DNA of 64,000 bases from positions 62,001 through 126,000 of the forward strand of contig NZ_JAAEDL010000011.1 of NCBI RefSeq assembly GCF_018129005.1. The letters are read 5' to 3'. A program made the translations under genes and the position numbers. Source of the stretch: Neoroseomonas eburnea (GTDB lineage Bacteria > Pseudomonadota > Alphaproteobacteria > Acetobacterales > Acetobacteraceae). This document shows positions 1 to 64,000 of this stretch, piece by piece (position 1 is the first letter of the stretch; each line of letters begins with the position of its first letter). The notes beneath the pieces are model-generated. The model was not told the origin of the DNA, did no database searches, and saw only the letters and a program-made list of their open reading frames with translations.

Positions 1-345
1 GTGCCCTGCGTGAACCGGTCCGACGTCGCGATCGGATACGGCGTGCGGAACCGCGCGGGCGATGACGGCCATGCCTACCTGTCCATCCGGGCCGCGGGCG
101 CGCCTGTGCATGCGGATCGCCGCCACTGGTGCTTCCGCGCGCCGGATCGCGCCGCGGTGGATGCGTTCCATGCGACGGGGCTGGCGCATGGCGGCACGGA
201 TGACGGGGCGCCGGGGCTGCGGGCGCACTATCACGCGCACTACTATGCGGCCTTTCTGCTGGACCCGGACGGCAATCGCGTGGAGGCGGTGTGTCATCGA
301 GCCCCCGAAGCGGATGCGCTGACGAAGGATGACGCACTGCGATGA
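1..345 (+). CDS. VOC (glyoxalase/bleomycin-resistance fold) protein, 5' truncated by the window edge
   Basis: This is the C-terminal part of a small vicinal-oxygen-chelate protein. It shows the family's usual run: a 'fRAPDRAAVDAFH' helix, a paired 'HYHAHYYAAF' strand and the terminal 'LDPDGNRVEAVCH' strand, whose Glu is normally a metal ligand. About 20-25 N-terminal residues carrying the first strand should lie upstream, so the GTG at base 1 is probably not the true start. The substrate cannot be inferred. Its stop overlaps the next ATG as ATGA, suggesting translational coupling. Confidence 0.8.
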   Translation: MPCVNRSDVAIGYGVRNRAGDDGHAYLSIRAAGAPVHADRRHWCFRAPDRAAVDAFHATGLAHGGTDDGAPGLRAHYHAHYYAAFLLDPDGNRVEAVCHRAPEADALTKDDALR

Positions 346-662
346 CCGCTCATTCCTGGTTCGTCGCCAATGTGATTTCTTGTGTGGCGTGGAGCCTGGA
401 TGTGACGCGGCACGTCTGGCGGCGCACCGATCGCTCTGTCCCGTTCCTCGAATTCGTCGTCGGGACCACGACACCAATGCGGTTGACCCGCGGCGGTCCG
501 CAGATCCGGCCAGAGCAACACGGTCCGGAGCGTGCCCAGTATTGGAGAGGGCAGGTTGCGCGTTTCGGGCGCGTCGTCGTCCCCGGCATCGTGCTGCAAG
601 TGTCCGTGGCCACGCTGATCGCTGGCTTCCTGCTCCCGCTAGTCACCGAAGAGCAGCCGTGA
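342..662 (+). CDS. Small hypothetical protein with a C-terminal membrane segment
   Basis: This 106-residue protein is not recognised. Its ATG overlaps the stop of the VOC gene (ATGA). The only clear feature is a hydrophobic stretch near the C-terminus (about residues 79-100, 'VVVPGIVLQVSV...') that could be one transmembrane helix. Third-position GC is lower than in the neighbours and there are many Arg and Trp codons, so it may be a recently acquired or non-coding frame. The overlap with the upstream gene and the lack of a better competing frame argue for keeping it. Confidence 0.42.
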   Translation: MTAHSWFVANVISCVAWSLDVTRHVWRRTDRSVPFLEFVVGTTTPMRLTRGGPQIRPEQHGPERAQYWRGQVARFGRVVVPGIVLQVSVATLIAGFLLPLVTEEQP

Positions 663-694
663 CGCCACCTCCCGGCCGCTCCTCGTTCCGGTTT

Positions 695-750
695 CCAAAG
701 GCCTTTCGGCCTTTGGTGGGGAGGGTCCGGGAGGGGCACAGCCCCTCCCG
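695..750 (+). repeat. Double-hairpin intergenic module (copy 1, rightward orientation)
   Basis: Two consecutive perfect stem-loops. Hairpin 1 is CCAAAGGCC/GGCCTTTGG (695-703 with 708-716, loop TTTC). Hairpin 2 is CGGGAGGGGC/GCCCCTCCCG (728-737 with 741-750, loop ACA). The same architecture recurs at 10575-10632 and 18745-18798, and in the opposite orientation elsewhere. It ends 12 bp before the permease start at 763, so it may end transcription from the left. Confidence 0.85.
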
Positions 751-762
751 TGATCGTGCTCA

Positions 763-1695
763 ATGAGGCAGATGTTTCTCAGCCGCCTCCTCCAGATCGC
801 GCTCACCCTCGCGATCCTCTCCTTCTGCGCCTTCGCCCTCATCGCGCTGATGCCTGGCGACCCGATCGAGGTCGCCATCGCCGGCGACCCGCGCCTGACC
901 AGCGAGGACGCCGCGCGCCTGCGCGCGCTGCATGGGCTGGATCGTCCCTTCCACGAGCGCTACCTCGCCTGGGCGTCGGGCCTGCTGCGCGGGGAGTTCG
1001 GTTATTCCCGCCTTTTCGCGCAGCCCGTGGCCGCGCTTCTCGCCCCCGCGCTGCGTTCCACCCTCGCGCTCGCGGGCACCGCGTTGCTGATCGCGCTGAT
1101 CCTCGGCGTGGCGCTCGGCGCGCTCGCCGCGTCGCGGCCGCGCGCGGCGCCCTTCGTCGATGCGATCGCCGTCATGGGCCAGGCCATGCCGACCTTCTGG
1201 CTCGGCATCCTGCTGATCATCGCCTTCGCGGTGACGCTCGGTTGGCTGCCGGCGGGCGGCAGCGCGGAGCACGGGCTCGGCCTGCATTTCCTGATCCTGC
1301 CGGTCGCGACGCTCGCCATCGCGCATCTCGCCGCCTATGCGCGCCACTCCGCCGCGAGCCTGGAAGCGACGCTCACCGAACCCTGGATCCGCACCGCCCG
1401 CGCCCGCGGCGCGCCGGAACGCGTGGTGCTGTGGCGCCACGCCTTCCCCAATGCCGCCTTGCCGGTGCTGCAGATCGCCGCACTCGATGCCGGCGCGCTG
1501 GCCGGCGGCGCGCTGGTCACGGAAACCGTCTTCGCCCGGCCGGGGATGGGCAAGCTGCTCTACGACGCGGTGATGGGCAACGACACCAACCTCGCGCTGA
1601 TCGCGCTGCTGCTGGTGGCGCTGGTGACGATGCTGGCGACGCTCGGCGCCGATCTCGCCCAGCGCGCGCTCGACCCACGACTGCGCGAGCGATGA
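763..1695 (+). CDS. ABC transporter permease, DppB/OppB type
   Basis: An inner-membrane permease of the peptide/nickel/opine importer class, 310 residues, a normal family length. It begins with a signal-anchor helix, followed by the DppB-type periplasmic loop ('MPGDP...LHGLDRPFHERY') and a C-terminal half of several transmembrane helices. The EAA loop that contacts the ATPase reads 'TARARGAPERVVLWRHAFPNA' split around residue 210. It overlaps the next permease gene by ATGA. No substrate-binding protein or ATPase gene is visible nearby, so the substrate is unknown. Confidence 0.93.
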   Translation: MRQMFLSRLLQIALTLAILSFCAFALIALMPGDPIEVAIAGDPRLTSEDAARLRALHGLDRPFHERYLAWASGLLRGEFGYSRLFAQPVAALLAPALRSTLALAGTALLIALILGVALGALAASRPRAAPFVDAIAVMGQAMPTFWLGILLIIAFAVTLGWLPAGGSAEHGLGLHFLILPVATLAIAHLAAYARHSAASLEATLTEPWIRTARARGAPERVVLWRHAFPNAALPVLQIAALDAGALAGGALVTETVFARPGMGKLLYDAVMGNDTNLALIALLLVALVTMLATLGADLAQRALDPRLRER

Positions 1696-2528
1696 CGCGC
1701 CTCGCGCTCGGCCTCGCGCTGCTCGTCGCGCTGGCGCTCGCCGCCGTCGCCGCGACGTTCGTCGCAGGCTGGCTCGGCCATGATCCCTTCGCGCCGGACC
1801 TGCTCGCACGCTTCGAACCGCCCTCGGCGGCGCATCCGCTCGGCACCGACGATCTCGGGCGGGACATCCTTCTGCGGCTGCTCTACGGCGCGCGGGTCTC
1901 GCTCGCGGTCGGGCTCGCCGCCGCGCTTGCCGCGACCGTCATCGGCACCCTGGCCGGGCTGCTCGCCGCCTGGCGCGGCGGCCTGGCGGATGCGCTGGTG
2001 ATGCGCCTCGCGGACTTCATGCTGGCCCTGCCCGCCCTGCCGCTGCTGGTGCTGCTCGCCGCCGCCGATCCGTCGCGCATCGGGCTGCCGGCACGCGGCG
2101 AACCGGCGGGGGATGTGCTGCGGATCGTCGTCATCCTCGCGCTCTTCGGCTGGATCGGCGTGGCGCGGCTGGCGCGGGCGGCGGCGCTCGCCACCCTCTC
2201 CCGCGACCATGTCCGCGCCGCCCGCGCGCTCGGGGCGACCGAAGCGCGCATCCTGTGGCGCCATGTCCTGCCCGCCCTGCTGCCGCCGGTCGCGGTCGCC
2301 ACCGCGCTCGCCGTCGCCGGGGCGATCCTGGCCGAGAGCACCCTCTCCTTCCTCGGCCTCGGCATCAGCCCACCGGCACCCTCCTGGGGCAACATGCTGG
2401 CGAATGCGCAGGAACTGGTGTTCAGCGCCCCATGGGCGGCGGTCTGGCCGGGGCTCGCCATCATGGCCACGGTCGGCGGTTGCACCCTCGTGGCCGACGG
2501 CATGCGCGGCCGAGGCGGCGGCGGATAA
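1692..2528 (+). CDS. ABC transporter permease, DppC/OppC type
   Basis: Second permease of the same importer, 278 residues. It has the DppC hallmark 'HPLGTDDLGRDILLRLLYGARVS' in two parts near residues 50-75, a hydrophobic core and an EAA loop ('RAARALGATEARILWRHVLP') followed by 'ESTLSFLGLG' and 'PSWGNML', all typical of the family. The ATG lies inside the stop of the DppB-like gene (ATGA), indicating coupling. The operon ends here without nucleotide-binding subunits, which must be elsewhere or shared. Confidence 0.93.
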   Translation: MTRLALGLALLVALALAAVAATFVAGWLGHDPFAPDLLARFEPPSAAHPLGTDDLGRDILLRLLYGARVSLAVGLAAALAATVIGTLAGLLAAWRGGLADALVMRLADFMLALPALPLLVLLAAADPSRIGLPARGEPAGDVLRIVVILALFGWIGVARLARAAALATLSRDHVRAARALGATEARILWRHVLPALLPPVAVATALAVAGAILAESTLSFLGLGISPPAPSWGNMLANAQELVFSAPWAAVWPGLAIMATVGGCTLVADGMRGRGGGG

Positions 2529-2668
2529 TCCGGCAGACGGCCTCGCCTTGGGGACCGGAGACTTGTTCCGTATCAAGGCACGCGCCCCCATCTGTCCCGA
2601 TGCTATGAAGGCGAAGCCGAGCCGGTATCGACGTCCCCGGCCGCAGGAGAACGGAGAGCAGTCACACC

Positions 2669-3061
2669 ATGCCGCACAGACCCCTGACCCAATCCATGAT
2701 GGACCTGCTCTCGAACATCAGCCTGCCCGCCGCCGGCCATGCAGCGCCCGGCGCCGACGCGTTGCTGACGGACCCGGCCACCCCGCTCACCAAGGCGGTC
2801 GACGGCTCCCATGGCCTGCTCGACGCGCTGCTGGGGGAAGTCGAGGAGGACCTGCGCGAGGGCCGCGCACTGGCGGCAGGCACGGCGCTCGGCCTGGCCG
2901 CCACGCGCATCAGCCTCGACGCGGTGCGCGGCGCCCCGCATCCGCGCCATGTCGAGTGGCTGGCGGCGCATCTGCGCACCGCCGCGAAGGAATTGGCCGA
3001 GGGGCATCCGGGCAAGGCGCTCAAGGCGGTGCGTCTGGCGCGGCTGGCCCTGCGCACCTAG
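2669..3061 (+). CDS. Conserved-looking hypothetical protein, 130 aa
   Basis: Not recognised. The protein is soluble-looking and alpha-helical, rich in Ala and Leu, with no signal peptide and no Cys. The start ATG is preceded by a purine-rich GGAGA stretch about 15 nt upstream. Third codon positions are strongly GC, like the neighbours, so it is probably a real gene. Its TAG stop is the first triplet of a RIME-like repeat fragment (3059-3103), as seen at other genes in this window. Confidence 0.65.
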   Translation: MPHRPLTQSMMDLLSNISLPAAGHAAPGADALLTDPATPLTKAVDGSHGLLDALLGEVEEDLREGRALAAGTALGLAATRISLDAVRGAPHPRHVEWLAAHLRTAAKELAEGHPGKALKAVRLARLALRT

Positions 3062-3103
3062 AGCATATCCCGATCAGGCAAGGTCACCCGATCAGGGTGC
3101 GAC
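3059..3103 (+). repeat. Fragment of the RIME-like element
   Basis: The sequence TAGAGCA..TCCCGATCAGG matches the end of the full element at 35246-35351, but here a second CCGATCAG follows as a direct rather than inverted copy. The fragment begins with the TAG stop of the preceding gene. Confidence 0.6.
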
Positions 3104-3246
3104 CAAAGGAAACATGGCAGATCAGTCATTTCCCGGCCAATGCTGCGACAGGATGGAAAGTGTAGGTAAGGGTCCAGGCAGCGGCTCCCCCCGACCGTGC
3201 CGACCACGCTTCCCTGGTCACGACGGCCGAAAGGATTGACCTCGCC

Positions 3247-3552
3247 ATGTTCCGCGCCTTCCTTCTTGCAGCCGGGCTGATCCTCGCCCTTGGCGCGCTC
3301 AGCCCCGCCGATGCCGCACGCAGCCGGGCGCGCACGAATCCGACCGAAGCGGCGGCCGCCGGCACCGAGGCACCGCGCGCCTCCTCGACCCGCCGCAGCC
3401 GCCGCACCGAGGCGCAGCGCCAGCGCCGCCACCGCAGCGATGCCTCCTCGGCGCGTCGCACGCGCGGCGAGGCCTCCGCCTCGCGCCGGCGGCGCGGCAC
3501 GCAGCACGCTTCGACCTCCCGCCGGGCGCCGCGGACGACCGAGACCCCGTGA
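3247..3552 (+). CDS. Small secreted, strongly basic Arg/Ser/Thr-rich protein
   Basis: A 101-residue protein with a clear Sec signal peptide (MFRAFLLAAGLILALGALSPADA, cleavage near Ala23 or Ala24) followed by a low-complexity tail of Arg, Ser, Thr and Ala. No family is recognised. The very basic mature part could bind nucleic acid, lipopolysaccharide or another polyanion, but that is speculation. A weak purine-rich ribosome site (GAAAGGA) lies upstream. It is followed by a strong palindromic terminator at 3579. Confidence 0.6.
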   Translation: MFRAFLLAAGLILALGALSPADAARSRARTNPTEAAAAGTEAPRASSTRRSRRTEAQRQRRHRSDASSARRTRGEASASRRRRGTQHASTSRRAPRTTETP

Positions 3553-3578
3553 CCCGCGCACGCGCCACCTGACCATGC

Positions 3579-3602
3579 GAAGGGGGCCGCGAGGCCCCCT
3601 TC
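3579..3602. terminator. Bidirectional hairpin terminator
   Basis: A perfect 10-bp stem, GAAGGGGGCC with GGCCCCCTTC, around a GCGA loop. It sits between the plus-strand gene ending at 3552 and the minus-strand gene ending at 3705. There is no long T run, as is usual in this very GC-rich genome. Confidence 0.7.
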
Positions 3603-3656
3603 GTACGTCCGCCTGCAACGCATCCGCCGGCGGCCCGTAGCGGTGGCGGTGACGGT

Positions 3657-3684
3657 GGCGTTGGCGTTGGCGTTGGCGTTGGCG
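3657..3684. repeat. Hexanucleotide tandem repeat (GGCGTT)n
   Basis: Four and a half uninterrupted GGCGTT units lie just beyond the stop of the PhoX-like gene. Related GGTGGC units run immediately upstream (3640-3656). Confidence 0.85.
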
Positions 3685-3704
3685 AAAGGCTGCGAGAGCC
3701 GCGG

Positions 3705-5135
3705 TCAGCGCGCCAGGACCACGATGGTGCTGCGGGGCGGCTCATCGGGCCGCATGTTCGGCCAGCGCGTGGCCGGCGCATCCCACCGCGCGCCGGGCCC
3801 CTGGCCGGGATGGGCGATGGCGGCCAGCAGCGCGCCGTCCGCCGCCGCCGCTGCCCCGCCGAGCGCCGCGCCCACCGGAGCGCCGATCACCAGTTCCGGC
3901 CGCCCGCGATCGCCGCCATCGACCGCCACGCGGTAGAGAGCCTCCGGCAGCGTGCCCGGCCGCGTGCCGCGATCGGTGCCAAGCAGCAGCGCGCCATCGC
4001 GGTCGAAGCCGAGCGCGGCAGGCGCCCAGGGCCAGGCGGCGACCGTCGCATGCCGCCCGGCGTCGCCCGTGGGCGGAGCCTCGCGCCCCTGGATCAGGAC
4101 CGCCGCGACGCCGGTTTCCGCGGCGGCGTCGCCGGCGGCGGCGCGGATCTCCAGCACGTGGCCGGCGCCGCCGTTCACCGCCACGCAGAGCCGCTGCCGC
4201 TGCGCATCGAAGGCCAGGCCCCTCGGGCGGTCGAGCGGTGTCGCCCCCGCCGCCCGCGCGGCGGCCAAGGGGTCGCCTTCGCCCAGCGGCATCCAGCGCA
4301 GCGAACCCCCCTCCATCCGCGCCGCCGCCATCCGCCCGGCATCGAGCGCCCGCGCGCCGGCGGTGTCGTCGGAGACGAAGCGGTAGAGGAAACCGCCTGG
4401 CCGCCCATCCGTCAGCCACACCACGGCGCGGCCATCGGCGGCGAGGGTCGCGGCGGCGTCCACCGCCCCGAAGCGGCCGAGCGCCGCCCGCTTCACCGGC
4501 ACCGAGACGGGGTCGGAAGGATCGACCTCGGTGACCAGCCCGATCGAGCCGGCGTCGAGCGAGGGCAGGCGCCCCCGCCATTCCGCCGCGGCGCCCTCGG
4601 CCAGCAGCAGGCTGCCCCAGGGCGTCGCGCAGCCGCCGGTCACCCCGGCGATGCCGGTGACCGGCCCGCCATCGGCGCCGAGGCGGCACAGCGTCGCGGC
4701 GGTCAGGCGGCGATTCTGGTAGCCGCCATCCACCACCGTCCACTCCGCTCCGCGCTTCTCGAGGTTGAGCAGGCTCGCCCCCTGCATGGCGCCGGCGACC
4801 TCCGGGTGGTCGCGCCCGCCCGGGAAGGCGAGCGCGGCATCCACGGTCGCGTGTCCGACCGCCAGCAATGCACGCGGCACGCCGTCCGGCGACGGCGAGG
4901 GGAGGACCGCCAGCACGCGCGCATCCCAGCCGAACTGCGCCGAGGCCGCTTCCACGCTCGGCTGCGCGGGTGTCCAGGGCGGGGCATCGAAGGCGACGCG
5001 GTCGCCCCAGCGGATCAGCACGCCGCGGCGCCAGCCGGGCGCCACGACGTCGTCCTGTCGGATGGCGAGCGCCTGGGCGAGTGCCGGCGAGGCGAGAAGC
5101 GCGGGTGCCGCCAGCAGGGCGCGGCGAGGGATCAT
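3705..5135 (-). CDS. PhoX/DUF839-family secreted protein
   Basis: A 476-residue protein with an N-terminal export signal (MIPRRALLAAPALLASPALA, weakly Tat-like with an RR pair). The mature part has the DUF839/PhoX pattern: an early 'GWRRGVLIRWGD' strand, repeated 'ACtPWGSLLLAEG'-like and 'PRGLAFD' blades, and a terminal 'AHPGQG...PRSTIVVL' segment. Family members are calcium-dependent alkaline phosphatases or uncharacterised beta-propellers. At 476 residues it is shorter than typical PhoX. Its start codon overlaps the stop of the molybdoenzyme gene (ATGA), so the two are co-translated. Confidence 0.82.
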   Translation of the reverse strand: MIPRRALLAAPALLASPALAQALAIRQDDVVAPGWRRGVLIRWGDRVAFDAPPWTPAQPSVEAASAQFGWDARVLAVLPSPSPDGVPRALLAVGHATVDAALAFPGGRDHPEVAGAMQGASLLNLEKRGAEWTVVDGGYQNRRLTAATLCRLGADGGPVTGIAGVTGGCATPWGSLLLAEGAAAEWRGRLPSLDAGSIGLVTEVDPSDPVSVPVKRAALGRFGAVDAAATLAADGRAVVWLTDGRPGGFLYRFVSDDTAGARALDAGRMAAARMEGGSLRWMPLGEGDPLAAARAAGATPLDRPRGLAFDAQRQRLCVAVNGGAGHVLEIRAAAGDAAAETGVAAVLIQGREAPPTGDAGRHATVAAWPWAPAALGFDRDGALLLGTDRGTRPGTLPEALYRVAVDGGDRGRPELVIGAPVGAALGGAAAAADGALLAAIAHPGQGPGARWDAPATRWPNMRPDEPPRSTIVVLAR

Positions 5136-7447
5136 GCGGCGGCGTCCTCGATCGCCGGCGGCAGGTGCACGCGCACCGGCGGCAGGGCCTCGGTCCACTT
5201 CTCCACCTGCACCAGGCAGGATTGCGCGGACGGACCCTGGCCGAGGCGCGAGGTGCCGACATCCGGCGTCAGCACGTTCGGATTGCCGTGCACGCAGAGG
5301 CTGCCGGGCACGCCGGGTTCCAGCGGGTCGAACCAGGCGCCGGTCGCCATCATGGCGACGCCGCGCATCAGCCCGGGGTCGGTGCGCAGCCCGCCGAGGC
5401 AGGCGCCGCGGTCGTTGAACACCCGCACGATGTCGCCCGGCTGCAGGCCGCGCTCGGCGGCGTCCTGCGGGTTCAGGGTGATCGGCTCGCGGCCCGCGAT
5501 CTTGTTCGTCGCGGCGACGCGGCCGGGATCGAGCTGCCCATGCAGGCGCGTCGCCGGCTGGTAGGAGAGCAGGTGCAGCGGGAAGCGCGCCGCCGCCTCC
5601 GCACCCAGCCATTCGCGCGGTTCGATCCACACCGGATGGCCCGGCGCGTCGTCGTAGCGGAAGGAGGCGATGGTCTCGCTGAACAGCTCCACCTTGCCCG
5701 AGGGCGTGTCGAGCGGGTGTTCCTCGGGGTCCACGGCGAAGTCGGCGAACTCGGTGTATTCCTCGCCGCGCGCGGGGGCCTCGGCCTCCCACCAGCCCTT
5801 GGCCCAGAAGCTGTCGAAATCGGGCGTCTCGACGCCGATGCGCGCGCAGTTGCGCCGCCACAGGTCGAACAGGTGGCGCAGCCAGGCTTCCTCGTTGCGC
5901 TGCTCGGTGAAGCGGTCGCGGAAGCCGAGTTCCTCGGCGATGTCGGCCAGCATGTCGTGGTCGTTGCGCGCCTGGCCGACCGGGTCGATCGCCTTGTGCA
6001 TGGCACGCAGGAAGCGGTCGCGGCCGCTGCTCGCGATGTCGTTGCGTTCGAGCGTGGTGGTCGCCGGCAGCACGATGTCCGCGTGGCGGGCGAGCGCGTT
6101 CCAGTGCTGCTCCTGCGCGATGATCGTCTCGGCATTGGCCCAGGCGCGCAGCATGCGGTTGAGGTCCTGGTGGTGATGGAAGGGATTGCCGCCCGCCCAC
6201 CAGATGATGCGCGTATCGGGGTAGCGCTGTTCCCGGCCGTTGAAGTCGTAGCCGCCGCCGGGGTTCTCCAGCATGTCTGTCACGCGTGCGACGGGGATGA
6301 AGAGCGCCGTCGGGTTGCGCGTCGCCGGCATGGAGAAGGACGGGATCTCCCGCCGCGGATGGCCCATGCCGTTCACGCTGCCATAGCCGTAGCCGACGCC
6401 CTGCCCCGGCTTGCCGATCCTGCCGAGGATCGCGGCGAGCGCGGCAAGCATCCAGTAGGGCTGTTCGCCATAGTCGGCACGTTGCAGCGACCAGGTGGCG
6501 GTCAGCATCGCCGGCTGGTCGGCCAGTTCCATCGCGATGCGACGGATGGCGGCGGCGGGGATGGTGGTGATGGGTTCCGCCCATTCCGGCGTCTTGGCGA
6601 CGCCGTCGCTCTCGCCCGTCACATAGGCACGCAGCCTGTCCCAGCCGACACAGCGGGTGGCGAGGTAGTCGCGATCCTCCCGCCCCGCGGCCACGATCGT
6701 GTGCGCCATGGCGAGCAGCAGCGCCGTGTCCGTGCCCGGCCGGATCGGGATCCATTCCGCGTTGCACCATTCCGGCACGTCGCCGCGGTTGGGCGAGACC
6801 TGGATGAAGCGCAGCCCGGCCTCGGCGGCGGCATGCAGGTTCATCTCGTTGGAATGCTGCCCGGCGCCGCCCGAGGTGACGAAGCCGTTGCGCAGCGGCA
6901 GCCCGCCGAGGCAGAGCATCACCTTCGAATGGCGGGTGATCGCCGCCCAGTCCGTGTTGCGGCCGAGCAGCACCTCGTTGGTGCCGAGGATGTGCGGCAA
7001 CAGCGCCTGCGCCGCCGCGTAGGAATAGGCGTTGATCTGCCCGGTGTAGCCGCCGCCGAGGCCGAGGAATCGCTGCAACTGCGAACGCGCATGGTGGAAG
7101 CGCCCCGCCGAGGACCAGCCATAGGACCCGCCGAAGATCGCGGTCGGTCCGTGCTCGGCCCGCACGCGCCGGGTTTCCTCCGCCACCAGCCGCACCGCGC
7201 GGTCCCAGGAGACGGGGACGAAGGGATCGCCGCCGCGCAGATGCCCCTTCCGCTTTCCCTCCAGCCAGCCCTTGCGCACATGGGGCCGGTCCACACGGCA
7301 CGGCGCATGGACGATGTCGGGCACCGCCTCGATCAGGCTGCCGGGGAAGGGATCGCGCTCGAAGGGGCGCACGCCCACCACGCGGCCGTCCCGCACGACG
7401 GCGTCGAAGCTGCCCCAATGGGCGGCATGCGGCTTGAGTTCGGTCAT
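5132..7447 (-). CDS. Molybdopterin oxidoreductase, BisC/DMSO-reductase type
   Basis: A 771-residue bis-MGD enzyme of the S/N-oxide reductase class. 'GGSYGWSSAGRFH' near residue 110 carries the Ser that ligates molybdenum in DMSO/TMAO/biotin-sulfoxide reductases. There is no N-terminal iron-sulfur Cys motif and no Tat signal, so it is predicted to be cytoplasmic like BisC. The C-terminal molydopterin-dinucleotide domain has 'LHLLSYQPATRLHGQLD' and 'GDIVRVFNDRGACLGG'. I start it at MTELKPHAAHWG, which has a GGAG site 6 nt upstream; an upstream extension is possible but lacks homology-like sequence. The physiological S-oxide is unknown. Confidence 0.92.
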   Translation of the reverse strand: MTELKPHAAHWGSFDAVVRDGRVVGVRPFERDPFPGSLIEAVPDIVHAPCRVDRPHVRKGWLEGKRKGHLRGGDPFVPVSWDRAVRLVAEETRRVRAEHGPTAIFGGSYGWSSAGRFHHARSQLQRFLGLGGGYTGQINAYSYAAAQALLPHILGTNEVLLGRNTDWAAITRHSKVMLCLGGLPLRNGFVTSGGAGQHSNEMNLHAAAEAGLRFIQVSPNRGDVPEWCNAEWIPIRPGTDTALLLAMAHTIVAAGREDRDYLATRCVGWDRLRAYVTGESDGVAKTPEWAEPITTIPAAAIRRIAMELADQPAMLTATWSLQRADYGEQPYWMLAALAAILGRIGKPGQGVGYGYGSVNGMGHPRREIPSFSMPATRNPTALFIPVARVTDMLENPGGGYDFNGREQRYPDTRIIWWAGGNPFHHHQDLNRMLRAWANAETIIAQEQHWNALARHADIVLPATTTLERNDIASSGRDRFLRAMHKAIDPVGQARNDHDMLADIAEELGFRDRFTEQRNEEAWLRHLFDLWRRNCARIGVETPDFDSFWAKGWWEAEAPARGEEYTEFADFAVDPEEHPLDTPSGKVELFSETIASFRYDDAPGHPVWIEPREWLGAEAAARFPLHLLSYQPATRLHGQLDPGRVAATNKIAGREPITLNPQDAAERGLQPGDIVRVFNDRGACLGGLRTDPGLMRGVAMMATGAWFDPLEPGVPGSLCVHGNPNVLTPDVGTSRLGQGPSAQSCLVQVEKWTEALPPVRVHLPPAIEDAAA

Positions 7448-7569
7448 GGAGGCTCCTTCGCGCGAAAAGGTGGCGCGGGCATGGCTGCACCGCAACCGCG
7501 CCCCCTTGGGTGGCGCGGCATCCGGGCCTAGAGTGCCGCCCTCGCCCGCCGAGGAAGGCTCCGACAGAC

Positions 7570-8973
7570 ATGACACCGCCGCGCAATTCCAACGCCGCTC
7601 GCGACATCGCGAACGTGCTGCACCCCTACACCGATGCCAAGGCGCATCTGCAGAACGGCCCGCTGGTCATCACCCGCGGCAAGGGCGTGCGCATCTTCGA
7701 CGAGCAGGGCAAGGAATACATCGAGGCGCTGGCCGGGCTGTGGTGCGCCTCCCTCGGCTTCGACAACGAACGCCTGGTCAAGGCCGCGACCGACCAGATG
7801 CGCAAGCTGCCCTTCTATCACTCGTTCACGGCGAAGTCGCACGAGCCGATGATCGACCTGGCCGAGATGCTGATCGAGCGCGCCCCCGCGCCGATGAGCA
7901 AGGTGTTCTTCGGCAACTCCGGATCCGAGGCCAATGACTCGGCCCTCAAGATGATCTGGTACATGAACAATGCGCTCGGCCGGCCGAAGAAGAAGAAGGT
8001 CTTCGCGCGGCTGAAGGCGTATCACGGCATCACGCTGGCCGCCGCCTCGCTGACCGGCCTGCCGGCCAACCACAAGCTGTTCGACGCGCCGATCGCCGGC
8101 GGCCGCTTCGTCCATGTCGGCACGCCGCACTTCTACCACGAGGCCAAGCCGGGCGAGACCGAGGAAGCCTTCGCGACGCGCCTCGCCGAAGAACTGGAAG
8201 CGCGCATCATCGCCGAGGGCGGTGCCGAGGAATGCGCGGCCTTCTGGGCCGAGCCGGTGATGGGCGCGGGCGGCGTGATCGTGCCGCCGGCGACCTATTT
8301 CGAGAAGGTGCAGGCCGTGCTGAAGAAGTACGACATGCTCTTCGTCGCCGACGAGGTGATCTGCGGCTTCGGTCGCACCGGCAACTACTGGGGCTGCCAG
8401 ACCTTCAACATCAAGCCGGACATCCTGGTCTGCGCCAAGGCGCTGTCGTCGTCCTACCTGCCGATCTCGGCGGTGATGGTGAACGAGACCGTCTTCCAGG
8501 GCATCGCGGAAGGGTCTTCCGCCGTCGGCACCTGGGGCCATGGCTTCACCTATTCCGGCCACCCGGTCGCGGCCGCCGTCGCGATCGAGACGCTGAAGAT
8601 CTACGACGAGAGCAACATCGTCGCGCATGCGGCCGAGGTCGGCGCGCATATGCAGGCCGAACTCCGCCGCCGCTTCACCGACCATCCGCTGGTCGGCGAG
8701 GTCCGCGGCGTCGGCCTGATCGGCGCGATCGAGCTGAGCTCGGACAAGGCGGCGCGCAAGCCCATCGACCCGGCGAAGAAGGCCGGCGCGCGGCTGTGCA
8801 AGCTGGGCGAGGAACACGGCGTCATCCTGCGCGCCATGATCAACGACAGCATGGGCTTCTCCCCGCCGCTCGTGATCACCAAGGACGAGGTGACCGAGAT
8901 GCTGGACCGCGTCGGCCGCGCGCTGGACGCGCTCGCCGTCGAGCTGCGCCGCGAGAGCATCGCGGCGGTCTGA
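7570..8973 (+). CDS. Class III PLP aminotransferase (omega-amino acid/diamine:pyruvate type)
   Basis: A 467-residue fold-type I aminotransferase. It shows 'LAGLWCASLGF' near residue 57, 'FFGNSGSEANDSALKMIWY' (PLP phosphate binding), 'AYHGITLAAASLTGL', 'FVADEVICGFGRTGNYWG' (the Asp that pairs with the PLP nitrogen) and the Schiff-base Lys in 'DILVCAKALSSSYLPISAV'. This arrangement fits the omega-amino-acid/putrescine/GABA:pyruvate group. It is divergent from the molybdoenzyme gene, 122 bp away, and followed at short distance by an unrelated membrane gene. Exact substrate not determinable. Confidence 0.95.
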   Translation: MTPPRNSNAARDIANVLHPYTDAKAHLQNGPLVITRGKGVRIFDEQGKEYIEALAGLWCASLGFDNERLVKAATDQMRKLPFYHSFTAKSHEPMIDLAEMLIERAPAPMSKVFFGNSGSEANDSALKMIWYMNNALGRPKKKKVFARLKAYHGITLAAASLTGLPANHKLFDAPIAGGRFVHVGTPHFYHEAKPGETEEAFATRLAEELEARIIAEGGAEECAAFWAEPVMGAGGVIVPPATYFEKVQAVLKKYDMLFVADEVICGFGRTGNYWGCQTFNIKPDILVCAKALSSSYLPISAVMVNETVFQGIAEGSSAVGTWGHGFTYSGHPVAAAVAIETLKIYDESNIVAHAAEVGAHMQAELRRRFTDHPLVGEVRGVGLIGAIELSSDKAARKPIDPAKKAGARLCKLGEEHGVILRAMINDSMGFSPPLVITKDEVTEMLDRVGRALDALAVELRRESIAAV

Positions 8974-9020
8974 CCGCCGAACGCCCCGGCGCCGGGCGCG
9001 CCGGGGCACCCCCCGCCACC

Positions 9021-10259
9021 GTGTCCCCGACCGCCCCCGCCTTCCCGATCGCCGCGGCGCTCGCTGTCGCGCCGCTGGCCGTGGTGCTGCAATCCAAGGC
9101 GATGGCGCCGATCGGGCTGGTGGCGCTGGCCGTCGCGGTCATCGCGCATGTCCGCACCACGCGCACGCTGCCCTGGCCGCGCGGCCCGGTGGCCATGGCC
9201 GGCATCGCGCTCGGCCTGTGGGCGGCGGTGACGGCGATCTGGGCGATCGAGCCCGGACGCGCGCTGGGCTCCGGCCTTTCGCTCGCCGGCATGGCGCTGC
9301 TCGCAGCCGGGGCCGCCACTTCCGTTCAGGACAGCGACGAGCCTACCCGGCAGCGGCTGGTGCTGATGCTGGCCATCGGCCTCATCCTCGGCCTGGCGGC
9401 GGCGACAGTGGACGCGCTGACCGGCCACGCCATCCGCGCCGGGGTGCGCGGCTTGCGCGAGGTGCCGGCGACCCTCGTCTTCGGGCTGAAGCCGGCAGCC
9501 TCCGTCATGGCGCTGCTGTTGCCGCTCGCCATCGCCCTGCCCTGGCCCGTCCTGCCCCGCGCGCTGCTGTTGCTGGCCGGTGCGGCGGTGCTGGTGGCGC
9601 TGCCCGGCGACACCGCCAAGATCGCCGCCGTGCTCGGCCTCGCCGTCGCGGGCGCGACCGCGCTGGCGCCGTGCCTGGTGCCGCGGTTGCTGGGCGCGGG
9701 CCTGGCCGCCACCATCCTGGTCATGCCGCTGCTGGTCTCGGCCATCCCCTCCCTGCCGGTCGAGCGGCTGCCCGGTTCCGCCCTGCACCGCATGCTGATC
9801 TGGGACTTCACCGCAGCGCGCATCGCCCAACGGCCGGTGCTCGGCTGGGGCATGGAAGCCAGCCGCACCATCCCCGGCGGGCGCGACAACCCGCCCGCAG
9901 AGACCCTGGCCCGCATGCGCGTGACCGACCCCGCTTTGCTGCGGTGGTTCGCGGAACCGCATATCCAGATCCTGCCGCTCCATCCCCACAACGGCGCGCT
10001 GCAGATCTGGCTGGAACTCGGCGGCATCGGCGCGCTGATCGCCGCGGCGCTGGCCTGGCTGCTCGGCATGGCCGCGGCACGCGCGCCCTGCCCGCCGGCG
10101 GCTGCGGGGGCGCTGGCCTCGGCAGGGGTGACGGCGATGCTGTCCTTCGGCGCGTGGCAGGCGTGGTGGGTGGCGGCGATGCTGCTGGCGGCGACGGCCT
10201 GCGCGGCGCTGCCGGGGAGAGCCCTGCCCTCCCCGGAACCCCACCCGCCAAAGGCATGA
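9021..10259 (+). CDS. O-antigen ligase/polymerase-like membrane protein
   Basis: A 412-residue polytopic protein with about ten hydrophobic segments. The long periplasmic loop near residues 280-330 holds 'GWGMEASRTIPGG' and the family hallmark 'LHPHNGALQIWLELGGIGAL', typical of the Wzy/WaaL O-antigen ligase superfamily. It probably acts in LPS or exopolysaccharide assembly. The GTG start is chosen because it begins the first hydrophobic block; no clear ribosome site is visible, and a coupled start nearer the aminotransferase stop is possible. The last 16 or so codons coincide with a double-hairpin repeat (10212-10269), and the TGA falls in a hairpin loop. Confidence 0.85.
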   Translation: MSPTAPAFPIAAALAVAPLAVVLQSKAMAPIGLVALAVAVIAHVRTTRTLPWPRGPVAMAGIALGLWAAVTAIWAIEPGRALGSGLSLAGMALLAAGAATSVQDSDEPTRQRLVLMLAIGLILGLAAATVDALTGHAIRAGVRGLREVPATLVFGLKPAASVMALLLPLAIALPWPVLPRALLLLAGAAVLVALPGDTAKIAAVLGLAVAGATALAPCLVPRLLGAGLAATILVMPLLVSAIPSLPVERLPGSALHRMLIWDFTAARIAQRPVLGWGMEASRTIPGGRDNPPAETLARMRVTDPALLRWFAEPHIQILPLHPHNGALQIWLELGGIGALIAAALAWLLGMAAARAPCPPAAAGALASAGVTAMLSFGAWQAWWVAAMLLAATACAALPGRALPSPEPHPPKA

Positions 10260-10269
10260 AGGCCCTTGG
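10212..10269 (-). repeat. Double-hairpin module (leftward orientation) overlapping a gene end
   Basis: Hairpin 2 is CCGGGGAG/CTCCCCGG (10212-10219 with 10229-10236). Hairpin 1 is CCAAAGGC/GCCCTTGG (10248-10255 with 10262-10269, one mismatch). It pairs as an inverted copy with 10575-10632. The O-antigen-ligase stop (10257-10259) lies in the hairpin 1 loop. Confidence 0.75.
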
Positions 10270-10277
10270 AAACCATC

Positions 10278-10428
10278 ATGCCAGCGGCCGCTATTCGCGA
10301 CCGTTGGCATCCGGCTATTGGTGCCCTCAGTCGCCGGGCGCAAACATCCGGTCGGCTTGGCTTCGCCGCACCACCGGCGGGCCGCGGTCGCGGCCTCGGC
10401 ACGAGACAAGAACTCGTGCCGCTCGTAT
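10278..10428 (+). repeat. 151-bp dispersed element, copy 1
   Basis: Same length and same sequence as 31982-32132 (opposite strand) and 40660-40810; about 19 differences from the latter in a hand alignment. Ends are imperfect inverted repeats (ATGCCAGCGGC and GCCGCTCGTAT). An internal hairpin GGCACGAG/CTCGTGCC lies near the right end. It sits in the 426-bp gap 10260-10685 between the ligase and the polyprenyl synthase. The rest of that gap (10429-10574) shows no gene I can support. Confidence 0.85.
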
Positions 10429-10574
10429 CACTTGGCGCTGGGCAAGGCAGGCATTCCGCGGGGTCGAAGGACGCGCCGCGCCCGGAGCCCGGGATTCCTC
10501 CCGGGCGTCGCGCCCGCGGCGCGCTTCCTCGTTCCGGTGCGTCAGCCTCTGCCCGGCACCAGGTACCGGCCGGT

Positions 10575-10632
10575 CCAGGGTGCACCGCACCCTGGCGGGG
10601 TGAGGCTCGGAGAGGGGCAGCGCCCCTCTCCG
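10575..10632 (+). repeat. Double-hairpin module (rightward orientation)
   Basis: Hairpin 1 is CCAGGGTGC/GCACCCTGG (loop ACC). Hairpin 2 is CGGAGAGGGGC/GCCCCTCTCCG (loop AGC). Compared with copies at 695 and 18745 the stem bases differ on both sides yet still pair. It lies about 50 bp beyond the end of the polyprenyl synthase gene and may terminate its transcription. Confidence 0.85.
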
Positions 10633-10685
10633 ATCAACAGCGCCATAGGTTCGCGCGCATGGACGGCGCCTCTCCCGGGGATGCG

Positions 10686-11711
10686 CTACCGCGCCCGCTC
10701 GATCACGAAATCCACCACCGCCGCCAGCGCCTGCTTCTCCGCGCTGTCGCCGAACGGCGCCAGCGCCGCCAGCGCCTGGTCGCCATAGACGCGCGCCCGC
10801 GCGAGGGTGTCGTCCAGCGCCCCATGCAGGCGCATCAGCCTCAGCGCCTCGGCGAGGTCGCTGTCCCGCTGCTCGCGGTCCTCGACCGTGCGGCGCCAGA
10901 AGGCGCGTTCCGCCTCGTCCCCGCGCGCGAAGGCGAGCAGCACGGGCAGGGTGATCTTACCCTCGCGGAAATCGTCGCCGACAGTCTTGCCGAGCGCTTC
11001 CTGGTCCGCGTTGTAGTCCAGCGCATCGTCCACGAGCTGGAAGGCGATGCCGAGCGCCATGCCGAAATCGCGCAGCGCGGCCTGCAGCGGCGCCGGCTGG
11101 TCGGCCACCACGGCGCCCACTTCCGTCGCCGCCGCGAACAGCGCCGCGGTCTTGCCCTCGATGACTTTGAGATGCTGTTCCTCGGTCGTCGTGGTGTCGT
11201 TCTGGGTGATGAGCTGCAGCACCTCGCCCTCCGCGATCGTCACGGATGCGGCCGAAAGGATGCGCAGCACTTCGAGGTTGCCGTCCGCCACCATGAGCTG
11301 GAAGGCGCGCGAGAACAGGAAGTCCCCGACCAGCACCGAAGGCTTGTTGCCCCACAGCGCATTGGCGGAGGCCTGGCCGCGGCGCAGCGCGCTTTCGTCC
11401 ACCACGTCGTCGTGCAGCAGCGTGGCGGTGTGGATGAACTCGACGCAGGCGGCCAGGCCGACATGCCGGTCGCCGCGGTATCCGCACATGCGCGCGGCGG
11501 CGAGCGTCAGCAGCGGCCGCAGACGCTTGCCGCCGGCGGCGACGATATGCGCGGCGAGTTGCGGGATCAGCGCCACGTCGCTCTGCATGTTGTCGACGAT
11601 GAGGCGGTTGCAGGCCTCGAGATCGTCGCGCACGAGCTTCGTCAGCGTGGTCAGCGCGTCTTCCCCGCGCGGCGCCGGCGGGGCGACAAGCGGCGTGGCG
11701 GAAGCGCTCAC
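10686..11711 (-). CDS. ispB: Polyprenyl (octaprenyl-type) diphosphate synthase
   Basis: A 341-residue trans-prenyltransferase that extends farnesyl diphosphate with isopentenyl diphosphate to make the ubiquinone side chain. It has the first Asp-rich motif in 'TATLLHDDVVDES', the preceding 'GGKRLRPLLTLAAARM' substrate loop, and the second Asp-rich motif 'AFQLVDDALDYNAD'. The GTG start has an AGGAG site about 10 nt upstream; the longer open frame upstream lacks family sequence. It is divergent from the DUF2007-methyltransferase pair, the usual alphaproteobacterial arrangement. Chain length cannot be read from sequence alone. Confidence 0.95.
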   Translation of the reverse strand: MSASATPLVAPPAPRGEDALTTLTKLVRDDLEACNRLIVDNMQSDVALIPQLAAHIVAAGGKRLRPLLTLAAARMCGYRGDRHVGLAACVEFIHTATLLHDDVVDESALRRGQASANALWGNKPSVLVGDFLFSRAFQLMVADGNLEVLRILSAASVTIAEGEVLQLITQNDTTTTEEQHLKVIEGKTAALFAAATEVGAVVADQPAPLQAALRDFGMALGIAFQLVDDALDYNADQEALGKTVGDDFREGKITLPVLLAFARGDEAERAFWRRTVEDREQRDSDLAEALRLMRLHGALDDTLARARVYGDQALAALAPFGDSAEKQALAAVVDFVIERAR

Positions 11712-11798
11712 CCTTGCTCTTCTCCTGATGCGGCGCGCACCATAGTCAGCGACTGCCGGGGCGGCAAGCGCCGGAAAAACAAGGGATTCGCAAGCGGA

Positions 11799-12011
11799 AT
11801 GCGCGTCGTCGCCAATACCACGGACCCGGTCAGGCTGTCCTTCCTGCGCGCGCTGCTCGCCGATGCCGGGATCGAGACCTTCGTGCTCGACGCGCATATC
11901 AGCGCGGTGGAAGGCGGCATCGGCGCCTTCCCGCGCCGGCTGGCCGTGGCGACGGAGGATGAACCGCGCGCCCGCGCCGTGCTCGCGGAAGCCGGCGAGG
12001 CGACCACGTGA
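11799..12011 (+). CDS. DUF2007 (putative signal-transducing protein), 70 aa
   Basis: A small protein matching the DUF2007 pattern: 'MRVVANTTDPVRLSFLRALL...GIETFVLDAHISAVEGG' followed by 'PRRLAVATEDEPRARAVLAE'. The fold resembles a PII-like ferredoxin half; its role is unknown. Its stop overlaps the following methyltransferase start as GTGA, and a methyltransferase partner directly downstream is typical of this family in alphaproteobacteria. Confidence 0.85.
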   Translation: MRVVANTTDPVRLSFLRALLADAGIETFVLDAHISAVEGGIGAFPRRLAVATEDEPRARAVLAEAGEATT

Positions 12012-12739
12012 CCGGCATGACCGAGGACCTGCTGCTCGGCGGCCGCGTGCGGCTGCGCCAGCCGGTCAAGGGGTTCCGTGCCGGGCTGGATGCACTGCTG
12101 CTCGCCGCCTTCGTGCCGGCCCGGCCGGGCCAGCGCGTGCTGGAGGCCGGCTGCGGCAGCGGCGCGGTCTTCCTCTGCCTCGCCGCCCGCGTGCCGGGGC
12201 TCGCCATCGTGGCGGTCGAGCGGGAACCGGCCATGGCCGCGCTGGCACGCGATAACGCCGCGGCAAGCGGCGTCGCGGCGGAGGTGACCGACGGCGATGT
12301 TGCGGATGAGGGCCTGGTGCGCGCCCTGCCGCGCTGCGACCACGCCTTCGCCAATCCGCCCTATTGGCCGGGCGGTACGCCGCCGCCCGGCGCGGTGCGC
12401 CGCGCCGCCACGCATGAGGGCGGCGCCCGCCTCGAAGACTGGGCGCGATTCCTGGTTGTGCCGCTGCGGCAGGGCGGCACGGCGAGCCTGGTGCTGCCGG
12501 CCGCGCGCTTCGATGCCGGCGCCGCGGCATTGCGGGCGGCCGGCTGCGGCTCGCTGGTGCTGCTGCCGGTCGCGCCGCGGGCCGGCCTGCCGGCGAAGCG
12601 GGTGCTGCTGCGCGGCAGGAAGGGCGGGCGCGGGCCGGCGCGGCTGCTGCCGGCGCTGGCGTTGCACGAATCGGACGGGGGCTTCACGCCGGCGGCGGAG
12701 GCGGTGCTGCGCCACGCGGCCGGGCTCGAGGCGGCGTAG
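12008..12739 (+). CDS. N6-adenine methyltransferase, TrmN6-like
   Basis: A 243-residue class I SAM-dependent methyltransferase. 'VLEAGCGSGAVFLCLAARV' near residue 45 binds SAM and 'FANPPYWPGG' near residue 118 is the NPPY catalytic motif of amino-methylating enzymes. With 'LLGGRVRLRQPVKGFRAGLDALLLAAF' (in two parts) at the N-terminus it resembles tRNA1(Val) A37 N6-methyltransferases. I use the GTG overlapping the DUF2007 stop; ATG at 12017 is an equally good start. Confidence 0.88.
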   Translation: MTGMTEDLLLGGRVRLRQPVKGFRAGLDALLLAAFVPARPGQRVLEAGCGSGAVFLCLAARVPGLAIVAVEREPAMAALARDNAAASGVAAEVTDGDVADEGLVRALPRCDHAFANPPYWPGGTPPPGAVRRAATHEGGARLEDWARFLVVPLRQGGTASLVLPAARFDAGAAALRAAGCGSLVLLPVAPRAGLPAKRVLLRGRKGGRGPARLLPALALHESDGGFTPAAEAVLRHAAGLEAA

Positions 12740-12750
12740 CGGCGCGGATC

Positions 12751-12836
12751 GAGGGGGGCCTTGCCTCCTCGGGCTCCCCCAACAGGGGACTATGGTCCCC
12801 TGCACCCGCGGTGACTCGAATCGGCAAGTTCCAAGG
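12751..12836 (-). repeat. Double-hairpin module (leftward) after the methyltransferase gene
   Basis: An imperfect GC hairpin (12751-12770) is followed by the perfect stem CAGGGGAC/GTCCCCTG (12783-12790 with 12795-12802) and then CACCCGCGG...TTCCAAGG. A close copy is at 54765-54852. It starts 12 bp after the methyltransferase stop, consistent with a termination role. The remainder to 12940 shows nothing supportable. Confidence 0.8.
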
Positions 12837-12940
12837 TCGTTCTCGCCCTGGCGAGGAGGGTTCGAAGAAAGCTGGCCCCCGTCATGCCATCGGGTGAGCG
12901 AAACCGGGACGGGCGTCGCAGCGCATGCCCTGGCTCGCCG

Positions 12941-13228
12941 CTACTGGTCCTTCACCTCGGGGTGGCGCAGCAGCCACAGCCGCTCATGCGCCGCCACGAG
13001 GCTTTCGAGGTTCTTGCGACGGTTGGTGTCCGGCGAGGCGGGGCGGCGCGTCAGCATCATCTCGAGGATGCGGAGCAATTCCTCCGCCACCTCGAAATCC
13101 GCCTGGTCGCAGGCATGGTGGAACGCGATCAGGATCTTGTCCGAAAGGCGCCGCGTATGGCGCGGCGCGGGCGCGGCGCCACGGCCGGACTCCGGCGTGG
13201 ACCCGCCTTCCTGATCGTCCTCAGTCAT
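12941..13228 (-). CDS. Hypothetical protein, 95 aa, helical
   Basis: Not recognised. It starts with an acidic, flexible stretch (MTEDDQEGGS), followed by an amphipathic helical core ('LSDKILIAFHHACDQADFEVAEELLRILEMML') given here in prose as residues 28-59. The C-terminus is also helical. No signal peptide or membrane helix. The codon usage matches the neighbours, which supports coding. It may be a small cytoplasmic regulator, but nothing identifies a function. Confidence 0.72.
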   Translation of the reverse strand: MTEDDQEGGSTPESGRGAAPAPRHTRRLSDKILIAFHHACDQADFEVAEELLRILEMMLTRRPASPDTNRRKNLESLVAAHERLWLLRHPEVKDQ

Positions 13229-13328
13229 TCAGCCCCTCCGCCGCTGTGCGCGACCCATCTGCTCACGAGGCCACGACTCCGGCGCGGTGGACCATACAAG
13301 CCGGGCATGGGTTGCGGAACCCCGTGTG

Positions 13329-14003
13329 TCACAAAGCGCGAAGCTGGGCCGCGACGGCGGCCGCCATCGCCTCCGGCGTCGTCTCCGGGCGGAACAGGCT
13401 GCGCACCCGTCCGTCAGGCCCGACCAGGTAGATGAAGGAGGAATGGTCCATCAGATACTCGGTCGTGTCGCGCGGCTGCACCTTGGCATAGAAGACTCGA
13501 TAGGCTCGCGCCGCCTGGGCGATCTGCTCGGCGGTGCCCGTCAGCCCGATCATGCGCGGATGGAAGCGCGACACGTAGTCGGCCATGCCCGCCTGGGTGT
13601 CGCGCTCCGGGTCGATGGTGACGAAGACCGGCGTGACGCGCTCGCCCGCCGGGCCCATGGCGTCGAGCGCGGCGGCGACCGTGCCGAGCTCTGTCGGGCA
13701 GACATCGGGGCAATAGGTGTAGCCGAAATAGACCAGCAGCACGCGGCCGGCGAAATCGCGCTCGGTGACGGTGCGGCCGGTGTGGTCGACCAGCGTGAAG
13801 GGCCCGCCGAGCGCCACCCCCTGAGCGAGCTGGATGCCGCCGGCGGACGGCGCCGGCATCTCCATGCCGGTGATGGTGGCGATGCGGCGGAGGAAGGCGT
13901 CGGCGACCGACTCCCCAGGCGCCCGGCCGAACCAGGCCATGGCCCAGACGCCGCCGAGCAGCAGCACGAGAAGGACGGAGATGATGCGGACGGCGCGGAT
14001 CAT
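13329..14003 (-). CDS. SCO1/SenC family copper chaperone
   Basis: A 224-residue thioredoxin-fold protein that delivers copper to the CuA site of cytochrome c oxidase, or acts as a thiol-disulfide factor. One N-terminal membrane anchor (residues 6-25) places it in the periplasm. The copper-binding CxxxC is 'YCPDVCP' (Cys98, Cys102), and the third ligand is the His of 'LMDHSSFIYLVGPDG'. 'VTIDPERDT' is also typical. I start at MIRAVRIISV, since the upstream extension is Arg/Pro-rich and unlike the family. No oxidase genes are adjacent. Confidence 0.93.
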   Translation of the reverse strand: MIRAVRIISVLLVLLLGGVWAMAWFGRAPGESVADAFLRRIATITGMEMPAPSAGGIQLAQGVALGGPFTLVDHTGRTVTERDFAGRVLLVYFGYTYCPDVCPTELGTVAAALDAMGPAGERVTPVFVTIDPERDTQAGMADYVSRFHPRMIGLTGTAEQIAQAARAYRVFYAKVQPRDTTEYLMDHSSFIYLVGPDGRVRSLFRPETTPEAMAAAVAAQLRAL

Positions 14004-14100
14004 GATGCGCCGGAGATAGGCCCCGGGGTGCGGGGCGCGCAAGGGCGCCCTGCCCCTCACGGTGTCGCGCGCGGCGGGGAATGCCGCGCGCGCGGCCGCT

Positions 14101-15153
14101 TCAGTGCCGCACGCCCTCGATCGCGCCTTCGGGCTGCGGCGAGGAGAAGACGGAATCCGCGAAGGCCTCCTCCCAGGTGCCGGCCGTGCTGGCCTTGGAG
14201 TACTCCGTCGCACGGTTCTCGAAGAAGTTGGTGTGCTCGACCGCGTTCAGCATCTCGTCGAGCCAGGGCAGCGGGTTCTTCTCGATGTTGTAGAGCGGCT
14301 CGAGGCCGAGCTGTTGCAACCGGCGATCGGCGATGAAGCGGATGTACTCCTTGGTCTGCTTCGCATCGAGGCCCTGCACGCCGCCGAGCTCGAAGGCGAG
14401 GTCGATGAAGGCGTCCTCGTGGTCGACGATGGTCGCGCAGATCAGATAGAGGTCGCGCCGCAGCTCCTCGGTCCAGATCTCCGGGTTCTCCTGCACGAAG
14501 GTGCGGAACAGCCGGATGACGGACAGGCAGTGCAGCGTCTCGTCGCGCACCGACCAGGAGACGATCTGCCCCATGCCCTTCATCTTGTTGAAGCGCGGGA
14601 AGTTCATCAGGATCGCGAAGGAAGCGAAGAGCTGCAGGCCTTCGGTGAAGGCGCCGAAGGCCGCGAGGGTCTTGGCGATCTCGACCTTCGAATCGATCGA
14701 GAAGGTCTGCATGTAGTCGTACTTGTCCTTCATCTCCTTGTATTTGAGGAAGGCCGTGTACTCGATCTCCGGCATCCCGATGGTGTCGAGGAGATGGGAA
14801 TAGGCCGCGATATGGATCGTCTCGATGTTCGAGAAGGCGGACAGCATCATCAGCACTTCCGTCGGCTTGAACACCTGGGAGTAGTGCTTCATGTAGCAGT
14901 TGTTCACCTCGACATCGGCCTGGGTGAAGAAGCGGAAGATCTGTGTCAGCAGGTTCCGCTCGGCCTCGGTCAGGTTCTTCTGCCAGTCCTTGACGTCGTC
15001 CGCCATCGGGACTTCTTCGGGCAGCCAGTGGACACGCTGCTGGGTCAGCCAGGCGTCATAGGCCCAGGGATAGCGGAAGGGCTTGTAGACCGGGTTGGAG
15101 GTGAGAAGGTCGAACCTCACCGGCATTTCGTCGGTCGTGCTTCCGTCGGCCAT
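14101..15153 (-). CDS. nrdB: Class Ia ribonucleoside-diphosphate reductase, beta subunit
   Basis: The 350-residue radical-bearing subunit that works with NrdA to make deoxyribonucleotides. Metal and radical residues line up with the E. coli enzyme: Asp80 in 'FTQADVEVNN', Glu111 and His114 in 'ETIHIAAYSH', the radical Tyr118 in the same motif, and the second ligand set in 'SWSVRDETLHCL'. It therefore looks like an ordinary tyrosyl-radical subunit. The catalytic partner nrdA lies 3.7 kb away on the same strand with three unrelated genes between. Tandem NrdR-like boxes precede it. Confidence 0.96.
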   Translation of the reverse strand: MADGSTTDEMPVRFDLLTSNPVYKPFRYPWAYDAWLTQQRVHWLPEEVPMADDVKDWQKNLTEAERNLLTQIFRFFTQADVEVNNCYMKHYSQVFKPTEVLMMLSAFSNIETIHIAAYSHLLDTIGMPEIEYTAFLKYKEMKDKYDYMQTFSIDSKVEIAKTLAAFGAFTEGLQLFASFAILMNFPRFNKMKGMGQIVSWSVRDETLHCLSVIRLFRTFVQENPEIWTEELRRDLYLICATIVDHEDAFIDLAFELGGVQGLDAKQTKEYIRFIADRRLQQLGLEPLYNIEKNPLPWLDEMLNAVEHTNFFENRATEYSKASTAGTWEEAFADSVFSSPQPEGAIEGVRH

Positions 15154-15186
15154 GATGCCCCGCCCCTTCTGTCGCGATGGCCGCTT

Positions 15187-15234
15187 CTACCATGACTGGT
15201 AGAGGCGGTAAATTTCAGCCACAAGACTTGGTGG
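15187..15234 (-). promoter_or_regulatory. Tandem NrdR-like boxes upstream of nrdB
   Basis: Two 16-bp palindromes, CTACCATGACTGGTAG (15187-15202) and CCACAAGACTTGGTGG (15219-15234), begin exactly 32 bp apart, about three helical turns, the spacing known for NrdR box pairs. They start 34 bp upstream of the nrdB start codon. The second closely follows the NrdR consensus ACAC-A-A-n-T-GTGT. NrdR is an ATP-cone zinc-ribbon repressor of ribonucleotide reductase genes; its gene is not in the window. Confidence 0.7.
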
Positions 15235-15290
15235 TGCATGGGTTTCGGCGGCGACTCGCGCGTCGCCGCCGAGCCGCCGGTGGCGCCGAC

Positions 15291-16205
15291 CTATCCGGCC
15301 GGCTTCGCGGCCACCTCCGCCCCGCCCCAGCTTTCCAGCAGCCGGATCAGGGCGGTGACGTCCTGCCCCTCCCCGCCATGCGCCATCGCGTGGTCGTAGA
15401 GCTGCTTCGCCGTCGTGCAGGTCAGCATGGTGGTGCCGAGCGCCTCTGCCTCGGCCAGCGCCAGGCGGACATCCTTGCGCATCAGCTCCAGCCGGAAGCC
15501 GAAGTCGAAGCTTCGTTCCAGCACCGCCTTCGGCATGAAGACCTCGGTCGAGAAGGACCGGCCGCTGCTTTTCGCCACCACCGCATGCATGACCGCCGGG
15601 TCGAGGCCGGCCTTGGCGCCCATCACCATCGCCTCGGCGGTCGCCGCCCAGACCGTCGCGGCGATCAGGTTGTTCACCAGCTTGAGCGTCTGCCCCTGCC
15701 CCACCCCGTCGCCGACATGGATGGTGTTGCGGCCGATGGTCTCCAGCAGGGAGCGCACGGTCTCGAAGGCCGCGCGGTCGCCGGAGGCCATGACGGAGAG
15801 CGTCCCGGCCTTCGCCCCCGCCGCGCCGCCGGAGACCGGTGCGTCGAGCACCGCGACGCCGTTCGCCGCCAGCCCTGCCGCCACCTCCTGCGCGACGCGG
15901 GCGCCGGTGGTGGACAGGTCGGCGTAGATCCGCATCGCCGCGCCTTCGGCCAGCCCGCCGGCGCCGAGCGCCACCTGCCGGACCACATCCGGCGTCGGCA
16001 GGCTGACGAAGACCACCGGCGCCGCATCGGCCACCGCCGACGGGGACGGCATCGCCGTGGCCCCGAGGGCGACGGCCTGCGCCACCGCCGCCGCGTTCAC
16101 GTCATGCACCAGCAGGCGATGGCCGGCGGCGAGCAGCCGCTCGACCATCGGCCCGCCCATCGCGCCCAGGCCGACGAAGCCGACCGTCAGGACATTCGCG
16201 CTCAC
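15291..16205 (-). CDS. 3-hydroxyisobutyrate-dehydrogenase-family oxidoreductase
   Basis: A 304-residue beta-hydroxyacid dehydrogenase. It has the NAD(P)-binding 'VGFVGLGAMGGPMVERLLAAGH' (in two parts, residues 6-27), the 'DAPVSGGAAGAKAGTLSVM' substrate loop and the catalytic Lys in 'LKLVNNLIAA'. Members reduce or oxidise 3-hydroxyisobutyrate, tartronate semialdehyde or glyoxylate; which one cannot be told. The GTG start overlaps the stop of the upstream binding-protein gene (GTGA), so the two are coupled, hinting that the imported compound feeds this enzyme. Confidence 0.92.
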   Translation of the reverse strand: MSANVLTVGFVGLGAMGGPMVERLLAAGHRLLVHDVNAAAVAQAVALGATAMPSPSAVADAAPVVFVSLPTPDVVRQVALGAGGLAEGAAMRIYADLSTTGARVAQEVAAGLAANGVAVLDAPVSGGAAGAKAGTLSVMASGDRAAFETVRSLLETIGRNTIHVGDGVGQGQTLKLVNNLIAATVWAATAEAMVMGAKAGLDPAVMHAVVAKSSGRSFSTEVFMPKAVLERSFDFGFRLELMRKDVRLALAEAEALGTTMLTCTTAKQLYDHAMAHGGEGQDVTALIRLLESWGGAEVAAKPAG

Positions 16206-17419
16206 GGGCTCACCAGCGGGCAGCCGCCCTCGGCGAGCGGGCGGAAGGCCTGCTCCGCCGGGATGGTGGCGATCACCCGGTAGAGGTCCCACTCGCCGCG
16301 CGAGTCCTCCGGGCTCTTTGCCTCGACCAGATACATGTCGTGCACGTGGCGACCATCCTCCCGCACGCGGCCGTTGCGGGCGAAGACGTCGTTCACCGGC
16401 AGCTCGCGCATCTTGCGCGCGACCGTAGGGCCGTCATCGGTGCCGGCGGCTTCGATCGCGCGCAGGTAATGCCGCACCGCGGAATAGACGCCGGCCTGGT
16501 ACTGCGTCGGCATCGCGCCGCGATGGCGTTCGGCGAAGCGGCGGGCGAAGGCGCGGGTGTCGTCGCTCTGGTCCCAGTACCAGGCCTCGGTCGCCACCAC
16601 GCCCTGCGCCGTCGCGAGGCCGAGGGCGCGGATGTCGGTGATGTTGACGAACATGCCGACGAGGCGCTGGCCGCGCCGCGTCAGCCCGAACTCGCCGGCC
16701 TGCTTGATGGCGTTGATGGTGTCCGTGCCGGCGTTGGACAACGCCACCACCTGCGCGCGGGACGCCTGCGCCTGCAGCAGGAAGGATGAGAAGTCCGGCG
16801 CGTTGAGCGGATGCCGCACCCGCCCGGCCACCGTGCCGTTCGCCGCGCGCACCGCCGCCTCCGAGGCACGCTCGAGCGCGTAGCCGCCCTCGTAGTCCAC
16901 GGTGAGGAAGAACCAGGACCGCCCGCCCTGCTCCATCACCGCCCGCGTGGTGCCGGAGGAGAGCGCGTAGCTGTCCGACACCCAGTGGAAGCCGACGGGG
17001 GAGCACTGCCGCCCGGTCAGTTCGGTCGAGGCGGCAGAGGTGTTGATGATGACGCGGTTGCGTTCCCGCCCGATCTGCTGCACCGCCAGCGCGACGGCCG
17101 AGTTCGGCATGTCGATGATCATGTCCACGCGTTCGGTGTCGATCCAGCGCCTTGCCGTCGCACCGCCCACATCGGGCTTGTTCTGGTGGTCGGCGAAGAT
17201 CACCTCGACCGTCCGGCCGAGCGCGCGGCCGCCATGGTCCTCCACCGCCATGCGCGCGGCGACGACCGAGCCCGGCCCGGCGAAATCGGCATAGGGCCCG
17301 GTCATGTCGGTCAGCACGCCGACGCGGACGATGTCGTCCGAGACCTGCTGGGCGGATGCCGCCGCGGGCACGAGGCCGAGCGCGACGAACAGCGCGAAGG
17401 CGCTGGAACGGATGGACAT
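16202..17419 (-). CDS. LivK-type ABC transporter substrate-binding protein
   Basis: A 405-residue periplasmic binding protein of the branched-chain-amino-acid class. Signal peptide MSIRSSAFALFVALGLVPAA (cleavage near ASA-QQ), then 'VRVGVLTDMTGPYADFAGPG' split over two strands, 'VSDSYALSSGTTRAV' and 'FFLTVDYEGGYALE'. The start has a strong GGAGGA site. No LivHMGF genes are adjacent; instead it overlaps a hydroxyacid dehydrogenase gene. Its ligand is unknown and may be an aromatic or carboxylic acid rather than an amino acid. Confidence 0.92.
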   Translation of the reverse strand: MSIRSSAFALFVALGLVPAAASAQQVSDDIVRVGVLTDMTGPYADFAGPGSVVAARMAVEDHGGRALGRTVEVIFADHQNKPDVGGATARRWIDTERVDMIIDMPNSAVALAVQQIGRERNRVIINTSAASTELTGRQCSPVGFHWVSDSYALSSGTTRAVMEQGGRSWFFLTVDYEGGYALERASEAAVRAANGTVAGRVRHPLNAPDFSSFLLQAQASRAQVVALSNAGTDTINAIKQAGEFGLTRRGQRLVGMFVNITDIRALGLATAQGVVATEAWYWDQSDDTRAFARRFAERHRGAMPTQYQAGVYSAVRHYLRAIEAAGTDDGPTVARKMRELPVNDVFARNGRVREDGRHVHDMYLVEAKSPEDSRGEWDLYRVIATIPAEQAFRPLAEGGCPLVSP

Positions 17420-17527
17420 GCTGCTTCCTCCAGACCGTGGCGCGCCGTGCGTGCGGCATCGCCTTGTGGACGGAGGAACGGTCCCAGAGCGGTCCCGCGC
17501 GGTCAATCCCGCGCGGGGCCGGCCTGC

Positions 17528-18496
17528 CTACTCCACGCGGATGCCGGCCTCGCGCGCGATCTCGGCATTCTCGGCGATCTCGCTGCGGATGCGCCGGTCG
17601 AAGGCTTCCGGGCCTTCGGCCAGGATGATGCCGCCGACATCGACGATGCGCCGCGCAATGGCCGGGTCGCGCAGCAGGCCGAGCACGTCGTTGGCGACGC
17701 GGTCGACGATCGGCCGCGGCAACCCCTTGGGGCCGATGAAGCCATACCACGGGCTGGTGTCCGGGATGCCCATGCCGAGTTCATCGAGCGTCGGCACGCC
17801 ATGCAGCACCTCGACACGACGCGGGCCGCCGATCGCGAGCGGGCGCAGCCCGCCATCGCGCGCCAGCCCGATCGCGCCGGACAGCGTGCTGAAGGTTGCC
17901 GGCACGCGCCCAGCGACCACCTCCTGCAAGGCCGGGGCCGCGCCGCGGAAGGCGACATGCGTCACCTCGATGCCGACCTTGCGGCGGAACATCTCCAGCG
18001 CGAAATGCCCGGAGGACCCGTTGCCCGAGGACGCGAAGGCGAGCCCGCCCGGTTCCCGCTTCGCCGCCGCCACCAGGTCCTGTGCGGTTCGATAGGGCGA
18101 GTTGCGCCCGACGAAGAGCACCGTCGGCGACGCATAGAGGTTCACGATCGGCGTGAAGTCGGCGAGCGTGTCGTAGGGCAGCCGCGCATAGACCGCGGCA
18201 TTGCTCGCATGCGTGCTGGCAGCGAGGAACAGCGTGTAGCCATCGGCGGGGGACCGGGCGACAGCTTCGGTGGCGATGATCTGGCTCGCGCCCGCGCGAT
18301 TCTCGATGACGATGGGCTGGCCCCACAGGCGCGACAGCGGATCCTGCAACAGGCGGCCGCCAAAGTCGGTGGGGCCGCCGGCGGGATAGCCGATGATGAG
18401 GCGCACGGGCTTTTCGGGCCAGGTGCCCTGGGCGCGTGCGGTGCCCGCCACCGCCACGCCCGCCGCCGCGAGCGCGAAGCTCCGCCGTGTGATCAT
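17528..18496 (-). CDS. Bug/TctC family tripartite tricarboxylate transporter receptor
   Basis: A 322-residue extracytoplasmic binding protein. It has a Tat-like signal (MITRRSFALAAAGVAVAG, RRSFA motif) and the family motifs 'WPEKPVRLIIGYPAGGPTD', 'ENRAGASQIIATEAVA', 'SSGNGSSGHFALEMF' and 'HVAFRGAAPALQEVVAG'. Such proteins bind carboxylates and hand them to TctAB, but no tctA or tctB is nearby. Large numbers of orphan Bug proteins are typical of Bordetella and of Roseomonas-like bacteria. Confidence 0.93.
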   Translation of the reverse strand: MITRRSFALAAAGVAVAGTARAQGTWPEKPVRLIIGYPAGGPTDFGGRLLQDPLSRLWGQPIVIENRAGASQIIATEAVARSPADGYTLFLAASTHASNAAVYARLPYDTLADFTPIVNLYASPTVLFVGRNSPYRTAQDLVAAAKREPGGLAFASSGNGSSGHFALEMFRRKVGIEVTHVAFRGAAPALQEVVAGRVPATFSTLSGAIGLARDGGLRPLAIGGPRRVEVLHGVPTLDELGMGIPDTSPWYGFIGPKGLPRPIVDRVANDVLGLLRDPAIARRIVDVGGIILAEGPEAFDRRIRSEIAENAEIAREAGIRVE

Positions 18497-18572
18497 GCTT
18501 TTCCTCCCCTTGCTGCGGCTCGACCGGCCGCGCGCGAGCGAAGGCTAGCGGGAGTCGGCGATGGACGTCGAT

Positions 18573-18627
18573 GGGGAGGGCCCTGCCCTTCCCGGCCCCC
18601 ACTCACCAAGGGCCGACAGACCTTTGG
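18573..18627 (-). repeat. Double-hairpin module (leftward), first half of an inverted pair
   Basis: Hairpin 2 spans 18573-18593 (GGGGAGGGC with GCCCTTCCC, one G-T pair). Hairpin 1 spans 18606-18627 (CCAAGGGCC with GACCTTTGG, imperfect). Together with 18745-18798 it forms an inverted pair around about 117 bp. The 325-bp gap 18497-18821 contains nothing else I can support. Confidence 0.75.
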
Positions 18628-18744
18628 GAACCATCATTTGGCGCCGTGCGCCGCCGTCAGGAGCAATGCCCGGAGCGGCACTTGCGCACGGCGCGCGCTG
18701 CGTCGATCCGACAAGCCGCGGTGCCCGGTGCCAAGTACCGGCTT

Positions 18745-18798
18745 CCAAAGGCCTTTCGGCCTTTGGTGGGGTGGTCCGGAGGGGCAAGGCCCCTCCGG
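18745..18798 (+). repeat. Double-hairpin module (rightward), second half of an inverted pair
   Basis: Hairpin 1 is CCAAAGGCC/GGCCTTTGG with a TTTC loop, identical to the copy at 695. Hairpin 2 is CCGGAGGGGC/GCCCCTCCGG (loop AAG). It ends 24 bp beyond the nrdA stop and may serve as its terminator. Confidence 0.85.
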
Positions 18799-18821
18799 CC
18801 TTCACCCCCTTCCGGCACGCC

Positions 18822-20690
18822 TCACTGGCAGGCCAGGCATTCCTCGTAGTTGTTGGAATTCGCCGCGGGCGGCGCCGCGGCGGCCAGCGGCAGCACCGCC
18901 TCCGGCCCGCTCGGCACGTGCGCCGCCATGATGTCGCCCTGTCCGACCACCTTCTCGCTGATCGTGTCGGCGCGCTGGATCGACAGCGAACGGCAGTAGT
19001 AGAGCGACTTCACGCCCTTCTTCCACGCGCTCATGTGGATCTGGTGCAGGTCGCGCTTGTGCACGTTCGCGGGCAGGAACACGTTGACCGACTGCGACTG
19101 GCAGATGAAGGGCGTGCGGTCCGCCGCGTGCTCGATCACCCAGCGCTGATCGAGTTCGAAGGCGGTCTTGAACACCGCCTTCTCCTGCTCGGTCAGGAAG
19201 TCGAGGTGCTGTACCGAGCCCTTGGTCACGGTGACCGAGGTCCAGGTCTCCTCATCGTCGCGCCCGTGCTTCGCCAGCACCTTCTGCAGGTACGGGTTGC
19301 GCACGATGAACGACCCCGACAGCGTCTTGTGGTTGTAGACGTTCGCCGCGATCGGCTCGATGCCGGGCGAGGCGCCGCCGCAGATGATCGAGATCGACGC
19401 CGTCGGCGCGATGGCGATCTTGTGGGAGAAGCGCTCCATGATGCCGTATTCGGCGGCATCGGGGCACGGCCCCCGCTCCTCGGCCAGCAGGCGCGAAGCC
19501 GCATCCGCCTGCTCGCGGACGTGCTTGAACATCTTCTTGTTCCACACCTTCGCGACGACGGACTCGAAGGGCACGTTCATCTTCTGCAGGAAGGAGTGGA
19601 AGCCCATCACGCCGAGCCCGACGGAACGCTCCCGCATCGCGCTGTACTTCGCCCGCGCCATCGAATCGGGCGCGGTGTCGATGAAGGACTGCAGCACGTT
19701 GTCGAGGAAGCGCATCACGTCGGTGATGAAGAGCGGATTGTCCTTCCACTCGAACCAGGTCTCGCAGTTGAGCGAGGACAGGCAGCACACCGCCGTCCGC
19801 TCCATGCCGTGCTGGTCGATGCCGGTCGGCAGCGTGATCTCGGAGCAGAGGTTGGAGGTCTTCACCTCCAGCCCCGCGAGTTTGTGGTGCGCCGGCTGCG
19901 CGCGGTGCACGTGGTCGGAGAAGATCAGGTACGGCTCGCCGGTCTCGATCCGCGCCGTGAGGATGCGGATCCACAGGCTGCGCGCCGAGACCTTCTTCAC
20001 CAGCGCCCCGTCCTTGGGGGAGACCAGCGCCCAGTCCTCGTCGGCCTCGACCGCGCGCATGAAGGCATCCGGGATCAGGATGCCGTGGTGCAGGTTGAGC
20101 GCCTTGCGGTTCGGGTCGCCGCCGGTCGGGCGGCGCATTTCGAGGAATTCCTCGATCTCCGGATGGTGCACCGGCAGGTAGCACGCGGCCGAGCCGCGCC
20201 GCAGCGAGCCCTGGGAGATCGCCAGCGTCAGGCTGTCCATCACCCGGATGAAGGGAATGACGCCGGAAGTCTTGCCGTTCCTGCCGACCTTCTCGCCGAT
20301 GCCGCGCAGGTTGCCCCAGTAGGATCCGATGCCGCCGCCCTTGGCCGCCAGCCAGACATTCTCGTTCCACAGGCCGACGATGCCGTCGAGGCTGTCGGAG
20401 GCCTCGTTCAGGAAGCAGGAGATCGGCAGGCCGCGCGTCGTGCCGCCGTTGGACAGCACCGGGGTTGCCGGCATGAACCAGAGCCGGGAAATGTAATCGT
20501 AGATTCTCTGGGCGTGGGTCGCATCGTCACCGTAGGCCGATGCCACCCGGGCGAAGAGGTCCTGATACGATTCGCCCGGCAGCAGGTAGCGGTCGTCGAG
20601 CGTCGCCTTGCCGAAATCGGTCAGCAACGCGTCGCGCGAACGGTCGATGCGGACCTGGCCATGGCCCTCAAGCTGCACTGCGTCGAACAC
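18822..20690 (-). CDS. nrdA: Class Ia ribonucleoside-diphosphate reductase, alpha subunit
   Basis: The 622-residue catalytic subunit. The radical-site triad is Asn280-x-Cys282-x-Glu284 ('TSNLCSEITLP'). Redox Cys92 ('LPISCFLN') pairs with one of the Cys in 'VCCLSS' (302/303). The C-terminal shuttle pair is 'CLACQ' (Cys618, Cys621), and the radical-transfer 'LYYC' tyrosines are present. It is shorter than E. coli NrdA (761) and no N-terminal ATP-cone is evident, so dATP activity regulation may be absent. The GTG start is forced by an in-frame stop just upstream and has a G-rich ribosome site. Tandem NrdR-like boxes lie upstream. Confidence 0.96.
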   Translation of the reverse strand: MFDAVQLEGHGQVRIDRSRDALLTDFGKATLDDRYLLPGESYQDLFARVASAYGDDATHAQRIYDYISRLWFMPATPVLSNGGTTRGLPISCFLNEASDSLDGIVGLWNENVWLAAKGGGIGSYWGNLRGIGEKVGRNGKTSGVIPFIRVMDSLTLAISQGSLRRGSAACYLPVHHPEIEEFLEMRRPTGGDPNRKALNLHHGILIPDAFMRAVEADEDWALVSPKDGALVKKVSARSLWIRILTARIETGEPYLIFSDHVHRAQPAHHKLAGLEVKTSNLCSEITLPTGIDQHGMERTAVCCLSSLNCETWFEWKDNPLFITDVMRFLDNVLQSFIDTAPDSMARAKYSAMRERSVGLGVMGFHSFLQKMNVPFESVVAKVWNKKMFKHVREQADAASRLLAEERGPCPDAAEYGIMERFSHKIAIAPTASISIICGGASPGIEPIAANVYNHKTLSGSFIVRNPYLQKVLAKHGRDDEETWTSVTVTKGSVQHLDFLTEQEKAVFKTAFELDQRWVIEHAADRTPFICQSQSVNVFLPANVHKRDLHQIHMSAWKKGVKSLYYCRSLSIQRADTISEKVVGQGDIMAAHVPSGPEAVLPLAAAAPPAANSNNYEECLACQ

Positions 20691-20752
20691 CGATCTACCC
20701 CCCGAACCAACTCATCCCCTGGGCATGCATCCTGCCGCCGCATGGGGTCCGG

Positions 20753-20800
20753 CCACAAGATGTAGTCTTGCCACAGTCACGCAACCACCACATGGGGTGG
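20753..20800 (-). promoter_or_regulatory. Tandem NrdR-like boxes upstream of nrdA
   Basis: CCACAAGATGTAGTCT (20753-20768) and CCACCACATGGGGTGG (20785-20800) start exactly 32 bp apart, the same geometry as the pair in front of nrdB. They lie 63-110 bp upstream of the nrdA GTG. The nrdA-proximal box (20753) is very close to the NrdR consensus. Because the region is divergent, the boxes could also influence the plus-strand cluster at 20958. Confidence 0.7.
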
Positions 20801-20957
20801 GGCAGAGAGGGCTTGCCAATCCGCCCCAGCCTGTTACAGACGATTTCTCGTTCCCGTTTCGTTCATGATTCCGCGGCGCCATCCCCCTGGCAAGCCAAGA
20901 CTTTTCCACAGGCGGAATCCGCCCCACTCTGCGCCTCATCCGGCTAGCAGGACCGCC

Positions 20958-21143
20958 ATGACCCGCCTTCGTCGCCGCCTCATGATCGCCGCCGGCCTCG
21001 CGATGCCCTTCGCCCGCCCCACGCTCGCCCAGGGCACCCCGGCGATGCGCGGGCGTGCGCCCAGCCGCTTCGCGCCGCACGTGCGGGAGGAGATCGACCT
21101 CAGGGAACCGGCAGTCCGCGCCCTCGGCATCCGGGCGGAATAG
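20958..21143 (+). CDS. Small secreted protein at the head of the ATP-grasp cluster
   Basis: A 61-residue protein: a basic N-region (MTRLRRRL), a hydrophobic core and a cleavage site near 'TLAQG', leaving about 35 mature residues with 'RFAPHVREEIDLREPAVRALGIRAE' at the end (residues 37-61). Not recognised. An AGGA site lies 4-7 nt upstream of the ATG. It ends 11 bp before the first ATP-grasp gene, so it is probably the first gene of that operon. Confidence 0.6.
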   Translation: MTRLRRRLMIAAGLAMPFARPTLAQGTPAMRGRAPSRFAPHVREEIDLREPAVRALGIRAE

Positions 21144-21154
21144 GCGCGCTGCCC

Positions 21155-22318
21155 GTGCCGGCCATCGAGCGCCGCGTCCTGGTGCGCGACGATGCCTTCC
21201 CGCGGCGCGCCGAGGCGCTGGGCTTCACCTTCCACTCGCCCGACGAGCGCGAATACTGGGCGCGCGACGCCTGCTACGTCCTCACGCCCGAGGCCATCGA
21301 GGCGCTGCAGGCGGCGGCACGGGAACTCCTGCCGATGATCGAGGCCGCGGTCGAATCCGTGGTCCGCCGCGGCGACTACCGTGCCTTCGGCTTCACCCCG
21401 CGCCTCGTCGCCCTGGTCGAGGCGTCCTACCGCGCCGCCGAACCCTCCCTCTATGGCCGCTTCGATTTCCGCCTGTCGCCGGACGGCGGGGTCAAGCTGT
21501 TCGAATTCAATGCCGAGACGCCGGCGGCGCTGCTCGAGGCCGCCGTCGTCCAGCTCGCCTGGTTCGAGGAGACGCCCGCCGGCCCGGCCACGCGGCCCGG
21601 CGATGACCAGTGGAATGCGATCGACGACGCGCTGGTCGCGCGCTGGCCGGCGATGGGCCTGCCCCGCCGGATCCACTTCGCCGCCGAGCGCGACCGCGGG
21701 GACGAGATCGCGCAGGTCGCCTACCTGATGGCGACCGCCGGCGCCGCCGGCCACGAAACCGCCTTCCTGCCGGTCGACGACATCTCCTGGCAGCAGGAGA
21801 CCGGCTTCGTCGAGCCCTCGGGCCGGCCGATCGAAGCCTGTTTCAAGCTCTACCCCTGGGACTGGCTGGATGCCGAGGAGGGCGGGCGGCTGCTGCCGCT
21901 CGGCCGCACCCGCTGGATCGAGCCGGCACGCCGCATGCTGCACGCCAACAAGGCGATCCTCGCCGAGCTGTGGTCGATGTTCCCGGGGCATCCGCTGCTG
22001 CTGCCCGCCTCGCTCGACCGCGCGGCGATCGACGGTCCGGCGATCGGCAAGCCGGCGCTCGGGCTGGAAGGTCACGGCATGCGCGTGGAGGGCGTCGCCG
22101 AGGATGCCTCCACCGACATCGCCGAGGGTTTGCCTCCATCCCCTACGATCTGGCAACAATGGGCGCCATTGCCGGGCCACGCGACACCGTCGGGCGTCGC
22201 CTATCCGGTCATGGGCGTGTGGGTGGTCGGCGACGATCCCTGCGGCCTCGGTATCCGGGAGGGCGACGAGCTCGTGACGACGCTGGAAGACCGCTTCGTG
22301 CCGCATGTGGTGCTGTAG
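21155..22318 (+). CDS. Glutathionylspermidine-synthetase-like ATP-grasp protein, canonical paralogue (YgiC/YjfC type)
   Basis: A 387-residue protein of the GspS-C-terminal/YgiC/YjfC family, stand-alone ATP-grasp ligases thought to form amide bonds between a carboxylate and an amine. The Mg/ATP and substrate residues are intact: Arg102 and Asp104 ('YGRFDFRLSPDGG') and Glu117 and Asn119 ('LFEFNAETPAALLEAA'). The late motifs 'ANKAILAELWSMFPGHP', 'IGKPALGLEG', 'WQQWAPLP' and 'RFVPHVVL' are also family-typical. It lacks the amidase half of bifunctional GspS. GTG start at 21155. Substrate unknown. Confidence 0.9.
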   Translation: MPAIERRVLVRDDAFPRRAEALGFTFHSPDEREYWARDACYVLTPEAIEALQAAARELLPMIEAAVESVVRRGDYRAFGFTPRLVALVEASYRAAEPSLYGRFDFRLSPDGGVKLFEFNAETPAALLEAAVVQLAWFEETPAGPATRPGDDQWNAIDDALVARWPAMGLPRRIHFAAERDRGDEIAQVAYLMATAGAAGHETAFLPVDDISWQQETGFVEPSGRPIEACFKLYPWDWLDAEEGGRLLPLGRTRWIEPARRMLHANKAILAELWSMFPGHPLLLPASLDRAAIDGPAIGKPALGLEGHGMRVEGVAEDASTDIAEGLPPSPTIWQQWAPLPGHATPSGVAYPVMGVWVVGDDPCGLGIREGDELVTTLEDRFVPHVVL

Positions 22319-22327
22319 GGCGCAGGC

Positions 22328-23512
22328 GTGACCACCCCACCCTTCCGACGCATCCCGGTGGAGACGCCTGGCCCTTTCCGCGAGCGCCTCCGCAGCCTGG
22401 GCCTCGACGTGCCGGCGCCGGACGGCCTGCCCTATTGGGAGACCGAGGCCGCCTACCTGATCACCGCGCGCAGCGCCGATGCGCTGCTCACGGCCGCCGA
22501 GGGCATACATGCCCGCTGCCTCCAGGCGGTCGATGCCCTGGTGAAGAGCGGCGACTACGGCCATTTCGGCATCAACGCCCCGGCGATGCGCTCCGCCATC
22601 GCGCGGTCCTGGCGGGCGCAGGATTCGCCGCTCTACGGACGCATGGACTTCTCCTTCGCGCCCGACGGCACGCCGATGCTGCTGGACTACGAGGCGGATT
22701 CGCCCTTCGGCCTCGCCGAGGCGTCCTTCGTGCAGTGGGAATGGTTCGAGGCCTGGCAGGCGGCCTCGGGCCAATCCTCCGATTCCCAGGAGAACCTCAT
22801 CTACGAGGATCTCGGCGAGCATTTCCGCAGGCTCGCCCTGCGCGGCCCCGCCGCGGTCGCCTGCGGCGGGGAGGTCGCGGTCAACGGCGGCCCGGCCGAC
22901 ACCACCGAACGCTTCGACGCCGAATTCCTCGCCGAGATCGCGCAGGAACAGGGCAGCCGCCTGCGCATCTGCGCCATCGGCGCGGTCGGCTGGGACATCG
23001 ATGCGCGGCGCTTCGCCGACGACCGCGACGAGTTGCTCGACACGCTGATCAAGATCTACCCCTGGGCCTGGATGGAGGAGGAGGCCAATGCGGAGGTGCT
23101 GCCGCAGAGCCGCACCCGCATCCTGCCCGGGGCCTGGACGCGGCTGCTCGCCGACAAGACGATGATGGCGCTGCTCTGGCACATGTTCCCCGGCACGCCG
23201 AACCTGCTGCCGACCTTCCTCGACCGCCCGGCCGAGGGGGCGATGGTCGCCAAGCCGCGCCGGGGCTGGGATGGCGAGCATGTCTACCTGCCCGGCCAGC
23301 CGATCGGCGAGGTGCCGGAGAACGAGGTCGGGCCCCTGCTGTACCAGGCGCATTGCCCGCTGCCGGTCTTCGCCTCGCCGCGCGGGGAGGTGCACGCCGC
23401 CGTCTCCGTCTGGATGGTCGGCGGCGAGGCCGCCGGCCTGTCCTTCCGCGAATCGCTCGGGCCCGTCACCGGGGTCTCGGCGCGCTTCGTTCCGCACATC
23501 CTGCGCGACTGA
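22328..23512 (+). CDS. Second GspS-like ATP-grasp protein, with altered metal-site residues
   Basis: A 394-residue paralogue of the preceding gene with the same order of motifs: 'YGRMDFSFAPDG' (Arg105, Asp107), 'DKTMMALLWHMFPGTPNLLP', 'VAKPRRGWDGEHV', 'LYQAHCPLP' and 'RFVPHILRD'. The canonical Glu-x-Asn of the metal site is replaced by Asp120-Tyr-Glu122 ('LLDYEADSPFGL'). It may be a partner or pseudoenzyme of the first copy, or use a different metal geometry. GTG start, 9 bp after the first paralogue; clearly co-transcribed. Confidence 0.88.
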   Translation: MTTPPFRRIPVETPGPFRERLRSLGLDVPAPDGLPYWETEAAYLITARSADALLTAAEGIHARCLQAVDALVKSGDYGHFGINAPAMRSAIARSWRAQDSPLYGRMDFSFAPDGTPMLLDYEADSPFGLAEASFVQWEWFEAWQAASGQSSDSQENLIYEDLGEHFRRLALRGPAAVACGGEVAVNGGPADTTERFDAEFLAEIAQEQGSRLRICAIGAVGWDIDARRFADDRDELLDTLIKIYPWAWMEEEANAEVLPQSRTRILPGAWTRLLADKTMMALLWHMFPGTPNLLPTFLDRPAEGAMVAKPRRGWDGEHVYLPGQPIGEVPENEVGPLLYQAHCPLPVFASPRGEVHAAVSVWMVGGEAAGLSFRESLGPVTGVSARFVPHILRD

Positions 23513-23539
23513 CCGCGCGAGCATCCGGGGAAACGCCGC

Positions 23540-23965
23540 ATGACCACCGCCGATGTCCTCGCCATCTTCCCCTCGACCTTCCTGAGTTTCCTCGTCGCCT
23601 TCGCGCTCGGTGCGGTGTTCTGGATCGCCGGGCTGGTCGTGGTCTCCCTGATCACGCCGCATTCGGAACTGACGCTGCTGCGCGCCGGCAACCTGCCCAC
23701 GGCGATCGTGTTCGGCGGCAAGGCGATCGGCATGGTGCTGCCGATCGCCGCGGTGGCACGCTCGGCGGCGGGGCCGCTCGACCAGATCATCTGGTGCGTC
23801 GTCGCGGTGGCGGTCCAGCTCGGCGCGCATCTGCTGCTCTCCACCCTGCTCACCGGGCGGCTGCGGGAGGAGATCGAGGCCGACAAGGTCGGCGGCGCCG
23901 CCGTCTTCATCGCCTTCATGCAGATCGGCGCGGGCATCCTGAACAATGCCTGCATGTCGGGCTGA
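23540..23965 (+). CDS. DUF350 membrane protein (YjfL-like)
   Basis: A 141-residue integral membrane protein with four predicted helices, with family sequences 'LITPHSELTLLRAGNLPTAIVFGGKAIGMVLPIAAV' (residues 37-72) and 'GGAAVFIAFMQIGAGILNNACM' near the end. DUF350 proteins are encoded beside GspS-like ATP-grasp and DUF1190 genes in many bacteria, for example E. coli yjfL-yjfM-yjfC. Function unknown. It sits 27 bp downstream of the second ATP-grasp gene. Confidence 0.88.
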   Translation: MTTADVLAIFPSTFLSFLVAFALGAVFWIAGLVVVSLITPHSELTLLRAGNLPTAIVFGGKAIGMVLPIAAVARSAAGPLDQIIWCVVAVAVQLGAHLLLSTLLTGRLREEIEADKVGGAAVFIAFMQIGAGILNNACMSG

Positions 23966-23974
23966 GGCCGGCTG

Positions 23975-25060
23975 ATGCCGCAGGGCCCGGCCCCGCCGTC
24001 CCGCCGCAGGTCCCGCACGGTGCGGGCGGCGGCCCTCGTCACCCTCGGGCTCGGTGCCGTGGGCTGCGACGAGGCGCCACCGCCGGACCTGCCCGGCCAG
24101 GCTGCCGCACGGCTCGATGCCTGCCGCGCCGCCCACCGGCGCCTCGGCGAGGACCCGGCCCGCTGCGATGCGCTGGAACAGGCGATCGAGCGCGAGCACG
24201 CCGAGACCCGCCCGCAGTTCCGGACCTTTGCCGAATGCCAGGCGCAGTTCGGACCCAATGCCTGCGAGGGCGACGTGCCGCTCGCCACCGGCTCCGGCTG
24301 GCGGCCGGTGCCCGCCGGATGGTCGCAGACCGGCGGCCTGGGTTTCGCGCCCGTGCTGCAGGCGCGGGACGGCCAGTTCTGGCGCCTCTCCGAAGCGAGC
24401 GCGCCGGCGACCGGGGGCGTCGCCTCCCTGCCGCCGCCGCAGCCCGTCGCGGCGCCGGAGCAGCCGGAGCGGGGGCGGATGCCGGCCGGGGCGAGCCTCG
24501 CCTACTACCGCCTGGTGCCGATCTACCCGGACGAGGCTGCCTGCACGGAGGTGTGGCAGCGCTGCGAGACGGTCACGCCGCGCCTCGCCAACCGCTACGC
24601 CTCCGAAGCTGTCTGCCGGGACAACTGGTCGAGTTGCGTCGAGGCCGAATTCGCCGATCTCGCCCTGCCCGCAGCCGCCGCGGCGGCCGCTGCCGCCACC
24701 AGCGGAACCGGCAGCGGCACGGCGGGCACGGGCGGCGGATCCTCCTCCAGGCCTTCCTGGTGGGTGGGCTACAACAATGGCTGGAGCAGGAGCTACGGCA
24801 GCGGCATCGGGCCGCGCTACCAGGGCTGGACCTGGACCGCCGACCGCCAGCCCACCGCCGCCTACCGCCCCGCCTCCGGCACCGGCCCGTTGCTGGCCTG
24901 GGACAGCTCGTCGCGCCGGCTCGGGGCGGCGAACCGGATGGGCACCTATTCCGGCCCAGGTTCGACCCGCGTCGGCGGTTCGACGGTGTCGCGACCGACC
25001 TCCACCATCACGCGCGCCGGCTTCGGTTCGACCGGCCGCGCCTATTCCTCGGGGGGCTGA
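23975..25060 (+). CDS. DUF1190 (YgiB/YjfM-like) lipoprotein
   Basis: A 361-residue lipoprotein: basic N-region, hydrophobic core and lipobox 'LGAVGC' (Cys near residue 29). The DUF1190 core is seen as 'FRTFAECQAQFGPNACEG' and, in a second half, 'YPDEAACTEVWQRCE' with 'EAVCRDNWSSCVEAEF', suggesting an internal repeat of the Cys-rich unit. The C-terminal third is low-complexity Gly/Ser/Thr with Trp and Tyr, like the YgiB tail. It is longer than E. coli YgiB (about 220). Nine bp after the DUF350 stop. Confidence 0.85.
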   Translation: MPQGPAPPSRRRSRTVRAAALVTLGLGAVGCDEAPPPDLPGQAAARLDACRAAHRRLGEDPARCDALEQAIEREHAETRPQFRTFAECQAQFGPNACEGDVPLATGSGWRPVPAGWSQTGGLGFAPVLQARDGQFWRLSEASAPATGGVASLPPPQPVAAPEQPERGRMPAGASLAYYRLVPIYPDEAACTEVWQRCETVTPRLANRYASEAVCRDNWSSCVEAEFADLALPAAAAAAAAATSGTGSGTAGTGGGSSSRPSWWVGYNNGWSRSYGSGIGPRYQGWTWTADRQPTAAYRPASGTGPLLAWDSSSRRLGAANRMGTYSGPGSTRVGGSTVSRPTSTITRAGFGSTGRAYSSGG

Positions 25061-25063
25061 ACC

Positions 25064-25633
25064 ATGTCGGACGCGCAGCGCCACGCCTCCCTTCCCGATG
25101 CGGCGCCGACGGTGCTGGAGAACGGCCAGCGGCGGGCCGTGCTGGTGATGTACGGGGCGGGCCTCGCCATGCTGGCGGTCGGCCTGCTCGTGCCTCCGGC
25201 GGGCGCGCTCTACTGGGTCGCCCTGCTGGTCGCGCCGGTGCTCGGCGGCGGGCTTGGCGGCCTGCTGTCGGGCAGCTTCGGCCGGCGCCTCGACGCGTGG
25301 CTGCTGAGCGGCGGCGCGGTCGCGCAGCGGCCCGCCGGGCGCGCCCCGCTCGCCGAACCGGCACGCGCGGCGCTGCAGGCCGCGATGGTCCCGGCCATGC
25401 TGGCCGATCTCGGCCGCGCGGCCGAAGCTTGGCCCGCACGCGAGAAGGACGCCGCCCGGGCGCTGCTCGCCGCCGCCCTCGGCCCGGCGGCCATGGCGCG
25501 GGAAACCCGCGAGGCCCTCGGGCGCGACCTGCCGCGCGTCATCGCTTCACTCGCCGCCCGGGATGCCTCGGCGGCCGGCGAGGCGGAGGCGCTCGCCGCG
25601 CGGCTTGCCGCGGCCGGAGGCGCAGCCCGATGA
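25064..25633 (+). CDS. Unrecognised membrane protein, 189 aa, in the ATP-grasp cluster
   Basis: No family recognised. An N-terminal soluble stretch of about 25 residues is followed by two adjacent transmembrane helices ('VLVMYGAGLAMLAVGLLV' and 'LYWVALLVAPVLGGGLGGLL'), a short loop and a long Ala-rich cytoplasmic helical tail that may be coiled. It starts 3 bp after the DUF1190 stop and its own stop overlaps the next ATG, so it is translated with the cluster. Confidence 0.78.
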   Translation: MSDAQRHASLPDAAPTVLENGQRRAVLVMYGAGLAMLAVGLLVPPAGALYWVALLVAPVLGGGLGGLLSGSFGRRLDAWLLSGGAVAQRPAGRAPLAEPARAALQAAMVPAMLADLGRAAEAWPAREKDAARALLAAALGPAAMARETREALGRDLPRVIASLAARDASAAGEAEALAARLAAAGGAAR

Positions 25634-25974
25634 AGACGGCTGTCACCCATGCCCGCCTCTACCTGCTCGGCGGTGCCGCGCTGGTGTTCCTCGGCGGGCT
25701 GCTCTTGGCGCTGAACCGATGGAACCAGGCCGAGATCGACCGCGCCTTCGTCGCCGCGGCGGCGCGCGCGGCCGCCGCACCGCCAACCGCGCGGCCCGCC
25801 GCCATGCGCATCTGGGTGCCTGCGGCGAGCGCCACCCCGTCTGCCCGCACCACGCAGATCCAGATCGAGGCGGCCGACCGCCTGCGCGCCGTCCCGTCGC
25901 TGCCGGCCTCCCCGGCCACGCGCCCGTCCGCCACGCCGCCTCCGGCCGGCAAGCCGGCCCCGGCGGCGCCATGA
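25630..25974 (+). CDS. Unrecognised single-pass membrane protein, 114 aa
   Basis: No family recognised. A membrane anchor near the N-terminus (residues 10-28, 'LYLLGGAALVFLGGLLLAL') is followed by 'NRWNQAEIDRAFVAAAARAAA' in part and a Pro/Ala/Thr-rich tail, probably periplasmic or flexible. ATGA overlaps with the genes on both sides (25630-25633 and 25971-25974) make a strict translational chain. Confidence 0.75.
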   Translation: MKTAVTHARLYLLGGAALVFLGGLLLALNRWNQAEIDRAFVAAAARAAAAPPTARPAAMRIWVPAASATPSARTTQIQIEAADRLRAVPSLPASPATRPSATPPPAGKPAPAAP

Positions 25975-26576
25975 TGCTCGCGGTCCTCTTCCTCCTGGCC
26001 GGGCTGGCCATGCCGGTCCTGGCCTGGCGTGTGCTGCGCAGGGCGGACCGGCCGGGTGGCGGCGGAGCCTCGCCGCGGCTGCTCGTGACCGTCCCGGCCG
26101 GGGAGGAAACGCCGCGCCTGACCGTCCAGCGCGGCGATGCCGTCGTCTTCGGCCCGGTCCGGGCGGAATGGAGCGCCCCTCCGGCGATGGCGCGCCTGCT
26201 CGGCAATCCGGACCGCGAGGCCGGCCGCCCGGGCAGCCCCGTCGCGACCGGGACGTATCGCGTCCTCGGCGTCGCGGACACCGCCGCGGCACTGCCAGGC
26301 AGCGGCGACGCCGCCCTCGATGACCGGCTGCGGCAGGCCATCGGCCCGACGGCGATGGTCCTCGCACCCGTCGCCGACGGCGCGCCGATCCTGCTGCATG
26401 GCCTCGTGGCGAAGGAAAAGGGCAGTGCGGGCGGCATCGCCATTCCGCCCTCCGCCCTCGACAGGCTGCTCGGCGTGCTGGGCGACGCCCAGGGGATCGA
26501 AGTCGAGGTCGTCCGGCGTCGGATCCAGCGCAGCGGCTGGGGCGTCGGCGGCAGCCGGCGCCGGCGCGGCGGATGA
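25971..26576 (+). CDS. Unrecognised membrane-anchored protein, 201 aa, last gene of the cluster
   Basis: One N-terminal helix (residues 2-22) then a beta-rich domain: 'RLTVQRGDAVVFGPVRAEWSAPPAM', 'ATGTYRVLGVADT', 'MVLAPVADGAPILLHG' and 'AIPPSALDRLLGVLG' as separate blocks. The 'TGTYRV...LHG' layout loosely recalls L,D-transpeptidase-like folds, but no catalytic Cys is present, so no function is claimed. The start overlaps the previous stop (ATGA). The tail is Arg/Gly-rich. The 241-bp gap that follows (26577-26817) has no convincing gene. Confidence 0.75.
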   Translation: MMLAVLFLLAGLAMPVLAWRVLRRADRPGGGGASPRLLVTVPAGEETPRLTVQRGDAVVFGPVRAEWSAPPAMARLLGNPDREAGRPGSPVATGTYRVLGVADTAAALPGSGDAALDDRLRQAIGPTAMVLAPVADGAPILLHGLVAKEKGSAGGIAIPPSALDRLLGVLGDAQGIEVEVVRRRIQRSGWGVGGSRRRRGG

Positions 26577-26817
26577 AGGCGCAGCGACGGGGCTGCCGGC
26601 CGCTGCGGCCTGGACCGGGTCTCCGTTCGCCGCGACCCCGGCGCGAGCCAAGCCCCGCGTCGCGACCGGGCCTTACCGATCCGTCCGGTCATGCCGACCG
26701 CGCCTCTCGGCCGCCCCGGCCGGGGCGCCGCTGCTTTGCGCATGCCCGCCATCCCGATCCCGCCTGCCCGACCCGATCACCCGCCGGCAACGAGGTCGCC
26801 GGCGGCGCTCGGCGGCA

Positions 26818-29800
26818 TCAGGCCGCCGAGGATCGGGCCGAGGCTGCGGCGGTCGCTTGCGGCTCGGCCTCCCTGGCCTTCCCCCGGCGCGCCATGGCGC
26901 GCGCGACGACGTAGAAGACCGGCGTGAAGAGCAGGCCGAAGATCGTCACCCCCAGCATGCCGTAGAACACCGCGGTGCCGAGGCTCTGGCGCATCTCTGC
27001 CCCCGCCCCGGTCGCGACGGTCAGCGGCAGCACGCCGAGGATGAAGGCGAGGCTCGTCATCAGGATCGGCCGCAGCCGGGTTCGTGCGGCGGCGACCGCC
27101 GCATCCCAGCGCGATGCTCCTTCCTCCTCCGCCGCGCGGGCGAATTCGACGATCAGGATGGCGTTCTTGGCCGCGAGGCCGACCAGCACCACCAGCCCCA
27201 CCTGCACCAGCACGTTGTTGTCGAGGCCGGCGTAGCGGACGCCCATCAGCGCCGCCAGCACCGACATCGGCGCGATCAGCACGATGGCGAGCGGCAGCAG
27301 CCAGCTTTCGTACATCGCCGCCAGCACCAGGAAGACGAAGACGACTGCGAGGCCGAAGGCGATCGGCGCGGTATTGCCGACCAGCTTCTCCTGGAGCGCG
27401 ATCTCGGTCCATTCGTAGCCGAAGCCCTCGGGCAGGTTCTCGGCCAGCACACGTTCCATGATGGCGATGGCCTGGCCGGTCGAGACACCCGGCAGCGCCG
27501 CGCCCTGAAGTTCCACCGCCGGGAAGAGGTTGTAGCGCGGCATGCGGTAGGGGCCGGAGGTCTCCCGGAAGGTCGCGAGGCTGCCGAGCGGCACCATCGC
27601 CCCGGCATCGCTGCGGGTGCGCAGCCGGGCGATGTCCTCCGCCCCCGTACGGTATTGCGCATCGGCCTGGGCAGTGACACGCCAGGTTCGGCCGAGCAGG
27701 TTGAAATCGTTGACGAAGGCGGAGCCGAGATAGACGCCCATCGCCTCGTGCACCCGGCTGACCGGCACGCCGAGCATCTCCGCCCGGGCGCGGTCGATCT
27801 CGGTGCGGACCTGCGGTGTCGCCGTGTTGAACAGGCTGAACGCGAAGGCGATGCCGGGGGTCTGATTGGCCGCGCCCATCACCGCATGCAGCGCGGCCTC
27901 CATCTCCCGCGGGCCGCGCCCGGCGCGGTCCTGGATCATCAGCTTGAAGCCGCCGCCGGTGCCGATGCCGGGCACCGAGGGCGGCGCCAGCACGAAGACC
28001 ATCGCGTCCGGGTCGCCCATCAGCCGGCCCTGCAGGTCGGCCAGGATGCCCCCGGTGGTCAGGTGATGCTCGGCCCGCTCCTCGAACGGCTTGAGCGTCG
28101 CGAAGACCACGCCGGCATTGGGCGCGTTGGTGAAGGTCGCGCCGTCGAAGCCGACGAAGGCGACCGCGCTCTCGACGCCCGGCGTCGCCAGGATGGCCTC
28201 CGAGGCGCGGCGGATCACCGCATCGGTGCGGGACAGGTTCGCCCCCGGCGGCAACTGGAAGGCGGCGATGAAATAGCCGCGGTCGAGCGGCGGGATCAGC
28301 CCCGTCGGCGTGCTCGTGACGGTCCAGCCGGTCGCGGCCAGCAGCCCGCCATAGATCAGCAGCAGCAGCACGGGGATGCGGATCAGCCGCCGCGTCAGCG
28401 CGCCGTAGCCGATGGAGAGCCTGTCGAACAGCCAGTTGAACCCCCGCGCGAAGGCGCCGAAGGGCCGCAGCAGCAGCGGCCCGGGTCCTTCAAGGTGCGC
28501 ATGGGGCTTGAGCAGGATCGCCGCCAGCGCCGGCGACAGCGTCAGCGACACCAGCGCCGAGAGCAGCGTCGCGACCGAGATCGTCACCGCGAACTGCTTG
28601 TAGAAGGCGCCGGAGATGCCGGTGATGAAGGCGGTCGGCACGAAGACCGCGACCAGCACCAGGGCGATCGCGATCAGCGCGAAGCCGACCTCGTCCATCG
28701 TCTTCCGCGCGGCCTCCAGCGGCGAAAGGCCGGCGGCCATGTGCCGCTCCGCATTCTCCACCACCACGATGGCGTCGTCGACCACGATGCCGATGGCGAG
28801 GATCAGGCCGAACATGGTCAGCGTGTTCAGCGTGAAGCCGAGGGCGAGCAGGATCGCGAAGGTGCCGATGATCGACACCGGGATGGCTGCCAGCGGGATG
28901 ATCGCCGCGCGCCAGTTCTGCAGGAAGAGGATGACGACGAAGACGACGAGCAGGATCGCCTCGACGAAGGTGTGCAGCACCGCTTCCATGCTCTGGGCGA
29001 TGAAGCGCGTCGGGTCGTAGACGATGCTGTAGCCGATCCCGGGCGGGAAGGACCGCGCCGCCTCCTCCATGGCGGCGCGCACGGCGGCCGCGGTCTGCAG
29101 CGCATTGCTGCCCGGCCGCTGGAAGACGGCGATGGCGGTGGCTAGCCGATTGTTCAGCAGTGCGTTCACCGTGTAGTCCGCCGCGCCGATCTCGATGCGC
29201 GCGACATCGCGCAGGCGCAACGGCGCGCCGTGCTCGCCGGTGGCGATGATCTGCTCGCCGAACTCCTCGGGCGTCGCCAGGCGGCCCTGGGTCAGCACCG
29301 ACAGTTCGAAGGCCCCGGCGGTCTCGGCGCGCGGCGCCTGGCCGAGCGCGCCGGCCGCGACCTGCACATTGGCGCGGCGCAGCGCATCCACCACCTCGCC
29401 GGCGGTCAGGCCGCGCGCGGCGATGCGGTCCGGGTCGAGCCACACGCGCATCGCATAGTCGCGCGCGCCGAACACCTGCGCGTCGCCGACGCCGTCGATG
29501 CGCGCGAGCCGGTCCTTGATGTTCAGCGTCGCGTAGTTGGAGATGTATTCATGGTCGCGGCTGCCGTCCGGCGAGATGATGTGCACCACCATCAGGAAGT
29601 CCGGGCTCGCCTTGCGCACGGTGATGCCGAGGCGGCGGACCTCCTCCGGCAGACGCGGCTCGGCCACCGCGACGCGGTTCTGCACCAGCACCTGCGCCTG
29701 GTCGCCGTCCACGCCCTGGCGGAACACCACGGTCACGGTCAGCCGCCCGTCGCCGGTGGATTGGGAGGTGACGTAGAGCATGCCGTCCACGCCGTTCACC

Positions 29801-30009
29801 TCCTGCTCGATCGGGCCGGCGACGGTCTCGGCGATCGTTTCGGCCGAGGCGCCGGGATAGAGCGCGGTGATCGTCACGCTGGGCGGGGCGATCTCCGGAT
29901 ACTCCGAGATCGGCAGGCGGAAGGCCGCGATCGCGCCCACCAGCGTGATCGCGATGGAGATGACCGCGGCGAAGACCGGACGGTCGATGAAGAAGCGTGC
30001 GAGGCGCAT
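26818..30009 (-). CDS. RND multidrug efflux pump, AcrB/MexB (HAE1) type
   Basis: A 1063-residue inner-membrane proton/drug antiporter of standard length. It begins 'MRLARFFIDRPVFAAVISI', has two large periplasmic loops, and keeps the proton-relay Asp pair in 'GIVVDDAIVVVENAERH' (about residues 400-415) and the Lys in 'GLAAKNAILIVEFARAAEEEG'. It forms a unit with the adaptor gene (71 bp upstream in transcription order). No outer-membrane TolC/OprM gene is present, so the exit duct must be encoded elsewhere. It is convergent with the ATP-grasp cluster. Confidence 0.96.
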   Translation of the reverse strand: MRLARFFIDRPVFAAVISIAITLVGAIAAFRLPISEYPEIAPPSVTITALYPGASAETIAETVAGPIEQEVNGVDGMLYVTSQSTGDGRLTVTVVFRQGVDGDQAQVLVQNRVAVAEPRLPEEVRRLGITVRKASPDFLMVVHIISPDGSRDHEYISNYATLNIKDRLARIDGVGDAQVFGARDYAMRVWLDPDRIAARGLTAGEVVDALRRANVQVAAGALGQAPRAETAGAFELSVLTQGRLATPEEFGEQIIATGEHGAPLRLRDVARIEIGAADYTVNALLNNRLATAIAVFQRPGSNALQTAAAVRAAMEEAARSFPPGIGYSIVYDPTRFIAQSMEAVLHTFVEAILLVVFVVILFLQNWRAAIIPLAAIPVSIIGTFAILLALGFTLNTLTMFGLILAIGIVVDDAIVVVENAERHMAAGLSPLEAARKTMDEVGFALIAIALVLVAVFVPTAFITGISGAFYKQFAVTISVATLLSALVSLTLSPALAAILLKPHAHLEGPGPLLLRPFGAFARGFNWLFDRLSIGYGALTRRLIRIPVLLLLIYGGLLAATGWTVTSTPTGLIPPLDRGYFIAAFQLPPGANLSRTDAVIRRASEAILATPGVESAVAFVGFDGATFTNAPNAGVVFATLKPFEERAEHHLTTGGILADLQGRLMGDPDAMVFVLAPPSVPGIGTGGGFKLMIQDRAGRGPREMEAALHAVMGAANQTPGIAFAFSLFNTATPQVRTEIDRARAEMLGVPVSRVHEAMGVYLGSAFVNDFNLLGRTWRVTAQADAQYRTGAEDIARLRTRSDAGAMVPLGSLATFRETSGPYRMPRYNLFPAVELQGAALPGVSTGQAIAIMERVLAENLPEGFGYEWTEIALQEKLVGNTAPIAFGLAVVFVFLVLAAMYESWLLPLAIVLIAPMSVLAALMGVRYAGLDNNVLVQVGLVVLVGLAAKNAILIVEFARAAEEEGASRWDAAVAAARTRLRPILMTSLAFILGVLPLTVATGAGAEMRQSLGTAVFYGMLGVTIFGLLFTPVFYVVARAMARRGKAREAEPQATAAASARSSAA

Positions 30010-30080
30010 CGGGGGCGGGCCTTCGGCGTGGCCGGCCGCGTCATGCGCCCGGCGGGGGTTCCGTGGGGGGGGGGGTGGCC

Positions 30081-31274
30081 TTAACGGGCTTCGGCGAAGG
30101 GGCTCGCGCCGATCCGGCCCTGCTCGGCGGTCACGCGCATGCCCGGCCTTGCGCGGTGCAGCCCGCCGATGATGACGCGGTCCTGCGGGGTCAGGCCGCT
30201 GCGCACGACGCGCAGCCCCTCCGTCAGCGGACCGAGCCGCACCTGGCGCGGCGCGACGGTGCCCTCCGCCGTGACGGTCAGCACCATGCGGCCGGCCTGG
30301 TCGGCCATCACCGCGGCATCCGGCACCAGCAGGGCGGGTTCCTCGCCGGTCGAGAGCCGGACGCGGGCGAAGGTGCCCGGCGTCAGGAAGAGGTCCGGGT
30401 TCGGCACCACCGCGCGGGCGCGGATGGTGCCGCTGCGGTTGTCGAAGACGCTGTCGACGAAGTCGATCCGGCCCTCGCGGGAGAATTCAGCCTCGTCCAG
30501 CAGACGGAGCTGCACCGGCAGGCTGCCATCGCGCAGCCCGGCCCGCGCCGCGCGGGCCTGACGGAGGTATTCGGCCTCGCTGGCGTCGAAGGTGACATAG
30601 ACGGGGTCGAGCGCGACCAGGGTGGTCAGCAGCGTCTGGCCCTGCTGCACCAGGTTGCCGGCATCGACGCGACGGTCGCTGATGCGGCCCGCGCGCGGCG
30701 CACGGATTTCGGTGAATTCGAGATCGAGCGCCGCCTGGCGTTCCGCGGCCCGGGCGGCGGCGAGGCCGGCTTGGGCCTCGCGCAGCGCGGCGCGGCGGGA
30801 ATCGAGCTCCGCCTGCGGGGCGATGCGGCTGGCGGCCAGCGGCTCGTAACGGGCGACCTGCTGTTCGGCGAGCAGCAGCCGCGCCTCGTTGCGCGCCACC
30901 TCGGCCCGCGCGGTCTCCAGCGCGATGCGGAAGGGCCGCTGGTCGAGCGTGAACAGCAGGTCCCCGGCGCGGACGATGGCGCCGTCGGTGAAATGCACCT
31001 GCTCGACCTGGCCGGAGACGCGGGCGCGCAACTCGACCCTGGCGGAGGGCTCGATCCGCGCCGTGTGCTCCTGCCATTCCGTCACCGGCCGCGCGAGCGG
31101 CGCGGCCACCGTGACCGGCGGGGGCGCGGCGGCAGGCTGGGCGAGGGCCGGTGCCGTCGCCACCGCCGAACCGGCCGCCAGCGCCGCGCGGAGCGTCGCA
31201 CCCTGCACGCGGGCCAGCCATGTCGGCCAGAAGGCGGAGGTCGGTGCGGCGGCCTTGCGCTGGGGGGTGGCCAT
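30081..31274 (-). CDS. RND efflux periplasmic adaptor (AcrA/MexA type)
   Basis: A 397-residue membrane-fusion protein linking the RND pump to an outer-membrane channel. Order of parts: export signal, barrel-sandwich strand ('VELRARVSGQVEQVHFTDGAIVRAGD' in part), helical hairpin (residues 110-175), second lipoyl half ('IRAPRAGRISDRRVDAG'), beta-barrel and membrane-proximal domain. I choose the second ATG (31274), because the GGAG site is 8 nt away; the first ATG at 31280 is too close to it. Expression is probably controlled by the divergent TetR protein. Confidence 0.94.
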   Translation of the reverse strand: MATPQRKAAAPTSAFWPTWLARVQGATLRAALAAGSAVATAPALAQPAAAPPPVTVAAPLARPVTEWQEHTARIEPSARVELRARVSGQVEQVHFTDGAIVRAGDLLFTLDQRPFRIALETARAEVARNEARLLLAEQQVARYEPLAASRIAPQAELDSRRAALREAQAGLAAARAAERQAALDLEFTEIRAPRAGRISDRRVDAGNLVQQGQTLLTTLVALDPVYVTFDASEAEYLRQARAARAGLRDGSLPVQLRLLDEAEFSREGRIDFVDSVFDNRSGTIRARAVVPNPDLFLTPGTFARVRLSTGEEPALLVPDAAVMADQAGRMVLTVTAEGTVAPRQVRLGPLTEGLRVVRSGLTPQDRVIIGGLHRARPGMRVTAEQGRIGASPFAEAR

Positions 31275-31297
31275 GTGCATATCTCCGAATGTTGATA

Positions 31298-31350
31298 TTG
31301 ATACTGACCGGTTCGTCCGGCTATGTAGAGTGACCGGTCGGTATCATCAA
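31298..31350. promoter_or_regulatory. Overlapping divergent promoters and TetR operator for pump and regulator
   Basis: Plus strand: TTGATA (31298-31303), 18-bp spacer, TATGTA (31322-31327), for tetR. Minus strand: TTGATG (31345-31350), 17-bp spacer, TACATA (31322-31327), for the adaptor-pump genes. Both promoters use the same six base pairs as -10. An inverted repeat, GATACTGACCGGT (31300-31312) and ACCGGTCGGTATC (31333-31345), one mismatch, overlaps both -35/spacer regions and is the likely TetR operator. Confidence 0.72.
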
Positions 31351-31397
31351 GTGATATTCTTGTGCGCCGCGTCACGGCGCGAGGAGGGCCAGCCACC

Positions 31398-31982
31398 ATG
31401 TCCGGGCCAGTCGCCGCCAAGCCCAAGGCGGCGGAACGCATCCAGGAAGCCGCGCGCGAGCTGTTCGAGCGCCAGGGCATCCGCGCCACCGGCATCGAGG
31501 AGGTCTGTCGCGTCGCCAATGCGACGAAGATGAGCCTCTACCGCGCCTATCCCAGCAAGGACGCGCTGGTCGCGGCGATCCTCGCGGAGGACGCCGCCGA
31601 GCATGATGCCTGGATCGAGGAGGCGATGGCCCATGCGACCACGCCGCTCGAGCGCCTCCGTGCCCTGGTCGAGGCCATGGCCGAGCAGGTCGCCGAACCC
31701 GGCGTCTGCGGCTGCCCGATGCTGATGGCCCAGGCGGAATTCCGCGACCCCTGCCACCCGACCTACCAGGTGGTGGCGACCTTCAAGCGCGGCGCCCGCC
31801 AGCAGATCCGCGACCTCGCCGTCGCCGCCGAGGCGCGCGACCCGGATCAGCTCGCCGACCAGCTCTCCCTCGCGATCGAAGGCGCCATCGCCGCCCGCAG
31901 CTACCTCGGCGAGGACCGCGCCGCCGCCGCGCTGCGCAGCACCGCCGCCCTGCTGATCGACGCCGCCTTCGCGCAGTCCTGA
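31398..31982 (+). CDS. TetR/AcrR-family repressor of the divergent efflux operon
   Basis: A 194-residue regulator. The N-terminal helix-turn-helix reads 'AARELFERQGIRATGIEEVC' then 'NATKMSLYRAYPSKDALV'. The C-terminal ligand domain contains 'PGVCGCPMLMAQAEF', seen in several TetR proteins sensing electrophiles or drugs. Start chosen at MSGPVAAK, which has a GAGGAGGG site. It most likely represses the adaptor-RND genes and itself through the shared operator. The A of its TGA stop is the first base of a 151-bp repeat element. Confidence 0.92.
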   Translation: MSGPVAAKPKAAERIQEAARELFERQGIRATGIEEVCRVANATKMSLYRAYPSKDALVAAILAEDAAEHDAWIEEAMAHATTPLERLRALVEAMAEQVAEPGVCGCPMLMAQAEFRDPCHPTYQVVATFKRGARQQIRDLAVAAEARDPDQLADQLSLAIEGAIAARSYLGEDRAAAALRSTAALLIDAAFAQS

Positions 31983-32132
31983 TGCCGGCGGCACGAGTTC
32001 TCTACTCGTGCCGAGGCCGCGACTGCGGCCCGCCGGCCGTCCTCCGAAGCCAAGCGAAGCGGAGGTTTGCGCCCGGCGCCTGAGGACGCGAAAAGCCTCA
32101 TGCCAACGGTCGCGAAGAGCGGCCGCTGGTAC
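31982..32132 (-). repeat. 151-bp dispersed element, copy 2 (inverted)
   Basis: Reverse orientation relative to copies at 10278 and 40660, with identical length. The hairpin-proximal end starts inside the tetR TGA. The hairpin is GGCACGAGT/ACTCGTGCC with a TCTCT loop; the loop differs between copies while the stem is kept. Its other end lies 12 bp from the stop of the flavoprotein gene. Confidence 0.85.
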
Positions 32133-32144
32133 GAGATGCGGCGT

Positions 32145-33767
32145 TCAGCCGGCGCGGTTCCGCCGCGCCAGGCGCTGGCCGCAGATGTAGCCCCAGGTCA
32201 TGTTCGGCCCGATCGTCGTGCCGGTGCCGACATTGCGGGTGCCGATCGGGTTCGCCATCGCCACACCGCAGGCGAAGAGGCCCGGGATGACGCTGCCGTC
32301 CGGGCGCAGCACCTCGCCATGCTCGTTGGTCCGCGCGCCCCCCTTGGTACCGAGGATGGAGCGGCTGAACGGAAAGGCGAGGAAAGGCGGCTCGCCGATC
32401 GCCTCCATGCCGATGCGCCGCCGCTTGTCCGCCGGGGCGCCGGCGGTGACCTTCGCCGGGCGGCCGAACTCGGTGTCCTCCCCCGCCGCCGCGGCGGCGT
32501 TGAAGCGGGCGACGCTCTCCTCCAGCCTGGCCGGCGGCACGCCGATCAGCGCGGCGAGCGAGGCCAGATCCGGCGCCTGCCGCATCCAGCCGGGATCGGC
32601 CTTCGCGCCCCAGCGCACCGGCGGCACCTGGCGCAGCATCCGGATATCGGTGATGACCCAGACCGGCAGATGGACCGGCTCACCGCTCACGGGGTCGCGC
32701 GCGTCGATCGCCTCGCCGATGTTGAAGGTCAGTTCGTTCACGAAGCGCCGCCCGTGGCGGTTGACCAGCATGGCATTGCGCTCGGTGTGGAAGGGCACGG
32801 GCTGGGCCAGCAGCCGCCCTTCGTAGGGCACGGGCACCGAGGGCGTCAGCGTCGCCTGGTCCATCCGCGCCAGCGCCGCGCCGGCTTCTGCCGCCATGCG
32901 CTGGCCGTCGCCGGTATTGGCGCTCGGGCTGCCGAGGTAGTCGACGGGGCCGGGGAAGTGCTCCGCCAGCATCCCGGCATCCCATTCGAAGCCGCCGGTC
33001 GCGATCACCACGCCGGAGCGCGCCACCCAGGTCTCGCGCTGCCCGCCGCGCTCCACCACCGCGCCGGTCACCGCGCCATCCGCATCGCGCGTCAGCTCCA
33101 CCGCCCGCGCGGAAAGATGCACCTGCACGCCGTGATCCAGGCAGCCGCGCAGCAGCCCGGTGATCAGCGCCGTCCCCTTCCCCCGCGTGTTGGTCAGCAG
33201 CCGCCACAGCAGCTTCGGCCAGAGCGAGGCCGCCGTGCGGTAGGGGTGGTGGTAGAGATCCGTCTCCACCGCCTCGTGGTAGGTGAAGATCTCCGGGATG
33301 GTGGATCTGCGGATGCGGAAGGCGAAGCGCCCCGCCCGCCAGCGGCTCAGCGGCAGGGGCGACATCATCCGTCCGCGCGCCTTCGCCCCCGGCAGCGTCC
33401 TCAGCGGGTCGGGCTCCGGCGTCAGGGCGAAGCGCAGCGGGGTGCGCGCCTCGACGAAGCGCAGCATCTCCGGCGCGGCGTGGACGAAGGCCTGCCACAG
33501 CGCCTCCTCGGCCGCCGCCCAGCCCTCCGGCGCGGCGGCGCGGATATAGGCCAGCGCCTCATCCTCGCTGTCGGCGATGCCGGCCGCGGCCGCGAGGTGG
33601 TTCGCCGGGATCCAGGTGCCGGCGCCCGACATCGCCGTGGTGCCTCCCACCCGGCCGGTCTTCTCCAGCACTGTCACCGACAGGCCCTGCGCCGCCGCGG
33701 CCAGCGCCGCCACCAGCCCCGCGCCGCCCGAACCCAGCACCAGCACATCCGTCTCAGCGCGCGTCAT
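32145..33767 (-). CDS. FAD-dependent oxidoreductase, fumarate-reductase/3-ketosteroid-dehydrogenase-like
   Basis: A 540-residue flavoprotein. The Rossmann FAD motif 'DVLVLGSGGAGLVAALAAAAQG' (in part, residues 7-28) is followed by 'VLEKTGRVGGTTAMSGAGTWIP', and the C-terminal FAD contact is 'LFACGVAMANPIGTRNVGTGTTIGP' in two parts. This resembles FAD-binding dehydrogenases acting on steroids, fumarate-like acids or tricarballylate. The substrate is unknown. It is divergent from a VOC-protein gene 90 bp away, a combination that suggests catabolism of a cyclic or aromatic compound (inference). Confidence 0.9.
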   Translation of the reverse strand: MTRAETDVLVLGSGGAGLVAALAAAAQGLSVTVLEKTGRVGGTTAMSGAGTWIPANHLAAAAGIADSEDEALAYIRAAAPEGWAAAEEALWQAFVHAAPEMLRFVEARTPLRFALTPEPDPLRTLPGAKARGRMMSPLPLSRWRAGRFAFRIRRSTIPEIFTYHEAVETDLYHHPYRTAASLWPKLLWRLLTNTRGKGTALITGLLRGCLDHGVQVHLSARAVELTRDADGAVTGAVVERGGQRETWVARSGVVIATGGFEWDAGMLAEHFPGPVDYLGSPSANTGDGQRMAAEAGAALARMDQATLTPSVPVPYEGRLLAQPVPFHTERNAMLVNRHGRRFVNELTFNIGEAIDARDPVSGEPVHLPVWVITDIRMLRQVPPVRWGAKADPGWMRQAPDLASLAALIGVPPARLEESVARFNAAAAAGEDTEFGRPAKVTAGAPADKRRRIGMEAIGEPPFLAFPFSRSILGTKGGARTNEHGEVLRPDGSVIPGLFACGVAMANPIGTRNVGTGTTIGPNMTWGYICGQRLARRNRAG

Positions 33768-33857
33768 ACGCCCCGCCCATGGTCATGATCCGGCGATCCC
33801 ATTGGCACCCGCGCGCGCAGCACGCCAGATAGCCGGGGACAAAAGGAGACACCCGCC

Positions 33858-34370
33858 ATGTCCGCGGTCCTCGACGAAACCAGCACCAAGGCCGCCATCC
33901 ATCCGGAGACGCGCATCGGCCACGTCCATCTCAAGGTCGCGAACCTCGGCCGCGCCCTCGGCTTCTGGCGCGACGTGATCGGACTGGAGGAGCAGCAGCG
34001 CTACGGTGACCAGGCGGTGTTCCTCTCCGCCGGCGGCTACCACCACCACATCGCGCTCAACACCTGGGAGAGCAAGGACGGCGCCTGGCCGCCGCCGGGC
34101 ACGACCGGGCTGTTCCACGTGGCGCTGCTCTACCCTTCGCGCGCCGCGCTCGCCGTCGCGCTCAAGCGCCTGCTGGAAGCGGGCTGGCCGCTCGAAGGCG
34201 CGTCGGACCACGGCGTGTCGGAAGCGCTCTACCTGCGTGACCCGGACGGCAACGGCGTCGAGCTCTATCGCGACCGGCCCGAGGCCGAATGGCCGCGGGA
34301 TGCGAAGGGGAAGCTCGCGATGGTGACGCGGCGGCTCGACCTGAACGCCCTGCTGGCCGAGGCGGAGTGA
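33858..34370 (+). CDS. VOC-family protein, CatE-like (ring-cleavage dioxygenase fold)
   Basis: A 170-residue protein with one and a half VOC modules. 'IGHVHLKVANLGRALGFWRDVIGLE' (in part) carries the first metal His; 'GLFHVALLYPSRAALAVALKRL' the second; and 'LRDPDGNGVELYRDRP' the Glu ligand. This is the catechol-2,3-dioxygenase/CatE-like type. All three metal-ligand positions seem conserved. A GGAGA ribosome site lies upstream. A dioxygenase or glyoxalase-type role is possible; the exact reaction is not identifiable. Confidence 0.9.
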   Translation: MSAVLDETSTKAAIHPETRIGHVHLKVANLGRALGFWRDVIGLEEQQRYGDQAVFLSAGGYHHHIALNTWESKDGAWPPPGTTGLFHVALLYPSRAALAVALKRLLEAGWPLEGASDHGVSEALYLRDPDGNGVELYRDRPEAEWPRDAKGKLAMVTRRLDLNALLAEAE

Positions 34371-34453
34371 GGCGGCGCAGGAGGCCTCGCCTTCCGCGCC
34401 GGAGACGGCATAACATCGGCGCAACGGACCACACGACTGCCCCGACGACCAGC

Positions 34454-35062
34454 ATGCCGTTGACGACCAGGCCCCGGCTCGGCCGCCGTGCCCTTCTGTT
34501 CCTGCCGCCCGCGCTGGCGGGCTGTTCGAGCGGGATCGGCGAATCCCTCCCCGGACCGCCCCGCGCGCGTATCGTCCTGTTCCGCGGCATCGCGGAGATC
34601 TCGACGGGCTTCGACGATTTCGCGCGCCGCCTGCGCGATGCGAGCTACTCCGCCTCGGTGCACAGCCACCTCGCGGCCGAGCATGTCGCCGAACGGCTGG
34701 TGCGTCTCGACCGGGAGGGCCGCCTGCCCCGGCCGCTGTGCATCGGCGGGCATTCGCTCGGCGCCGACGCGGCGATCGAGGTCAGCGGGGAATTGTGGAC
34801 GCGCAGCCTCGCCACCGATGCGCTGTTCACCCTCGATCCGGTGCTGGTCGGCACGGTGGCGCCCGGCCCGCGGCGGGTGACCAATTTCTACCAGGCGCAC
34901 AACGGCTTCGGGCGGCCGCTTGCGCCACGCGACGGCTTCACCGGACCGATCGAGAACATCGAGCTGTCCGGCGAACCGGGCCTCGGCCACTTCAACATGG
35001 ATGCGAGCCCGCTGATCCAGCAGGCGATCCTGGTCCGGATCCGGGCGCTGACGGGCAGTTGA
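34454..35062 (+). CDS. Lipoprotein alpha/beta-hydrolase-like protein
   Basis: A 202-residue protein with a twin-Arg-like signal ending in a lipobox (LGRRALLFLPPALAGC, Cys near residue 24). The mature domain has 'RIVLFRGIAEISTGFDDFARRL' in part and a nucleophile elbow 'CIGGHSLGADAAIEV', typical of serine hydrolases/lipases. Asp in 'FTLDPV' and His in 'GLGHFNMD' could complete the triad. It ends 23 bp before a RIME-like repeat. Substrate unknown. Confidence 0.82.
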   Translation: MPLTTRPRLGRRALLFLPPALAGCSSGIGESLPGPPRARIVLFRGIAEISTGFDDFARRLRDASYSASVHSHLAAEHVAERLVRLDREGRLPRPLCIGGHSLGADAAIEVSGELWTRSLATDALFTLDPVLVGTVAPGPRRVTNFYQAHNGFGRPLAPRDGFTGPIENIELSGEPGLGHFNMDASPLIQQAILVRIRALTGS

Positions 35063-35085
35063 GGCCCGGGCGACAGGACGCCGGT

Positions 35086-35189
35086 GCGGCATCCGTTCGC
35101 CCTGGCTCGCTGCAACCGCTCCGCCCATGTGCCTTCTCGAGCATCTTCACCCTGACGAGGTGACTCCACCTGCCCGGCATCTGCTCGAG
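35086..35189 (-). repeat. RIME-like element, diverged copy in inverted orientation
   Basis: The sequence aligns with the reverse complement of 35246-35351 along its whole length. Shared blocks include CCGTTCGCC, GCAACCGCTCC, CGAGCATCTT and CTGCTC. The two copies therefore face each other across about 56 bp between the lipoprotein gene and uup. Confidence 0.75.
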
Positions 35190-35245
35190 TGCCCTCTCCG
35201 TCGGCTTCGTTCGCCGGAGATCCAGCGCCTTTCGCAGGCGGGACC

Positions 35246-35351
35246 TAGAGCAGGTCCCGATCAGGTGGAATCAGCTGATCGGGTAAAGATGCTCGCGAAA
35301 ACAAAGGGCTGGAGCGGTTGCCGTGAGCCACGGCGAACGGAAACCGCTCTA
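35246..35351 (+). repeat. RIME-like element, intact copy
   Basis: Starts CTAGAGCA at 35246 and ends GCTCTAG at 35351. The left hairpin pairs CCCGATCAG with CTGATCGGG; the right hairpin pairs GAGCGGTT with AACCGCTC. This layout is like the RIME-type intergenic repeats of Rhizobiales. The last triplet read on the minus strand (TAG) is the stop codon of uup. Confidence 0.8.
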
Positions 35352-37169
35352 GCCCACCTCCTCGCGCAGCATCTCCAGTTCGAGCCACCGCTCCTCGGCC
35401 GCGGCGAGGGCAGCCTGCGCCGTGGCCATGGCCGCCGTCGCCCTGGCGAAGCCGGCGGGATCGCGCGCGTAGAAGGCGGTATCGCCGACCTTGGCCTCCA
35501 GTTGCGCGATCTCCGCGGCCAGCTGCTCCATGCGCGCAGGTAGCGTCCTGAGCTCGTGCTGTTCCTTCGCATTCAGGCCCTTGCGGCGGGCGGGCGGCGC
35601 GGAGCGGGGTGCGGGCTCTGCCCTCGCTGCGGCGACCGCGGGCTTCGCGGCGGCCTCGGCAGCACGTGCCTTCACGCCATGGCCGCGCTGCGCGACCATG
35701 TCGGAATAGCCGCCGGCATACTCCTGCCACCGCCCCTCGCCTTCCCAGGCGATCACGCTGGTGACCGTGCGATCCAGGAAGTCGCGGTCGTGGCTGACCA
35801 GGATCACGGTGCCGGCGTAGTCCGCGACGAGTTCCTGCAGCAGGTCGAGCGTTTCCAGGTCGAGGTCGTTGGTCGGCTCGTCCAGCACCAGCAGGTTCGA
35901 CGGCCTGGCGAAGGCGCGCGCCAGCATCAGTCGGCCGCGCTCCCCGCCAGAGAGCGCCGAAAGCGGCGTCCGCGCCTGCTCCGGCGTGAACAGGAAGTCC
36001 TTCATGTAGCCGATGACGTGGCGCGGCTGGCCGTTCACATGCACCTGGTCGCCGCGCCCTTCCGTCAGCGCCTCGGACAGCGTGACGGAGGGATCGAGGC
36101 TCGCCCGCCGCTGGTCGAGGCCGACCATCGCGAGCCCCGTGCCAAGCCGCACCTCGCCGCTGTCCGGGGCGAGCACGCCGGTCAGCATGTTGAGCAGCGT
36201 CGTCTTGCCCGCACCGTTCGGCCCGACGATGCCGACGCGATCGCCGCGGATGATGCGCGTGGAGAAGTCCCGCACCACCACGCGATCGCCAAAGGCCTTC
36301 GAGATGCGGTCGGCGGCGATCACGAGGTTGCCGGAGCCCGCCGCCTCGGCCGCCGCCATGGTGACGCGGCCGGGTGCCGTCACGCGTTCGCGGCGTTTCG
36401 CGCGCAGCGCGTGCAGGTTCTCCAGCCGGCGGACATTGCGCTTGCGCCGCGCGGTGACGCCGTAGCGCAGCCAATGCTCCTCCCGCACGATCTTGCGGGC
36501 GAGCTTGTGGGCCTCGCGTTCCTCCTCCTCGAGCACCTCGTCGCGCCATTCCTCGAAATGCGCGAAGCCGCGCTCGAGCCGGCGCGTGATGCCGCGGTCG
36601 AGCCAGACCATCGCGCGCGACAGGCGTTCGAGGAAGCGCCGGTCGTGGCTGATCAGCACCAGCGCGGAGCCGGAGGCGTTGAGTTCCGCTTCCAGCCATT
36701 CGATCGCCGGCAGGTCGAGGTGGTTGGTCGGCTCGTCCAACAGCAGGATGTCGGGGGACGGCGCCAGCGCGCGCACCAGTGCCGCGCGCCGCGTCTCCCC
36801 TCCGGAGAGCGCGGCGGGCTTCTCCGCCCCCGTCATGCCGAGCTGTTCCAGCAGGTAGCGCGCCCGGTGCGGGTCATCCGCCGGGCCGAGGCCCGCGAGC
36901 ACATAGGCCATGACGTCCGGGAAGGCGGAAAGGTCCGGTTCCTGGTCCAGGTAGCGCAGGGTCGCGCCGGGCTGGACGAACCGCGTGCCGCCCTCGGCTT
37001 CGATGATGCCGGCGGCCACCTTCAGCAGCGTGGACTTCCCCGACCCGTTCCGACCCACCAGGGCGAGCCGTTCGCCCGGCGCCACGGACAGCGTCGCCCC
37101 ATCCAGCAGCCGGGTGCTGCCGAAGCCGTGGCGGATGTCGGTGAGCAGAAGCAGCGGCGGCGGAGCCAT
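35349..37169 (-). CDS. uup: ABC-F ATPase Uup
   Basis: A 606-residue soluble protein with two ABC domains and no membrane segments. First domain: Walker A 'LVGRNGSGKSTLLK', signature 'LSGGETRRAALVRAL', 'DILLLDEPTNHLDL'. Second domain: 'IVGPNGAGKTTLLN', 'LSGGERGRLMLARAF', 'LLVLDEPTNDLDLETLDLL'. A charged linker with many Arg lies between them, and the last 85 or so residues form the Uup-type coiled coil. Uup proteins act on ribosomes or branched DNA intermediates. Its stop codon lies in a RIME-like repeat. Confidence 0.95.
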   Translation of the reverse strand: MAPPPLLLLTDIRHGFGSTRLLDGATLSVAPGERLALVGRNGSGKSTLLKVAAGIIEAEGGTRFVQPGATLRYLDQEPDLSAFPDVMAYVLAGLGPADDPHRARYLLEQLGMTGAEKPAALSGGETRRAALVRALAPSPDILLLDEPTNHLDLPAIEWLEAELNASGSALVLISHDRRFLERLSRAMVWLDRGITRRLERGFAHFEEWRDEVLEEEEREAHKLARKIVREEHWLRYGVTARRKRNVRRLENLHALRAKRRERVTAPGRVTMAAAEAAGSGNLVIAADRISKAFGDRVVVRDFSTRIIRGDRVGIVGPNGAGKTTLLNMLTGVLAPDSGEVRLGTGLAMVGLDQRRASLDPSVTLSEALTEGRGDQVHVNGQPRHVIGYMKDFLFTPEQARTPLSALSGGERGRLMLARAFARPSNLLVLDEPTNDLDLETLDLLQELVADYAGTVILVSHDRDFLDRTVTSVIAWEGEGRWQEYAGGYSDMVAQRGHGVKARAAEAAAKPAVAAARAEPAPRSAPPARRKGLNAKEQHELRTLPARMEQLAAEIAQLEAKVGDTAFYARDPAGFARATAAMATAQAALAAAEERWLELEMLREEVG

Positions 37170-37223
37170 CTAGGTTTCCTGGCAGGGTCCGGGGTGGCCC
37201 GGCCACCCCGGCGGCACGCGATT

Positions 37224-37251
37224 CCATCGCGGATGGACGCATCCGCGATGG
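37224..37251. terminator. Hairpin between purA and uup
   Basis: A perfect 12-bp stem, CCATCGCGGATG/CATCCGCGATGG with a GACG loop, lies 91-118 bp beyond the purA stop. A second GC stem, GGGGTGG/CCACCCC, lies at 37191-37209. Either could end purA transcription before uup; no T run is present. Confidence 0.5.
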
Positions 37252-37341
37252 CGGCCCGGTGCGGAGGCGGCGCCCCCGCGCCGTATCCGGCGCGAGCGGT
37301 TCAGGCCCCGGCGCCGGCGGCGCTGCGGCCCTTCGATGCGC

Positions 37342-38631
37342 TCACCCCGCGAAGGGATCCCGCATCATGATGGTGTCGTCGCGCTCGGGGCTGGTGGAGA
37401 GCAGCACGATCGGCGCCTCCACCAGTTCTTCGATGCGGCGGACATACTTCACCGCTTCAGCCGGAAGTTCGGCATAGGAGCGCGCGCCCCTGGTCGAGCC
37501 CGACCAGCCCTGCAGCGTCTCGTAGATCGGTTCCGCCGCCGCCTGGGCGCGGAAGGCCGCGGGCAGGCGCTTCACCGTCTCCCCGTTGATGCGGTAGCCG
37601 GTGCAGATCTTCAGTTCCGGCAGCCCGTCCAGCACGTCGAGCTTGGTCAGCACCAGGCCCTGGATGCCGCCGACCTTCACAGCCTGGCGCACCATGCAGG
37701 CATCGAACCAGCCGCAGCGGCGCGGCCGCCCGGTGACGGTGCCGAATTCGCGTCCGCGTTCGCCGAGCAGCTTGCCCGTCTCGTCATGCAGTTCGGACGG
37801 GAAGGGCCCGGAGCCGACGCGCGTGGTGTAGGCCTTGGCGATGCCGAGCACGAAGCCGATCGCATCCGGCCCGATGCCCGCGCCGCCCGCCGCATTGCCG
37901 GCGACGGTGTTGGAGGAGGTGACGTAAGGGTAGGTCCCGTGGTCCACGTCCAGCATCACGGCCTGCGCGCCTTCGAACAGCACGCGCTTGCCGCTGTGGC
38001 GCGCCTCGTCCAGGCGCTCCCAGACCGGTTCCGCATAAGGCAGCAGCTTCGGCGCCAGGGCGAGCAGGCCGTCGAGCAGTTCCTTCTTGCTGAACTCCGG
38101 CGCGCCGAGGCCGCGCAGCAGCGAGTTGTGGTGCAGCAGCAGCTCATCGAGCTTCGCGCTCAGCGTCTCCGGCTCCGCGAGGTCGCAGAGGCGGATCGAG
38201 CGCCGCCCCACCTTGTCCTCATAGGCCGGGCCGATTCCACGGCCGGTGGTGCCGATCTTGTCCTCGCCGCGTGCCGTCTCGCGCGCGCGGTCGAGCGCCG
38301 GGTGCAGCGGCAGGATCAGCGGCACGTTCTCGGCGATGCGGAGGTTCTCCGGCGTCACCTTCAGCCCCTGGGCGGCGACCTTCTCGATCTCCGACAGGAG
38401 CGCCTGCGGGTCGAGCACCACGCCGTTGCCGATGACGCCGAGCTTGCCGCGCACCACGCCCGAGGGCAGCAGCGAGAGCCTATAGGTCTCGTTGCCCACC
38501 ACCAGCGTGTGGCCCGCGTTGTGGCCGCCCTGGAAGCGCACCACGATGTCGGCGCGGCTGGCGAGCCAGTCCACCACCTTGCCCTTGCCCTCGTCGCCCC
38601 ATTGGGCGCCGATCACGGCGACATTGGCCAT
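37342..38631 (-). CDS. purA: Adenylosuccinate synthetase
   Basis: A 429-residue enzyme that converts IMP, aspartate and GTP to adenylosuccinate in AMP synthesis. It starts with '[22 protein letters not shown]' (P-loop, catalytic Asp and Lys), has '[11 protein letters not shown]' (catalytic His), '[16 protein letters not shown]' and 'PFPSEL', and is of standard length. It directly follows hisZ with a 4-bp gap, a pairing found in many alphaproteobacteria. Confidence 0.98.
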
Positions 38632-38635
38632 GGGT

Positions 38636-39775
38636 TCAGTCCTTCGACATGACGGGGACGGCCGCGCCGTCCTTCAGTTCATGGGTGCAGCGCAGGCGCT
38701 GCGGCGTGTCCTCCGGCGCCAGCGCGGCGACGGTCGCGAAGCCCTGGGCGCGGAAGGCGGCGCCGTCGGCGCCGAGCGGCAGGAACAGCCGCGGCTTCGG
38801 CTCGGTGGCGGGCGCGGCGCGCAACACCGCATCCGGATAAAGCGTCATGCCCGTCGCCGGTTCCTCGTTCTGCGACAGGTAGCGCCCGCCGCGGGCAAGT
38901 TCCCCGCTCATGCCCGGCCCATAGAGGGTGAAGGCGACGCCGGTATGGTAGCGGAAGCCACGGAACTCGACCGGGTCGAGCGTGATGCGCAGCCCCGGCG
39001 CGCTGGCGCGGATGGCGGCGAGCACGGCGGCGGCGTTCTCGGCGATGGCGCGGGCCGCCGGCGGCAGGGCCGCTTCCTCGAGCGCCGCCAGCGCGCCGTC
39101 CGCCGGGCCGGCCGCGGCCATCAGGCCGGGCAGCACGGCGAGCACGCCGCCTTGGTCCTGCACCAGGGCGGCGACGGCGGCGCTGTCCTTGCGGTCGAGC
39201 GCGCGCGCCAGGCGCTGGCGCAGCGGCGACGTGGCGCCGGCGGCCTCGAGCAGCGCCGGCACCATCGTCGGCAGAGTGACGTCGAGGCTGACCTCGGTGA
39301 CGCCGATGACGGCGAGCGCCTCGACGGCGACGGTCGCGACCTCGGCATCCGCCGCCGGCGCGGCGCCGCCGATCAGCTCCACCCCGGCCTGCGGCAATTG
39401 CCGTTCGGGCGCGAGCTGCGTCCCGCGCACCCGCAGCACCTGGCCGGCGTAGCAGAGGCGCAGCGGCCGCGCCTCCCGCCCCAGGCGCGTCGCGGCGATG
39501 CGCGCGACCTGCGGCGTGGTGTCGGCGCGCAGCCCCATCATGCGCTGGCTGACCGGGTCCATCAGACGGAAGGTCTGCTCGGCCACCGCCGCGCCGGAGC
39601 CCGCGAGCAGGCTGTCCTCGAATTCCAGCAGCGGCGGCTTCACCCGCTCATACCCATGCGCGGCGAAGACGGCCATCATCGCCTCCACCAGCGCGGCCTC
39701 GCGCTCGGCCTCGGGCGGCAGCAGGTCGGCAAGGCCCGCGGGCAGCAGGGCCGGATTGGGCAGGTCGTCGGTCAT
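38636..39775 (-). CDS. hisZ: ATP phosphoribosyltransferase regulatory subunit
   Basis: A 379-residue HisRS-like protein without tRNA-charging function that activates short-form HisG for the first step of histidine synthesis. Class II synthetase motifs are visible in degenerate form: '[20 protein letters not shown]' at the start, '[29 protein letters not shown]' split in the middle, and '[12 protein letters not shown]' near the end. There is no anticodon-binding domain. The upstream Arg/Pro-rich extension of the frame is not family-like, so MTDDLPNP is the start. hisG is not in the window. Confidence 0.93.
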
Positions 39776-39900
39776 GTCAGGCCGCAGGGTGTGGCAGGCG
39801 CGCCCGCGCGGGGCAACCCCCGGCGCTCGGGCGGGGCGCGCCGCCCCGGTCCCGCCACCGGGGCGCCCGCCCATGCGGCCGGGCTCCCGGGCGGGCGGCG

Positions 39901-39916
39901 GGTCCCGATCGGGACC
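39901..39916. other. Perfect 16-bp palindrome in the hisZ / lipoprotein gap
   Basis: GGTCCCGATCGGGACC, 126 bp upstream of hisZ and 114 bp upstream of the lipoprotein gene at 40030. It could be an operator half-pair or part of a repeat; no other signal in 39776-40029 is convincing. Confidence 0.45.
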
Positions 39917-40029
39917 GCCCCGGCATCGCCGCGGCGCCCCTGCCGCCGGGATCGGATGGCCTTCGCCCCCCTTCCCTCACCCCATGCTGCTGAGCGAGGA
40001 TTTGGCTCACCGGAGCAGACGGGGGTCAC

Positions 40030-40554
40030 ATGCGGCGACGGGTACTTCTGGGTCTGCTCCTGCCCGCCGGCTGCGGCCCCCAGCAGCCGCCGGATTTCAG
40101 CTATGGCGGCGCCGGGTTCCAGCCGGCCAATGCGCGGCTCAACCTGGCCTATGCGGAGCGCAATCTCGGCGACATGTCGCGCTACCGCGGCAAGCCGGCC
40201 GAAGCCGCGGCGGCGCTCGCGCAGTTCGAGGCGGCGATCGACGGCATGCGCCGGCCGGACAGCGAGATCAGGTTCCAGATGACGCGCTACGAGATGCTGC
40301 TCAGCGCCATCCGCGAGGTGCGCGGCGCCGTCGGCATTCCGATGGAGGTGCAGCCTTCGGTCGCCGCGCAGGCGCTGGCCGATGCCGTCGGCCCGCTGAC
40401 CCGCGGCGACGCCGCCGCGATCCGGCGGGCGCTGTCGAATCCCATCTTCACCCTGGGACCCGATGCGACGTTCGCGCGGCTGACCAACCTGCCACCGCTG
40501 CCGGCGCTCGAATCCGTGGCGCCGGCCCTGACCTTCGCCGCCGGCAATCCGTGA
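40030..40554 (+). CDS. Small predicted lipoprotein, 174 aa
   Basis: Not recognised. N-terminus MRRRVLLGLLLPAGC is a compact lipoprotein signal (Cys15). The mature part is helical: 'ARLNLAYAERNLGDMSRYRGKPAEAAAALAQFEAAI' (residues 35-70) looks like a TPR-type pair, followed by 'MTRYEMLLSAIREVRGAVGI'. It may be an outer-membrane-linked scaffold or a solute-handling protein, but nothing is specific. It is followed by about 100 bp and then a 151-bp repeat. Confidence 0.72.
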   Translation: MRRRVLLGLLLPAGCGPQQPPDFSYGGAGFQPANARLNLAYAERNLGDMSRYRGKPAEAAAALAQFEAAIDGMRRPDSEIRFQMTRYEMLLSAIREVRGAVGIPMEVQPSVAAQALADAVGPLTRGDAAAIRRALSNPIFTLGPDATFARLTNLPPLPALESVAPALTFAAGNP

Positions 40555-40659
40555 CGCCGCCGATTCTTGCCGCTGACCCGCCATCGGCACGGCGAATGGT
40601 CCCGGCGGGCAAGCCTGGTGGCAAGGCGGGGGAGGATCGCCCTCCCCCGGCCCTTGCTC

Positions 40660-40810
40660 ATACCAGCGGCCGCCATTCGCGACCGTTGGCATGAGGCTAT
40701 TCGAGCCCTCGGACGCCGGGAGCAAACCTCCGGTTTGCTGGGCTTCGCCGGACCACCGGCGGGCCGCATTCGCGGCCTCGGCACGAGTCAAGGACTCGTG
40801 CCGCTGGTAT
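40660..40810 (+). repeat. 151-bp dispersed element, copy 3
   Basis: Perfect terminal inverted repeats ATACCAGCGGC and GCCGCTGGTAT. Internal hairpin GGCACGAGT/ACTCGTGCC (loop CAAGG) near the right end. On the minus strand the A that begins the element is the last base of the serA TGA, the same arrangement as at tetR. Confidence 0.88.
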
Positions 40811-42408
40811 CAGAACGCCAGCGCCGTCGCCTGCATCACGAGGGGCAGCTTCCGCACACCCGCCAGCACGCTGTCGGGCATCGGCCCGTCGAGGCCCACC
40901 AGGCAGATCGCATCGCCACCCGGCTCCGACCGGCCGAGGTGGAAGGTCGCGATGTTGATCCCCGCCTCCGCCAGCGCCATGCCGAAGCGGCCGATGAAGC
41001 CCGGCTTGTCCTGGTTGGTCACGTAGAGCATGTGCGCGGCGAAGTCGGCCTCGACCGCGATGCCCTTGATCTCGACCAGGCGCGGCTTGTTTTCCGCCAG
41101 CAGGGTGCCGGCGATCGACTTCTCGTAGCGGTCGGTGGTGACCGTCAGGCGCACCAGCGTCTGGTATTCGCCGCTGCGCTCGACCGTCGTCTCCGCCACC
41201 TCGATGCCGCGCTGCTTCGCCAGCACCGGCGCGTTGACCATGTTCACCGCTCCCATCAGCGGCCCGAGCACCCCGGCCAGCGCCGCGGCGGTCAGCGGGC
41301 GCCGGTTCAGCTCCGCCGCCGCGCCCTCGTACTCGACGCGGATCGCCTTGATGGCGCCGTCCTGCGCCGCGGTGAGCTGCCCGGCCATGCCGCCGAGCAG
41401 GCGGACGAGCTCCATGTAGGGCTTGAGACGCGGAGCCTCCTCCGCCGTCACCGAGGGCATGTTGATGGCGTTGGAGACGGCACCGGTCAGCAGGAAGTCG
41501 GCCATCTGGTCGGCCACCTGCAGGGCGACGTTCTCCTGCGCCTCGGCCGTCGCGGCGCCGAGATGCGGCGTGCAGACGACGTTCTCCAGCGCGAAGAGGG
41601 GGCTGTCGGTGGCAGGCTCGGTCTCGAACACGTCGAGCGCGGCGCCGGCGAGGTGCCCGGATGTCAGGGCGTCATACAGCGCCGCCTCATCCACCAGCCC
41701 GCCGCGGGCGCAGTTGATCAGCCGCGCGCCGGATTTCATGCGCGCGATGTTCTCGCGTGAGAGGATGTTCTTCGTCTGCTCCGTCAGCGGCGTGTGCAGC
41801 GTGACGAAGTCCGCGCGGTGCAGCAGGTCGTGCAGTTCGACCTTCTCCACGCCGAGTTCGACGGCGCGCTTCTCGGACAGGAAGGGATCGAAGGCGACCA
41901 CCTTCATCTTCAGCCCCACCGCGCGATCCGCGACGATCGAGCCGATATTGCCGCAACCGATCAGGCCGAGCGTCTTGCCGAACAGCTCGACGCCCATGAA
42001 GCGGTTCTTCTCCCACTTGCCGGCCTTGGTGGAGCCCGACGCCTCGGGGATCTGGCGCGCGAGCGCGAACATCATGGCGATGGCGTGCTCGGCGGTGGTG
42101 ATGGCGTTGCCGAAGGGCGTGTTCATCACCACCACGCCGCGCGCGGTGGCCGATGTCACATCCACATTGTCGACGCCGATGCCGGCACGGCCGACGACCT
42201 TGAGCTTCGGCGCGGCTTCCATCAGCTCGCGCGTCACCTTGGTCGCGGAGCGCACCGCGAGCCCGTCATAGGCCGCGATGATCTCGCGCAGTTCGGCCGG
42301 CTTGAGCCCCGGCTTGAAGTCGACCTCGATGCCGCGGTCGCGGAAGATCTGGACGGCGGCGGGGGAGAGCTTGTCGGAAATCAGGACCTTTGGCGTCTTG
42401 GTCAGCAT
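40810..42408 (-). CDS. serA: D-3-phosphoglycerate dehydrogenase
   Basis: A 532-residue long-form enzyme that oxidises 3-phosphoglycerate with NAD in the first step of serine synthesis. 'VVGRAGIGVDNVDV' and 'LGLIGCGNIGSIVADRAVGL' (NAD binding), 'INCARGGLVDEAALY' (Arg), 'ALDVFETEPA' (Glu) and 'VVCTPHLGAATAEAQ' (His) make the catalytic domain. An intervening ASB-like domain and a C-terminal ACT domain ('MLYVTNQDKPGFIGRFGMALAEAGINI' in part) probably give serine feedback. It follows serC by 3 bp. Confidence 0.97.
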   Translation of the reverse strand: MLTKTPKVLISDKLSPAAVQIFRDRGIEVDFKPGLKPAELREIIAAYDGLAVRSATKVTRELMEAAPKLKVVGRAGIGVDNVDVTSATARGVVVMNTPFGNAITTAEHAIAMMFALARQIPEASGSTKAGKWEKNRFMGVELFGKTLGLIGCGNIGSIVADRAVGLKMKVVAFDPFLSEKRAVELGVEKVELHDLLHRADFVTLHTPLTEQTKNILSRENIARMKSGARLINCARGGLVDEAALYDALTSGHLAGAALDVFETEPATDSPLFALENVVCTPHLGAATAEAQENVALQVADQMADFLLTGAVSNAINMPSVTAEEAPRLKPYMELVRLLGGMAGQLTAAQDGAIKAIRVEYEGAAAELNRRPLTAAALAGVLGPLMGAVNMVNAPVLAKQRGIEVAETTVERSGEYQTLVRLTVTTDRYEKSIAGTLLAENKPRLVEIKGIAVEADFAAHMLYVTNQDKPGFIGRFGMALAEAGINIATFHLGRSEPGGDAICLVGLDGPMPDSVLAGVRKLPLVMQATALAF

Positions 42409-42411
42409 CGC

Positions 42412-43587
42412 TCAGGCCACCACCACGTCGGCTTCCACGGTGGCGAGCGCCCAGTCGAGCCAGGGCAGCAGCGCCTCGATGTCGGGGGTCTCGACCGTCG
42501 CGCCGCCCCAGATGCGCAGGCCGGCCGGCGCGTCGCGATAGGCGCCGGCATCGAGCGCCACGCCTTCCTTTTCCAGCAGCGAGGCGATCTTCTTCGCCGC
42601 CGCCGCCTGTGCCTCCGCGCCCATGACGGTGAACCACGGCGCCGTGATCTTCAGGCAGATCGAGGTGCAGGACCGCGTCGCCGGGTCCTCGGCGAGGAAA
42701 TCATAGCCCGGCTTCGTCGCCACCCAGCGGGCGATGGCGGCGAGGTTCGCCTCGGATCGCGCAATCAGGCCCTTCAGGCCGCCGACGCTCTCCGCCCATT
42801 TCAGCCCGTCGATCGCATCCTCGACGCAGAGCATCGACGGCGTGTTGATCGTCTCGCCCTTGAAGATGCCCTCGATCAGCTTCCCGCCCTTGGTCATGCG
42901 GAAGATCTTCGGCAGCGGCCGGTCAGGGGTGAAGGACTCCAGCCGCGCCACGGCGCGCGGAGACAGCGCCAGCATGCCGTGCGCGGCCTCACCCCCCAGC
43001 ACCTTCTGCCAGGACCAGGTCACCACATCGAGCTTGCCCCACGGCAGGTCCATCGCGAAGGCCGCCGAGGTCGCGTCGCAGATCGCGAGCCCCTCGCGCG
43101 CATCGCTGATGAACTCCGCATTCGGCAGCCGCACGCCCGAGGTCGTTCCGTTCCACACGAAGACCACGTCACGGCCGGGATCGACCTGCGTGACGTCCGG
43201 CAGCCCGCCGTAGGGCGCCTCGATGATCCGGGCATCCTTCAGCCTGAGCTGCTTGGCGATGTCCGTCGCCCATTCCTTCGAGAAGGATTCCCACACCAGC
43301 ACGTCGACGCCGCGCGCCCCGAGCATCGACCACAGCGCCATCTCCACCGCGCCGGTATCGGAGGCCGGCACGATGCCCAGGCGCCAGTCCGCCGGCATGC
43401 CGAGCACGGCCCTGGACCGCTCGATCACCTCGGCGAGGCGCGCCTTCGGCTCCTTCGCGCGGTGGCTGCGCCCGAGCAGCGCGCCTTCGAGCGCGGCCAG
43501 CGTCCAGCCGGGACGCTTCGCACAGGGACCGGATGAGAATGCGGGATTCGCCGGACGGAGTCCGGGCTTGGGGATGGCGTTCGCCAT
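42412..43587 (-). CDS. serC: Phosphoserine aminotransferase
   Basis: A 391-residue PLP enzyme for the second step of serine synthesis. Family sequences are '[15 protein letters not shown]' at the N-terminus, '[18 protein letters not shown]', '[37 protein letters not shown]' (residues 176-212, including the Lys that binds PLP) and '[17 protein letters not shown]'. This is the alphaproteobacterial/archaeal-type SerC rather than the E. coli type. It is the first gene of serC-serA. Confidence 0.96.
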
Positions 43588-43692
43588 GATGCAGCTCCCT
43601 CTCAGAAGCGGATGCGCCCCGGTGGGGGGGCGTGGCCCACCCCCGGAATACGCCTCCGCCGCGCCGCGGGCAACCGCCGCGGCAGGGGCCGG

Positions 43693-44511
43693 TCACGCCT
43701 TGAGGCTGACGGCGAGGCTGGTGATGGTCGTGATGGCGTCGCCGCTGCTGCTGGACGCACTCTCGGCGGCCTCGTTCGCCGCCGCGATCAGGTAGCGCTC
43801 GACGAGCTTGCGGACCTGCTTCGTGTCCTGCAGCGAGTCGAGATCCATCCGCGACGTCACGGCGCGCCCCTGCGCCTCGACGGACTGCACCACGATCGCG
43901 TCGGGCAGGCCGAGGGCGGTGGTAACCACCTCGCGCATCGCGGAGTCGCCGAGCAGCGTGTAGACATCCGTGAAATTCGAGGCGTTCTCGAGCGCATAGA
44001 GCGCGTTCGACATGCCGGCCTGGCTGTCGTCCAGGCCGCTGCGGTACTGGTATTTCACATAGGCGTCGGTCAGCGTCTGGACGAGCGTCTCATCCTTCAG
44101 CCCGTCCAGCCCCGTGCTGTAGACGCCGAGCGTCTCTGCCGCATTCTGCCAGGTCGTCCCGAGCTGGGTGGCGAGCGACTCATCGTCGCTCGGATCGGAG
44201 AGGAGTGCCTTGCGCAGCAGCGCCGTGCTGTCCACCTGGTCGGCGAGGCCCAGCGCGGGTGCGATAACCTTGAGGATGCGCGGATCGGACAGCGCTTCCT
44301 CGATGGTGTCCGCCTTGTCGAGCGCGGTACGGAACTGCGCCAGCGTGCTGAGGGTGACGGGATCCTTCTCCTCCCGGGCCATCCCCTTTTCTTCCGCGCC
44401 CTCGGCGGTGGCGCGGTTCAGCGCTGGGATCGCTTCGGCTGCCGTCCCCGAGGTCGTGCCGGAGGACGACACCCCGAACAACGCCTGGACCTGGGACAGC
44501 GTTATGTTCAT
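43693..44511 (-). CDS. DUF1217 protein (flagellum-associated family)
   Basis: A 272-residue protein with two similar helical halves, each with a 'L...ALGLADQVDSTALLRKALLSDP'-like unit and a 'QNAAETLGVYSTG' or 'SNFTDVYTLLGD' segment, matching DUF1217. In Rhizobiales such genes sit inside flagellar clusters, but no flagellar gene is near here. Start at MNITLSQVQALFG; the longer frame upstream is Arg-rich and unlikely. No signal peptide. Function unknown. Confidence 0.8.
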   Translation of the reverse strand: MNITLSQVQALFGVSSSGTTSGTAAEAIPALNRATAEGAEEKGMAREEKDPVTLSTLAQFRTALDKADTIEEALSDPRILKVIAPALGLADQVDSTALLRKALLSDPSDDESLATQLGTTWQNAAETLGVYSTGLDGLKDETLVQTLTDAYVKYQYRSGLDDSQAGMSNALYALENASNFTDVYTLLGDSAMREVVTTALGLPDAIVVQSVEAQGRAVTSRMDLDSLQDTKQVRKLVERYLIAAANEAAESASSSSGDAITTITSLAVSLKA

Positions 44512-44545
44512 GCCGCATCGTCGCATGCGGCAGGTAAGCGCGGCG

Positions 44546-45355
44546 TTAATCGGGGATGCGGGACAGGTCCACCGTGATGCCGTGGTCGAGCGGCCCATGC
44601 CCCGCGCCATAGCCCGGCGCCGCCGCGATCGCCGCCCGCACATAGGCCCGCGCCCGCACCACCGCGTCGCGCAGCGACATCCCCTGCGCCAGCCCGGCCG
44701 CGATCGCGCTCGCCAGCGTGCAGCCGGTACCATGGGTATGGCGCGTGGCGATGCGCGGGGCGACGAATTCCTCGGCCCCCTCGGCCGTCACCAGCAGGTC
44801 GGTCACCTCGTCGCCTTCGAGATGCCCGCCCTTCAGCAGCACCGCCGGCACGCCGAGGCCGCGCAGCGCCGTGGCCGCCTCCCGCATCGCCGGCACGTCG
44901 CGGATCGGCCGGCCGGCCAGCACCTCCGCCTCCGGCAGGTTCGGCGTGATCACGGTCGCGAGCGGCAGCAGCCGCGCCTTCAGGGTCTCGACCGCGGCCG
45001 GCGCCAGCAGCGGATGTCCGCCCTTGGCGACCATCACCGGGTCGGCGACCAGCGGCACCCCCCGGGCGCGCGCGGCGATCTCCTCGCACACCGCCTCGAT
45101 CACCGGCACATCGTGCAGCATGCCGGTCTTGAGCGCATCGGCGCCGAGATCGTCCAGCACAACCGTGATCTGCTGGCGGATGAAGTCGATCGGCACGCCC
45201 GCCACGCCATGCACGCCGAGCGTGTTCTGCGCGGTCAGCGCGGTGATCGCGGTCATGGCGAAGCCGCCCAGCGCCGTCACCGCCTTGATGTCAGCCTGGA
45301 TGCCGGCTCCGCCGCCGGAATCGCTGCCGGCGATGATGAGGACTCGTCCCTTCAT
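44546..45355 (-). CDS. thiD: Hydroxymethylpyrimidine/phosphomethylpyrimidine kinase
   Basis: A 269-residue ribokinase-fold enzyme that phosphorylates HMP and HMP-P in thiamine synthesis. Motifs: 'IAGSDSGGGAGIQADIKAVTALGG' (in two parts, residues 8-31), 'LKTGMLHD', 'VADPVMVAKGG', 'ITPNLPEAEVLAG' and the ATP/anion-hole 'THGTGCTLASAIAAGLAQG'. No TPP riboswitch-like sequence is evident in the 147 bp upstream, which instead hold GC hairpins. Confidence 0.96.
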   Translation of the reverse strand: MKGRVLIIAGSDSGGGAGIQADIKAVTALGGFAMTAITALTAQNTLGVHGVAGVPIDFIRQQITVVLDDLGADALKTGMLHDVPVIEAVCEEIAARARGVPLVADPVMVAKGGHPLLAPAAVETLKARLLPLATVITPNLPEAEVLAGRPIRDVPAMREAATALRGLGVPAVLLKGGHLEGDEVTDLLVTAEGAEEFVAPRIATRHTHGTGCTLASAIAAGLAQGMSLRDAVVRARAYVRAAIAAAPGYGAGHGPLDHGITVDLSRIPD

Positions 45356-45370
45356 GGTCGCTCCAACACT

Positions 45371-45498
45371 CGGGGGGAGAAGGGAACTTCTCCCCCCGAA
45401 CCCCCCACAACCTTCCTTGGCATCTGGGAACTGACAGCAGAGGCAGGCACCAGGAAACCGGAAAAGGGAGGGGGCTCGGGGGAGGTTCTCCTCCCCCG
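45371..45498. repeat. Inverted pair of GC hairpins between glmM and thiD
   Basis: Left: a perfect 12-bp stem CGGGGGGAGAAG/CTTCTCCCCCCG with GGAA loop (45371-45398). Right: CGGGGGAGG/CCTCCCCCG with TTCT loop (45477-45498). Between them GGCACCAGGAAACCGG resembles GGCACCAGGTACCGG before the module at 10575. This looks like a degenerate inverted double-hairpin pair; the right one ends 5 bp beyond the glmM stop and may be its terminator. Confidence 0.7.
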
Positions 45499-45502
45499 AC
45501 CT

Positions 45503-46876
45503 TCACGCCGCCCGCGCCTTCGCCCGGATCGTATCCGCCAGCCGCGCCACCGTGGCCTCGACCAGCCCTTCCTCCTCTGCCTCCGCCATCACACGGATCA
45601 CCGGCTCGGTCCCGCTCGGCCGGATCAGCACCCGCCCGCGCGCGCCGAGCGCCGCCTCCTCCGCCGCGATCGCCGCCTTCACCCCGTCGTCGTTCAGTGG
45701 CGAGGCCCCGGCATAGCGCACATTCACCAGCCGCTGCGGCAGCGGCGCGAAGCAGCGCAGCGCCTCGCTCGCCGGGCGCTTCTCCTCCACCAGCACCGCC
45801 AGCACCTGCAGCGCCGCGATCAGCCCGTCACCCGTCGTGCCGAAATCCGGCATGATCATGTGGCCCGACTGCTCGCCGCCGATGTTGCAGCCTTCCTCGC
45901 GCATCCGCTCGCCGACATAGCGGTCGCCGACCGCGGTGCGCAGCAGGCGCAGCCCCCGCGCGGCGAGGAAGCGCTCCAGCCCCATGTTGGACATCACCGT
46001 CGCCACCACCGCGCCGCCGCGCAGCCGGTCCTGCGCGTGCCAGGACCTGGCGATGAGCGCGAGGATCTGGTCCCCGTCCACCAGCTGCCCCGCCTCGTCC
46101 ACCAGCACCACCCGGTCGGCGTCGCCGTCCAGCGCGATGCCGAGATCGGCGCGCCGTTCCCGCACCAGCTCCGCGAGCTGCGCCGGCGAGGTCGAGCCGA
46201 CGCCGCGGTTGATGTTGAAGCCGTCCGGCGCGACGCCGATCGAGACCACCTCCGCGCCCAGCTCCCACAGCACCGTCGGCGCCACCCGGTAGGCGGCGCC
46301 ATGCGCGCAATCGACCACGATGCGCAGGCCCTCGAGCGTCAGGCCGCGCGGGAAGGAGGCCTTCGCCGCCTCGATGTAGCGGCCCGGCGCGTCCTCGAGC
46401 CGGCTCGCGCGGCCGAGCCGGCCCGGCGGCACCAGCGCGGCGGTGAGGTCGCCGGCCATCAGCGCCTCGATCTCGCATTCCTGCTCGTCGGTCAGCTTCA
46501 GCCCGTCCGGGCCGAACAGCTTGATGCCGTTGTCCTCGTAGGGGTTGTGCGAGGCGCTGATCATCACGCCGAGATCGGCGCGCAGCGAGCGCGTCAGCAA
46601 CGCGATCGCCGGCGTCGGCAAGGGGCCGACGATCACCACGTCCATGCCCGCGCCGATGAAGCCCGCGGTCAGCGCGGGTTCCAGCATGTAGCCCGACAGC
46701 CGCGTGTCCTTGCCGATCACCACCCGGTGCCGGTGCGCGCCACGGTTGAAGTAGCGCCCCGCCGCCTGGCCGAGCCGCAGCGCGGTGGCCGCGTCCATCG
46801 GCGCCCTGTTGGCGGTGCCGCGGATGCCATCCGTGCCGAACAGGCGGCGGGCGGGGGGGCGGGAATCCTGGGACAT
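45503..46876 (-). CDS. glmM: Phosphoglucosamine mutase
   Basis: A 457-residue enzyme interconverting glucosamine-6-phosphate and glucosamine-1-phosphate for peptidoglycan and LPS precursors. It has '[18 protein letters not shown]' at the start, the catalytic phosphoserine loop '[20 protein letters not shown]', the Mg loop '[17 protein letters not shown]' and the sugar-phosphate loop '[16 protein letters not shown]'. Start at MSQDSRPP with an AAGGAG site; the longer upstream frame runs into the divergent gene's leader. Confidence 0.97.
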
Positions 46877-47000
46877 GCTGCGCTCCTTGACGGCTTCCCT
46901 AGCGCGTGAGTGCCCGCCGCGTCCATTCGGGCGCCGGTTTGGCGCCGCCTGCGAGGCATGCTCTGCTCCGCCGCGACAAGCAGACACGGAGCGAACGCCC

Positions 47001-47897
47001 ATGGCCACGCCGCCGACCGAGCAGGTCCCCGCCATCCATCACCGCCGCGTCGGGGACATCGTCCTCACCGTGGTCAGCGACGGCTTCCTCGACGGCTCCA
47101 TGTCCGTGCTGCAGAACATCTCCCCCGAGGAAGCCTCGGAGATGCTGCGCGCCGTCTTCCGGCCGGTGCCGCGGCGCACCTCGCTCAACTGCTTCCTGGT
47201 CCATTCCGGCGGCCGCACCGCGCTGATCGACACCGGCGCCGGTACGCACATGCAGAAGAGCTCCGGCCAGCTCCCGCGCAACCTGGCCGCCACCGGCGTC
47301 AGCCCGGCCGAGATCGACACGGTGCTGCTGACGCACATGCACCCGGACCATTCCAACGGCCTCGGCAACGCCGAGGGCGCCGCCGCCTTCCCCCAAGCCG
47401 AGCTCGCCATGCACGCGGCCGAGCATGCCTACTGGACCGACGCGGAAGCCGAGGCGGAGGTCGCCCGCAGCGGCCAGGGCGTGCCGACGGGCGGTGCCTA
47501 TTTCCCCATGGCGCGGCGGCAGATGGCGCCCTACGCCGAGCGCCTGCGCCTGTTCCAGGGTGGGCAGGAGGTCTTCCCGGGCGTCACCGCCATGCACTTC
47601 CCCGGCCACACCCCGGGGCATTGCGGCTACCTGATCGCCTCGGGCGGCGAATCCCTGCTGATCTGGGGCGATATCGTCCACCTGCCGGAAGTGCAGGTGC
47701 CGCGCCCCGAGGTGACCATCCAGTTCGATGTCGATCCGGCACAGGCGGCCGCGACACGGCGGCGCGTCTTCGACATGGTGGCGACGGAGCGGACGCATAT
47801 CGCGGGCATGCACCTGCACTTCCCGGCGACCGCCCATCTGGCGCGGGAGGGCGCCGGCTACCGGCTCTTCCCCGAGGCATGGACGCAGGTGCTGTAG
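47001..47897 (+). CDS. MBL-fold metallo-hydrolase
   Basis: A 298-residue metallo-beta-lactamase-fold protein. The di-zinc motif is '[15 protein letters not shown]' (HxHxDH), followed by '[14 protein letters not shown]' (His) and '[14 protein letters not shown]' (Asp), with a further His in '[12 protein letters not shown]'. The layout resembles quorum-quenching lactonases and related hydrolases, with '[10 protein letters not shown]' at the N-terminus. No signal peptide, so probably cytoplasmic. It is divergent from glmM, 124 bp away. Substrate not identifiable. Confidence 0.93.
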
Positions 47898-48142
47898 CGG
47901 GGCGTCCCGCGCGGTCTCGCGGGCGGCATGGCCCTGCGGCCGGGCCCGGCGCCGCGGCGGATGGCCCGGCCGGTCGCGGATGAGACGCCGTTGTGCCTTG
48001 CTCGGATCTCGGGCCGGGGCGCGGCGGAGCCCTCCCCGGCGCCGTCACCTTCCGTGACGCGCCGCCGCCGTCCTGCCATCGCCGTGCCGCGGCCTTGCCT
48101 TGCGCCGGGCGTCTCCTGTCCTCGCTGGAAAGGAGGAAACCC

Positions 48143-48400
48143 ATGCGTCGCCTGTTTCCCGCTGCCGCCCTGCTGTTCGCGACCCTCGCCGCGACCCCCG
48201 CCCTGGCCTGGGAGCACCGGCCGCACGGCCATGGCTGGCGTCCCGCGCCGGCCTGGCATCAGCCTCATCGCCATTACGGCTGGCACCGCCCCTGGCGGCC
48301 GCCCCACCATGCCTGGAACGGCGGCTGGCACGGCCCCCGGCCCTATGGCCGGCCCCATGCCGATCGCGACCGCGGCTGGGGCTACCCCCGGCGCTGGTAG
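48143..48400 (+). CDS. Small secreted His/Trp/Pro/Arg-rich protein
   Basis: An 85-residue protein with a signal peptide (MRRLFPAAALLFATLAATPALA, cleavage before WEH) and a mature part of about 63 residues rich in His, Trp, Pro, Arg, Gly and Tyr, with repeated 'HRPxG' and 'WHxPH' patterns and no Cys. The strong AGGAGG ribosome site 5-10 nt upstream supports expression. The composition suggests binding of copper, zinc or nickel at the envelope; this is inference. Confidence 0.75.
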   Translation: MRRLFPAAALLFATLAATPALAWEHRPHGHGWRPAPAWHQPHRHYGWHRPWRPPHHAWNGGWHGPRPYGRPHADRDRGWGYPRRW

Positions 48401-48606
48401 GCGGCGGCCCGCCGGATCCAGTCGAGCGCCCCGGCCCGCAGGCGCGCCGCGGCCATCCCCTGCGCCGCCTCCGGGGCGCCCGTCGCCGGCCTCGCCGCGG
48501 CCGGGCGGGCAGCCGGCGCCGCCAGGGCACGTCCCGGCGCCACCGCCCCGATCCATCCGGCCGCCAGCAGCGCAAGCCCGATCGTCCCTCTGATGCCTGC
48601 CGTCAT
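48382..48606 (-). CDS. Small secreted Ala/Pro-rich protein
   Basis: A 74-residue frame starting MTAGIRGTIGLALLAAGW with a clear signal peptide (cleavage near 'ALA-AP'), then an Ala/Pro linker and an amphipathic end 'MAAARLRAGALDWIRRAAAYQ' in part. The 3' end overlaps the convergent His-rich gene by 19 bp. A GGACGGAAG stretch precedes the ATG. Not recognised; could be spurious, but the signal peptide is convincing. Confidence 0.5.
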   Translation of the reverse strand: MTAGIRGTIGLALLAAGWIGAVAPGRALAAPAARPAAARPATGAPEAAQGMAAARLRAGALDWIRRAAAYQRRG

Positions 48607-48763
48607 CTTCCGTCCCCAATCCGGTCGTGGCATCAGAAGAGCAGTCGCAGGTGACCGGGATGTGTCCGGTCCGCGGCGCAATGCAACAGAGGCTCTGGCG
48701 CGGGCGCATCGTCTCGCGCAGGATGACGATTACGTGATCTGGAGAGCAGGGAGCAGCCGCCTG

Positions 48764-49723
48764 ATGCCCGGGACCGCGCGCCGCGCGCTGCTGATGGGCG
48801 CCCTCGCCCTGCCCGCGATCCGTCGGGCCGCGGCGGGCTGGACACCGTCCGGCCCGGTGCGCCTGGTGGTGCCCTTCGCCGAGGGCGGCACCAATGACGA
48901 GGTGGTGCGTGCCCTCGCCGCGGCCGCCGCGCCGCGGCTCGGCCAGCCGATCGAGGTGCAGAACAAGCCCGGCCGGGGCGGCGTGCGCGCCATCGCGGCG
49001 CTCGCCACGGCGCCGCCGGACGGCCGGCTGCTGGCGCAACTGCCGGCCTCCGCGCTGCGCATCGCGCTGCTCGAACACCTGCCCTTCGAGATCCCGGCCG
49101 ACACCACCCCCATCCTCGGCGTCGCCGGGCAGGCCTTCGGCGCCATCGCCAAGGTCGGGCGCTTTCCGAATGGCTGGGCAGACTTCCTGCAGGAAGCGCG
49201 CGAAAAGCCGGGCACGCTGTCCTACGGCAGCGCCGGGGTGAACTCGAACGGGCACCTCACCATGGCGCGGCTGCTGCTGCGCGAGCGCGTGCAGGTCGCC
49301 CACGTGCCCTTCCGCGGCGCTGCGCACGGCGCGCGGGCACTGCTCGCCGGCGACGTGGACGTGATGGCGGGGCCGGTCAGTATCGGCTCCCTCGTCACCG
49401 ACGGGGAGGCCGCCTGGCTGCATGTCTGGAGCGCGCAGCGCCTGCCGCGCTGGCCGGAGGCGCCGACGCTGCGCGAGCTCGGATACCGGCTGACGGTGAC
49501 GGCACCCTTCGGCATCGTCGGCCCGCCGCGCCTGCCGGGCGAGGCGACCGCCGCCCTGCACGACGCCTTCCGCGCCGCGATGCGCAGCGAGGCCTTCCAG
49601 AACGAGCTGACGACGAACGACATGACCGAGGATTATCGCGACGGTGCCGCCTATGCCGCCTTCCTGGCGGAATCGGCCCGCGCCGAGGAAATGCTGATCG
49701 GCCGGCTCGGCCTGCAGCCATGA
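48764..49723 (+). CDS. Bug/TctC family substrate-binding protein
   Basis: A 319-residue periplasmic receptor. Signal sequence MPGTARRALLMGALALPA, then the family landmarks 'SGPVRLVVPFAEGGTNDEVV', 'VQNKPGRGGVRAIAALA', 'GTLSYGSAGVNSNGHL', 'HVPFRGAAHGARALLAGDVDVM' in part and 'PEAPTLRELGY'. No TctAB genes nearby. The stop overlaps the start of a GNAT gene (ATGA). It is the second Bug-type protein in the window and about as diverged from the first as typical for the family. Confidence 0.9.
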   Translation: MPGTARRALLMGALALPAIRRAAAGWTPSGPVRLVVPFAEGGTNDEVVRALAAAAAPRLGQPIEVQNKPGRGGVRAIAALATAPPDGRLLAQLPASALRIALLEHLPFEIPADTTPILGVAGQAFGAIAKVGRFPNGWADFLQEAREKPGTLSYGSAGVNSNGHLTMARLLLRERVQVAHVPFRGAAHGARALLAGDVDVMAGPVSIGSLVTDGEAAWLHVWSAQRLPRWPEAPTLRELGYRLTVTAPFGIVGPPRLPGEATAALHDAFRAAMRSEAFQNELTTNDMTEDYRDGAAYAAFLAESARAEEMLIGRLGLQP

Positions 49724-50493
49724 TGCCGCCCGATACCGCGGCGCTGGAGCGCGCGGTGCTCTCCGCCGTGCCGGCGCCCCGCGTGGCCTTCGACGGCCCC
49801 TTCGTGCTGCGTGCCTTCGCCGGCGGCACCGGGCGGGCGAATGCGGCCTCCTCGCTCGACCCGGCGCCCGACCCGGACCTCGCGGCGCGCGTGGCGCGGA
49901 TCGAGGCGCGCTACGCCGCGCTCGGCTTCGCGCCGCGCTTCCGCTCCACGCCGCTCGACCCGCCGGGGCTTGCCGCGCTGCTCGCCGCGCGCGGCTATGT
50001 CGAGAAGGACGAGACCGTGATCCTGCTGGCGCCGATCGCCGCGATCGCCGCGCCCGACGCCGCCGCCGAGATGCTGCCGGCGCCCGATGCCGACTGGATG
50101 GCGGTGACCGCGACGGCCGAGCACCAGACCTCCGCCCGGCGGCAGGAGAAGCAGGGCACGCCCCCCTTGCTGATGGTGCCCGGCGCCTGGATCACGCTGC
50201 GCGAGGGCGCGGAGGCCGCCGCCGTCATCTCCGTCGTCGCCTCGGGCGAGATCGCCGGCTTCTTCGACCTGGCCGTGCGGCCCGAGCACCGGAGGAAGGG
50301 CCTCGCCGCGCGGGCGGTGCGGGCGGCGGCGCAATGGGCGCAGGACCAGGGCGCGGCCTGGCTGTCCTGCCAGGTGGCGGCGGCGAACACCGCCTCGCTC
50401 TCGCTCAACGCCGGGCTCGGCATGGTCGAGGCCTATCGCTACCGCTATCTGGTGCGCGCGCAGGATGCGCTGCCGGCGATGCGTTTCGCCTAA
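49720..50493 (+). CDS. GNAT-family N-acetyltransferase
   Basis: A 257-residue two-lobed protein. The acetyl-CoA-binding motif is in the C-terminal half: 'IAGFFDLAVRPEHRRKGLAARAVRAAAQWA' (in parts, residues 178-207), with 'RKGLAA' as the pyrophosphate loop, then 'NTASLSLNAGLGMVEAYRYRY'. The N-terminal half resembles a degenerate GNAT domain. Acceptor unknown. Translationally coupled to the Bug-type gene by ATGA, an uninformative pairing. Confidence 0.9.
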   Translation: MMPPDTAALERAVLSAVPAPRVAFDGPFVLRAFAGGTGRANAASSLDPAPDPDLAARVARIEARYAALGFAPRFRSTPLDPPGLAALLAARGYVEKDETVILLAPIAAIAAPDAAAEMLPAPDADWMAVTATAEHQTSARRQEKQGTPPLLMVPGAWITLREGAEAAAVISVVASGEIAGFFDLAVRPEHRRKGLAARAVRAAAQWAQDQGAAWLSCQVAAANTASLSLNAGLGMVEAYRYRYLVRAQDALPAMRFA

Positions 50494-50595
50494 TCCCGCG
50501 GCGCGCCGCCCTGCCCCGCGGCGGCGACAGGTTGCACCCGGCCCCAATCCCGACCAAATAGCTCCGGTAAGCAATCGCCAGCGCGGAACCCCGCC

Positions 50596-51162
50596 ATGTT
50601 CATCGAGACCGAAGCCACCCCGAACCCCGCCACGCTCAAGTTCCTGCCCGGGCGGGACGTCCTCGGCGACCGCGGCACCGCCGACTTCACCGCGGCGGAG
50701 GAGGCGGCCGGCCGCTCCCCGCTCGCCGAACGCATCTTTCAGGTCGGCAGCGTCGGGCGCGTCTTCCTCGGCAGCGACTTCGTGACCGTGACCAAGACCG
50801 AGGACGCAGAGTGGACGATGCTGCGCCCGCAGGTGCTCGGCGCGATCATGGAGCACTACCTCTCCGGCTTCCCTGTGCTGGAAGGCGCGGCCGAAGGCGA
50901 GCACGGCGAGGATTTCGACGACGCCGACCAGGAGATCGTGGCGCAGATCAAGGAACTGCTCGACACGCGGGTGCGCCCGGCCGTCGCCGGCGATGGCGGC
51001 GACATCGTCTTCCGCGGCTTCCGCGACGGCGTCGTGCGGCTGGTCATGCAGGGCGCCTGTTCGGGCTGCCCCTCCTCCCGCGCCACGCTGAAGCACGGCG
51101 TCGAGAACATGCTGCGGCACTACGTGCCGGAGGTCGTCGCGGTGGAGCAGGTCGACGCCTGA
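50596..51162 (+). CDS. NifU-domain iron-sulfur scaffold/carrier protein (NfuA/Nfu1 type)
   Basis: A 188-residue protein with an N-terminal Nfu-N domain ('MFIETEATPNPATLKFLPGRDVL' in part, residues 1-85) and a C-terminal NifU domain (residues 110-185) whose 'GACSGCPSSRATLKHGVE' CxxC binds the Fe-S cluster. This is the mitochondrial-Nfu1-like arrangement common in alphaproteobacteria, used to deliver 4Fe-4S clusters to client enzymes. Single-gene unit. Confidence 0.96.
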   Translation: MFIETEATPNPATLKFLPGRDVLGDRGTADFTAAEEAAGRSPLAERIFQVGSVGRVFLGSDFVTVTKTEDAEWTMLRPQVLGAIMEHYLSGFPVLEGAAEGEHGEDFDDADQEIVAQIKELLDTRVRPAVAGDGGDIVFRGFRDGVVRLVMQGACSGCPSSRATLKHGVENMLRHYVPEVVAVEQVDA

Positions 51163-51186
51163 CCTGCCCCGCGCGCCGCGCCGCCT

Positions 51187-51534
51187 TCAGGCGGCGCGAC
51201 GGAAGAACAGGCCGAGCACCGTATAGGCACCGACCACGGTGCCGACCGCGCCGAGCACGAAGATCGCCGCGACCACCACCCAGTCGATCGGTCCGCCGAT
51301 ATCGGCGAAGTCCGAATGCGTGATTTCGTGCATGAGCAGCACGCCGCCGACGCCGCCGATCACGCCCAGCGCCTCCGACCACACGAGCCGGCGGGCGACC
51401 AGGCCGCGGTCGCGCACCAGCACATAGACGAAGCCGAGCGTCGCCAGCGCCGCCGCCACCAGGATCACCCAGAGCAGCGGGCCCATCATCTCCTGAAGCA
51501 CGGCGACGAAGGTGCCGATGTCGAGTTCCTTCAT
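51187..51534 (-). CDS. DUF5368-like membrane protein
   Basis: A 115-residue integral membrane protein with three predicted helices: 'GPLLWVILVAAALATLGFVYVL' (in part), 'GVIGGVGGVLLMHEITHSDF' and 'VVAAIFVLGAVGTVVGAYTVLGLF' (in part). It resembles the DUF5368 family as I remember it; this assignment needs a profile search. It is 13 bp downstream of the sulfide:quinone oxidoreductase gene and evidently part of the same operon, so it may help in sulfur oxidation or quinone access (inference). Confidence 0.7.
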   Translation of the reverse strand: MKELDIGTFVAVLQEMMGPLLWVILVAAALATLGFVYVLVRDRGLVARRLVWSEALGVIGGVGGVLLMHEITHSDFADIGGPIDWVVVAAIFVLGAVGTVVGAYTVLGLFFRRAA

Positions 51535-51547
51535 GCTGCGGTCCTTC

Positions 51548-52849
51548 TCACGCCCGGCCCTGGATCATGGCGAGGTAGGTCGGCTTCAGCGCGACCTCCT
51601 TCATGATCCAGGTGATCCACAGTTCCTCGAGCGGCGCGATGACGCCGGGGAAGGAGGGGACCAGATTGTCCTGGTAGTCGAACTCCACCAGCATCGCGCG
51701 GCCGATGCGGGTGATCAGCGGGCAGGAGGTGTAGCCGTCGTAGCGCGCCGCGCTCTGCCGGCCCTCGATGGTGGCGACCAGGTGGTCCACCATGACCGGC
51801 ACCTGCCACTTCACGCTCGCCGCTGTCTTCCCCTTCGGCACGCCGGCGATGTCGCCGACGGCGAAGATCTCGGGGAAGCGGACATGGCGGAGGGAATGGC
51901 GGTCCACCTCGGCCCAGCCTTCGCGGGCCCAGGCGCCGGTCTGCCAGCGCAGCGGGGAATCGCGCACGACGTCCGGCGCGCGCATCGGCGGCACCACGTT
52001 GATGAAATCGTAGCGGAACTCCTTCGGCCCCTCCGCCGTGCGGAAGGTCGCGACCTTGCGGCCGAGGTCGATGGCCGAGAGGTCATGGCCGTAGTTCACC
52101 GCCACGCCGCGGTCCTGGTAGAGCATGCGCACGCGCTCGGCGACGATCGGCACGCTGAACAGCGCGCGCTGCGGCGCGTTGTAGATGAGTTCCGCCTTCC
52201 CGCGATTGCCGCGCCGACGGAGGATGTCGTCGGTGATAAAGGTGTATTTCAGCGGCGCGCCGGCGCATTTCATCTCCGTGGAAGGCCGGCCGAACAGGCC
52301 GATGCCGCCGCGGTCGGCGAAGGCGGACATGGCGCGCCAGGTGGCCTCGGCCTGCGCCGGCCCGGCATAGACCGAGCCGAGCCCGTCCTGGCCGATGCGT
52401 GCGGTGTCCATGCCCTCGATGGCATCGAAGTCGAGCGAGAGCCCGGTGGCGAGCACCAGGAAGTCGTAGGGTACCCGGCGGCCGGCATCGGTGGTCACGG
52501 TCTTGGCCCCGGGGTCGATCTCGGCGGCCCGCTCCTCCACCCATCGCACGCCGCGCGGGACGTAGTCCGCGGTGCGGCCGACCGTGTAGGCGGGGTCCTT
52601 GAGCCCCGCCGCCACCAGGGTGAAGCCCGGCTGGTAGAAATGCGCCTGGCGCCGGTCGAGCATCGTGATCTCGGCACCATCGAGCCGCTGCGCGAGGCGT
52701 GCGGCAGCCGCGAGCCCGGCGGCGCCGGCGCCGGCGATGACGATGCGCGCCCGTGTCGCAACCGCCGCCTGCGGCTGCGGCGGTGCCATTGCGGCCGCCG
52801 CGGCCGCCAGCACGGCGGCACGCCGGGTGAAGGCAGGGATCTTCGCCAT
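51548..52849 (-). CDS. Sulfide:quinone oxidoreductase, type II (SQOR-like)
   Basis: A 433-residue flavoprotein that oxidises sulfide and passes electrons to quinone. FAD motif 'RIVIAGAGAAGLAAAARLAQR' in part at residues 35-55; redox Cys195 in 'EMKCAGAPLKYTF' and Cys376 in 'GYTSCPLITRIG', with 'EFDYQDNLVPSFPG' after it, all as in human-type SQOR. The third Cys of type I enzymes is absent. A twin-Arg-like signal (FTRRAAVLAAAAAAMA) suggests export. The start is the ATG after a GGAGGA site. A promoter with two palindromes lies upstream. Confidence 0.92.
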   Translation of the reverse strand: MAKIPAFTRRAAVLAAAAAAMAPPQPQAAVATRARIVIAGAGAAGLAAAARLAQRLDGAEITMLDRRQAHFYQPGFTLVAAGLKDPAYTVGRTADYVPRGVRWVEERAAEIDPGAKTVTTDAGRRVPYDFLVLATGLSLDFDAIEGMDTARIGQDGLGSVYAGPAQAEATWRAMSAFADRGGIGLFGRPSTEMKCAGAPLKYTFITDDILRRRGNRGKAELIYNAPQRALFSVPIVAERVRMLYQDRGVAVNYGHDLSAIDLGRKVATFRTAEGPKEFRYDFINVVPPMRAPDVVRDSPLRWQTGAWAREGWAEVDRHSLRHVRFPEIFAVGDIAGVPKGKTAASVKWQVPVMVDHLVATIEGRQSAARYDGYTSCPLITRIGRAMLVEFDYQDNLVPSFPGVIAPLEELWITWIMKEVALKPTYLAMIQGRA

Positions 52850-52905
52850 CCTGGTGGGTCCTCCCGATGAATGCATGGCCGAGGCTCGGTCGCGTCACTT
52901 TGATG

Positions 52906-52950
52906 TAACGTAAGATTTGCGTTATATCTTCATAGACGAATATATTGCAA
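52906..52950 (-). promoter_or_regulatory. Promoter and two operator-like palindromes for the sulfide oxidation genes
   Basis: On the minus strand TTGCAA (52945-52950), 18-bp spacer and TATAAC (52921-52926) form a good sigma-70-type promoter. The spacer is filled by the inverted repeat ATATCTTC-N6-GAATATAT (52924-52945). A second palindrome TAACGTAAGATTTGCGTTA (52906-52924) covers the -10 and start region. The ATTC/GAAT-type arms recall sites of ArsR-family sulfide sensors (BigR/SqrR). The patch is strikingly AT-rich for this DNA. Confidence 0.65.
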
Positions 52951-53137
52951 GCCACGCTCCGAAAGGCGGCTCGCGCCGCCGCCGTGACGGAGCCGGCACC
53001 GTGCCCGCCAGCCGTCCCGAGGCATCATTTCCGGCGTCGATGGCCGCCATTCCTCTGCCGCCCTGGTGTTTCCCGGCCGATCGTCCATATCGCCCGGTGA
53101 CGCTATCCTCCTCATCCTCTTCCGCAGGATCCCCGAC

Positions 53138-53746
53138 ATGGACGTGAACATGGCCCACGAGACGATCGACGAGCGCGCCCTCGACCAGCTCTTTCGCGAG
53201 GCTCGGACGCACAACAAGTGGCAGGACCGGCCGGTGCCGGAGGCCAAGCTGCGCGAGATGTACGACCTGCTGAAGATGGCGCCGACCTCGGCCAACGCCT
53301 CTCCGGCGCGCTTCGTCTTCGTGCGCACGCCGGAAGGCAAGGCGAAGCTGAAGCCCGCCCTGTCGGCCGGCAACCTCGAGAAGACGATGACCGCGCCGGT
53401 CACCGTCATCGTCGCCCACGACCTGCATTTCTACGACAAGCTGCCGGTGCTCTTCCCGCACGCCCCGGATGCGAAGAACTGGTTCACCGGCTCGGCCTCC
53501 TTCGCCGAGCAGACCGCCTTCCGCAACGGCTCGCTGCAGGGCGCCTACCTCATCCTCGCGGCGCGCGCGGTCGGCCTCGATGCCGGGCCGATGAGCGGCT
53601 TCGACGCCGCCAAGGTGGACGAGGCCTTCTTCGCCGGCACGAACTGGAAGACGAACTTCCTGGTCAACCTCGGCTACGGCGACCCGGAGGGCCTGTTCGC
53701 GCGCAATCCCCGCCTCGACTTCGAGGAAGCGGCGCGCTTCGAGTGA
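53138..53746 (+). CDS. Nitroreductase-family protein, RutE/malonic semialdehyde reductase-like
   Basis: A 202-residue FMN-dependent oxidoreductase. '[47 protein letters not shown]' (residues 16-62) is the typical FMN-binding start of the RutE/YdfN group, with '[27 protein letters not shown]' later (residues 131-157). In uracil catabolism RutE reduces malonic semialdehyde, but no other rut gene is present, so the role may differ. The start has an AGGA site; ATG at 53150 is an alternative. Confidence 0.9.
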
Positions 53747-53752
53747 AGCGGA

Positions 53753-53779
53753 CGGGGGGCGCCGGAGCGGAGCCCCCCG
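53753..53779 (+). terminator. GC hairpin after the nitroreductase gene
   Basis: CGGGGGGC/GCCCCCCG, 8-bp stem with an 11-nt loop, 7 bp after the stop codon; followed by GAAATG rather than a T run. Similar hairpins follow other genes in this window. Confidence 0.55.
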
Positions 53780-53872
53780 AAATGCTTCAGGGCATGGCCG
53801 GGGCGGGTCTGGACTCCGGACCGCCGCAACCGGATATGCTGCAGCACAGGCCGCAGCATCGGTGACCGGACC

Positions 53873-54739
53873 ATGCCTCGCTCCCTATTCGCCTCCATCG
53901 CGATCGCAGCCCTCGCCGCCGCGCCGGGGCTCGCCCAGGCACAGAAATCCGGCGAGGACAGCCGGCCGGCGGTGATGTCCTTCGGCGCCGGGGGCCTCGG
54001 CACCGACGGTGCCGCGGCGATCGGCGCCGGTCTGCGCATCTTTCCCGCAGCCGGCGCCACGCCGGCACCGATGCCGGTGCCGAGCGTCACCCCGAGCCCG
54101 CCGCCACTGCCGCCGAGCGCGGCGCTGCCGGGCGGCAAGCCCGCCCCTGCCGGCGCGGCACCCGTCGCCGGCGCCGGCAAGCCCTCGCCGCTGGCGCCGA
54201 CCGGGACCGCCGCGCTGCGCAGCCCGACCGCCTTCACCCCCACCGCCGCCGTGACGGCGCGCGTCCGGCAGGAGGTGCTCGCCGCCGCCCTCCCGACCAG
54301 CCCCAACCCGGCCGGGCTGCGCGCGGCGGTGCAATCCGGCGCGCCCTGGCAGGAATTCGACCGGCTGCTCATGCAGCACGGCTACGACCCGCGCGACCTC
54401 GCGGACGTGGTGGGCGCCTTCTACCTGATCACCTGGGAGGTCGCGACCGGCGGCGACGCCACGACGCAACCCGCCGGCATCGCCGCAGTGCGCGGCCAGG
54501 TTCGGCAGATGCTGGCATCCGCGCCGAACCTCGCACGCATGAGTGAGGCCGAACGCCAGGCGACGGCCGAAACCCTCGCCTTCCATGCCATGGCCATCGC
54601 TGCCCGCCACCGGGACCTGCACAACGCCGGCGCCGACCTCGTCGCCTACCGCGCGGAGGTCGCGCAGGCGGTGGGGCAGTTCCAGGGCATCGACCTGCGG
54701 CGGTTCACCCTCACGGCGAGCGGGTTCCAGCAGCGGTAG
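53873..54739 (+). CDS. Secreted protein with Pro-rich linker and helical C-terminal domain
   Basis: A 288-residue protein: signal peptide (MPRSLFASIAIAALAAAPGLAQA in part, cleavage near AQA-QK), a Pro/Ala/Gly-rich linker (residues 55-120) and a helical C-terminal domain from 'FTPTAAVTARVRQEVLAAAL' containing 'LLMQHGYDPRDLADVVGAFYLITWEVATGGD' in part. The latter resembles the DUF6683-type domain as I recall it; a profile search would decide. No catalytic motif is seen. It is isolated between hairpin repeats. Confidence 0.75.
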   Translation: MPRSLFASIAIAALAAAPGLAQAQKSGEDSRPAVMSFGAGGLGTDGAAAIGAGLRIFPAAGATPAPMPVPSVTPSPPPLPPSAALPGGKPAPAGAAPVAGAGKPSPLAPTGTAALRSPTAFTPTAAVTARVRQEVLAAALPTSPNPAGLRAAVQSGAPWQEFDRLLMQHGYDPRDLADVVGAFYLITWEVATGGDATTQPAGIAAVRGQVRQMLASAPNLARMSEAERQATAETLAFHAMAIAARHRDLHNAGADLVAYRAEVAQAVGQFQGIDLRRFTLTASGFQQR

Positions 54740-54764
54740 CTGGATGGCGCGGGGCGCGAGTTGA

Positions 54765-54852
54765 CGGGGGGGGGGCTTCGCCCCCCCGGGCTCCCCCAGC
54801 AGGGGACACGGTCCCTTGCACCCGCGGCAACCTGAGGCATCGGCTTCCAAGG
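54765..54852 (-). repeat. Double-hairpin module (leftward), near-copy of 12751-12836
   Basis: Hairpin 2 is GGGGGGGGC/GCCCCCCCC (loop TTC). Hairpin 1 is CAGGGGAC/GTCCCTTG (54800-54807 with 54811-54818). Then TGCACCCGCGG and CTTCCAAGG, as in the earlier copy. It begins 26 bp after the secreted-protein stop. The rest of the gap to 55024 shows no supportable gene. Confidence 0.8.
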
Positions 54853-55024
54853 CGTTTCGTTCACAGCAGGTGCCAACGCCGGCGCGATGCACCGGCGATG
54901 GAACTCCCGGCGGCATCGGCGTGCAGGGTCGGTGTGGCGGCTGCGAACGAAGCGAGGACCGCACCGCGTCGGACGGAAGCCCGGCCGGGATGGGATCGGA
55001 ACCCTTCTCCGGCATGACGGCCGA

Positions 55025-55960
55025 TCAACCGGTGCTCCGCCGATAGGCGAGGATGGCCGCGGCGAGATCCTCGCCCGCCCAGCCGACCGACTTGAACACG
55101 GTGATGTCCTCCGCCGAGCCTCGGCCCGGATGCGTGCCGCGGCAGAGATCCGCAAGTTCCGCCGCGACCTGCCCTTCCCCGATCGCGCCTTCGGCGATGG
55201 CCTGGACGATGTCCCCGGCCTCGGCCAACGCGCCGGCGCGCGTATCCACCACCAGCGTCGCGCGCGCGAGCAGCGCGCCGTCGGCCTCCCGCATGTCGCG
55301 GCGATAGGCGCCGACCAGGTCGACATGCGTGCCTGGCCGCACCTCCGCCCCGCGCACCAGCGGCGCGGTGGAGAGCGTGGCGGCGGCAACGATGTCGGCC
55401 CCGGCAGGGTCGGGGCGATCGACGGCGCGGGCGGGCAGCCCCTCCTGCCCCAGCGCGGCGGCGAGACGCGCGGCATTGGCCGCGGTCGGCGACCAGATGG
55501 CGATGTCGGTGATCGGGAAGCGCGCGGCATATCCTTCTGCCAGCGCCCGCGCGACCTTGCCGCTGCCCAGCAGGAGCAGGCGGGCGCTGTCCGGCCGCGC
55601 CAGGTATCGCGCGGCCAGCAGGCTCGCAGCGGCGGTGCGCCGGTCGGTCAACTCGCCGCCGTCCAGCAGGGCGAGCGGCGCACCGGTCGCGGCATCCGAA
55701 AGCAGGTAGGCGGCATGCACGGCCGGCTCCCCGCGTGCCGCATTCCCGGGCGCCACGTGCACGATCTTGACGCCGGTGTGCCCGCCGGCGCGCCAGGCCG
55801 GCATCAGCAGCAGCGTGTTCTCCGCTCCGCCGGTGCCCGGCATGACGTGGCGATGGCGCAATGGCGCCTCGCAGCCCTCGCGGAACATCCCGGCCAGCGC
55901 CTCGATCAGCCCGTCCCACGGCAGGGCGGCGCGGATCGCATCCCGGTCAAGCTGCAGCAT
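55025..55960 (-). CDS. Ornithine cyclodeaminase/mu-crystallin family protein
   Basis: A 311-residue NAD(P)-binding protein. The substrate half has 'RHRHVMPGTGGAENTLLLMPAW' in part and 'GVKIVHVAPGNAARG'. The dinucleotide-binding 'LLLLGSGKVARALAEGYAARF' in part is followed by 'GTHVDLVGAYRRDMREAD' and 'DITVFKSVGWAGEDLAAA'. Members deaminate ornithine to proline or reduce cyclic ketimines; which applies is unclear. It is divergent from an amino-acid ABC transporter, consistent with amino-acid catabolism. Confidence 0.92.
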   Translation of the reverse strand: MLQLDRDAIRAALPWDGLIEALAGMFREGCEAPLRHRHVMPGTGGAENTLLLMPAWRAGGHTGVKIVHVAPGNAARGEPAVHAAYLLSDAATGAPLALLDGGELTDRRTAAASLLAARYLARPDSARLLLLGSGKVARALAEGYAARFPITDIAIWSPTAANAARLAAALGQEGLPARAVDRPDPAGADIVAAATLSTAPLVRGAEVRPGTHVDLVGAYRRDMREADGALLARATLVVDTRAGALAEAGDIVQAIAEGAIGEGQVAAELADLCRGTHPGRGSAEDITVFKSVGWAGEDLAAAILAYRRSTG

Positions 55961-56185
55961 GCATCGAATCCCTGTTCGGCAACGCCCATCCCGGGGGGCG
56001 GCGCGAGCGGGCAGGTTTGCCCCCGCGGCCCGCGGTTTGCTAGGCCCCCTCCCCCCGAGGGTCCGGGGCGTCGTGAGGGGGATGTCTTGCGCGTTGATCC
56101 GCGCCCTTCCGTGGCGCAGCATGGCCGCCTGGGAGTACCGGTCCCGCCGGACCTGGTGGGCGGGATATGTATGGGGAGAAGTTCC

Positions 56186-57238
56186 GTGAAACAGCCTGTT
56201 CGGCCGACCGTCCTGCGCAGCCTTGCCGCGGCCCTGCTTGCGATGGCGGTTTCGTTGCCGGCCACGGCGCAGCAGCAGCCTGCCGCGCCGGCCTCGGTAA
56301 CGCTCGATGCCATCCGGGCACGCGGCACGCTGATCTGCGGCGTGAATACCGGGCTCGCCGGCTTCGCCCAGCCCGACAGCCAGGGCGTGTGGCGCGGCTT
56401 CGACGTGGACTATTGCCGCGCGGTCGCGATCGCACTGTTCAACGACCCGGACAAGGTCCGCTTCGTGCCGACCACCGCGCAGAACCGCTTCACCGCGCTG
56501 CAGTCGGGCGAGGTCGACATCCTGTCGCGCAACACCACCTGGACGCTGTCGCGCGACACCTCGCTCGGCTTCGACTTCGCCGGCATCACCTTCTACGACG
56601 GCCAGGGCTTCATGGTGAAGGCGAGCCTCGGCGTACGCAGCGCACGCGAGCTCGACGGCGCCACCATCTGCGTGCAGCCGGGCACGACCACCGAGCAGAA
56701 CCTGACCGACTGGGCGCGCGCCGCGCGCATCCGCTTCCAGCCGGTGGTGATCGAGCGGCTCGAGGAGGTGGTGAACGCCTACCTCTCCGGGCGTTGCGAT
56801 GCCTTCACGACGGACGTCTCCGGTCTCGCCGCGACGCGCGCCGTGCAGCCTCGCCCGGCCGAGCACGTCATCCTGCCCGACGTCATCAGCAAGGAGCCGC
56901 TCGGCCCGCTGGTGCGCCACGGCGATCAGCGCTTCTCCGATCTCGTGCGCTGGATCCATTTCGGCCTGCTGACCGCCGAGGAATTCGGCCTGACCAGCCA
57001 GACCATCGGCCAGGCGGCCGGCGACGCGCGGCCGGACGTGCAGCGCCTGATCGGGCGGAGCGGCGACCTCGGGCGCATGCTCGGCGTGGACAATGCCTTC
57101 ATGGTGAACGTGGTGACGCGCCTCGGGAACTACGGGCAGATCTTCGAACGCAACCTGACGCCGATCGGCATCCAGCGTGGCCCGAACGCGCTGTGGACGA
57201 CGCCGGGCGGGCTGCAGTACGCGCCGCCCTTCCGCTGA
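56186..57238 (+). CDS. aapJ: General L-amino acid ABC transporter, periplasmic binding protein
   Basis: A 350-residue receptor of the AapJ type. Signal peptide to 'SLPATAQQQ', then 'GTLICGVNTGLAGFAQPDSQG', 'WRGFDVDYCRAVAIALF', 'LQSGEVDILSRNTTWT', 'FYDGQGFMVKASLG', 'ICVQPGTTTEQNLTDW', 'DAFTTDVSGLAATRA' and 'NYGQIFERNLTP', all as in Rhizobium AapJ. I prefer the GTG at 56186 with a GGGGAG site 7 nt upstream; ATG at 56171 is the alternative. First gene of aapJQMP. Confidence 0.95.
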   Translation: MKQPVRPTVLRSLAAALLAMAVSLPATAQQQPAAPASVTLDAIRARGTLICGVNTGLAGFAQPDSQGVWRGFDVDYCRAVAIALFNDPDKVRFVPTTAQNRFTALQSGEVDILSRNTTWTLSRDTSLGFDFAGITFYDGQGFMVKASLGVRSARELDGATICVQPGTTTEQNLTDWARAARIRFQPVVIERLEEVVNAYLSGRCDAFTTDVSGLAATRAVQPRPAEHVILPDVISKEPLGPLVRHGDQRFSDLVRWIHFGLLTAEEFGLTSQTIGQAAGDARPDVQRLIGRSGDLGRMLGVDNAFMVNVVTRLGNYGQIFERNLTPIGIQRGPNALWTTPGGLQYAPPFR

Positions 57239-57247
57239 GCGATCATT

Positions 57248-57277
57248 CGCGGGGCGGGGATCATCCCCAGCCCCGCG
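57248..57277 (+). other. Stem-loop between aapJ and aapQ
   Basis: CGCGGGGC/GCCCCGCG outer stem plus GGGGA/TCCCC inner stem with a TCA loop and one bulged A, 9 bp after the aapJ stop. Stem-loops at this position in ABC import operons often protect or partly terminate the message so that the binding protein is made in excess over the permeases. Confidence 0.6.
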
Positions 57278-57326
57278 GCATTTCCCCGCCCCCCGGCGGG
57301 CAACAAGACAGGTGAGGCTAGAGAAC

Positions 57327-58529
57327 ATGTCTGACGCGACCGTGGATCCACGCTTCCGGCGAAAGCCGCCAAAACGGCCATTGCGGCTGTCCTGGGCGGA
57401 TGAGCGCGTGCGCGGCATCGTCTGGCAGCTCGTCGTCGTCGGCATCGTCGGCTCGATCATCTATTGGCTGTGGTCGAACACCGTCCACAACCTCGAAGTG
57501 CGCCGCATCGCGACCGGCTTCGGCTTCCTCGGCCGGGAGGCGGGGCTGCCGATCGCCGAGCACCTCATCCCCTACGACCCGACCGACACCTACCTGCGGG
57601 CGCTGACCGTCGGCGTGCTCAACACGCTGAAGGTCGCCGTGGTCGGCATCGTGCTGGCGACCATCCTGGGGACCGCGATCGGCATCGCGCGCCTGTCGAA
57701 GAACTTCCTCGTCGCCAAGATCGCGGCCTTCTACGTCGAGGTGATCCGCGACCTGCCGCTGCTGCTGCAACTGCTGTTCTGGTACACGATCATGCAGGGC
57801 CTGCCGGGTCCGCGGCAGGCACTGAAGCCGCTGGACGGCGTGTTCCTGTCCAACCGCGGGTTCCGGCTGCCGGCGCTGGTCTGGGAAGGGGCGCACACGG
57901 CCGCCGTGCTGGCCTGCCTGGCCGGCATCGTCGCCACCTGGCTCTATGCGCGCTCGGCGCGCGCCAAGCAGATGGCGGACGGGCAGCCGCGCCGGGTCTG
58001 GCCAGCGGCGATCGCGCTGATCATCGGCCTGCCGCTGCTGGTGTGGCAGGCGATGGGCGCGCCCTGGGCGATCGACTGGCCGGCGCTGCGCGGGTTCAAC
58101 TTCCAGGGCGGCATGAGCATGAGCCCGGAATACGCCGCGCTGCTGATCGGCCTTGTCACCTACACCGCCGGCTTCATCGCGGAGGTGGTGCGCGCCGGCA
58201 TCCTCTCGGTGAGCCAGGGGCAATGGGAGGCGGCGCAGGCGCTCGGCCTGCGTCACGGGCCCGTGCTGCGGCTGATCGTGCTGCCGCAGGCGTTGCGCGT
58301 GATCATCCCGCCGATGACGTCCAACTACCTGAACCTGACGAAGAACTCCTCCCTGGCGGTCGCCATCGGCTACCAGGACATCGTCAGCATCGCGAACACC
58401 ACGCTGAACCAGACCGGCCAGGCGATCGAGGGCATCGCCATCATCATGCTGGTCTACCTGACCATCAGCCTGTCCATCAGCCTCTTCATGAACTGGTACA
58501 ATGCCAAGATAGCCTTGGTGGAACGGTGA
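57327..58529 (+). CDS. aapQ: General L-amino acid ABC transporter permease
   Basis: A 400-residue inner-membrane permease, long as usual for AapQ because of an insertion between helices. After the first helix (residues 33-50) come 'GFGFLGREAGLPIAEHLIPY', 'NTLKVAVVGIVLATILGTAIGIARLS' in part, 'EVIRDLPLLLQLLFWY' and the EAA loop 'QWEAAQALGLRHGPVLRLIVLPQALRVIIPP' (residues 290-330). Starts 88 bp after aapJ, leaving room for the stem-loop. Confidence 0.96.
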   Translation: MSDATVDPRFRRKPPKRPLRLSWADERVRGIVWQLVVVGIVGSIIYWLWSNTVHNLEVRRIATGFGFLGREAGLPIAEHLIPYDPTDTYLRALTVGVLNTLKVAVVGIVLATILGTAIGIARLSKNFLVAKIAAFYVEVIRDLPLLLQLLFWYTIMQGLPGPRQALKPLDGVFLSNRGFRLPALVWEGAHTAAVLACLAGIVATWLYARSARAKQMADGQPRRVWPAAIALIIGLPLLVWQAMGAPWAIDWPALRGFNFQGGMSMSPEYAALLIGLVTYTAGFIAEVVRAGILSVSQGQWEAAQALGLRHGPVLRLIVLPQALRVIIPPMTSNYLNLTKNSSLAVAIGYQDIVSIANTTLNQTGQAIEGIAIIMLVYLTISLSISLFMNWYNAKIALVER

Positions 58530-58539
58530 GGGCCCGGCC

Positions 58540-59685
58540 ATGAGCGACATCACCGCAAGCACGCCCACCCTGCACGGCGGTAGCCCGGCGCGCAGCGCGC
58601 CGATCACCGCCGTCGGGCCGATCGCCTGGGTGCGCGCCAACCTCTTCTCGGGCTGGCTGTCCACCGCGGTCACGCTGGTGCTCGGCTATCTCATCGTGCG
58701 CGCCGTCATGGGCTTCGTGGACTGGGCCTTCGTCAACGCCATCTGGTCTGTGCCGGTGAACGGCAACGGCGTGGCGCAGACCCAGGCCTGCCGCGAGTTG
58801 CACGGCACCGGCGCCTGCTGGGCCGTGGTGACCGAGAAGCACCGCTTCATGCTCTTCGGCACCTATCCCTTCGAGCAGCACTGGCGTCCGGCCCTGGTCT
58901 GCCTGCTGTTCGTCGCCCTCTACATCGTCTCCTCGATGCGGAGCTTCTGGAACTGGCGGCTGATCCCGATCTGGGCAGGCACGCTGACCGCCATCGGCAT
59001 CCTGATGTGGGGCGGCGTCCTCGGCCTGCCCTATGTCCCGCAGGAGCGCTGGGGCGGCCTGCCGATCACGCTCATCCTCGCCACCTTCGGCCTCGCCTTC
59101 GCCTTCCCGCTGTCGATCCTGGTCGCGCTCGGGCGGCGGTCGAACCTGCCGGCGATCAAGGCGCTTTGCGTGCTGTACGTGGAGCTGATCCGCGGCGTGC
59201 CGCTGATCTCGCTGCTGTTCATGGCCTCCGTCATGTTCCCGCTCTTCCTCCCCGAAGGGATGAACATCGACAAGCTGCTGCGCGCGCAGATCGCCATCAT
59301 CCTCTTCGCCGGCGCCTACCTGGCGGAGGTGGTGCGCGCCGGCCTGCAGTCCCTGCCCAAGGGGCAGTACGAGGCCGCCGACGCCATGGGCCTGTCCTAC
59401 TGGCAGAAGACCGGGCTGATCATCCTGCCGCAGGCGCTGCGCACGGTGATCCCGCCGCTGGTCAACACCTTCATCGGCTTCTTCAAGGACACCTCGCTGG
59501 TGCTGATCATCGGCATCTTCGACCTGCTGACGGCGGGCAAGACCGCGATCGTCGAACCTTCCTGGCAGGGTTTCGGCGTCGAGGTCTATGTCTTCGTCGG
59601 CCTGATCTACCTGGTCTTCTGCTTCGCCATGTCGAAGTACAGCCAGGGGCTCGAGGCGGAACTCAACCGCCACCGCCGCCGCTGA
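58540..59685 (+). CDS. aapM: General L-amino acid ABC transporter permease
   Basis: A 381-residue partner permease of AapQ. It has an N-terminal helix pair, '[34 protein letters not shown]' (residues 86-119, typical AapM loop), '[24 protein letters not shown]' in part, and the EAA loop '[32 protein letters not shown]' (residues 276-320). It starts 10 bp after aapQ; co-transcribed and probably co-translated. Confidence 0.96.
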
Positions 59686-59719
59686 CGCACGAAACAACAG
59701 GTCTGGGACACGACACGAC

Positions 59720-60514
59720 ATGAGCGCAGCCCTCGATACGCAAGGCCACATCGCTTCCGCGGCGCGCACCGACGCCCCGCCGGCGATCGTGCTCGACAAG
59801 GTCAACAAGTGGTTCGGCGCGCTGCATGTGCTGCGCGACGTGGACCTCCAGGTCGCTCTCGGCGAGCGCGTGGTGGTCTGCGGGCCCTCGGGCTCCGGCA
59901 AGTCCACCATGATCCGCTGCATCAACCGGCTGGAAACCCACCAGGAAGGCAAGATCCTCGTCGACGGGATCGAGCTGTCGGACGACCTCCGCTCCCTCGA
60001 TGCCATCCGGCGCGAGGTCGGGATGGTGTTCCAGTCCTTCAACCTATTCCCCCACCTCACCATCCTCGAGAACTGCACCCTCGCGCCGATCTGGGTCCGC
60101 AAGATGCCCAAGAAGGACGCCGAGGAGCTGGCGATGGAGTACCTCACACGGGTACGCATCCCGGAGCAGGCGAAGAAATACCCGGGCCAGCTCTCGGGCG
60201 GTCAGCAGCAGCGCGTCGCGATCGCCCGCGCGCTCTGCATGAAACCCAAGATCATGCTGTTCGACGAGCCGACCTCGGCCCTCGATCCCGAGATGATCAA
60301 GGAGGTGCTCGACACCATGGTCATGCTGGCCGGCACCGGCATGACCATGATCGTGGTGACGCACGAGATGGGCTTCGCCCGCCAGGTCGCCGACCGGGTG
60401 GTGTTCATGGACCGCGGCGAGGTGGTCGAGGTCGGCACCCCCGAGCAGGTGTTCAACGACCCCAAGACGGATCGGCTGAAGATGTTCCTCAGCCAGATCC
60501 TGCGGGGACACTGA
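59720..60514 (+). CDS. aapP: General L-amino acid ABC transporter ATP-binding protein
   Basis: A 264-residue ATPase completing aapJQMP. Walker A '[19 protein letters not shown]', Q-loop '[19 protein letters not shown]', signature '[18 protein letters not shown]', Walker B '[15 protein letters not shown]', switch His in '[16 protein letters not shown]'. The N-terminal 20 residues are variable. 34 bp after aapM. The transporter should import a broad range of L-amino acids. Confidence 0.97.
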
Positions 60515-60650
60515 CCGCAGGCGCGGCGGCGATGCCCGCGCTGCCGCCCCCGCCGCCGCCGCCGCCATGCGTGGCCGGGGGTGGCGGGATTGCATTGGCA
60601 TGCCCGCCGGCCCTATGGCTCCGCACCTTGCCGCACCGCAGCGAGGTCCC

Positions 60651-62540
60651 GTGACCGCTCCCCCCCCCGGCCATGACAAATCCCAGGCCCTGTCGCCCGC
60701 CCTCATCCTGGGCGTGCTCGGCGTCGTCTACGGCGACATCGGCACCTCGCCGCTCTACGCCCTGCGCGCCGCACTGCTGCACTTCACCGATGGCGGGCTC
60801 GAACGCTGGGAGATCCTCGGCATCCTCAGCCTCATCATCTGGGCGCTGATCCTCACCGTCACGGTGAAGTACGTCGTCTTCATCCTGCGGGCCGACAATC
60901 GCGGGGAAGGCGGCATCCTCGCGCTCATGGCACTGGCCCAGCGCGGCATCGAATCCGAGCGTGCCCGCTGGGCGGTGGCGCTCATCGGCATCACCGGCGC
61001 CTGCCTCTTCTTCGGCGACGGCATCATCACCCCGGCAATCTCCGTGCTGTCGGCGGTGGAGGGGCTCAAGATCGTCTCCCCGCATTTCGAGGAGGCGGTG
61101 ATCCCGATCGCGGTGGTGATCCTGCTTGCGCTGTTCCTCGTGCAGTTCCGCGGCACGGGCAGCATGGGTGCGGTGTTCGGGCCGGTCTGCGCCTGCTGGT
61201 TCCTGGCACTCGCCGTGCTCGGCGTCATCGAGATCGTGCACAATCCGGAAGTGCTGCTGGCGCTGTCGCCGCACTATGCGGTGCAGTTCTGCCTGACCTA
61301 CAGGCTGGTCGCCTTCATCGCCTTCGGCTCCGTCGTGCTGGCGGTGACGGGGGCGGAGGCGCTCTACGCCGACATGGGCCATTTCGGCCGGCGGCCGATC
61401 CGCTGGGCCTGGCTTTGGCTGGTGCTGCCCTCGCTCGCGCTGAACTATCTCGGGCAGGGCGCGTTGCTGCTGCGCGAGGCCGAGGCACTGGAGAACCCCT
61501 TCTTCCTGCTCGCCCCCGACTGGTTCCGCCTGCCGCTGGTCTTCCTGGCGACCGCGGCGACGATCATCGCGAGCCAGGCGATGATCTCGGGCGCCTACAC
61601 CATCGCCCGGCAATGCGTGCAGCTCGGCTTCATCCCTCGGCTCGAGGTGCGCCACACCAGCGAGACCGAGGAGGGGCAGATCTACATGCCCCAGATCAAC
61701 ATGATGCTGCTGATCGGCGTGGTGATCCTGGTGATGGCGTTCCACACCTCGGACAACCTGGCCGCGGCCTATGGCATCGCGGTGACGGGCACCTTCGTCT
61801 GTACCTCCTTGCTCGCGATCATCGTCTTCCGGCGGCAGTTCGGCTGGGCCTGGCCCTTCGCGATCGGCGTCTTCGGCCCGCTGCTGGTGCTCGACCTGCT
61901 GTTCTTCGTCTCGAACGTGCTCAAGATTCCGCAGGGCGGCTATGTGCCGCTGGTGCTCGGCGCAGGGCTCTTCGCGATGATGACGACCTGGCATCGCGGG
62001 CGGGAGTTGCTGTTCGCCCGCTTCCGGCAGGACGGGCTGCCGCTGCGCTCCTTCATCGCGCGGCTGCCGCATTCGCGCACGCTGCGCGTGCCGGGCACCG
62101 CGGTGTTCATGACCAGCCAGGCGGATTTCCTGCCCGGCGCGCTGCTGCACAACCTGAAGCACAACAAGGTGCTGCACGAGCGCGTGCTGTTCGTGACCGT
62201 GACCAACGAGCCGATCCCCTTCGTGGCACCGGAGCGGCGGCGCCAGGTGGAGGAACTCGCCCCCGACATCCACCGCGTCTCGCTTCTCTACGGCTTCCAG
62301 GAAAGCCCGAACATACCGAAGGAGCTCGAATCGCTGCGCGAGGTCGGCATCCCCTTCGAGCCGATGCAGACCTCCTACTTCCTCGGCCGCGAGACGGTGG
62401 TGGCCGCCGCCGTGCCGAAGATGTCGCAGTGGCGGCAGTGGCTCTTCACCATCATGAGCCGCAACGCCGTGCCGGCGACGGAATTCTTCCGCATCCCGTC
62501 CGACCGCGTGGTCGAGCTCGGCGTGCGGGTGGCGATCTGA
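60651..62540 (+). CDS. kup: KUP-family potassium:proton symporter
   Basis: A 629-residue potassium uptake protein. It opens with '[25 protein letters not shown]' in part, the family hallmark, then about twelve hydrophobic helices including '[24 protein letters not shown]' (in parts), '[17 protein letters not shown]' and 'YIARQ'-like '[19 protein letters not shown]', and a soluble C-terminal domain of about 170 residues. I start at the GTG with a GAGG site 4 nt away, which gives the usual length; ATGs at 60600 and 60615 are alternatives. A CCG-rich tract precedes it. Confidence 0.95.
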
Positions 62541-62550
62541 GAGGCATGCC

Positions 62551-62922
62551 ATGGCCGCGGTGACAGTGATCCTCGCTCTCGCCGCCGGCCCAGGCTTCCC
62601 TCAGGGCAGCCCAGAGCATCGCTACGAGATCGAGCTGGCGCTCGATGCCGGCGGCCGGCCGGATGCGGCGGCCTGGTCGGCGGACCCGGTGCCCTGGCGG
62701 GCGCGGCGGATCCTGCCCGGTGCCGAGCCCTTGCCCGGCGACGTGCAGCACGACCCCGACCACGGCTGGTCCATCCGCTTCTTCGGCGCACCGACGGAAG
62801 GGCCGGACGTGCCGGAGACCCGATTCGACTGCGGCCCGGACCCGGTGCGCCCGGGCGAATACGTGACGGTCACGGAGCCGGACGGGGCGGAGTTCGTCTA
62901 CCGGGTGGTGGGGGTGGGCTGA
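62551..62922 (+). CDS. Small hypothetical protein, 123 aa, downstream of kup
   Basis: Not recognised. N-terminal hydrophobic stretch (AAVTVILALAAG) may be an uncleaved anchor or weak signal. The body is beta-rich and acidic: 'HRYEIELALDAGGRPDAAAW', 'DHGWSIRFFGAPTEGPD' and a last 'EYVTVTEPDGAEFVYRVVGVG'. No Cys pair except one Cys in 'TRFDCGPD'. It starts 10 bp after kup and is probably in the same transcript. Confidence 0.72.
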   Translation: MAAVTVILALAAGPGFPQGSPEHRYEIELALDAGGRPDAAAWSADPVPWRARRILPGAEPLPGDVQHDPDHGWSIRFFGAPTEGPDVPETRFDCGPDPVRPGEYVTVTEPDGAEFVYRVVGVG

Positions 62923-62958
62923 AGCGAGCGGGCCGGCGATGGCCGGCCGTGAAAACGC

Positions 62959-62995
62959 CAAGAGCGGCTTCCGCACGGGGCGAAAGCCGCTCTTG
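62959..62995 (-). terminator. Rho-independent terminator of tRNA-Ala
   Basis: A 12-bp stem CAAGAGCGGCTT/AAGCCGCTCTTG with a 13-nt loop, 5 bp downstream of the tRNA 3' end on the minus strand, followed there by GCGTTTTC. The T run in this otherwise GC-rich DNA fits intrinsic termination. Confidence 0.85.
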
Positions 62996-63000
62996 AGGGG

Positions 63001-63076
63001 TGGTGGAGCCAAGGGGAGTCGAACCCCTGACCTCCTGAATGCCATTCAGGCGCTCTCCCAACTGAGCTATGGCCCC
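63001..63076 (-). tRNA. tRNA-Ala (anticodon GGC), CCA encoded
   Basis: The minus strand folds as a full cloverleaf. The acceptor stem is GGGGCCA/TGGCTCC with the G3-T70 pair that identifies alanine tRNA. The D arm is GCTC..GAGC, the anticodon stem CCTGA/TCAGG with loop ATGGCAT (anticodon GGC), and the T arm AGGGG/CCCCT with TTCGACT. Discriminator A is followed by an encoded CCA (63001-63003). It decodes GCC and GCU, the former very common here. Confidence 0.97.
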
Positions 63077-63198
63077 CCGGGAAGAGGCGCGGGGTATAAC
63101 CTCCGCTCTTCGCCCCCGCAAGGGGGCAAGTCCCTCTTTCGGCGCGCCGCGCGGAAAGGTAGGGAGAAGGCCTCGAAGGCTCGAAGCGGGGAGTGTCC

Positions 63199-63936
63199 AT
63201 GGGCAAGGTCTATCCAGACGCGAAGGCGGCGCTGGCCGGCGTGCTGCGCGACGGCATGGTCATCCATTCCGGCGGCTTCGGCCTGTGCGGCATCCCCTCC
63301 CTGCTGATCGAGGCGATCCGCGAATCGGGCGTGAAGGACCTCACGGTCGTCTCGAACAATGCCGGCATCGACGATGCCGGGCTCGGCCTGCTGCTCAAGA
63401 CGCGGCAGATCCGCAAGATGATCAGCAGCTACGTCGGCGAGAACGCGGAATTCGCCCGCCAGTACCTCGCCGGAGAACTCGAGATCGAGTTCAACCCGCA
63501 GGGCACGCTGGCCGAGCGCATCCGCGCCGGCGGCGCCGGCATCCCCGCCTTCTTCACCAGGACCGGCGTCGGCACCGACGTCGCGAAGGGCAAGGAGACG
63601 CGGGACTTCGACGGCGAGACCTATGTGATGGAACGCGGGATCTTCGCCGACCTCGCCATCGTCCACGCCTACAAGGGCGATACCGAGGGCAACCTCGTCT
63701 ATCGGAAGACGGCGCGGAACTTCAATCCGATGATGGCGACCGCCGCCAAGGTCACGGTGGCGCAGGTCGAACACCTGGTGCGGCCCGGCGAGATCGACGC
63801 GGACCACATCCACACCCCCGGCATCTTCGTGAAGCGCATGATCCTCTGCCCGCCGGGCTACGACAAGCGCATCGAACAGCGCACCGTGCGCAAGCACCCC
63901 GCCGCCGCGGCGGCTGGCGCCGAATCCCTGGCCTGA
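63199..63936 (+). CDS. scoA: 3-oxoacid CoA-transferase subunit A
   Basis: A 245-residue alpha subunit of a succinyl-CoA:3-ketoacid (acetoacetate) CoA transferase. Family sequences: 'GMVIHSGGFGLCGIPSLLIEAI' in part, 'LTVVSNNAGIDDAGLGLLLKT', 'SYVGENAEFARQYLAGELEIEFNPQGTLAERIRAGGAGIPAFFT' (residues 75-118) and 'GNLVYRKTARNFNPMMA'. The catalytic Glu is in subunit B, which follows at 63949. ATG at 63199 has a GGGGAG site; GTG at 63193 is less likely. Confidence 0.96.
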   Translation: MGKVYPDAKAALAGVLRDGMVIHSGGFGLCGIPSLLIEAIRESGVKDLTVVSNNAGIDDAGLGLLLKTRQIRKMISSYVGENAEFARQYLAGELEIEFNPQGTLAERIRAGGAGIPAFFTRTGVGTDVAKGKETRDFDGETYVMERGIFADLAIVHAYKGDTEGNLVYRKTARNFNPMMATAAKVTVAQVEHLVRPGEIDADHIHTPGIFVKRMILCPPGYDKRIEQRTVRKHPAAAAAGAESLA

Positions 63937-63948
63937 GGAGAAGCGGAC

Positions 63949-64000
63949 ATGCCCTGGAACCGCGACGAGATGGCCGCCCGCGCGGCCCGCGAACTGCAGG
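63949..64000 (+). CDS. scoB: 3-oxoacid CoA-transferase subunit B, 3' truncated by the window edge
   Basis: Only the first 17 codons are present (MPWNRDEMAARAARELQ), which match the typical ScoB N-terminus 'W.R..MAARAA.EL.DG'. A GAGGAG site lies 7-12 nt upstream. It starts 12 bp after scoA. Confidence 0.88.
   Translation, partial: MPWNRDEMAARAARELQ

What the first reader, a model, noticed from the sequence alone, without database searches (positions are those of the whole stretch)
20958..26576. Seven-gene envelope cluster built around two ATP-grasp ligase-like proteins
Seen: a 61-aa secreted protein, two adjacent GspS-like ATP-grasp paralogues, DUF350, a DUF1190 lipoprotein and three unrecognised membrane-anchored proteins run in one direction with gaps of 28 bp or less and two ATGA overlaps. 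Known: YgiC/YjfC (ATP-grasp), YjfL (DUF350) and YgiB/YjfM (DUF1190) are neighbours in E. coli, where ygiBC also lies beside tolC. Inference: this is an enlarged version of an uncharacterised envelope-modification system that ligates an amine to a peptide or lipid carboxylate, with three new components. Its convergent neighbour is an RND pump, a suggestive parallel to tolC-ygiBC.
Basis: partly seen in the sequence, partly recalled or inferred. Interest (0 to 1): 0.78.

Follow-up and report, generated by a model that had tools for sequence, protein, structure and literature searches.

The report
Paired ligases with tail-tagged partner proteins
A seven-gene bacterial membrane cassette carries two related ligase enzymes and two proteins with a similar glycine-containing C-terminal tail, and a survey suggests that such tails may be what this enzyme family acts on in many bacteria.

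Summary
The cassette is real, but its edges shift. The 61-aa first gene is not conserved. The seven genes at 21155-26576 (two GspS-like ATP-grasps, DUF350, DUF1190, three unrecognised proteins) recur in order in the 13 other genus genomes whose locus is uncut, and in a sister genus; the RND neighbour does not.

The ATP-grasps group with E. coli YgiC/YjfC, now named peptide-spermidine ligases. Every second one (g3) has D and E where relatives have E and N at two presumed metal ligands. The last protein (g8) has a predicted L,D-transpeptidase fold with Gly at the presumed catalytic Cys.

Main new result: YgiC-type ligases usually sit beside a protein ending in RGGFG plus a short, mostly Ser/Gly tail (61 of 69 named loci; 62 of 1794 nearby ORFs, 2 of 6570 elsewhere). 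Eight glutathionylspermidine synthetase/amidase loci have none (0 of 453 ORFs). In the window only g5 (RAGFG) and g8 (RSGWG) carry such tails, both starting 15 residues from the end.

I propose that the tails are the ligases' natural protein substrates and that this cassette is a two-ligase, two-tail version. The chemistry is inferred, not shown.

The parts
21155..22318 (+). g2: GspS-like ATP-grasp ligase, YgiC/YjfC type, 387 aa; presumed ATP, metal and substrate residues kept (R102, D104, E117, N119, K266, K299, R368)
   Evidence: PF03738 342.8 bits; YgiC 7uk8 E 1.6e-68 with profile A2; residue table (the roles of the E. coli GspS residues are recalled)
22328..23512 (+). g3: second, faster-changing ATP-grasp paralogue, 394 aa; presumed metal ligands E and N replaced by D120 and E122 (bases 22685-22687 and 22691-22693)
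   Evidence: PF03738 261.6 bits; D and E in 11 of 11 named g3 and invariant in 15 of 15 rows of A1, against E and N in 68 of 68 outside relatives and 11 of 11 g2
23540..23965 (+). g4: DUF350 (YjfL family) membrane protein, 141 aa
   Evidence: PF03994 96.1 bits; 74-84% identical in the 15 genus and 2 sister-genus loci that hold it
23975..25060 (+). g5: DUF1190 (YgiB/YjfM family) putative lipoprotein, 361 aa, first tail-bearing protein
   Evidence: PF06693 48.5 bits; alignment A6; lipoprotein call by eye, the lipobox is weak
25013..25057 (+). C-terminal tail of g5, RAGFGSTGRAYSSGG (residues 347-361)
   Evidence: R347, A348, G349, F350, G351, S352, T353, G354, S358, G360, G361 invariant in 10 of 10 rows; one of two ORFs of 423 in the window with the pattern
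25064..25633 (+). g6: unrecognised, hydrophobic N-terminal part then an Ala-rich, probably helical part, 189 aa
   Evidence: no Pfam/NCBIfam match for the window protein; no family matched by more than 2 of 16 members; conserved in place
25630..25974 (+). g7: unrecognised, one hydrophobic stretch and a Pro/Ala-rich tail, 114 aa
   Evidence: no match over cut-off; conserved in place
25971..26576 (+). g8: N-terminal hydrophobic helix plus a predicted L,D-transpeptidase (YkuD) fold with Gly155 at the presumed catalytic Cys, 201 aa; second tail-bearing protein
26529..26573 (+). C-terminal tail of g8, starting RSGWG (residues 187-201)
   Evidence: R187, G189, W190, G191 invariant in 18 of 18; the other of two ORFs of 423 in the window with the pattern

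Best explanation
A doubled version of the YgiC-YgiB type system. Step 1 (shown by sequence): g2 and g3 are GspS-fold ATP-grasp ligases; g2 keeps the presumed catalytic residues, g3 has a changed presumed metal site. Step 2 (shown by survey): ligases of this type are usually encoded with a protein that ends in a conserved (S/T/Q)R(G/S/A)GFG motif and a short, mostly Ser/Gly tail. Step 3 (inferred): that C-terminus is the natural 'peptide' of the peptide-spermidine ligase. The enzyme recognises the RGGFG motif, activates the terminal carboxylate (usually Gly or Ser) as an acyl phosphate with ATP, and joins it to spermidine or a similar amine, giving a polyamine-capped protein. Step 4 (inferred): here g2 serves g5 and the diverged g3 serves g8, whose tail has Trp in place of Phe. 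g4 (DUF350), g6 and g7 would hold ligases and substrates at the inner membrane. g8 uses a catalytically dead L,D-transpeptidase fold as a binding or scaffold domain. The capped proteins would change surface charge or membrane/cell-wall contacts under envelope stress.
For: Closest structures YgiC and YjfC, named peptide--spermidine ligases in RefSeq and in the title of Pederick 2023 seen in reference lists. Tail next to ligase: 61 of 69 named loci. With the core pattern [RK][GSA]GFG in the last 32 residues: 62 of 1794 ORFs near, 2 of 6570 elsewhere; with the first, wider pattern 63 and 8; on a greedy gene set with the wider pattern 21 of 255 versus 1 of 762, p 2e-12. Other loci: 12 of 15 family loci; phylum set 23 of 30, sense 24 of 430, antisense 0 of 430; class set 20 of 27, sense 20 of 391, antisense 0 of 396. 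Most misses carry near variants or a tail just outside the stretch searched. Over 84 tails the Arg lies 15-17 residues from the end in 48 and 12-18 in 70, the last residue is S or G in 75, and the bodies fall into 10 groups by BLASTP. Negative control: 0 of 453 ORFs in 8 loci of full-length Gss, aligned over the amidase and synthetase halves. DUF1190 and PF03738 occur together in 28 of 29 DUF1190 genomes of 190, p 4e-28; the one DUF1190 protein in a genome without PF03738 is also the one of 29 with no GGFG-like tail. In the genus, DUF1190 is found in 15 of the 16 g3 genomes (the other is cut at a contig end) and in 0 of 19 without g3. Precedent: SUMO and ubiquitin C-terminal Gly joined to spermidine (PMC12270671, abstract and passages).
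Against: No modified protein was seen. Many tail proteins look exported by eye, while the ligases show no export signal by eye, so the ligase must act before export or the tail must stay inside. The motif was first noticed in loci that also enter the first count. The g8 tail has W (F in all 84 survey tails), a variable second residue and a basic end; it fits the wider pattern but not the core one, so its membership is weaker, and the g3-g8 pairing rests on co-occurrence alone. g3 could be inactive.
Confidence: 0.5

Rival explanations
1. The ligases make a small peptide-polyamine metabolite from free peptides; the tail protein is a partner that docks on the ligase or carries the product, and its RGGFG end is a binding motif, not the substrate.
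For: GspS and trypanothione synthetase act on small peptides (established knowledge); YgiC/YjfC activity was reported on peptides (title only). The tails would be conserved for docking too.
Against: Docking does not by itself explain why the motif sits at a preferred distance from the C-terminus and why the last residue is Gly or Ser in 75 of 84.
Confidence: 0.25
2. g3 is a non-catalytic or regulatory paralogue that pairs with g2, and the likeness of the g8 tail is chance; there is one ligase-tail pair (g2-g5) plus accessory proteins. This does not exclude the main model for g2-g5.
For: Both presumed metal ligands are changed in every g3 seen; g3 changes faster than g2; the g8 tail has W, not F.
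Against: D and E can still bind metal, they are invariant in 15 of 15, and the presumed Lys and Arg residues are kept. The g8 RxGWG block is among its few invariant positions, and g5 and g8 are the only two hits of 423 window ORFs.
Confidence: 0.35
3. The RGGFG tail is a sorting, assembly or stability signal of envelope proteins, linked to the ligase only by shared regulation.
For: Many tail proteins look like lipoproteins or membrane proteins by eye; YgiB is listed in outer-membrane vesicles of a tolA mutant (PMC7973035, passage).
Against: The tail is nearly absent elsewhere in the same loci (2 of 6570) and absent beside Gss-type enzymes; it persists when the tail gene is about 4 kb away or on the other strand (L190 with L268, and L255); the one DUF1190 protein without the ligase lacks it.
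Confidence: 0.12

Closest known systems
E. coli ygiBC and yjfIJKLMC (YgiC/YjfC peptide-spermidine ligases with DUF1190 YgiB/YjfM and DUF350 YjfL)
   Same: ATP-grasp of the same family, DUF350, DUF1190 with an RGG(F/Y)G C-terminal tail
   Different: Two adjacent ligases instead of one per locus, one with a changed presumed metal site; no PspA, DUF2170 or DUF2491 protein found in the cassette; three extra genes g6-g8, one with a predicted dead L,D-transpeptidase fold and a second tail
PspA-CesT/Tir operons with GspS-like ATP-grasp, DUF350, DUF1190 and DUF2491 (Ravi et al. 2024, PMC11237479, passages read)
   Same: ATP-grasp, DUF350 and DUF1190 together; link to polyamines and envelope proposed there
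   Different: No PspA/CesT-Tir dyad, potassium channel or DUF2491 in the window cassette; the passages read do not mention a tail
Glutathionylspermidine synthetase/amidase (E. coli Gss) and trypanothione synthetase
   Same: Synthetase fold and the presumed active-site residues in g2
   Different: No amidase domain; 8 loci of full-length Gss and the E. coli gss locus have no tail protein; YgiC is said to lack the Gss activity (Sui 2012 as cited in a passage of PMC12506659)
SUMO/ubiquitin-spermidine conjugation (PMC12270671, abstract and passages)
   Same: Spermidine joined to a protein C-terminal Gly
   Different: Uses E1/E2 enzymes, not an ATP-grasp ligase; a parallel in outcome only
L,D-transpeptidases (YkuD fold)
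   Same: Predicted fold of g8 residues 30-183
   Different: Presumed catalytic Cys replaced by Gly in 18 of 18 rows; domain may face the cytosol by charge

Membership tests
YgiC/YjfC-type GspS-like ATP-grasp ligase | PF03738 match over cut-off, stand-alone length near 390 aa | tested here: met
   g2 342.8 and g3 261.6 bits, 387 and 394 aa
YgiC/YjfC-type GspS-like ATP-grasp ligase | YgiC/YjfC are the nearest solved structures by sequence | tested here: met
   7uk8 and 7uk6 first for both
YgiC/YjfC-type GspS-like ATP-grasp ligase | Presumed metal ligands E and N kept, g2 | tested here: met
   E117, N119; 11 of 11 named g2 (roles recalled)
YgiC/YjfC-type GspS-like ATP-grasp ligase | Presumed metal ligands E and N kept, g3 | tested here: not met
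   D120, E122 in 11 of 11 named g3; g3 is homologous but not a standard member
YgiC/YjfC-type GspS-like ATP-grasp ligase | Joins spermidine to peptides | not testable with these tools
   needs an enzyme assay
DUF1190 (YgiB/YjfM) | PF06693 over cut-off | tested here: met
   48.5 bits, cut-off 22
DUF1190 (YgiB/YjfM) | GGFG-type C-terminal tail (a feature proposed here) | tested here: met
   RAGFG 15 residues from the end
PspA-CesT/Tir ATP-grasp operon (Ravi 2024) | PspA and CesT/Tir (DUF2170) dyad, DUF2491 | tested here: not met
   none among the window's eight proteins; no phmmer hit to E. coli YjfI, YjfJ or YjfK in the stretches held of L103-L113; PspA elsewhere in the genome was not searched
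L,D-transpeptidase (YkuD) | YkuD fold | tested here: met
L,D-transpeptidase (YkuD) | Catalytic Cys in S-x-G-C | tested here: not met
   Gly155 in 18 of 18, placed by eye and by a non-significant profile alignment; the genome's own four YkuD proteins read SAGC twice, SHGC and SSGC
L,D-transpeptidase (YkuD) | Sequence-profile membership (PF03734) | tested here: not met
   no PF03734 match listed for 18 members up to E 10; hhalign with the genome's own YkuD proteins not significant
Bifunctional glutathionylspermidine synthetase/amidase | N-terminal amidase domain fused to synthetase | tested here: not met
   g2 and g3 are synthetase only

The most novel reading that the evidence does not exclude
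Bacteria of many phyla (by record titles Proteobacteria, Actinobacteria, Planctomycetes, Verrucomicrobia, Armatimonadetes, Nitrospira, Cyanobacteria, Bacteroidota) cap selected envelope proteins at the C-terminus with a polyamine. A YgiC-type ATP-grasp ligase reads an RGGFG tail, a portable tag carried by protein bodies of some ten groups without BLAST similarity. The Neoroseomonas-type cassette evolved a second, orthogonal ligase-tag pair (g3 with the RxGWG tail of g8).
Probability: 0.38. Interest if true: 0.88.

Novelty: new variant of a known kind. Interest (0 to 1): 0.72.

Why it matters
YgiC and YjfC are named peptide-spermidine ligases, but the listings and passages that I saw name no natural peptide for them (the key 2023 paper is not held). 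The tail gives a concrete candidate that can be tested in E. coli K-12. If right, it would add a C-terminal protein modification to bacterial biology and give DUF1190 proteins a role. The doubled cassette here, with a ligase whose presumed metal site is changed and a partner whose tail has a different aromatic residue, would be a natural experiment in how ligase and tail match.

Tried and rejected
(1) RND pump and tolC parallel: the RND and ribonucleotide-reductase neighbours (labels recalled) have no match in the flanks held of the 19 relatives L063-L081. (2) The 61-aa gene as a component: not conserved. (3) The tail as a translation-coupling artefact: rejected because it persists when the tail gene lies about 4 kb from the ligase (L190 with L268), about 2.3 kb upstream (L254) or on the other strand (L255). 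(4) A g5 structure: model too poor to use (pLDDT 42.0); its low-confidence tail is no evidence of disorder. (5) Sequence-profile proof of the YkuD fold of g8: failed; the fold claim rests on a predicted model of middling confidence built from 9 sequences. (6) Weak g8 hits elsewhere in the family (E 8e-6 to 8e-4): L097-L102 and L061 were rescanned; only L100 gave a listed match, in another context. (7) Promoter/terminator scan: nothing useful. (8) GspS metal residues in print: not found; the residue roles are recalled. (9) Tail in print: a search for RGGFG with C-terminal returned 2 papers, both on RNA-binding or disordered proteins by their titles and abstracts; DUF1190 appears in 2 papers held. 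(10) L113 cannot be judged: a run of N covers the place of g5-g8.

Results against the reading: 8 of 69 named loci lack the pattern; five have variants (L115, L122, L133, L147, L170), and L131, L158 (cut short) and L181 show none. Three of 15 family loci lack it; L090 has an SGGFG variant, L082 and L091 none seen. With the wider pattern the class set gave 21 of 27 loci, 21 of 391 sense and 3 of 396 antisense, but L285 counted only through RSGYS beside its SGGFG; the core pattern gives 20 of 27 and 0 of 396 antisense. Some near hits of the wider pattern look spurious (L084 at 10762; the second hit of L129). The 3 hits elsewhere and those elsewhere were not inspected one by one. A looser control gave 84 of 2797 ORFs with the motif in the last 45 residues, but those ORFs include the ligase loci themselves. 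The counts are of six-frame ORFs, many not genes; the greedy gene set, which loses many short tail genes, gave 21 of 255 versus 1 of 762. In L078 g7 and g8 do not overlap as read. In one search my own column labels were off by one; the G155 count is. One g8 row (L081) has a Cys two places before Gly155.
Full report
What is there. The window is G000, contig C11, 62001-126000; the named relatives with the most similar cassettes are Neoroseomonas and other Roseomonas-type species. Eight ORFs run on the + strand from 20958 to 26576 as described. Pfam finds GSP_synth in g2 and g3, DUF350 in g4 and DUF1190 in g5, and nothing over a cut-off in the first gene or in g6-g8.

Unit of conservation. Of 35 genus genomes, 16 including this one have g3. 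In the other 15, g2-g3-g4 are adjacent and in order; 13 hold all of g2-g8 and two are cut by contig ends inside g5. In a sister genus (Pseudoroseomonas, judged by the equal contig length of L112 and the G298 contig) one genome has all seven (L080) and one has all but a detectable g6, with a 623-base space in its place (L081); two more are cut by contig ends but keep g6-g8 (L078) or g5-g8 (L079). Both 4-base overlaps (g6/g7, g7/g8) are kept in 14 of the 15 fetched loci where all three genes were read; in L080 the g6/g7 overlap is 1 base. The 61-aa gene, the ribonucleotide reductase and the RND pump have no match in the flanks held. None of the 69 other loci gave a g6, g7 or g8 hit. A quick tree puts all 7 sampled g2 in one group and all 7 g3 in another, inside one 15-row set with one outside row (SH-aLRT 95), which fits an old duplication.

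The two ligases. Profile searches place YgiC (7uk8) and YjfC (7uk6) first for both. RefSeq calls these peptide--spermidine ligases; the source, Pederick 2023, I know only from its title in reference lists, as it is not held. On an alignment with E. coli Gss, the residues that I recall as Arg316, Asp318, Lys498, Lys533 and Arg598 of GspS are kept in both g2 and g3. The recalled metal ligands Glu330 and Asn332 are E and N in 68 of 68 outside relatives and 11 of 11 named g2, but D and E in 11 of 11 named g3, and the same D-Y-E-A-D block is invariant in 15 of 15 g3 rows. So g3 is a distinct paralogue under constraint.

The tail. Reading the C-termini of DUF1190 proteins and of short proteins between DUF350 and ATP-grasp genes showed a shared ending: S/T/Q-R-G-G-F-G, then about ten mostly Ser/Gly residues. 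With the pattern [RK][AGSF]G[FYWM][GS] in the last 32 residues, 61 of 69 named loci outside the Roseomonas group have such an ORF on the ligase strand within 3 kb: 63 of 1794 ORFs near and 8 of 6570 elsewhere. With the core [RK][GSA]GFG the loci stay 61 and the counts are 62 and 2. The pattern was made after seeing some of these loci, so I tested others: 12 of 15 family loci, 14 of 395 near and 3 of 1388 elsewhere; 23 of 30 phylum loci, 24 of 430 sense and 0 of 430 antisense; 20 of 27 class loci, 20 of 391 sense and 0 of 396 antisense with the core (21, 21 and 3 with the wider pattern). Of the 7 phylum misses, 5 carry variants (SGGFG, RQGFG, FGGFG) and 2 have a strict tail farther away (L254, L255). 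Of the 6 class misses, 4 carry variants; the DUF1190 proteins of the other two genomes end in ARGGFG and RNAGFG forms. The class set shares genomes with the DUF1190 set, so these two are not independent.

Tail statistics. In 84 loci of the named and phylum sets, one tail protein each: motif RGGFG 75, RSGFG 8, KGGFG 1; Arg (or Lys) 12-18 residues from the end in 70, 15-17 in 48; last residue S 44, G 31, A 3, T 3, other 3; with the last 35 residues removed the bodies fall into 10 groups by BLASTP at E 1e-3, of sizes 43, 12, 11, 5, 4, 4, 2, 1, 1, 1. The groups may still be related beyond BLAST. A portable ending at a preferred place, on different bodies, next to one enzyme, is what one expects of a recognition tag.

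Controls. Eight loci whose enzyme aligns with E. coli Gss from residue 1-10 to 617-619 at 45-84% identity, so over both amidase and synthetase halves, have 0 of 453 ORFs with the tail, and the E. coli gss locus has none. In 190 class genomes (the same draw, judged by its handles) DUF1190 is in 29 and PF03738 over cut-off in 32, both in 28 (Fisher p 4e-28). The single DUF1190 genome without PF03738 (G562, L211) has the only one of 29 DUF1190 proteins without any GGFG-like ending: 25 of 29 match the pattern, and three more have RGGLG, RNAGFG or AGGFG. In the genus, DUF1190 is found in 15 of the 16 g3 genomes, the other being cut at a contig end, and in 0 of the 19 without g3.

Back to the window. 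Of 423 ORFs of 50 aa or more in the whole 64 kb, two carry the wider pattern: g5 and g8, each with the Arg 15 residues from its end. Of the 69 named loci, 68 hold one ligase ORF and one (L163) holds two ORF pieces; the single-ligase loci elsewhere in five genomes of this genus (L092-L096) have one tail each. This cassette has two ligases and two tails. That is the basis for the proposed g2-g5 and g3-g8 pairs. The second pair is the weaker: its tail has Trp for Phe, a variable second position and a basic end, and does not fit the core pattern.

Mechanism and status. Shown here: gene content, conservation, ligase family, g3 substitutions, tail-ligase association and its controls. Predicted: the g8 fold. 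Inferred: that the tail is the substrate, that the amine is spermidine, where the reaction takes place, and what it does to the cell. Ravi et al. 2024 (passages read) already joined this ATP-grasp, DUF350 and DUF1190 with PspA and polyamines; my reading adds a candidate substrate. None of the listings and passages that I saw mentions the tail, but Pederick 2023 and Iyer 2009 could not be read, so the idea may already be in print.

Noticed in passing
L092-L096 (G112, G107, G109, G111, G108): Five genomes of the same genus have a further single GspS-like ligase with its own tail protein (and a DUF350 match in three of the five) elsewhere in the genome; the window's genome has no third PF03738 match.
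   Followed up: partly
L255 (G711): A PspA/DUF2170/ligase group divergent from a DUF2491/DUF350/DUF1190 group, with the tail gene on the opposite strand to the ligase.
   Followed up: no
L253 (G765): Two overlapping frames downstream of a ligase both end in a QRGGFG-containing tail; one is probably a shadow frame.
   Followed up: no
L100 620-1906: A distant relative of the g8 domain (E 9e-8) in a larger open frame, with no match to g2-g5 in the 8.4 kb held.
   Followed up: no
L130 and L156: Metagenome bins titled Bordetella parapertussis and Asaia bogorensis hold these loci; their titles were not checked.
   Followed up: no
window 26818-31280, - strand: An RND efflux pump gene and its likely adaptor gene (labels by eye) converge on the cassette, but the pump is not a conserved neighbour.
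   Followed up: partly
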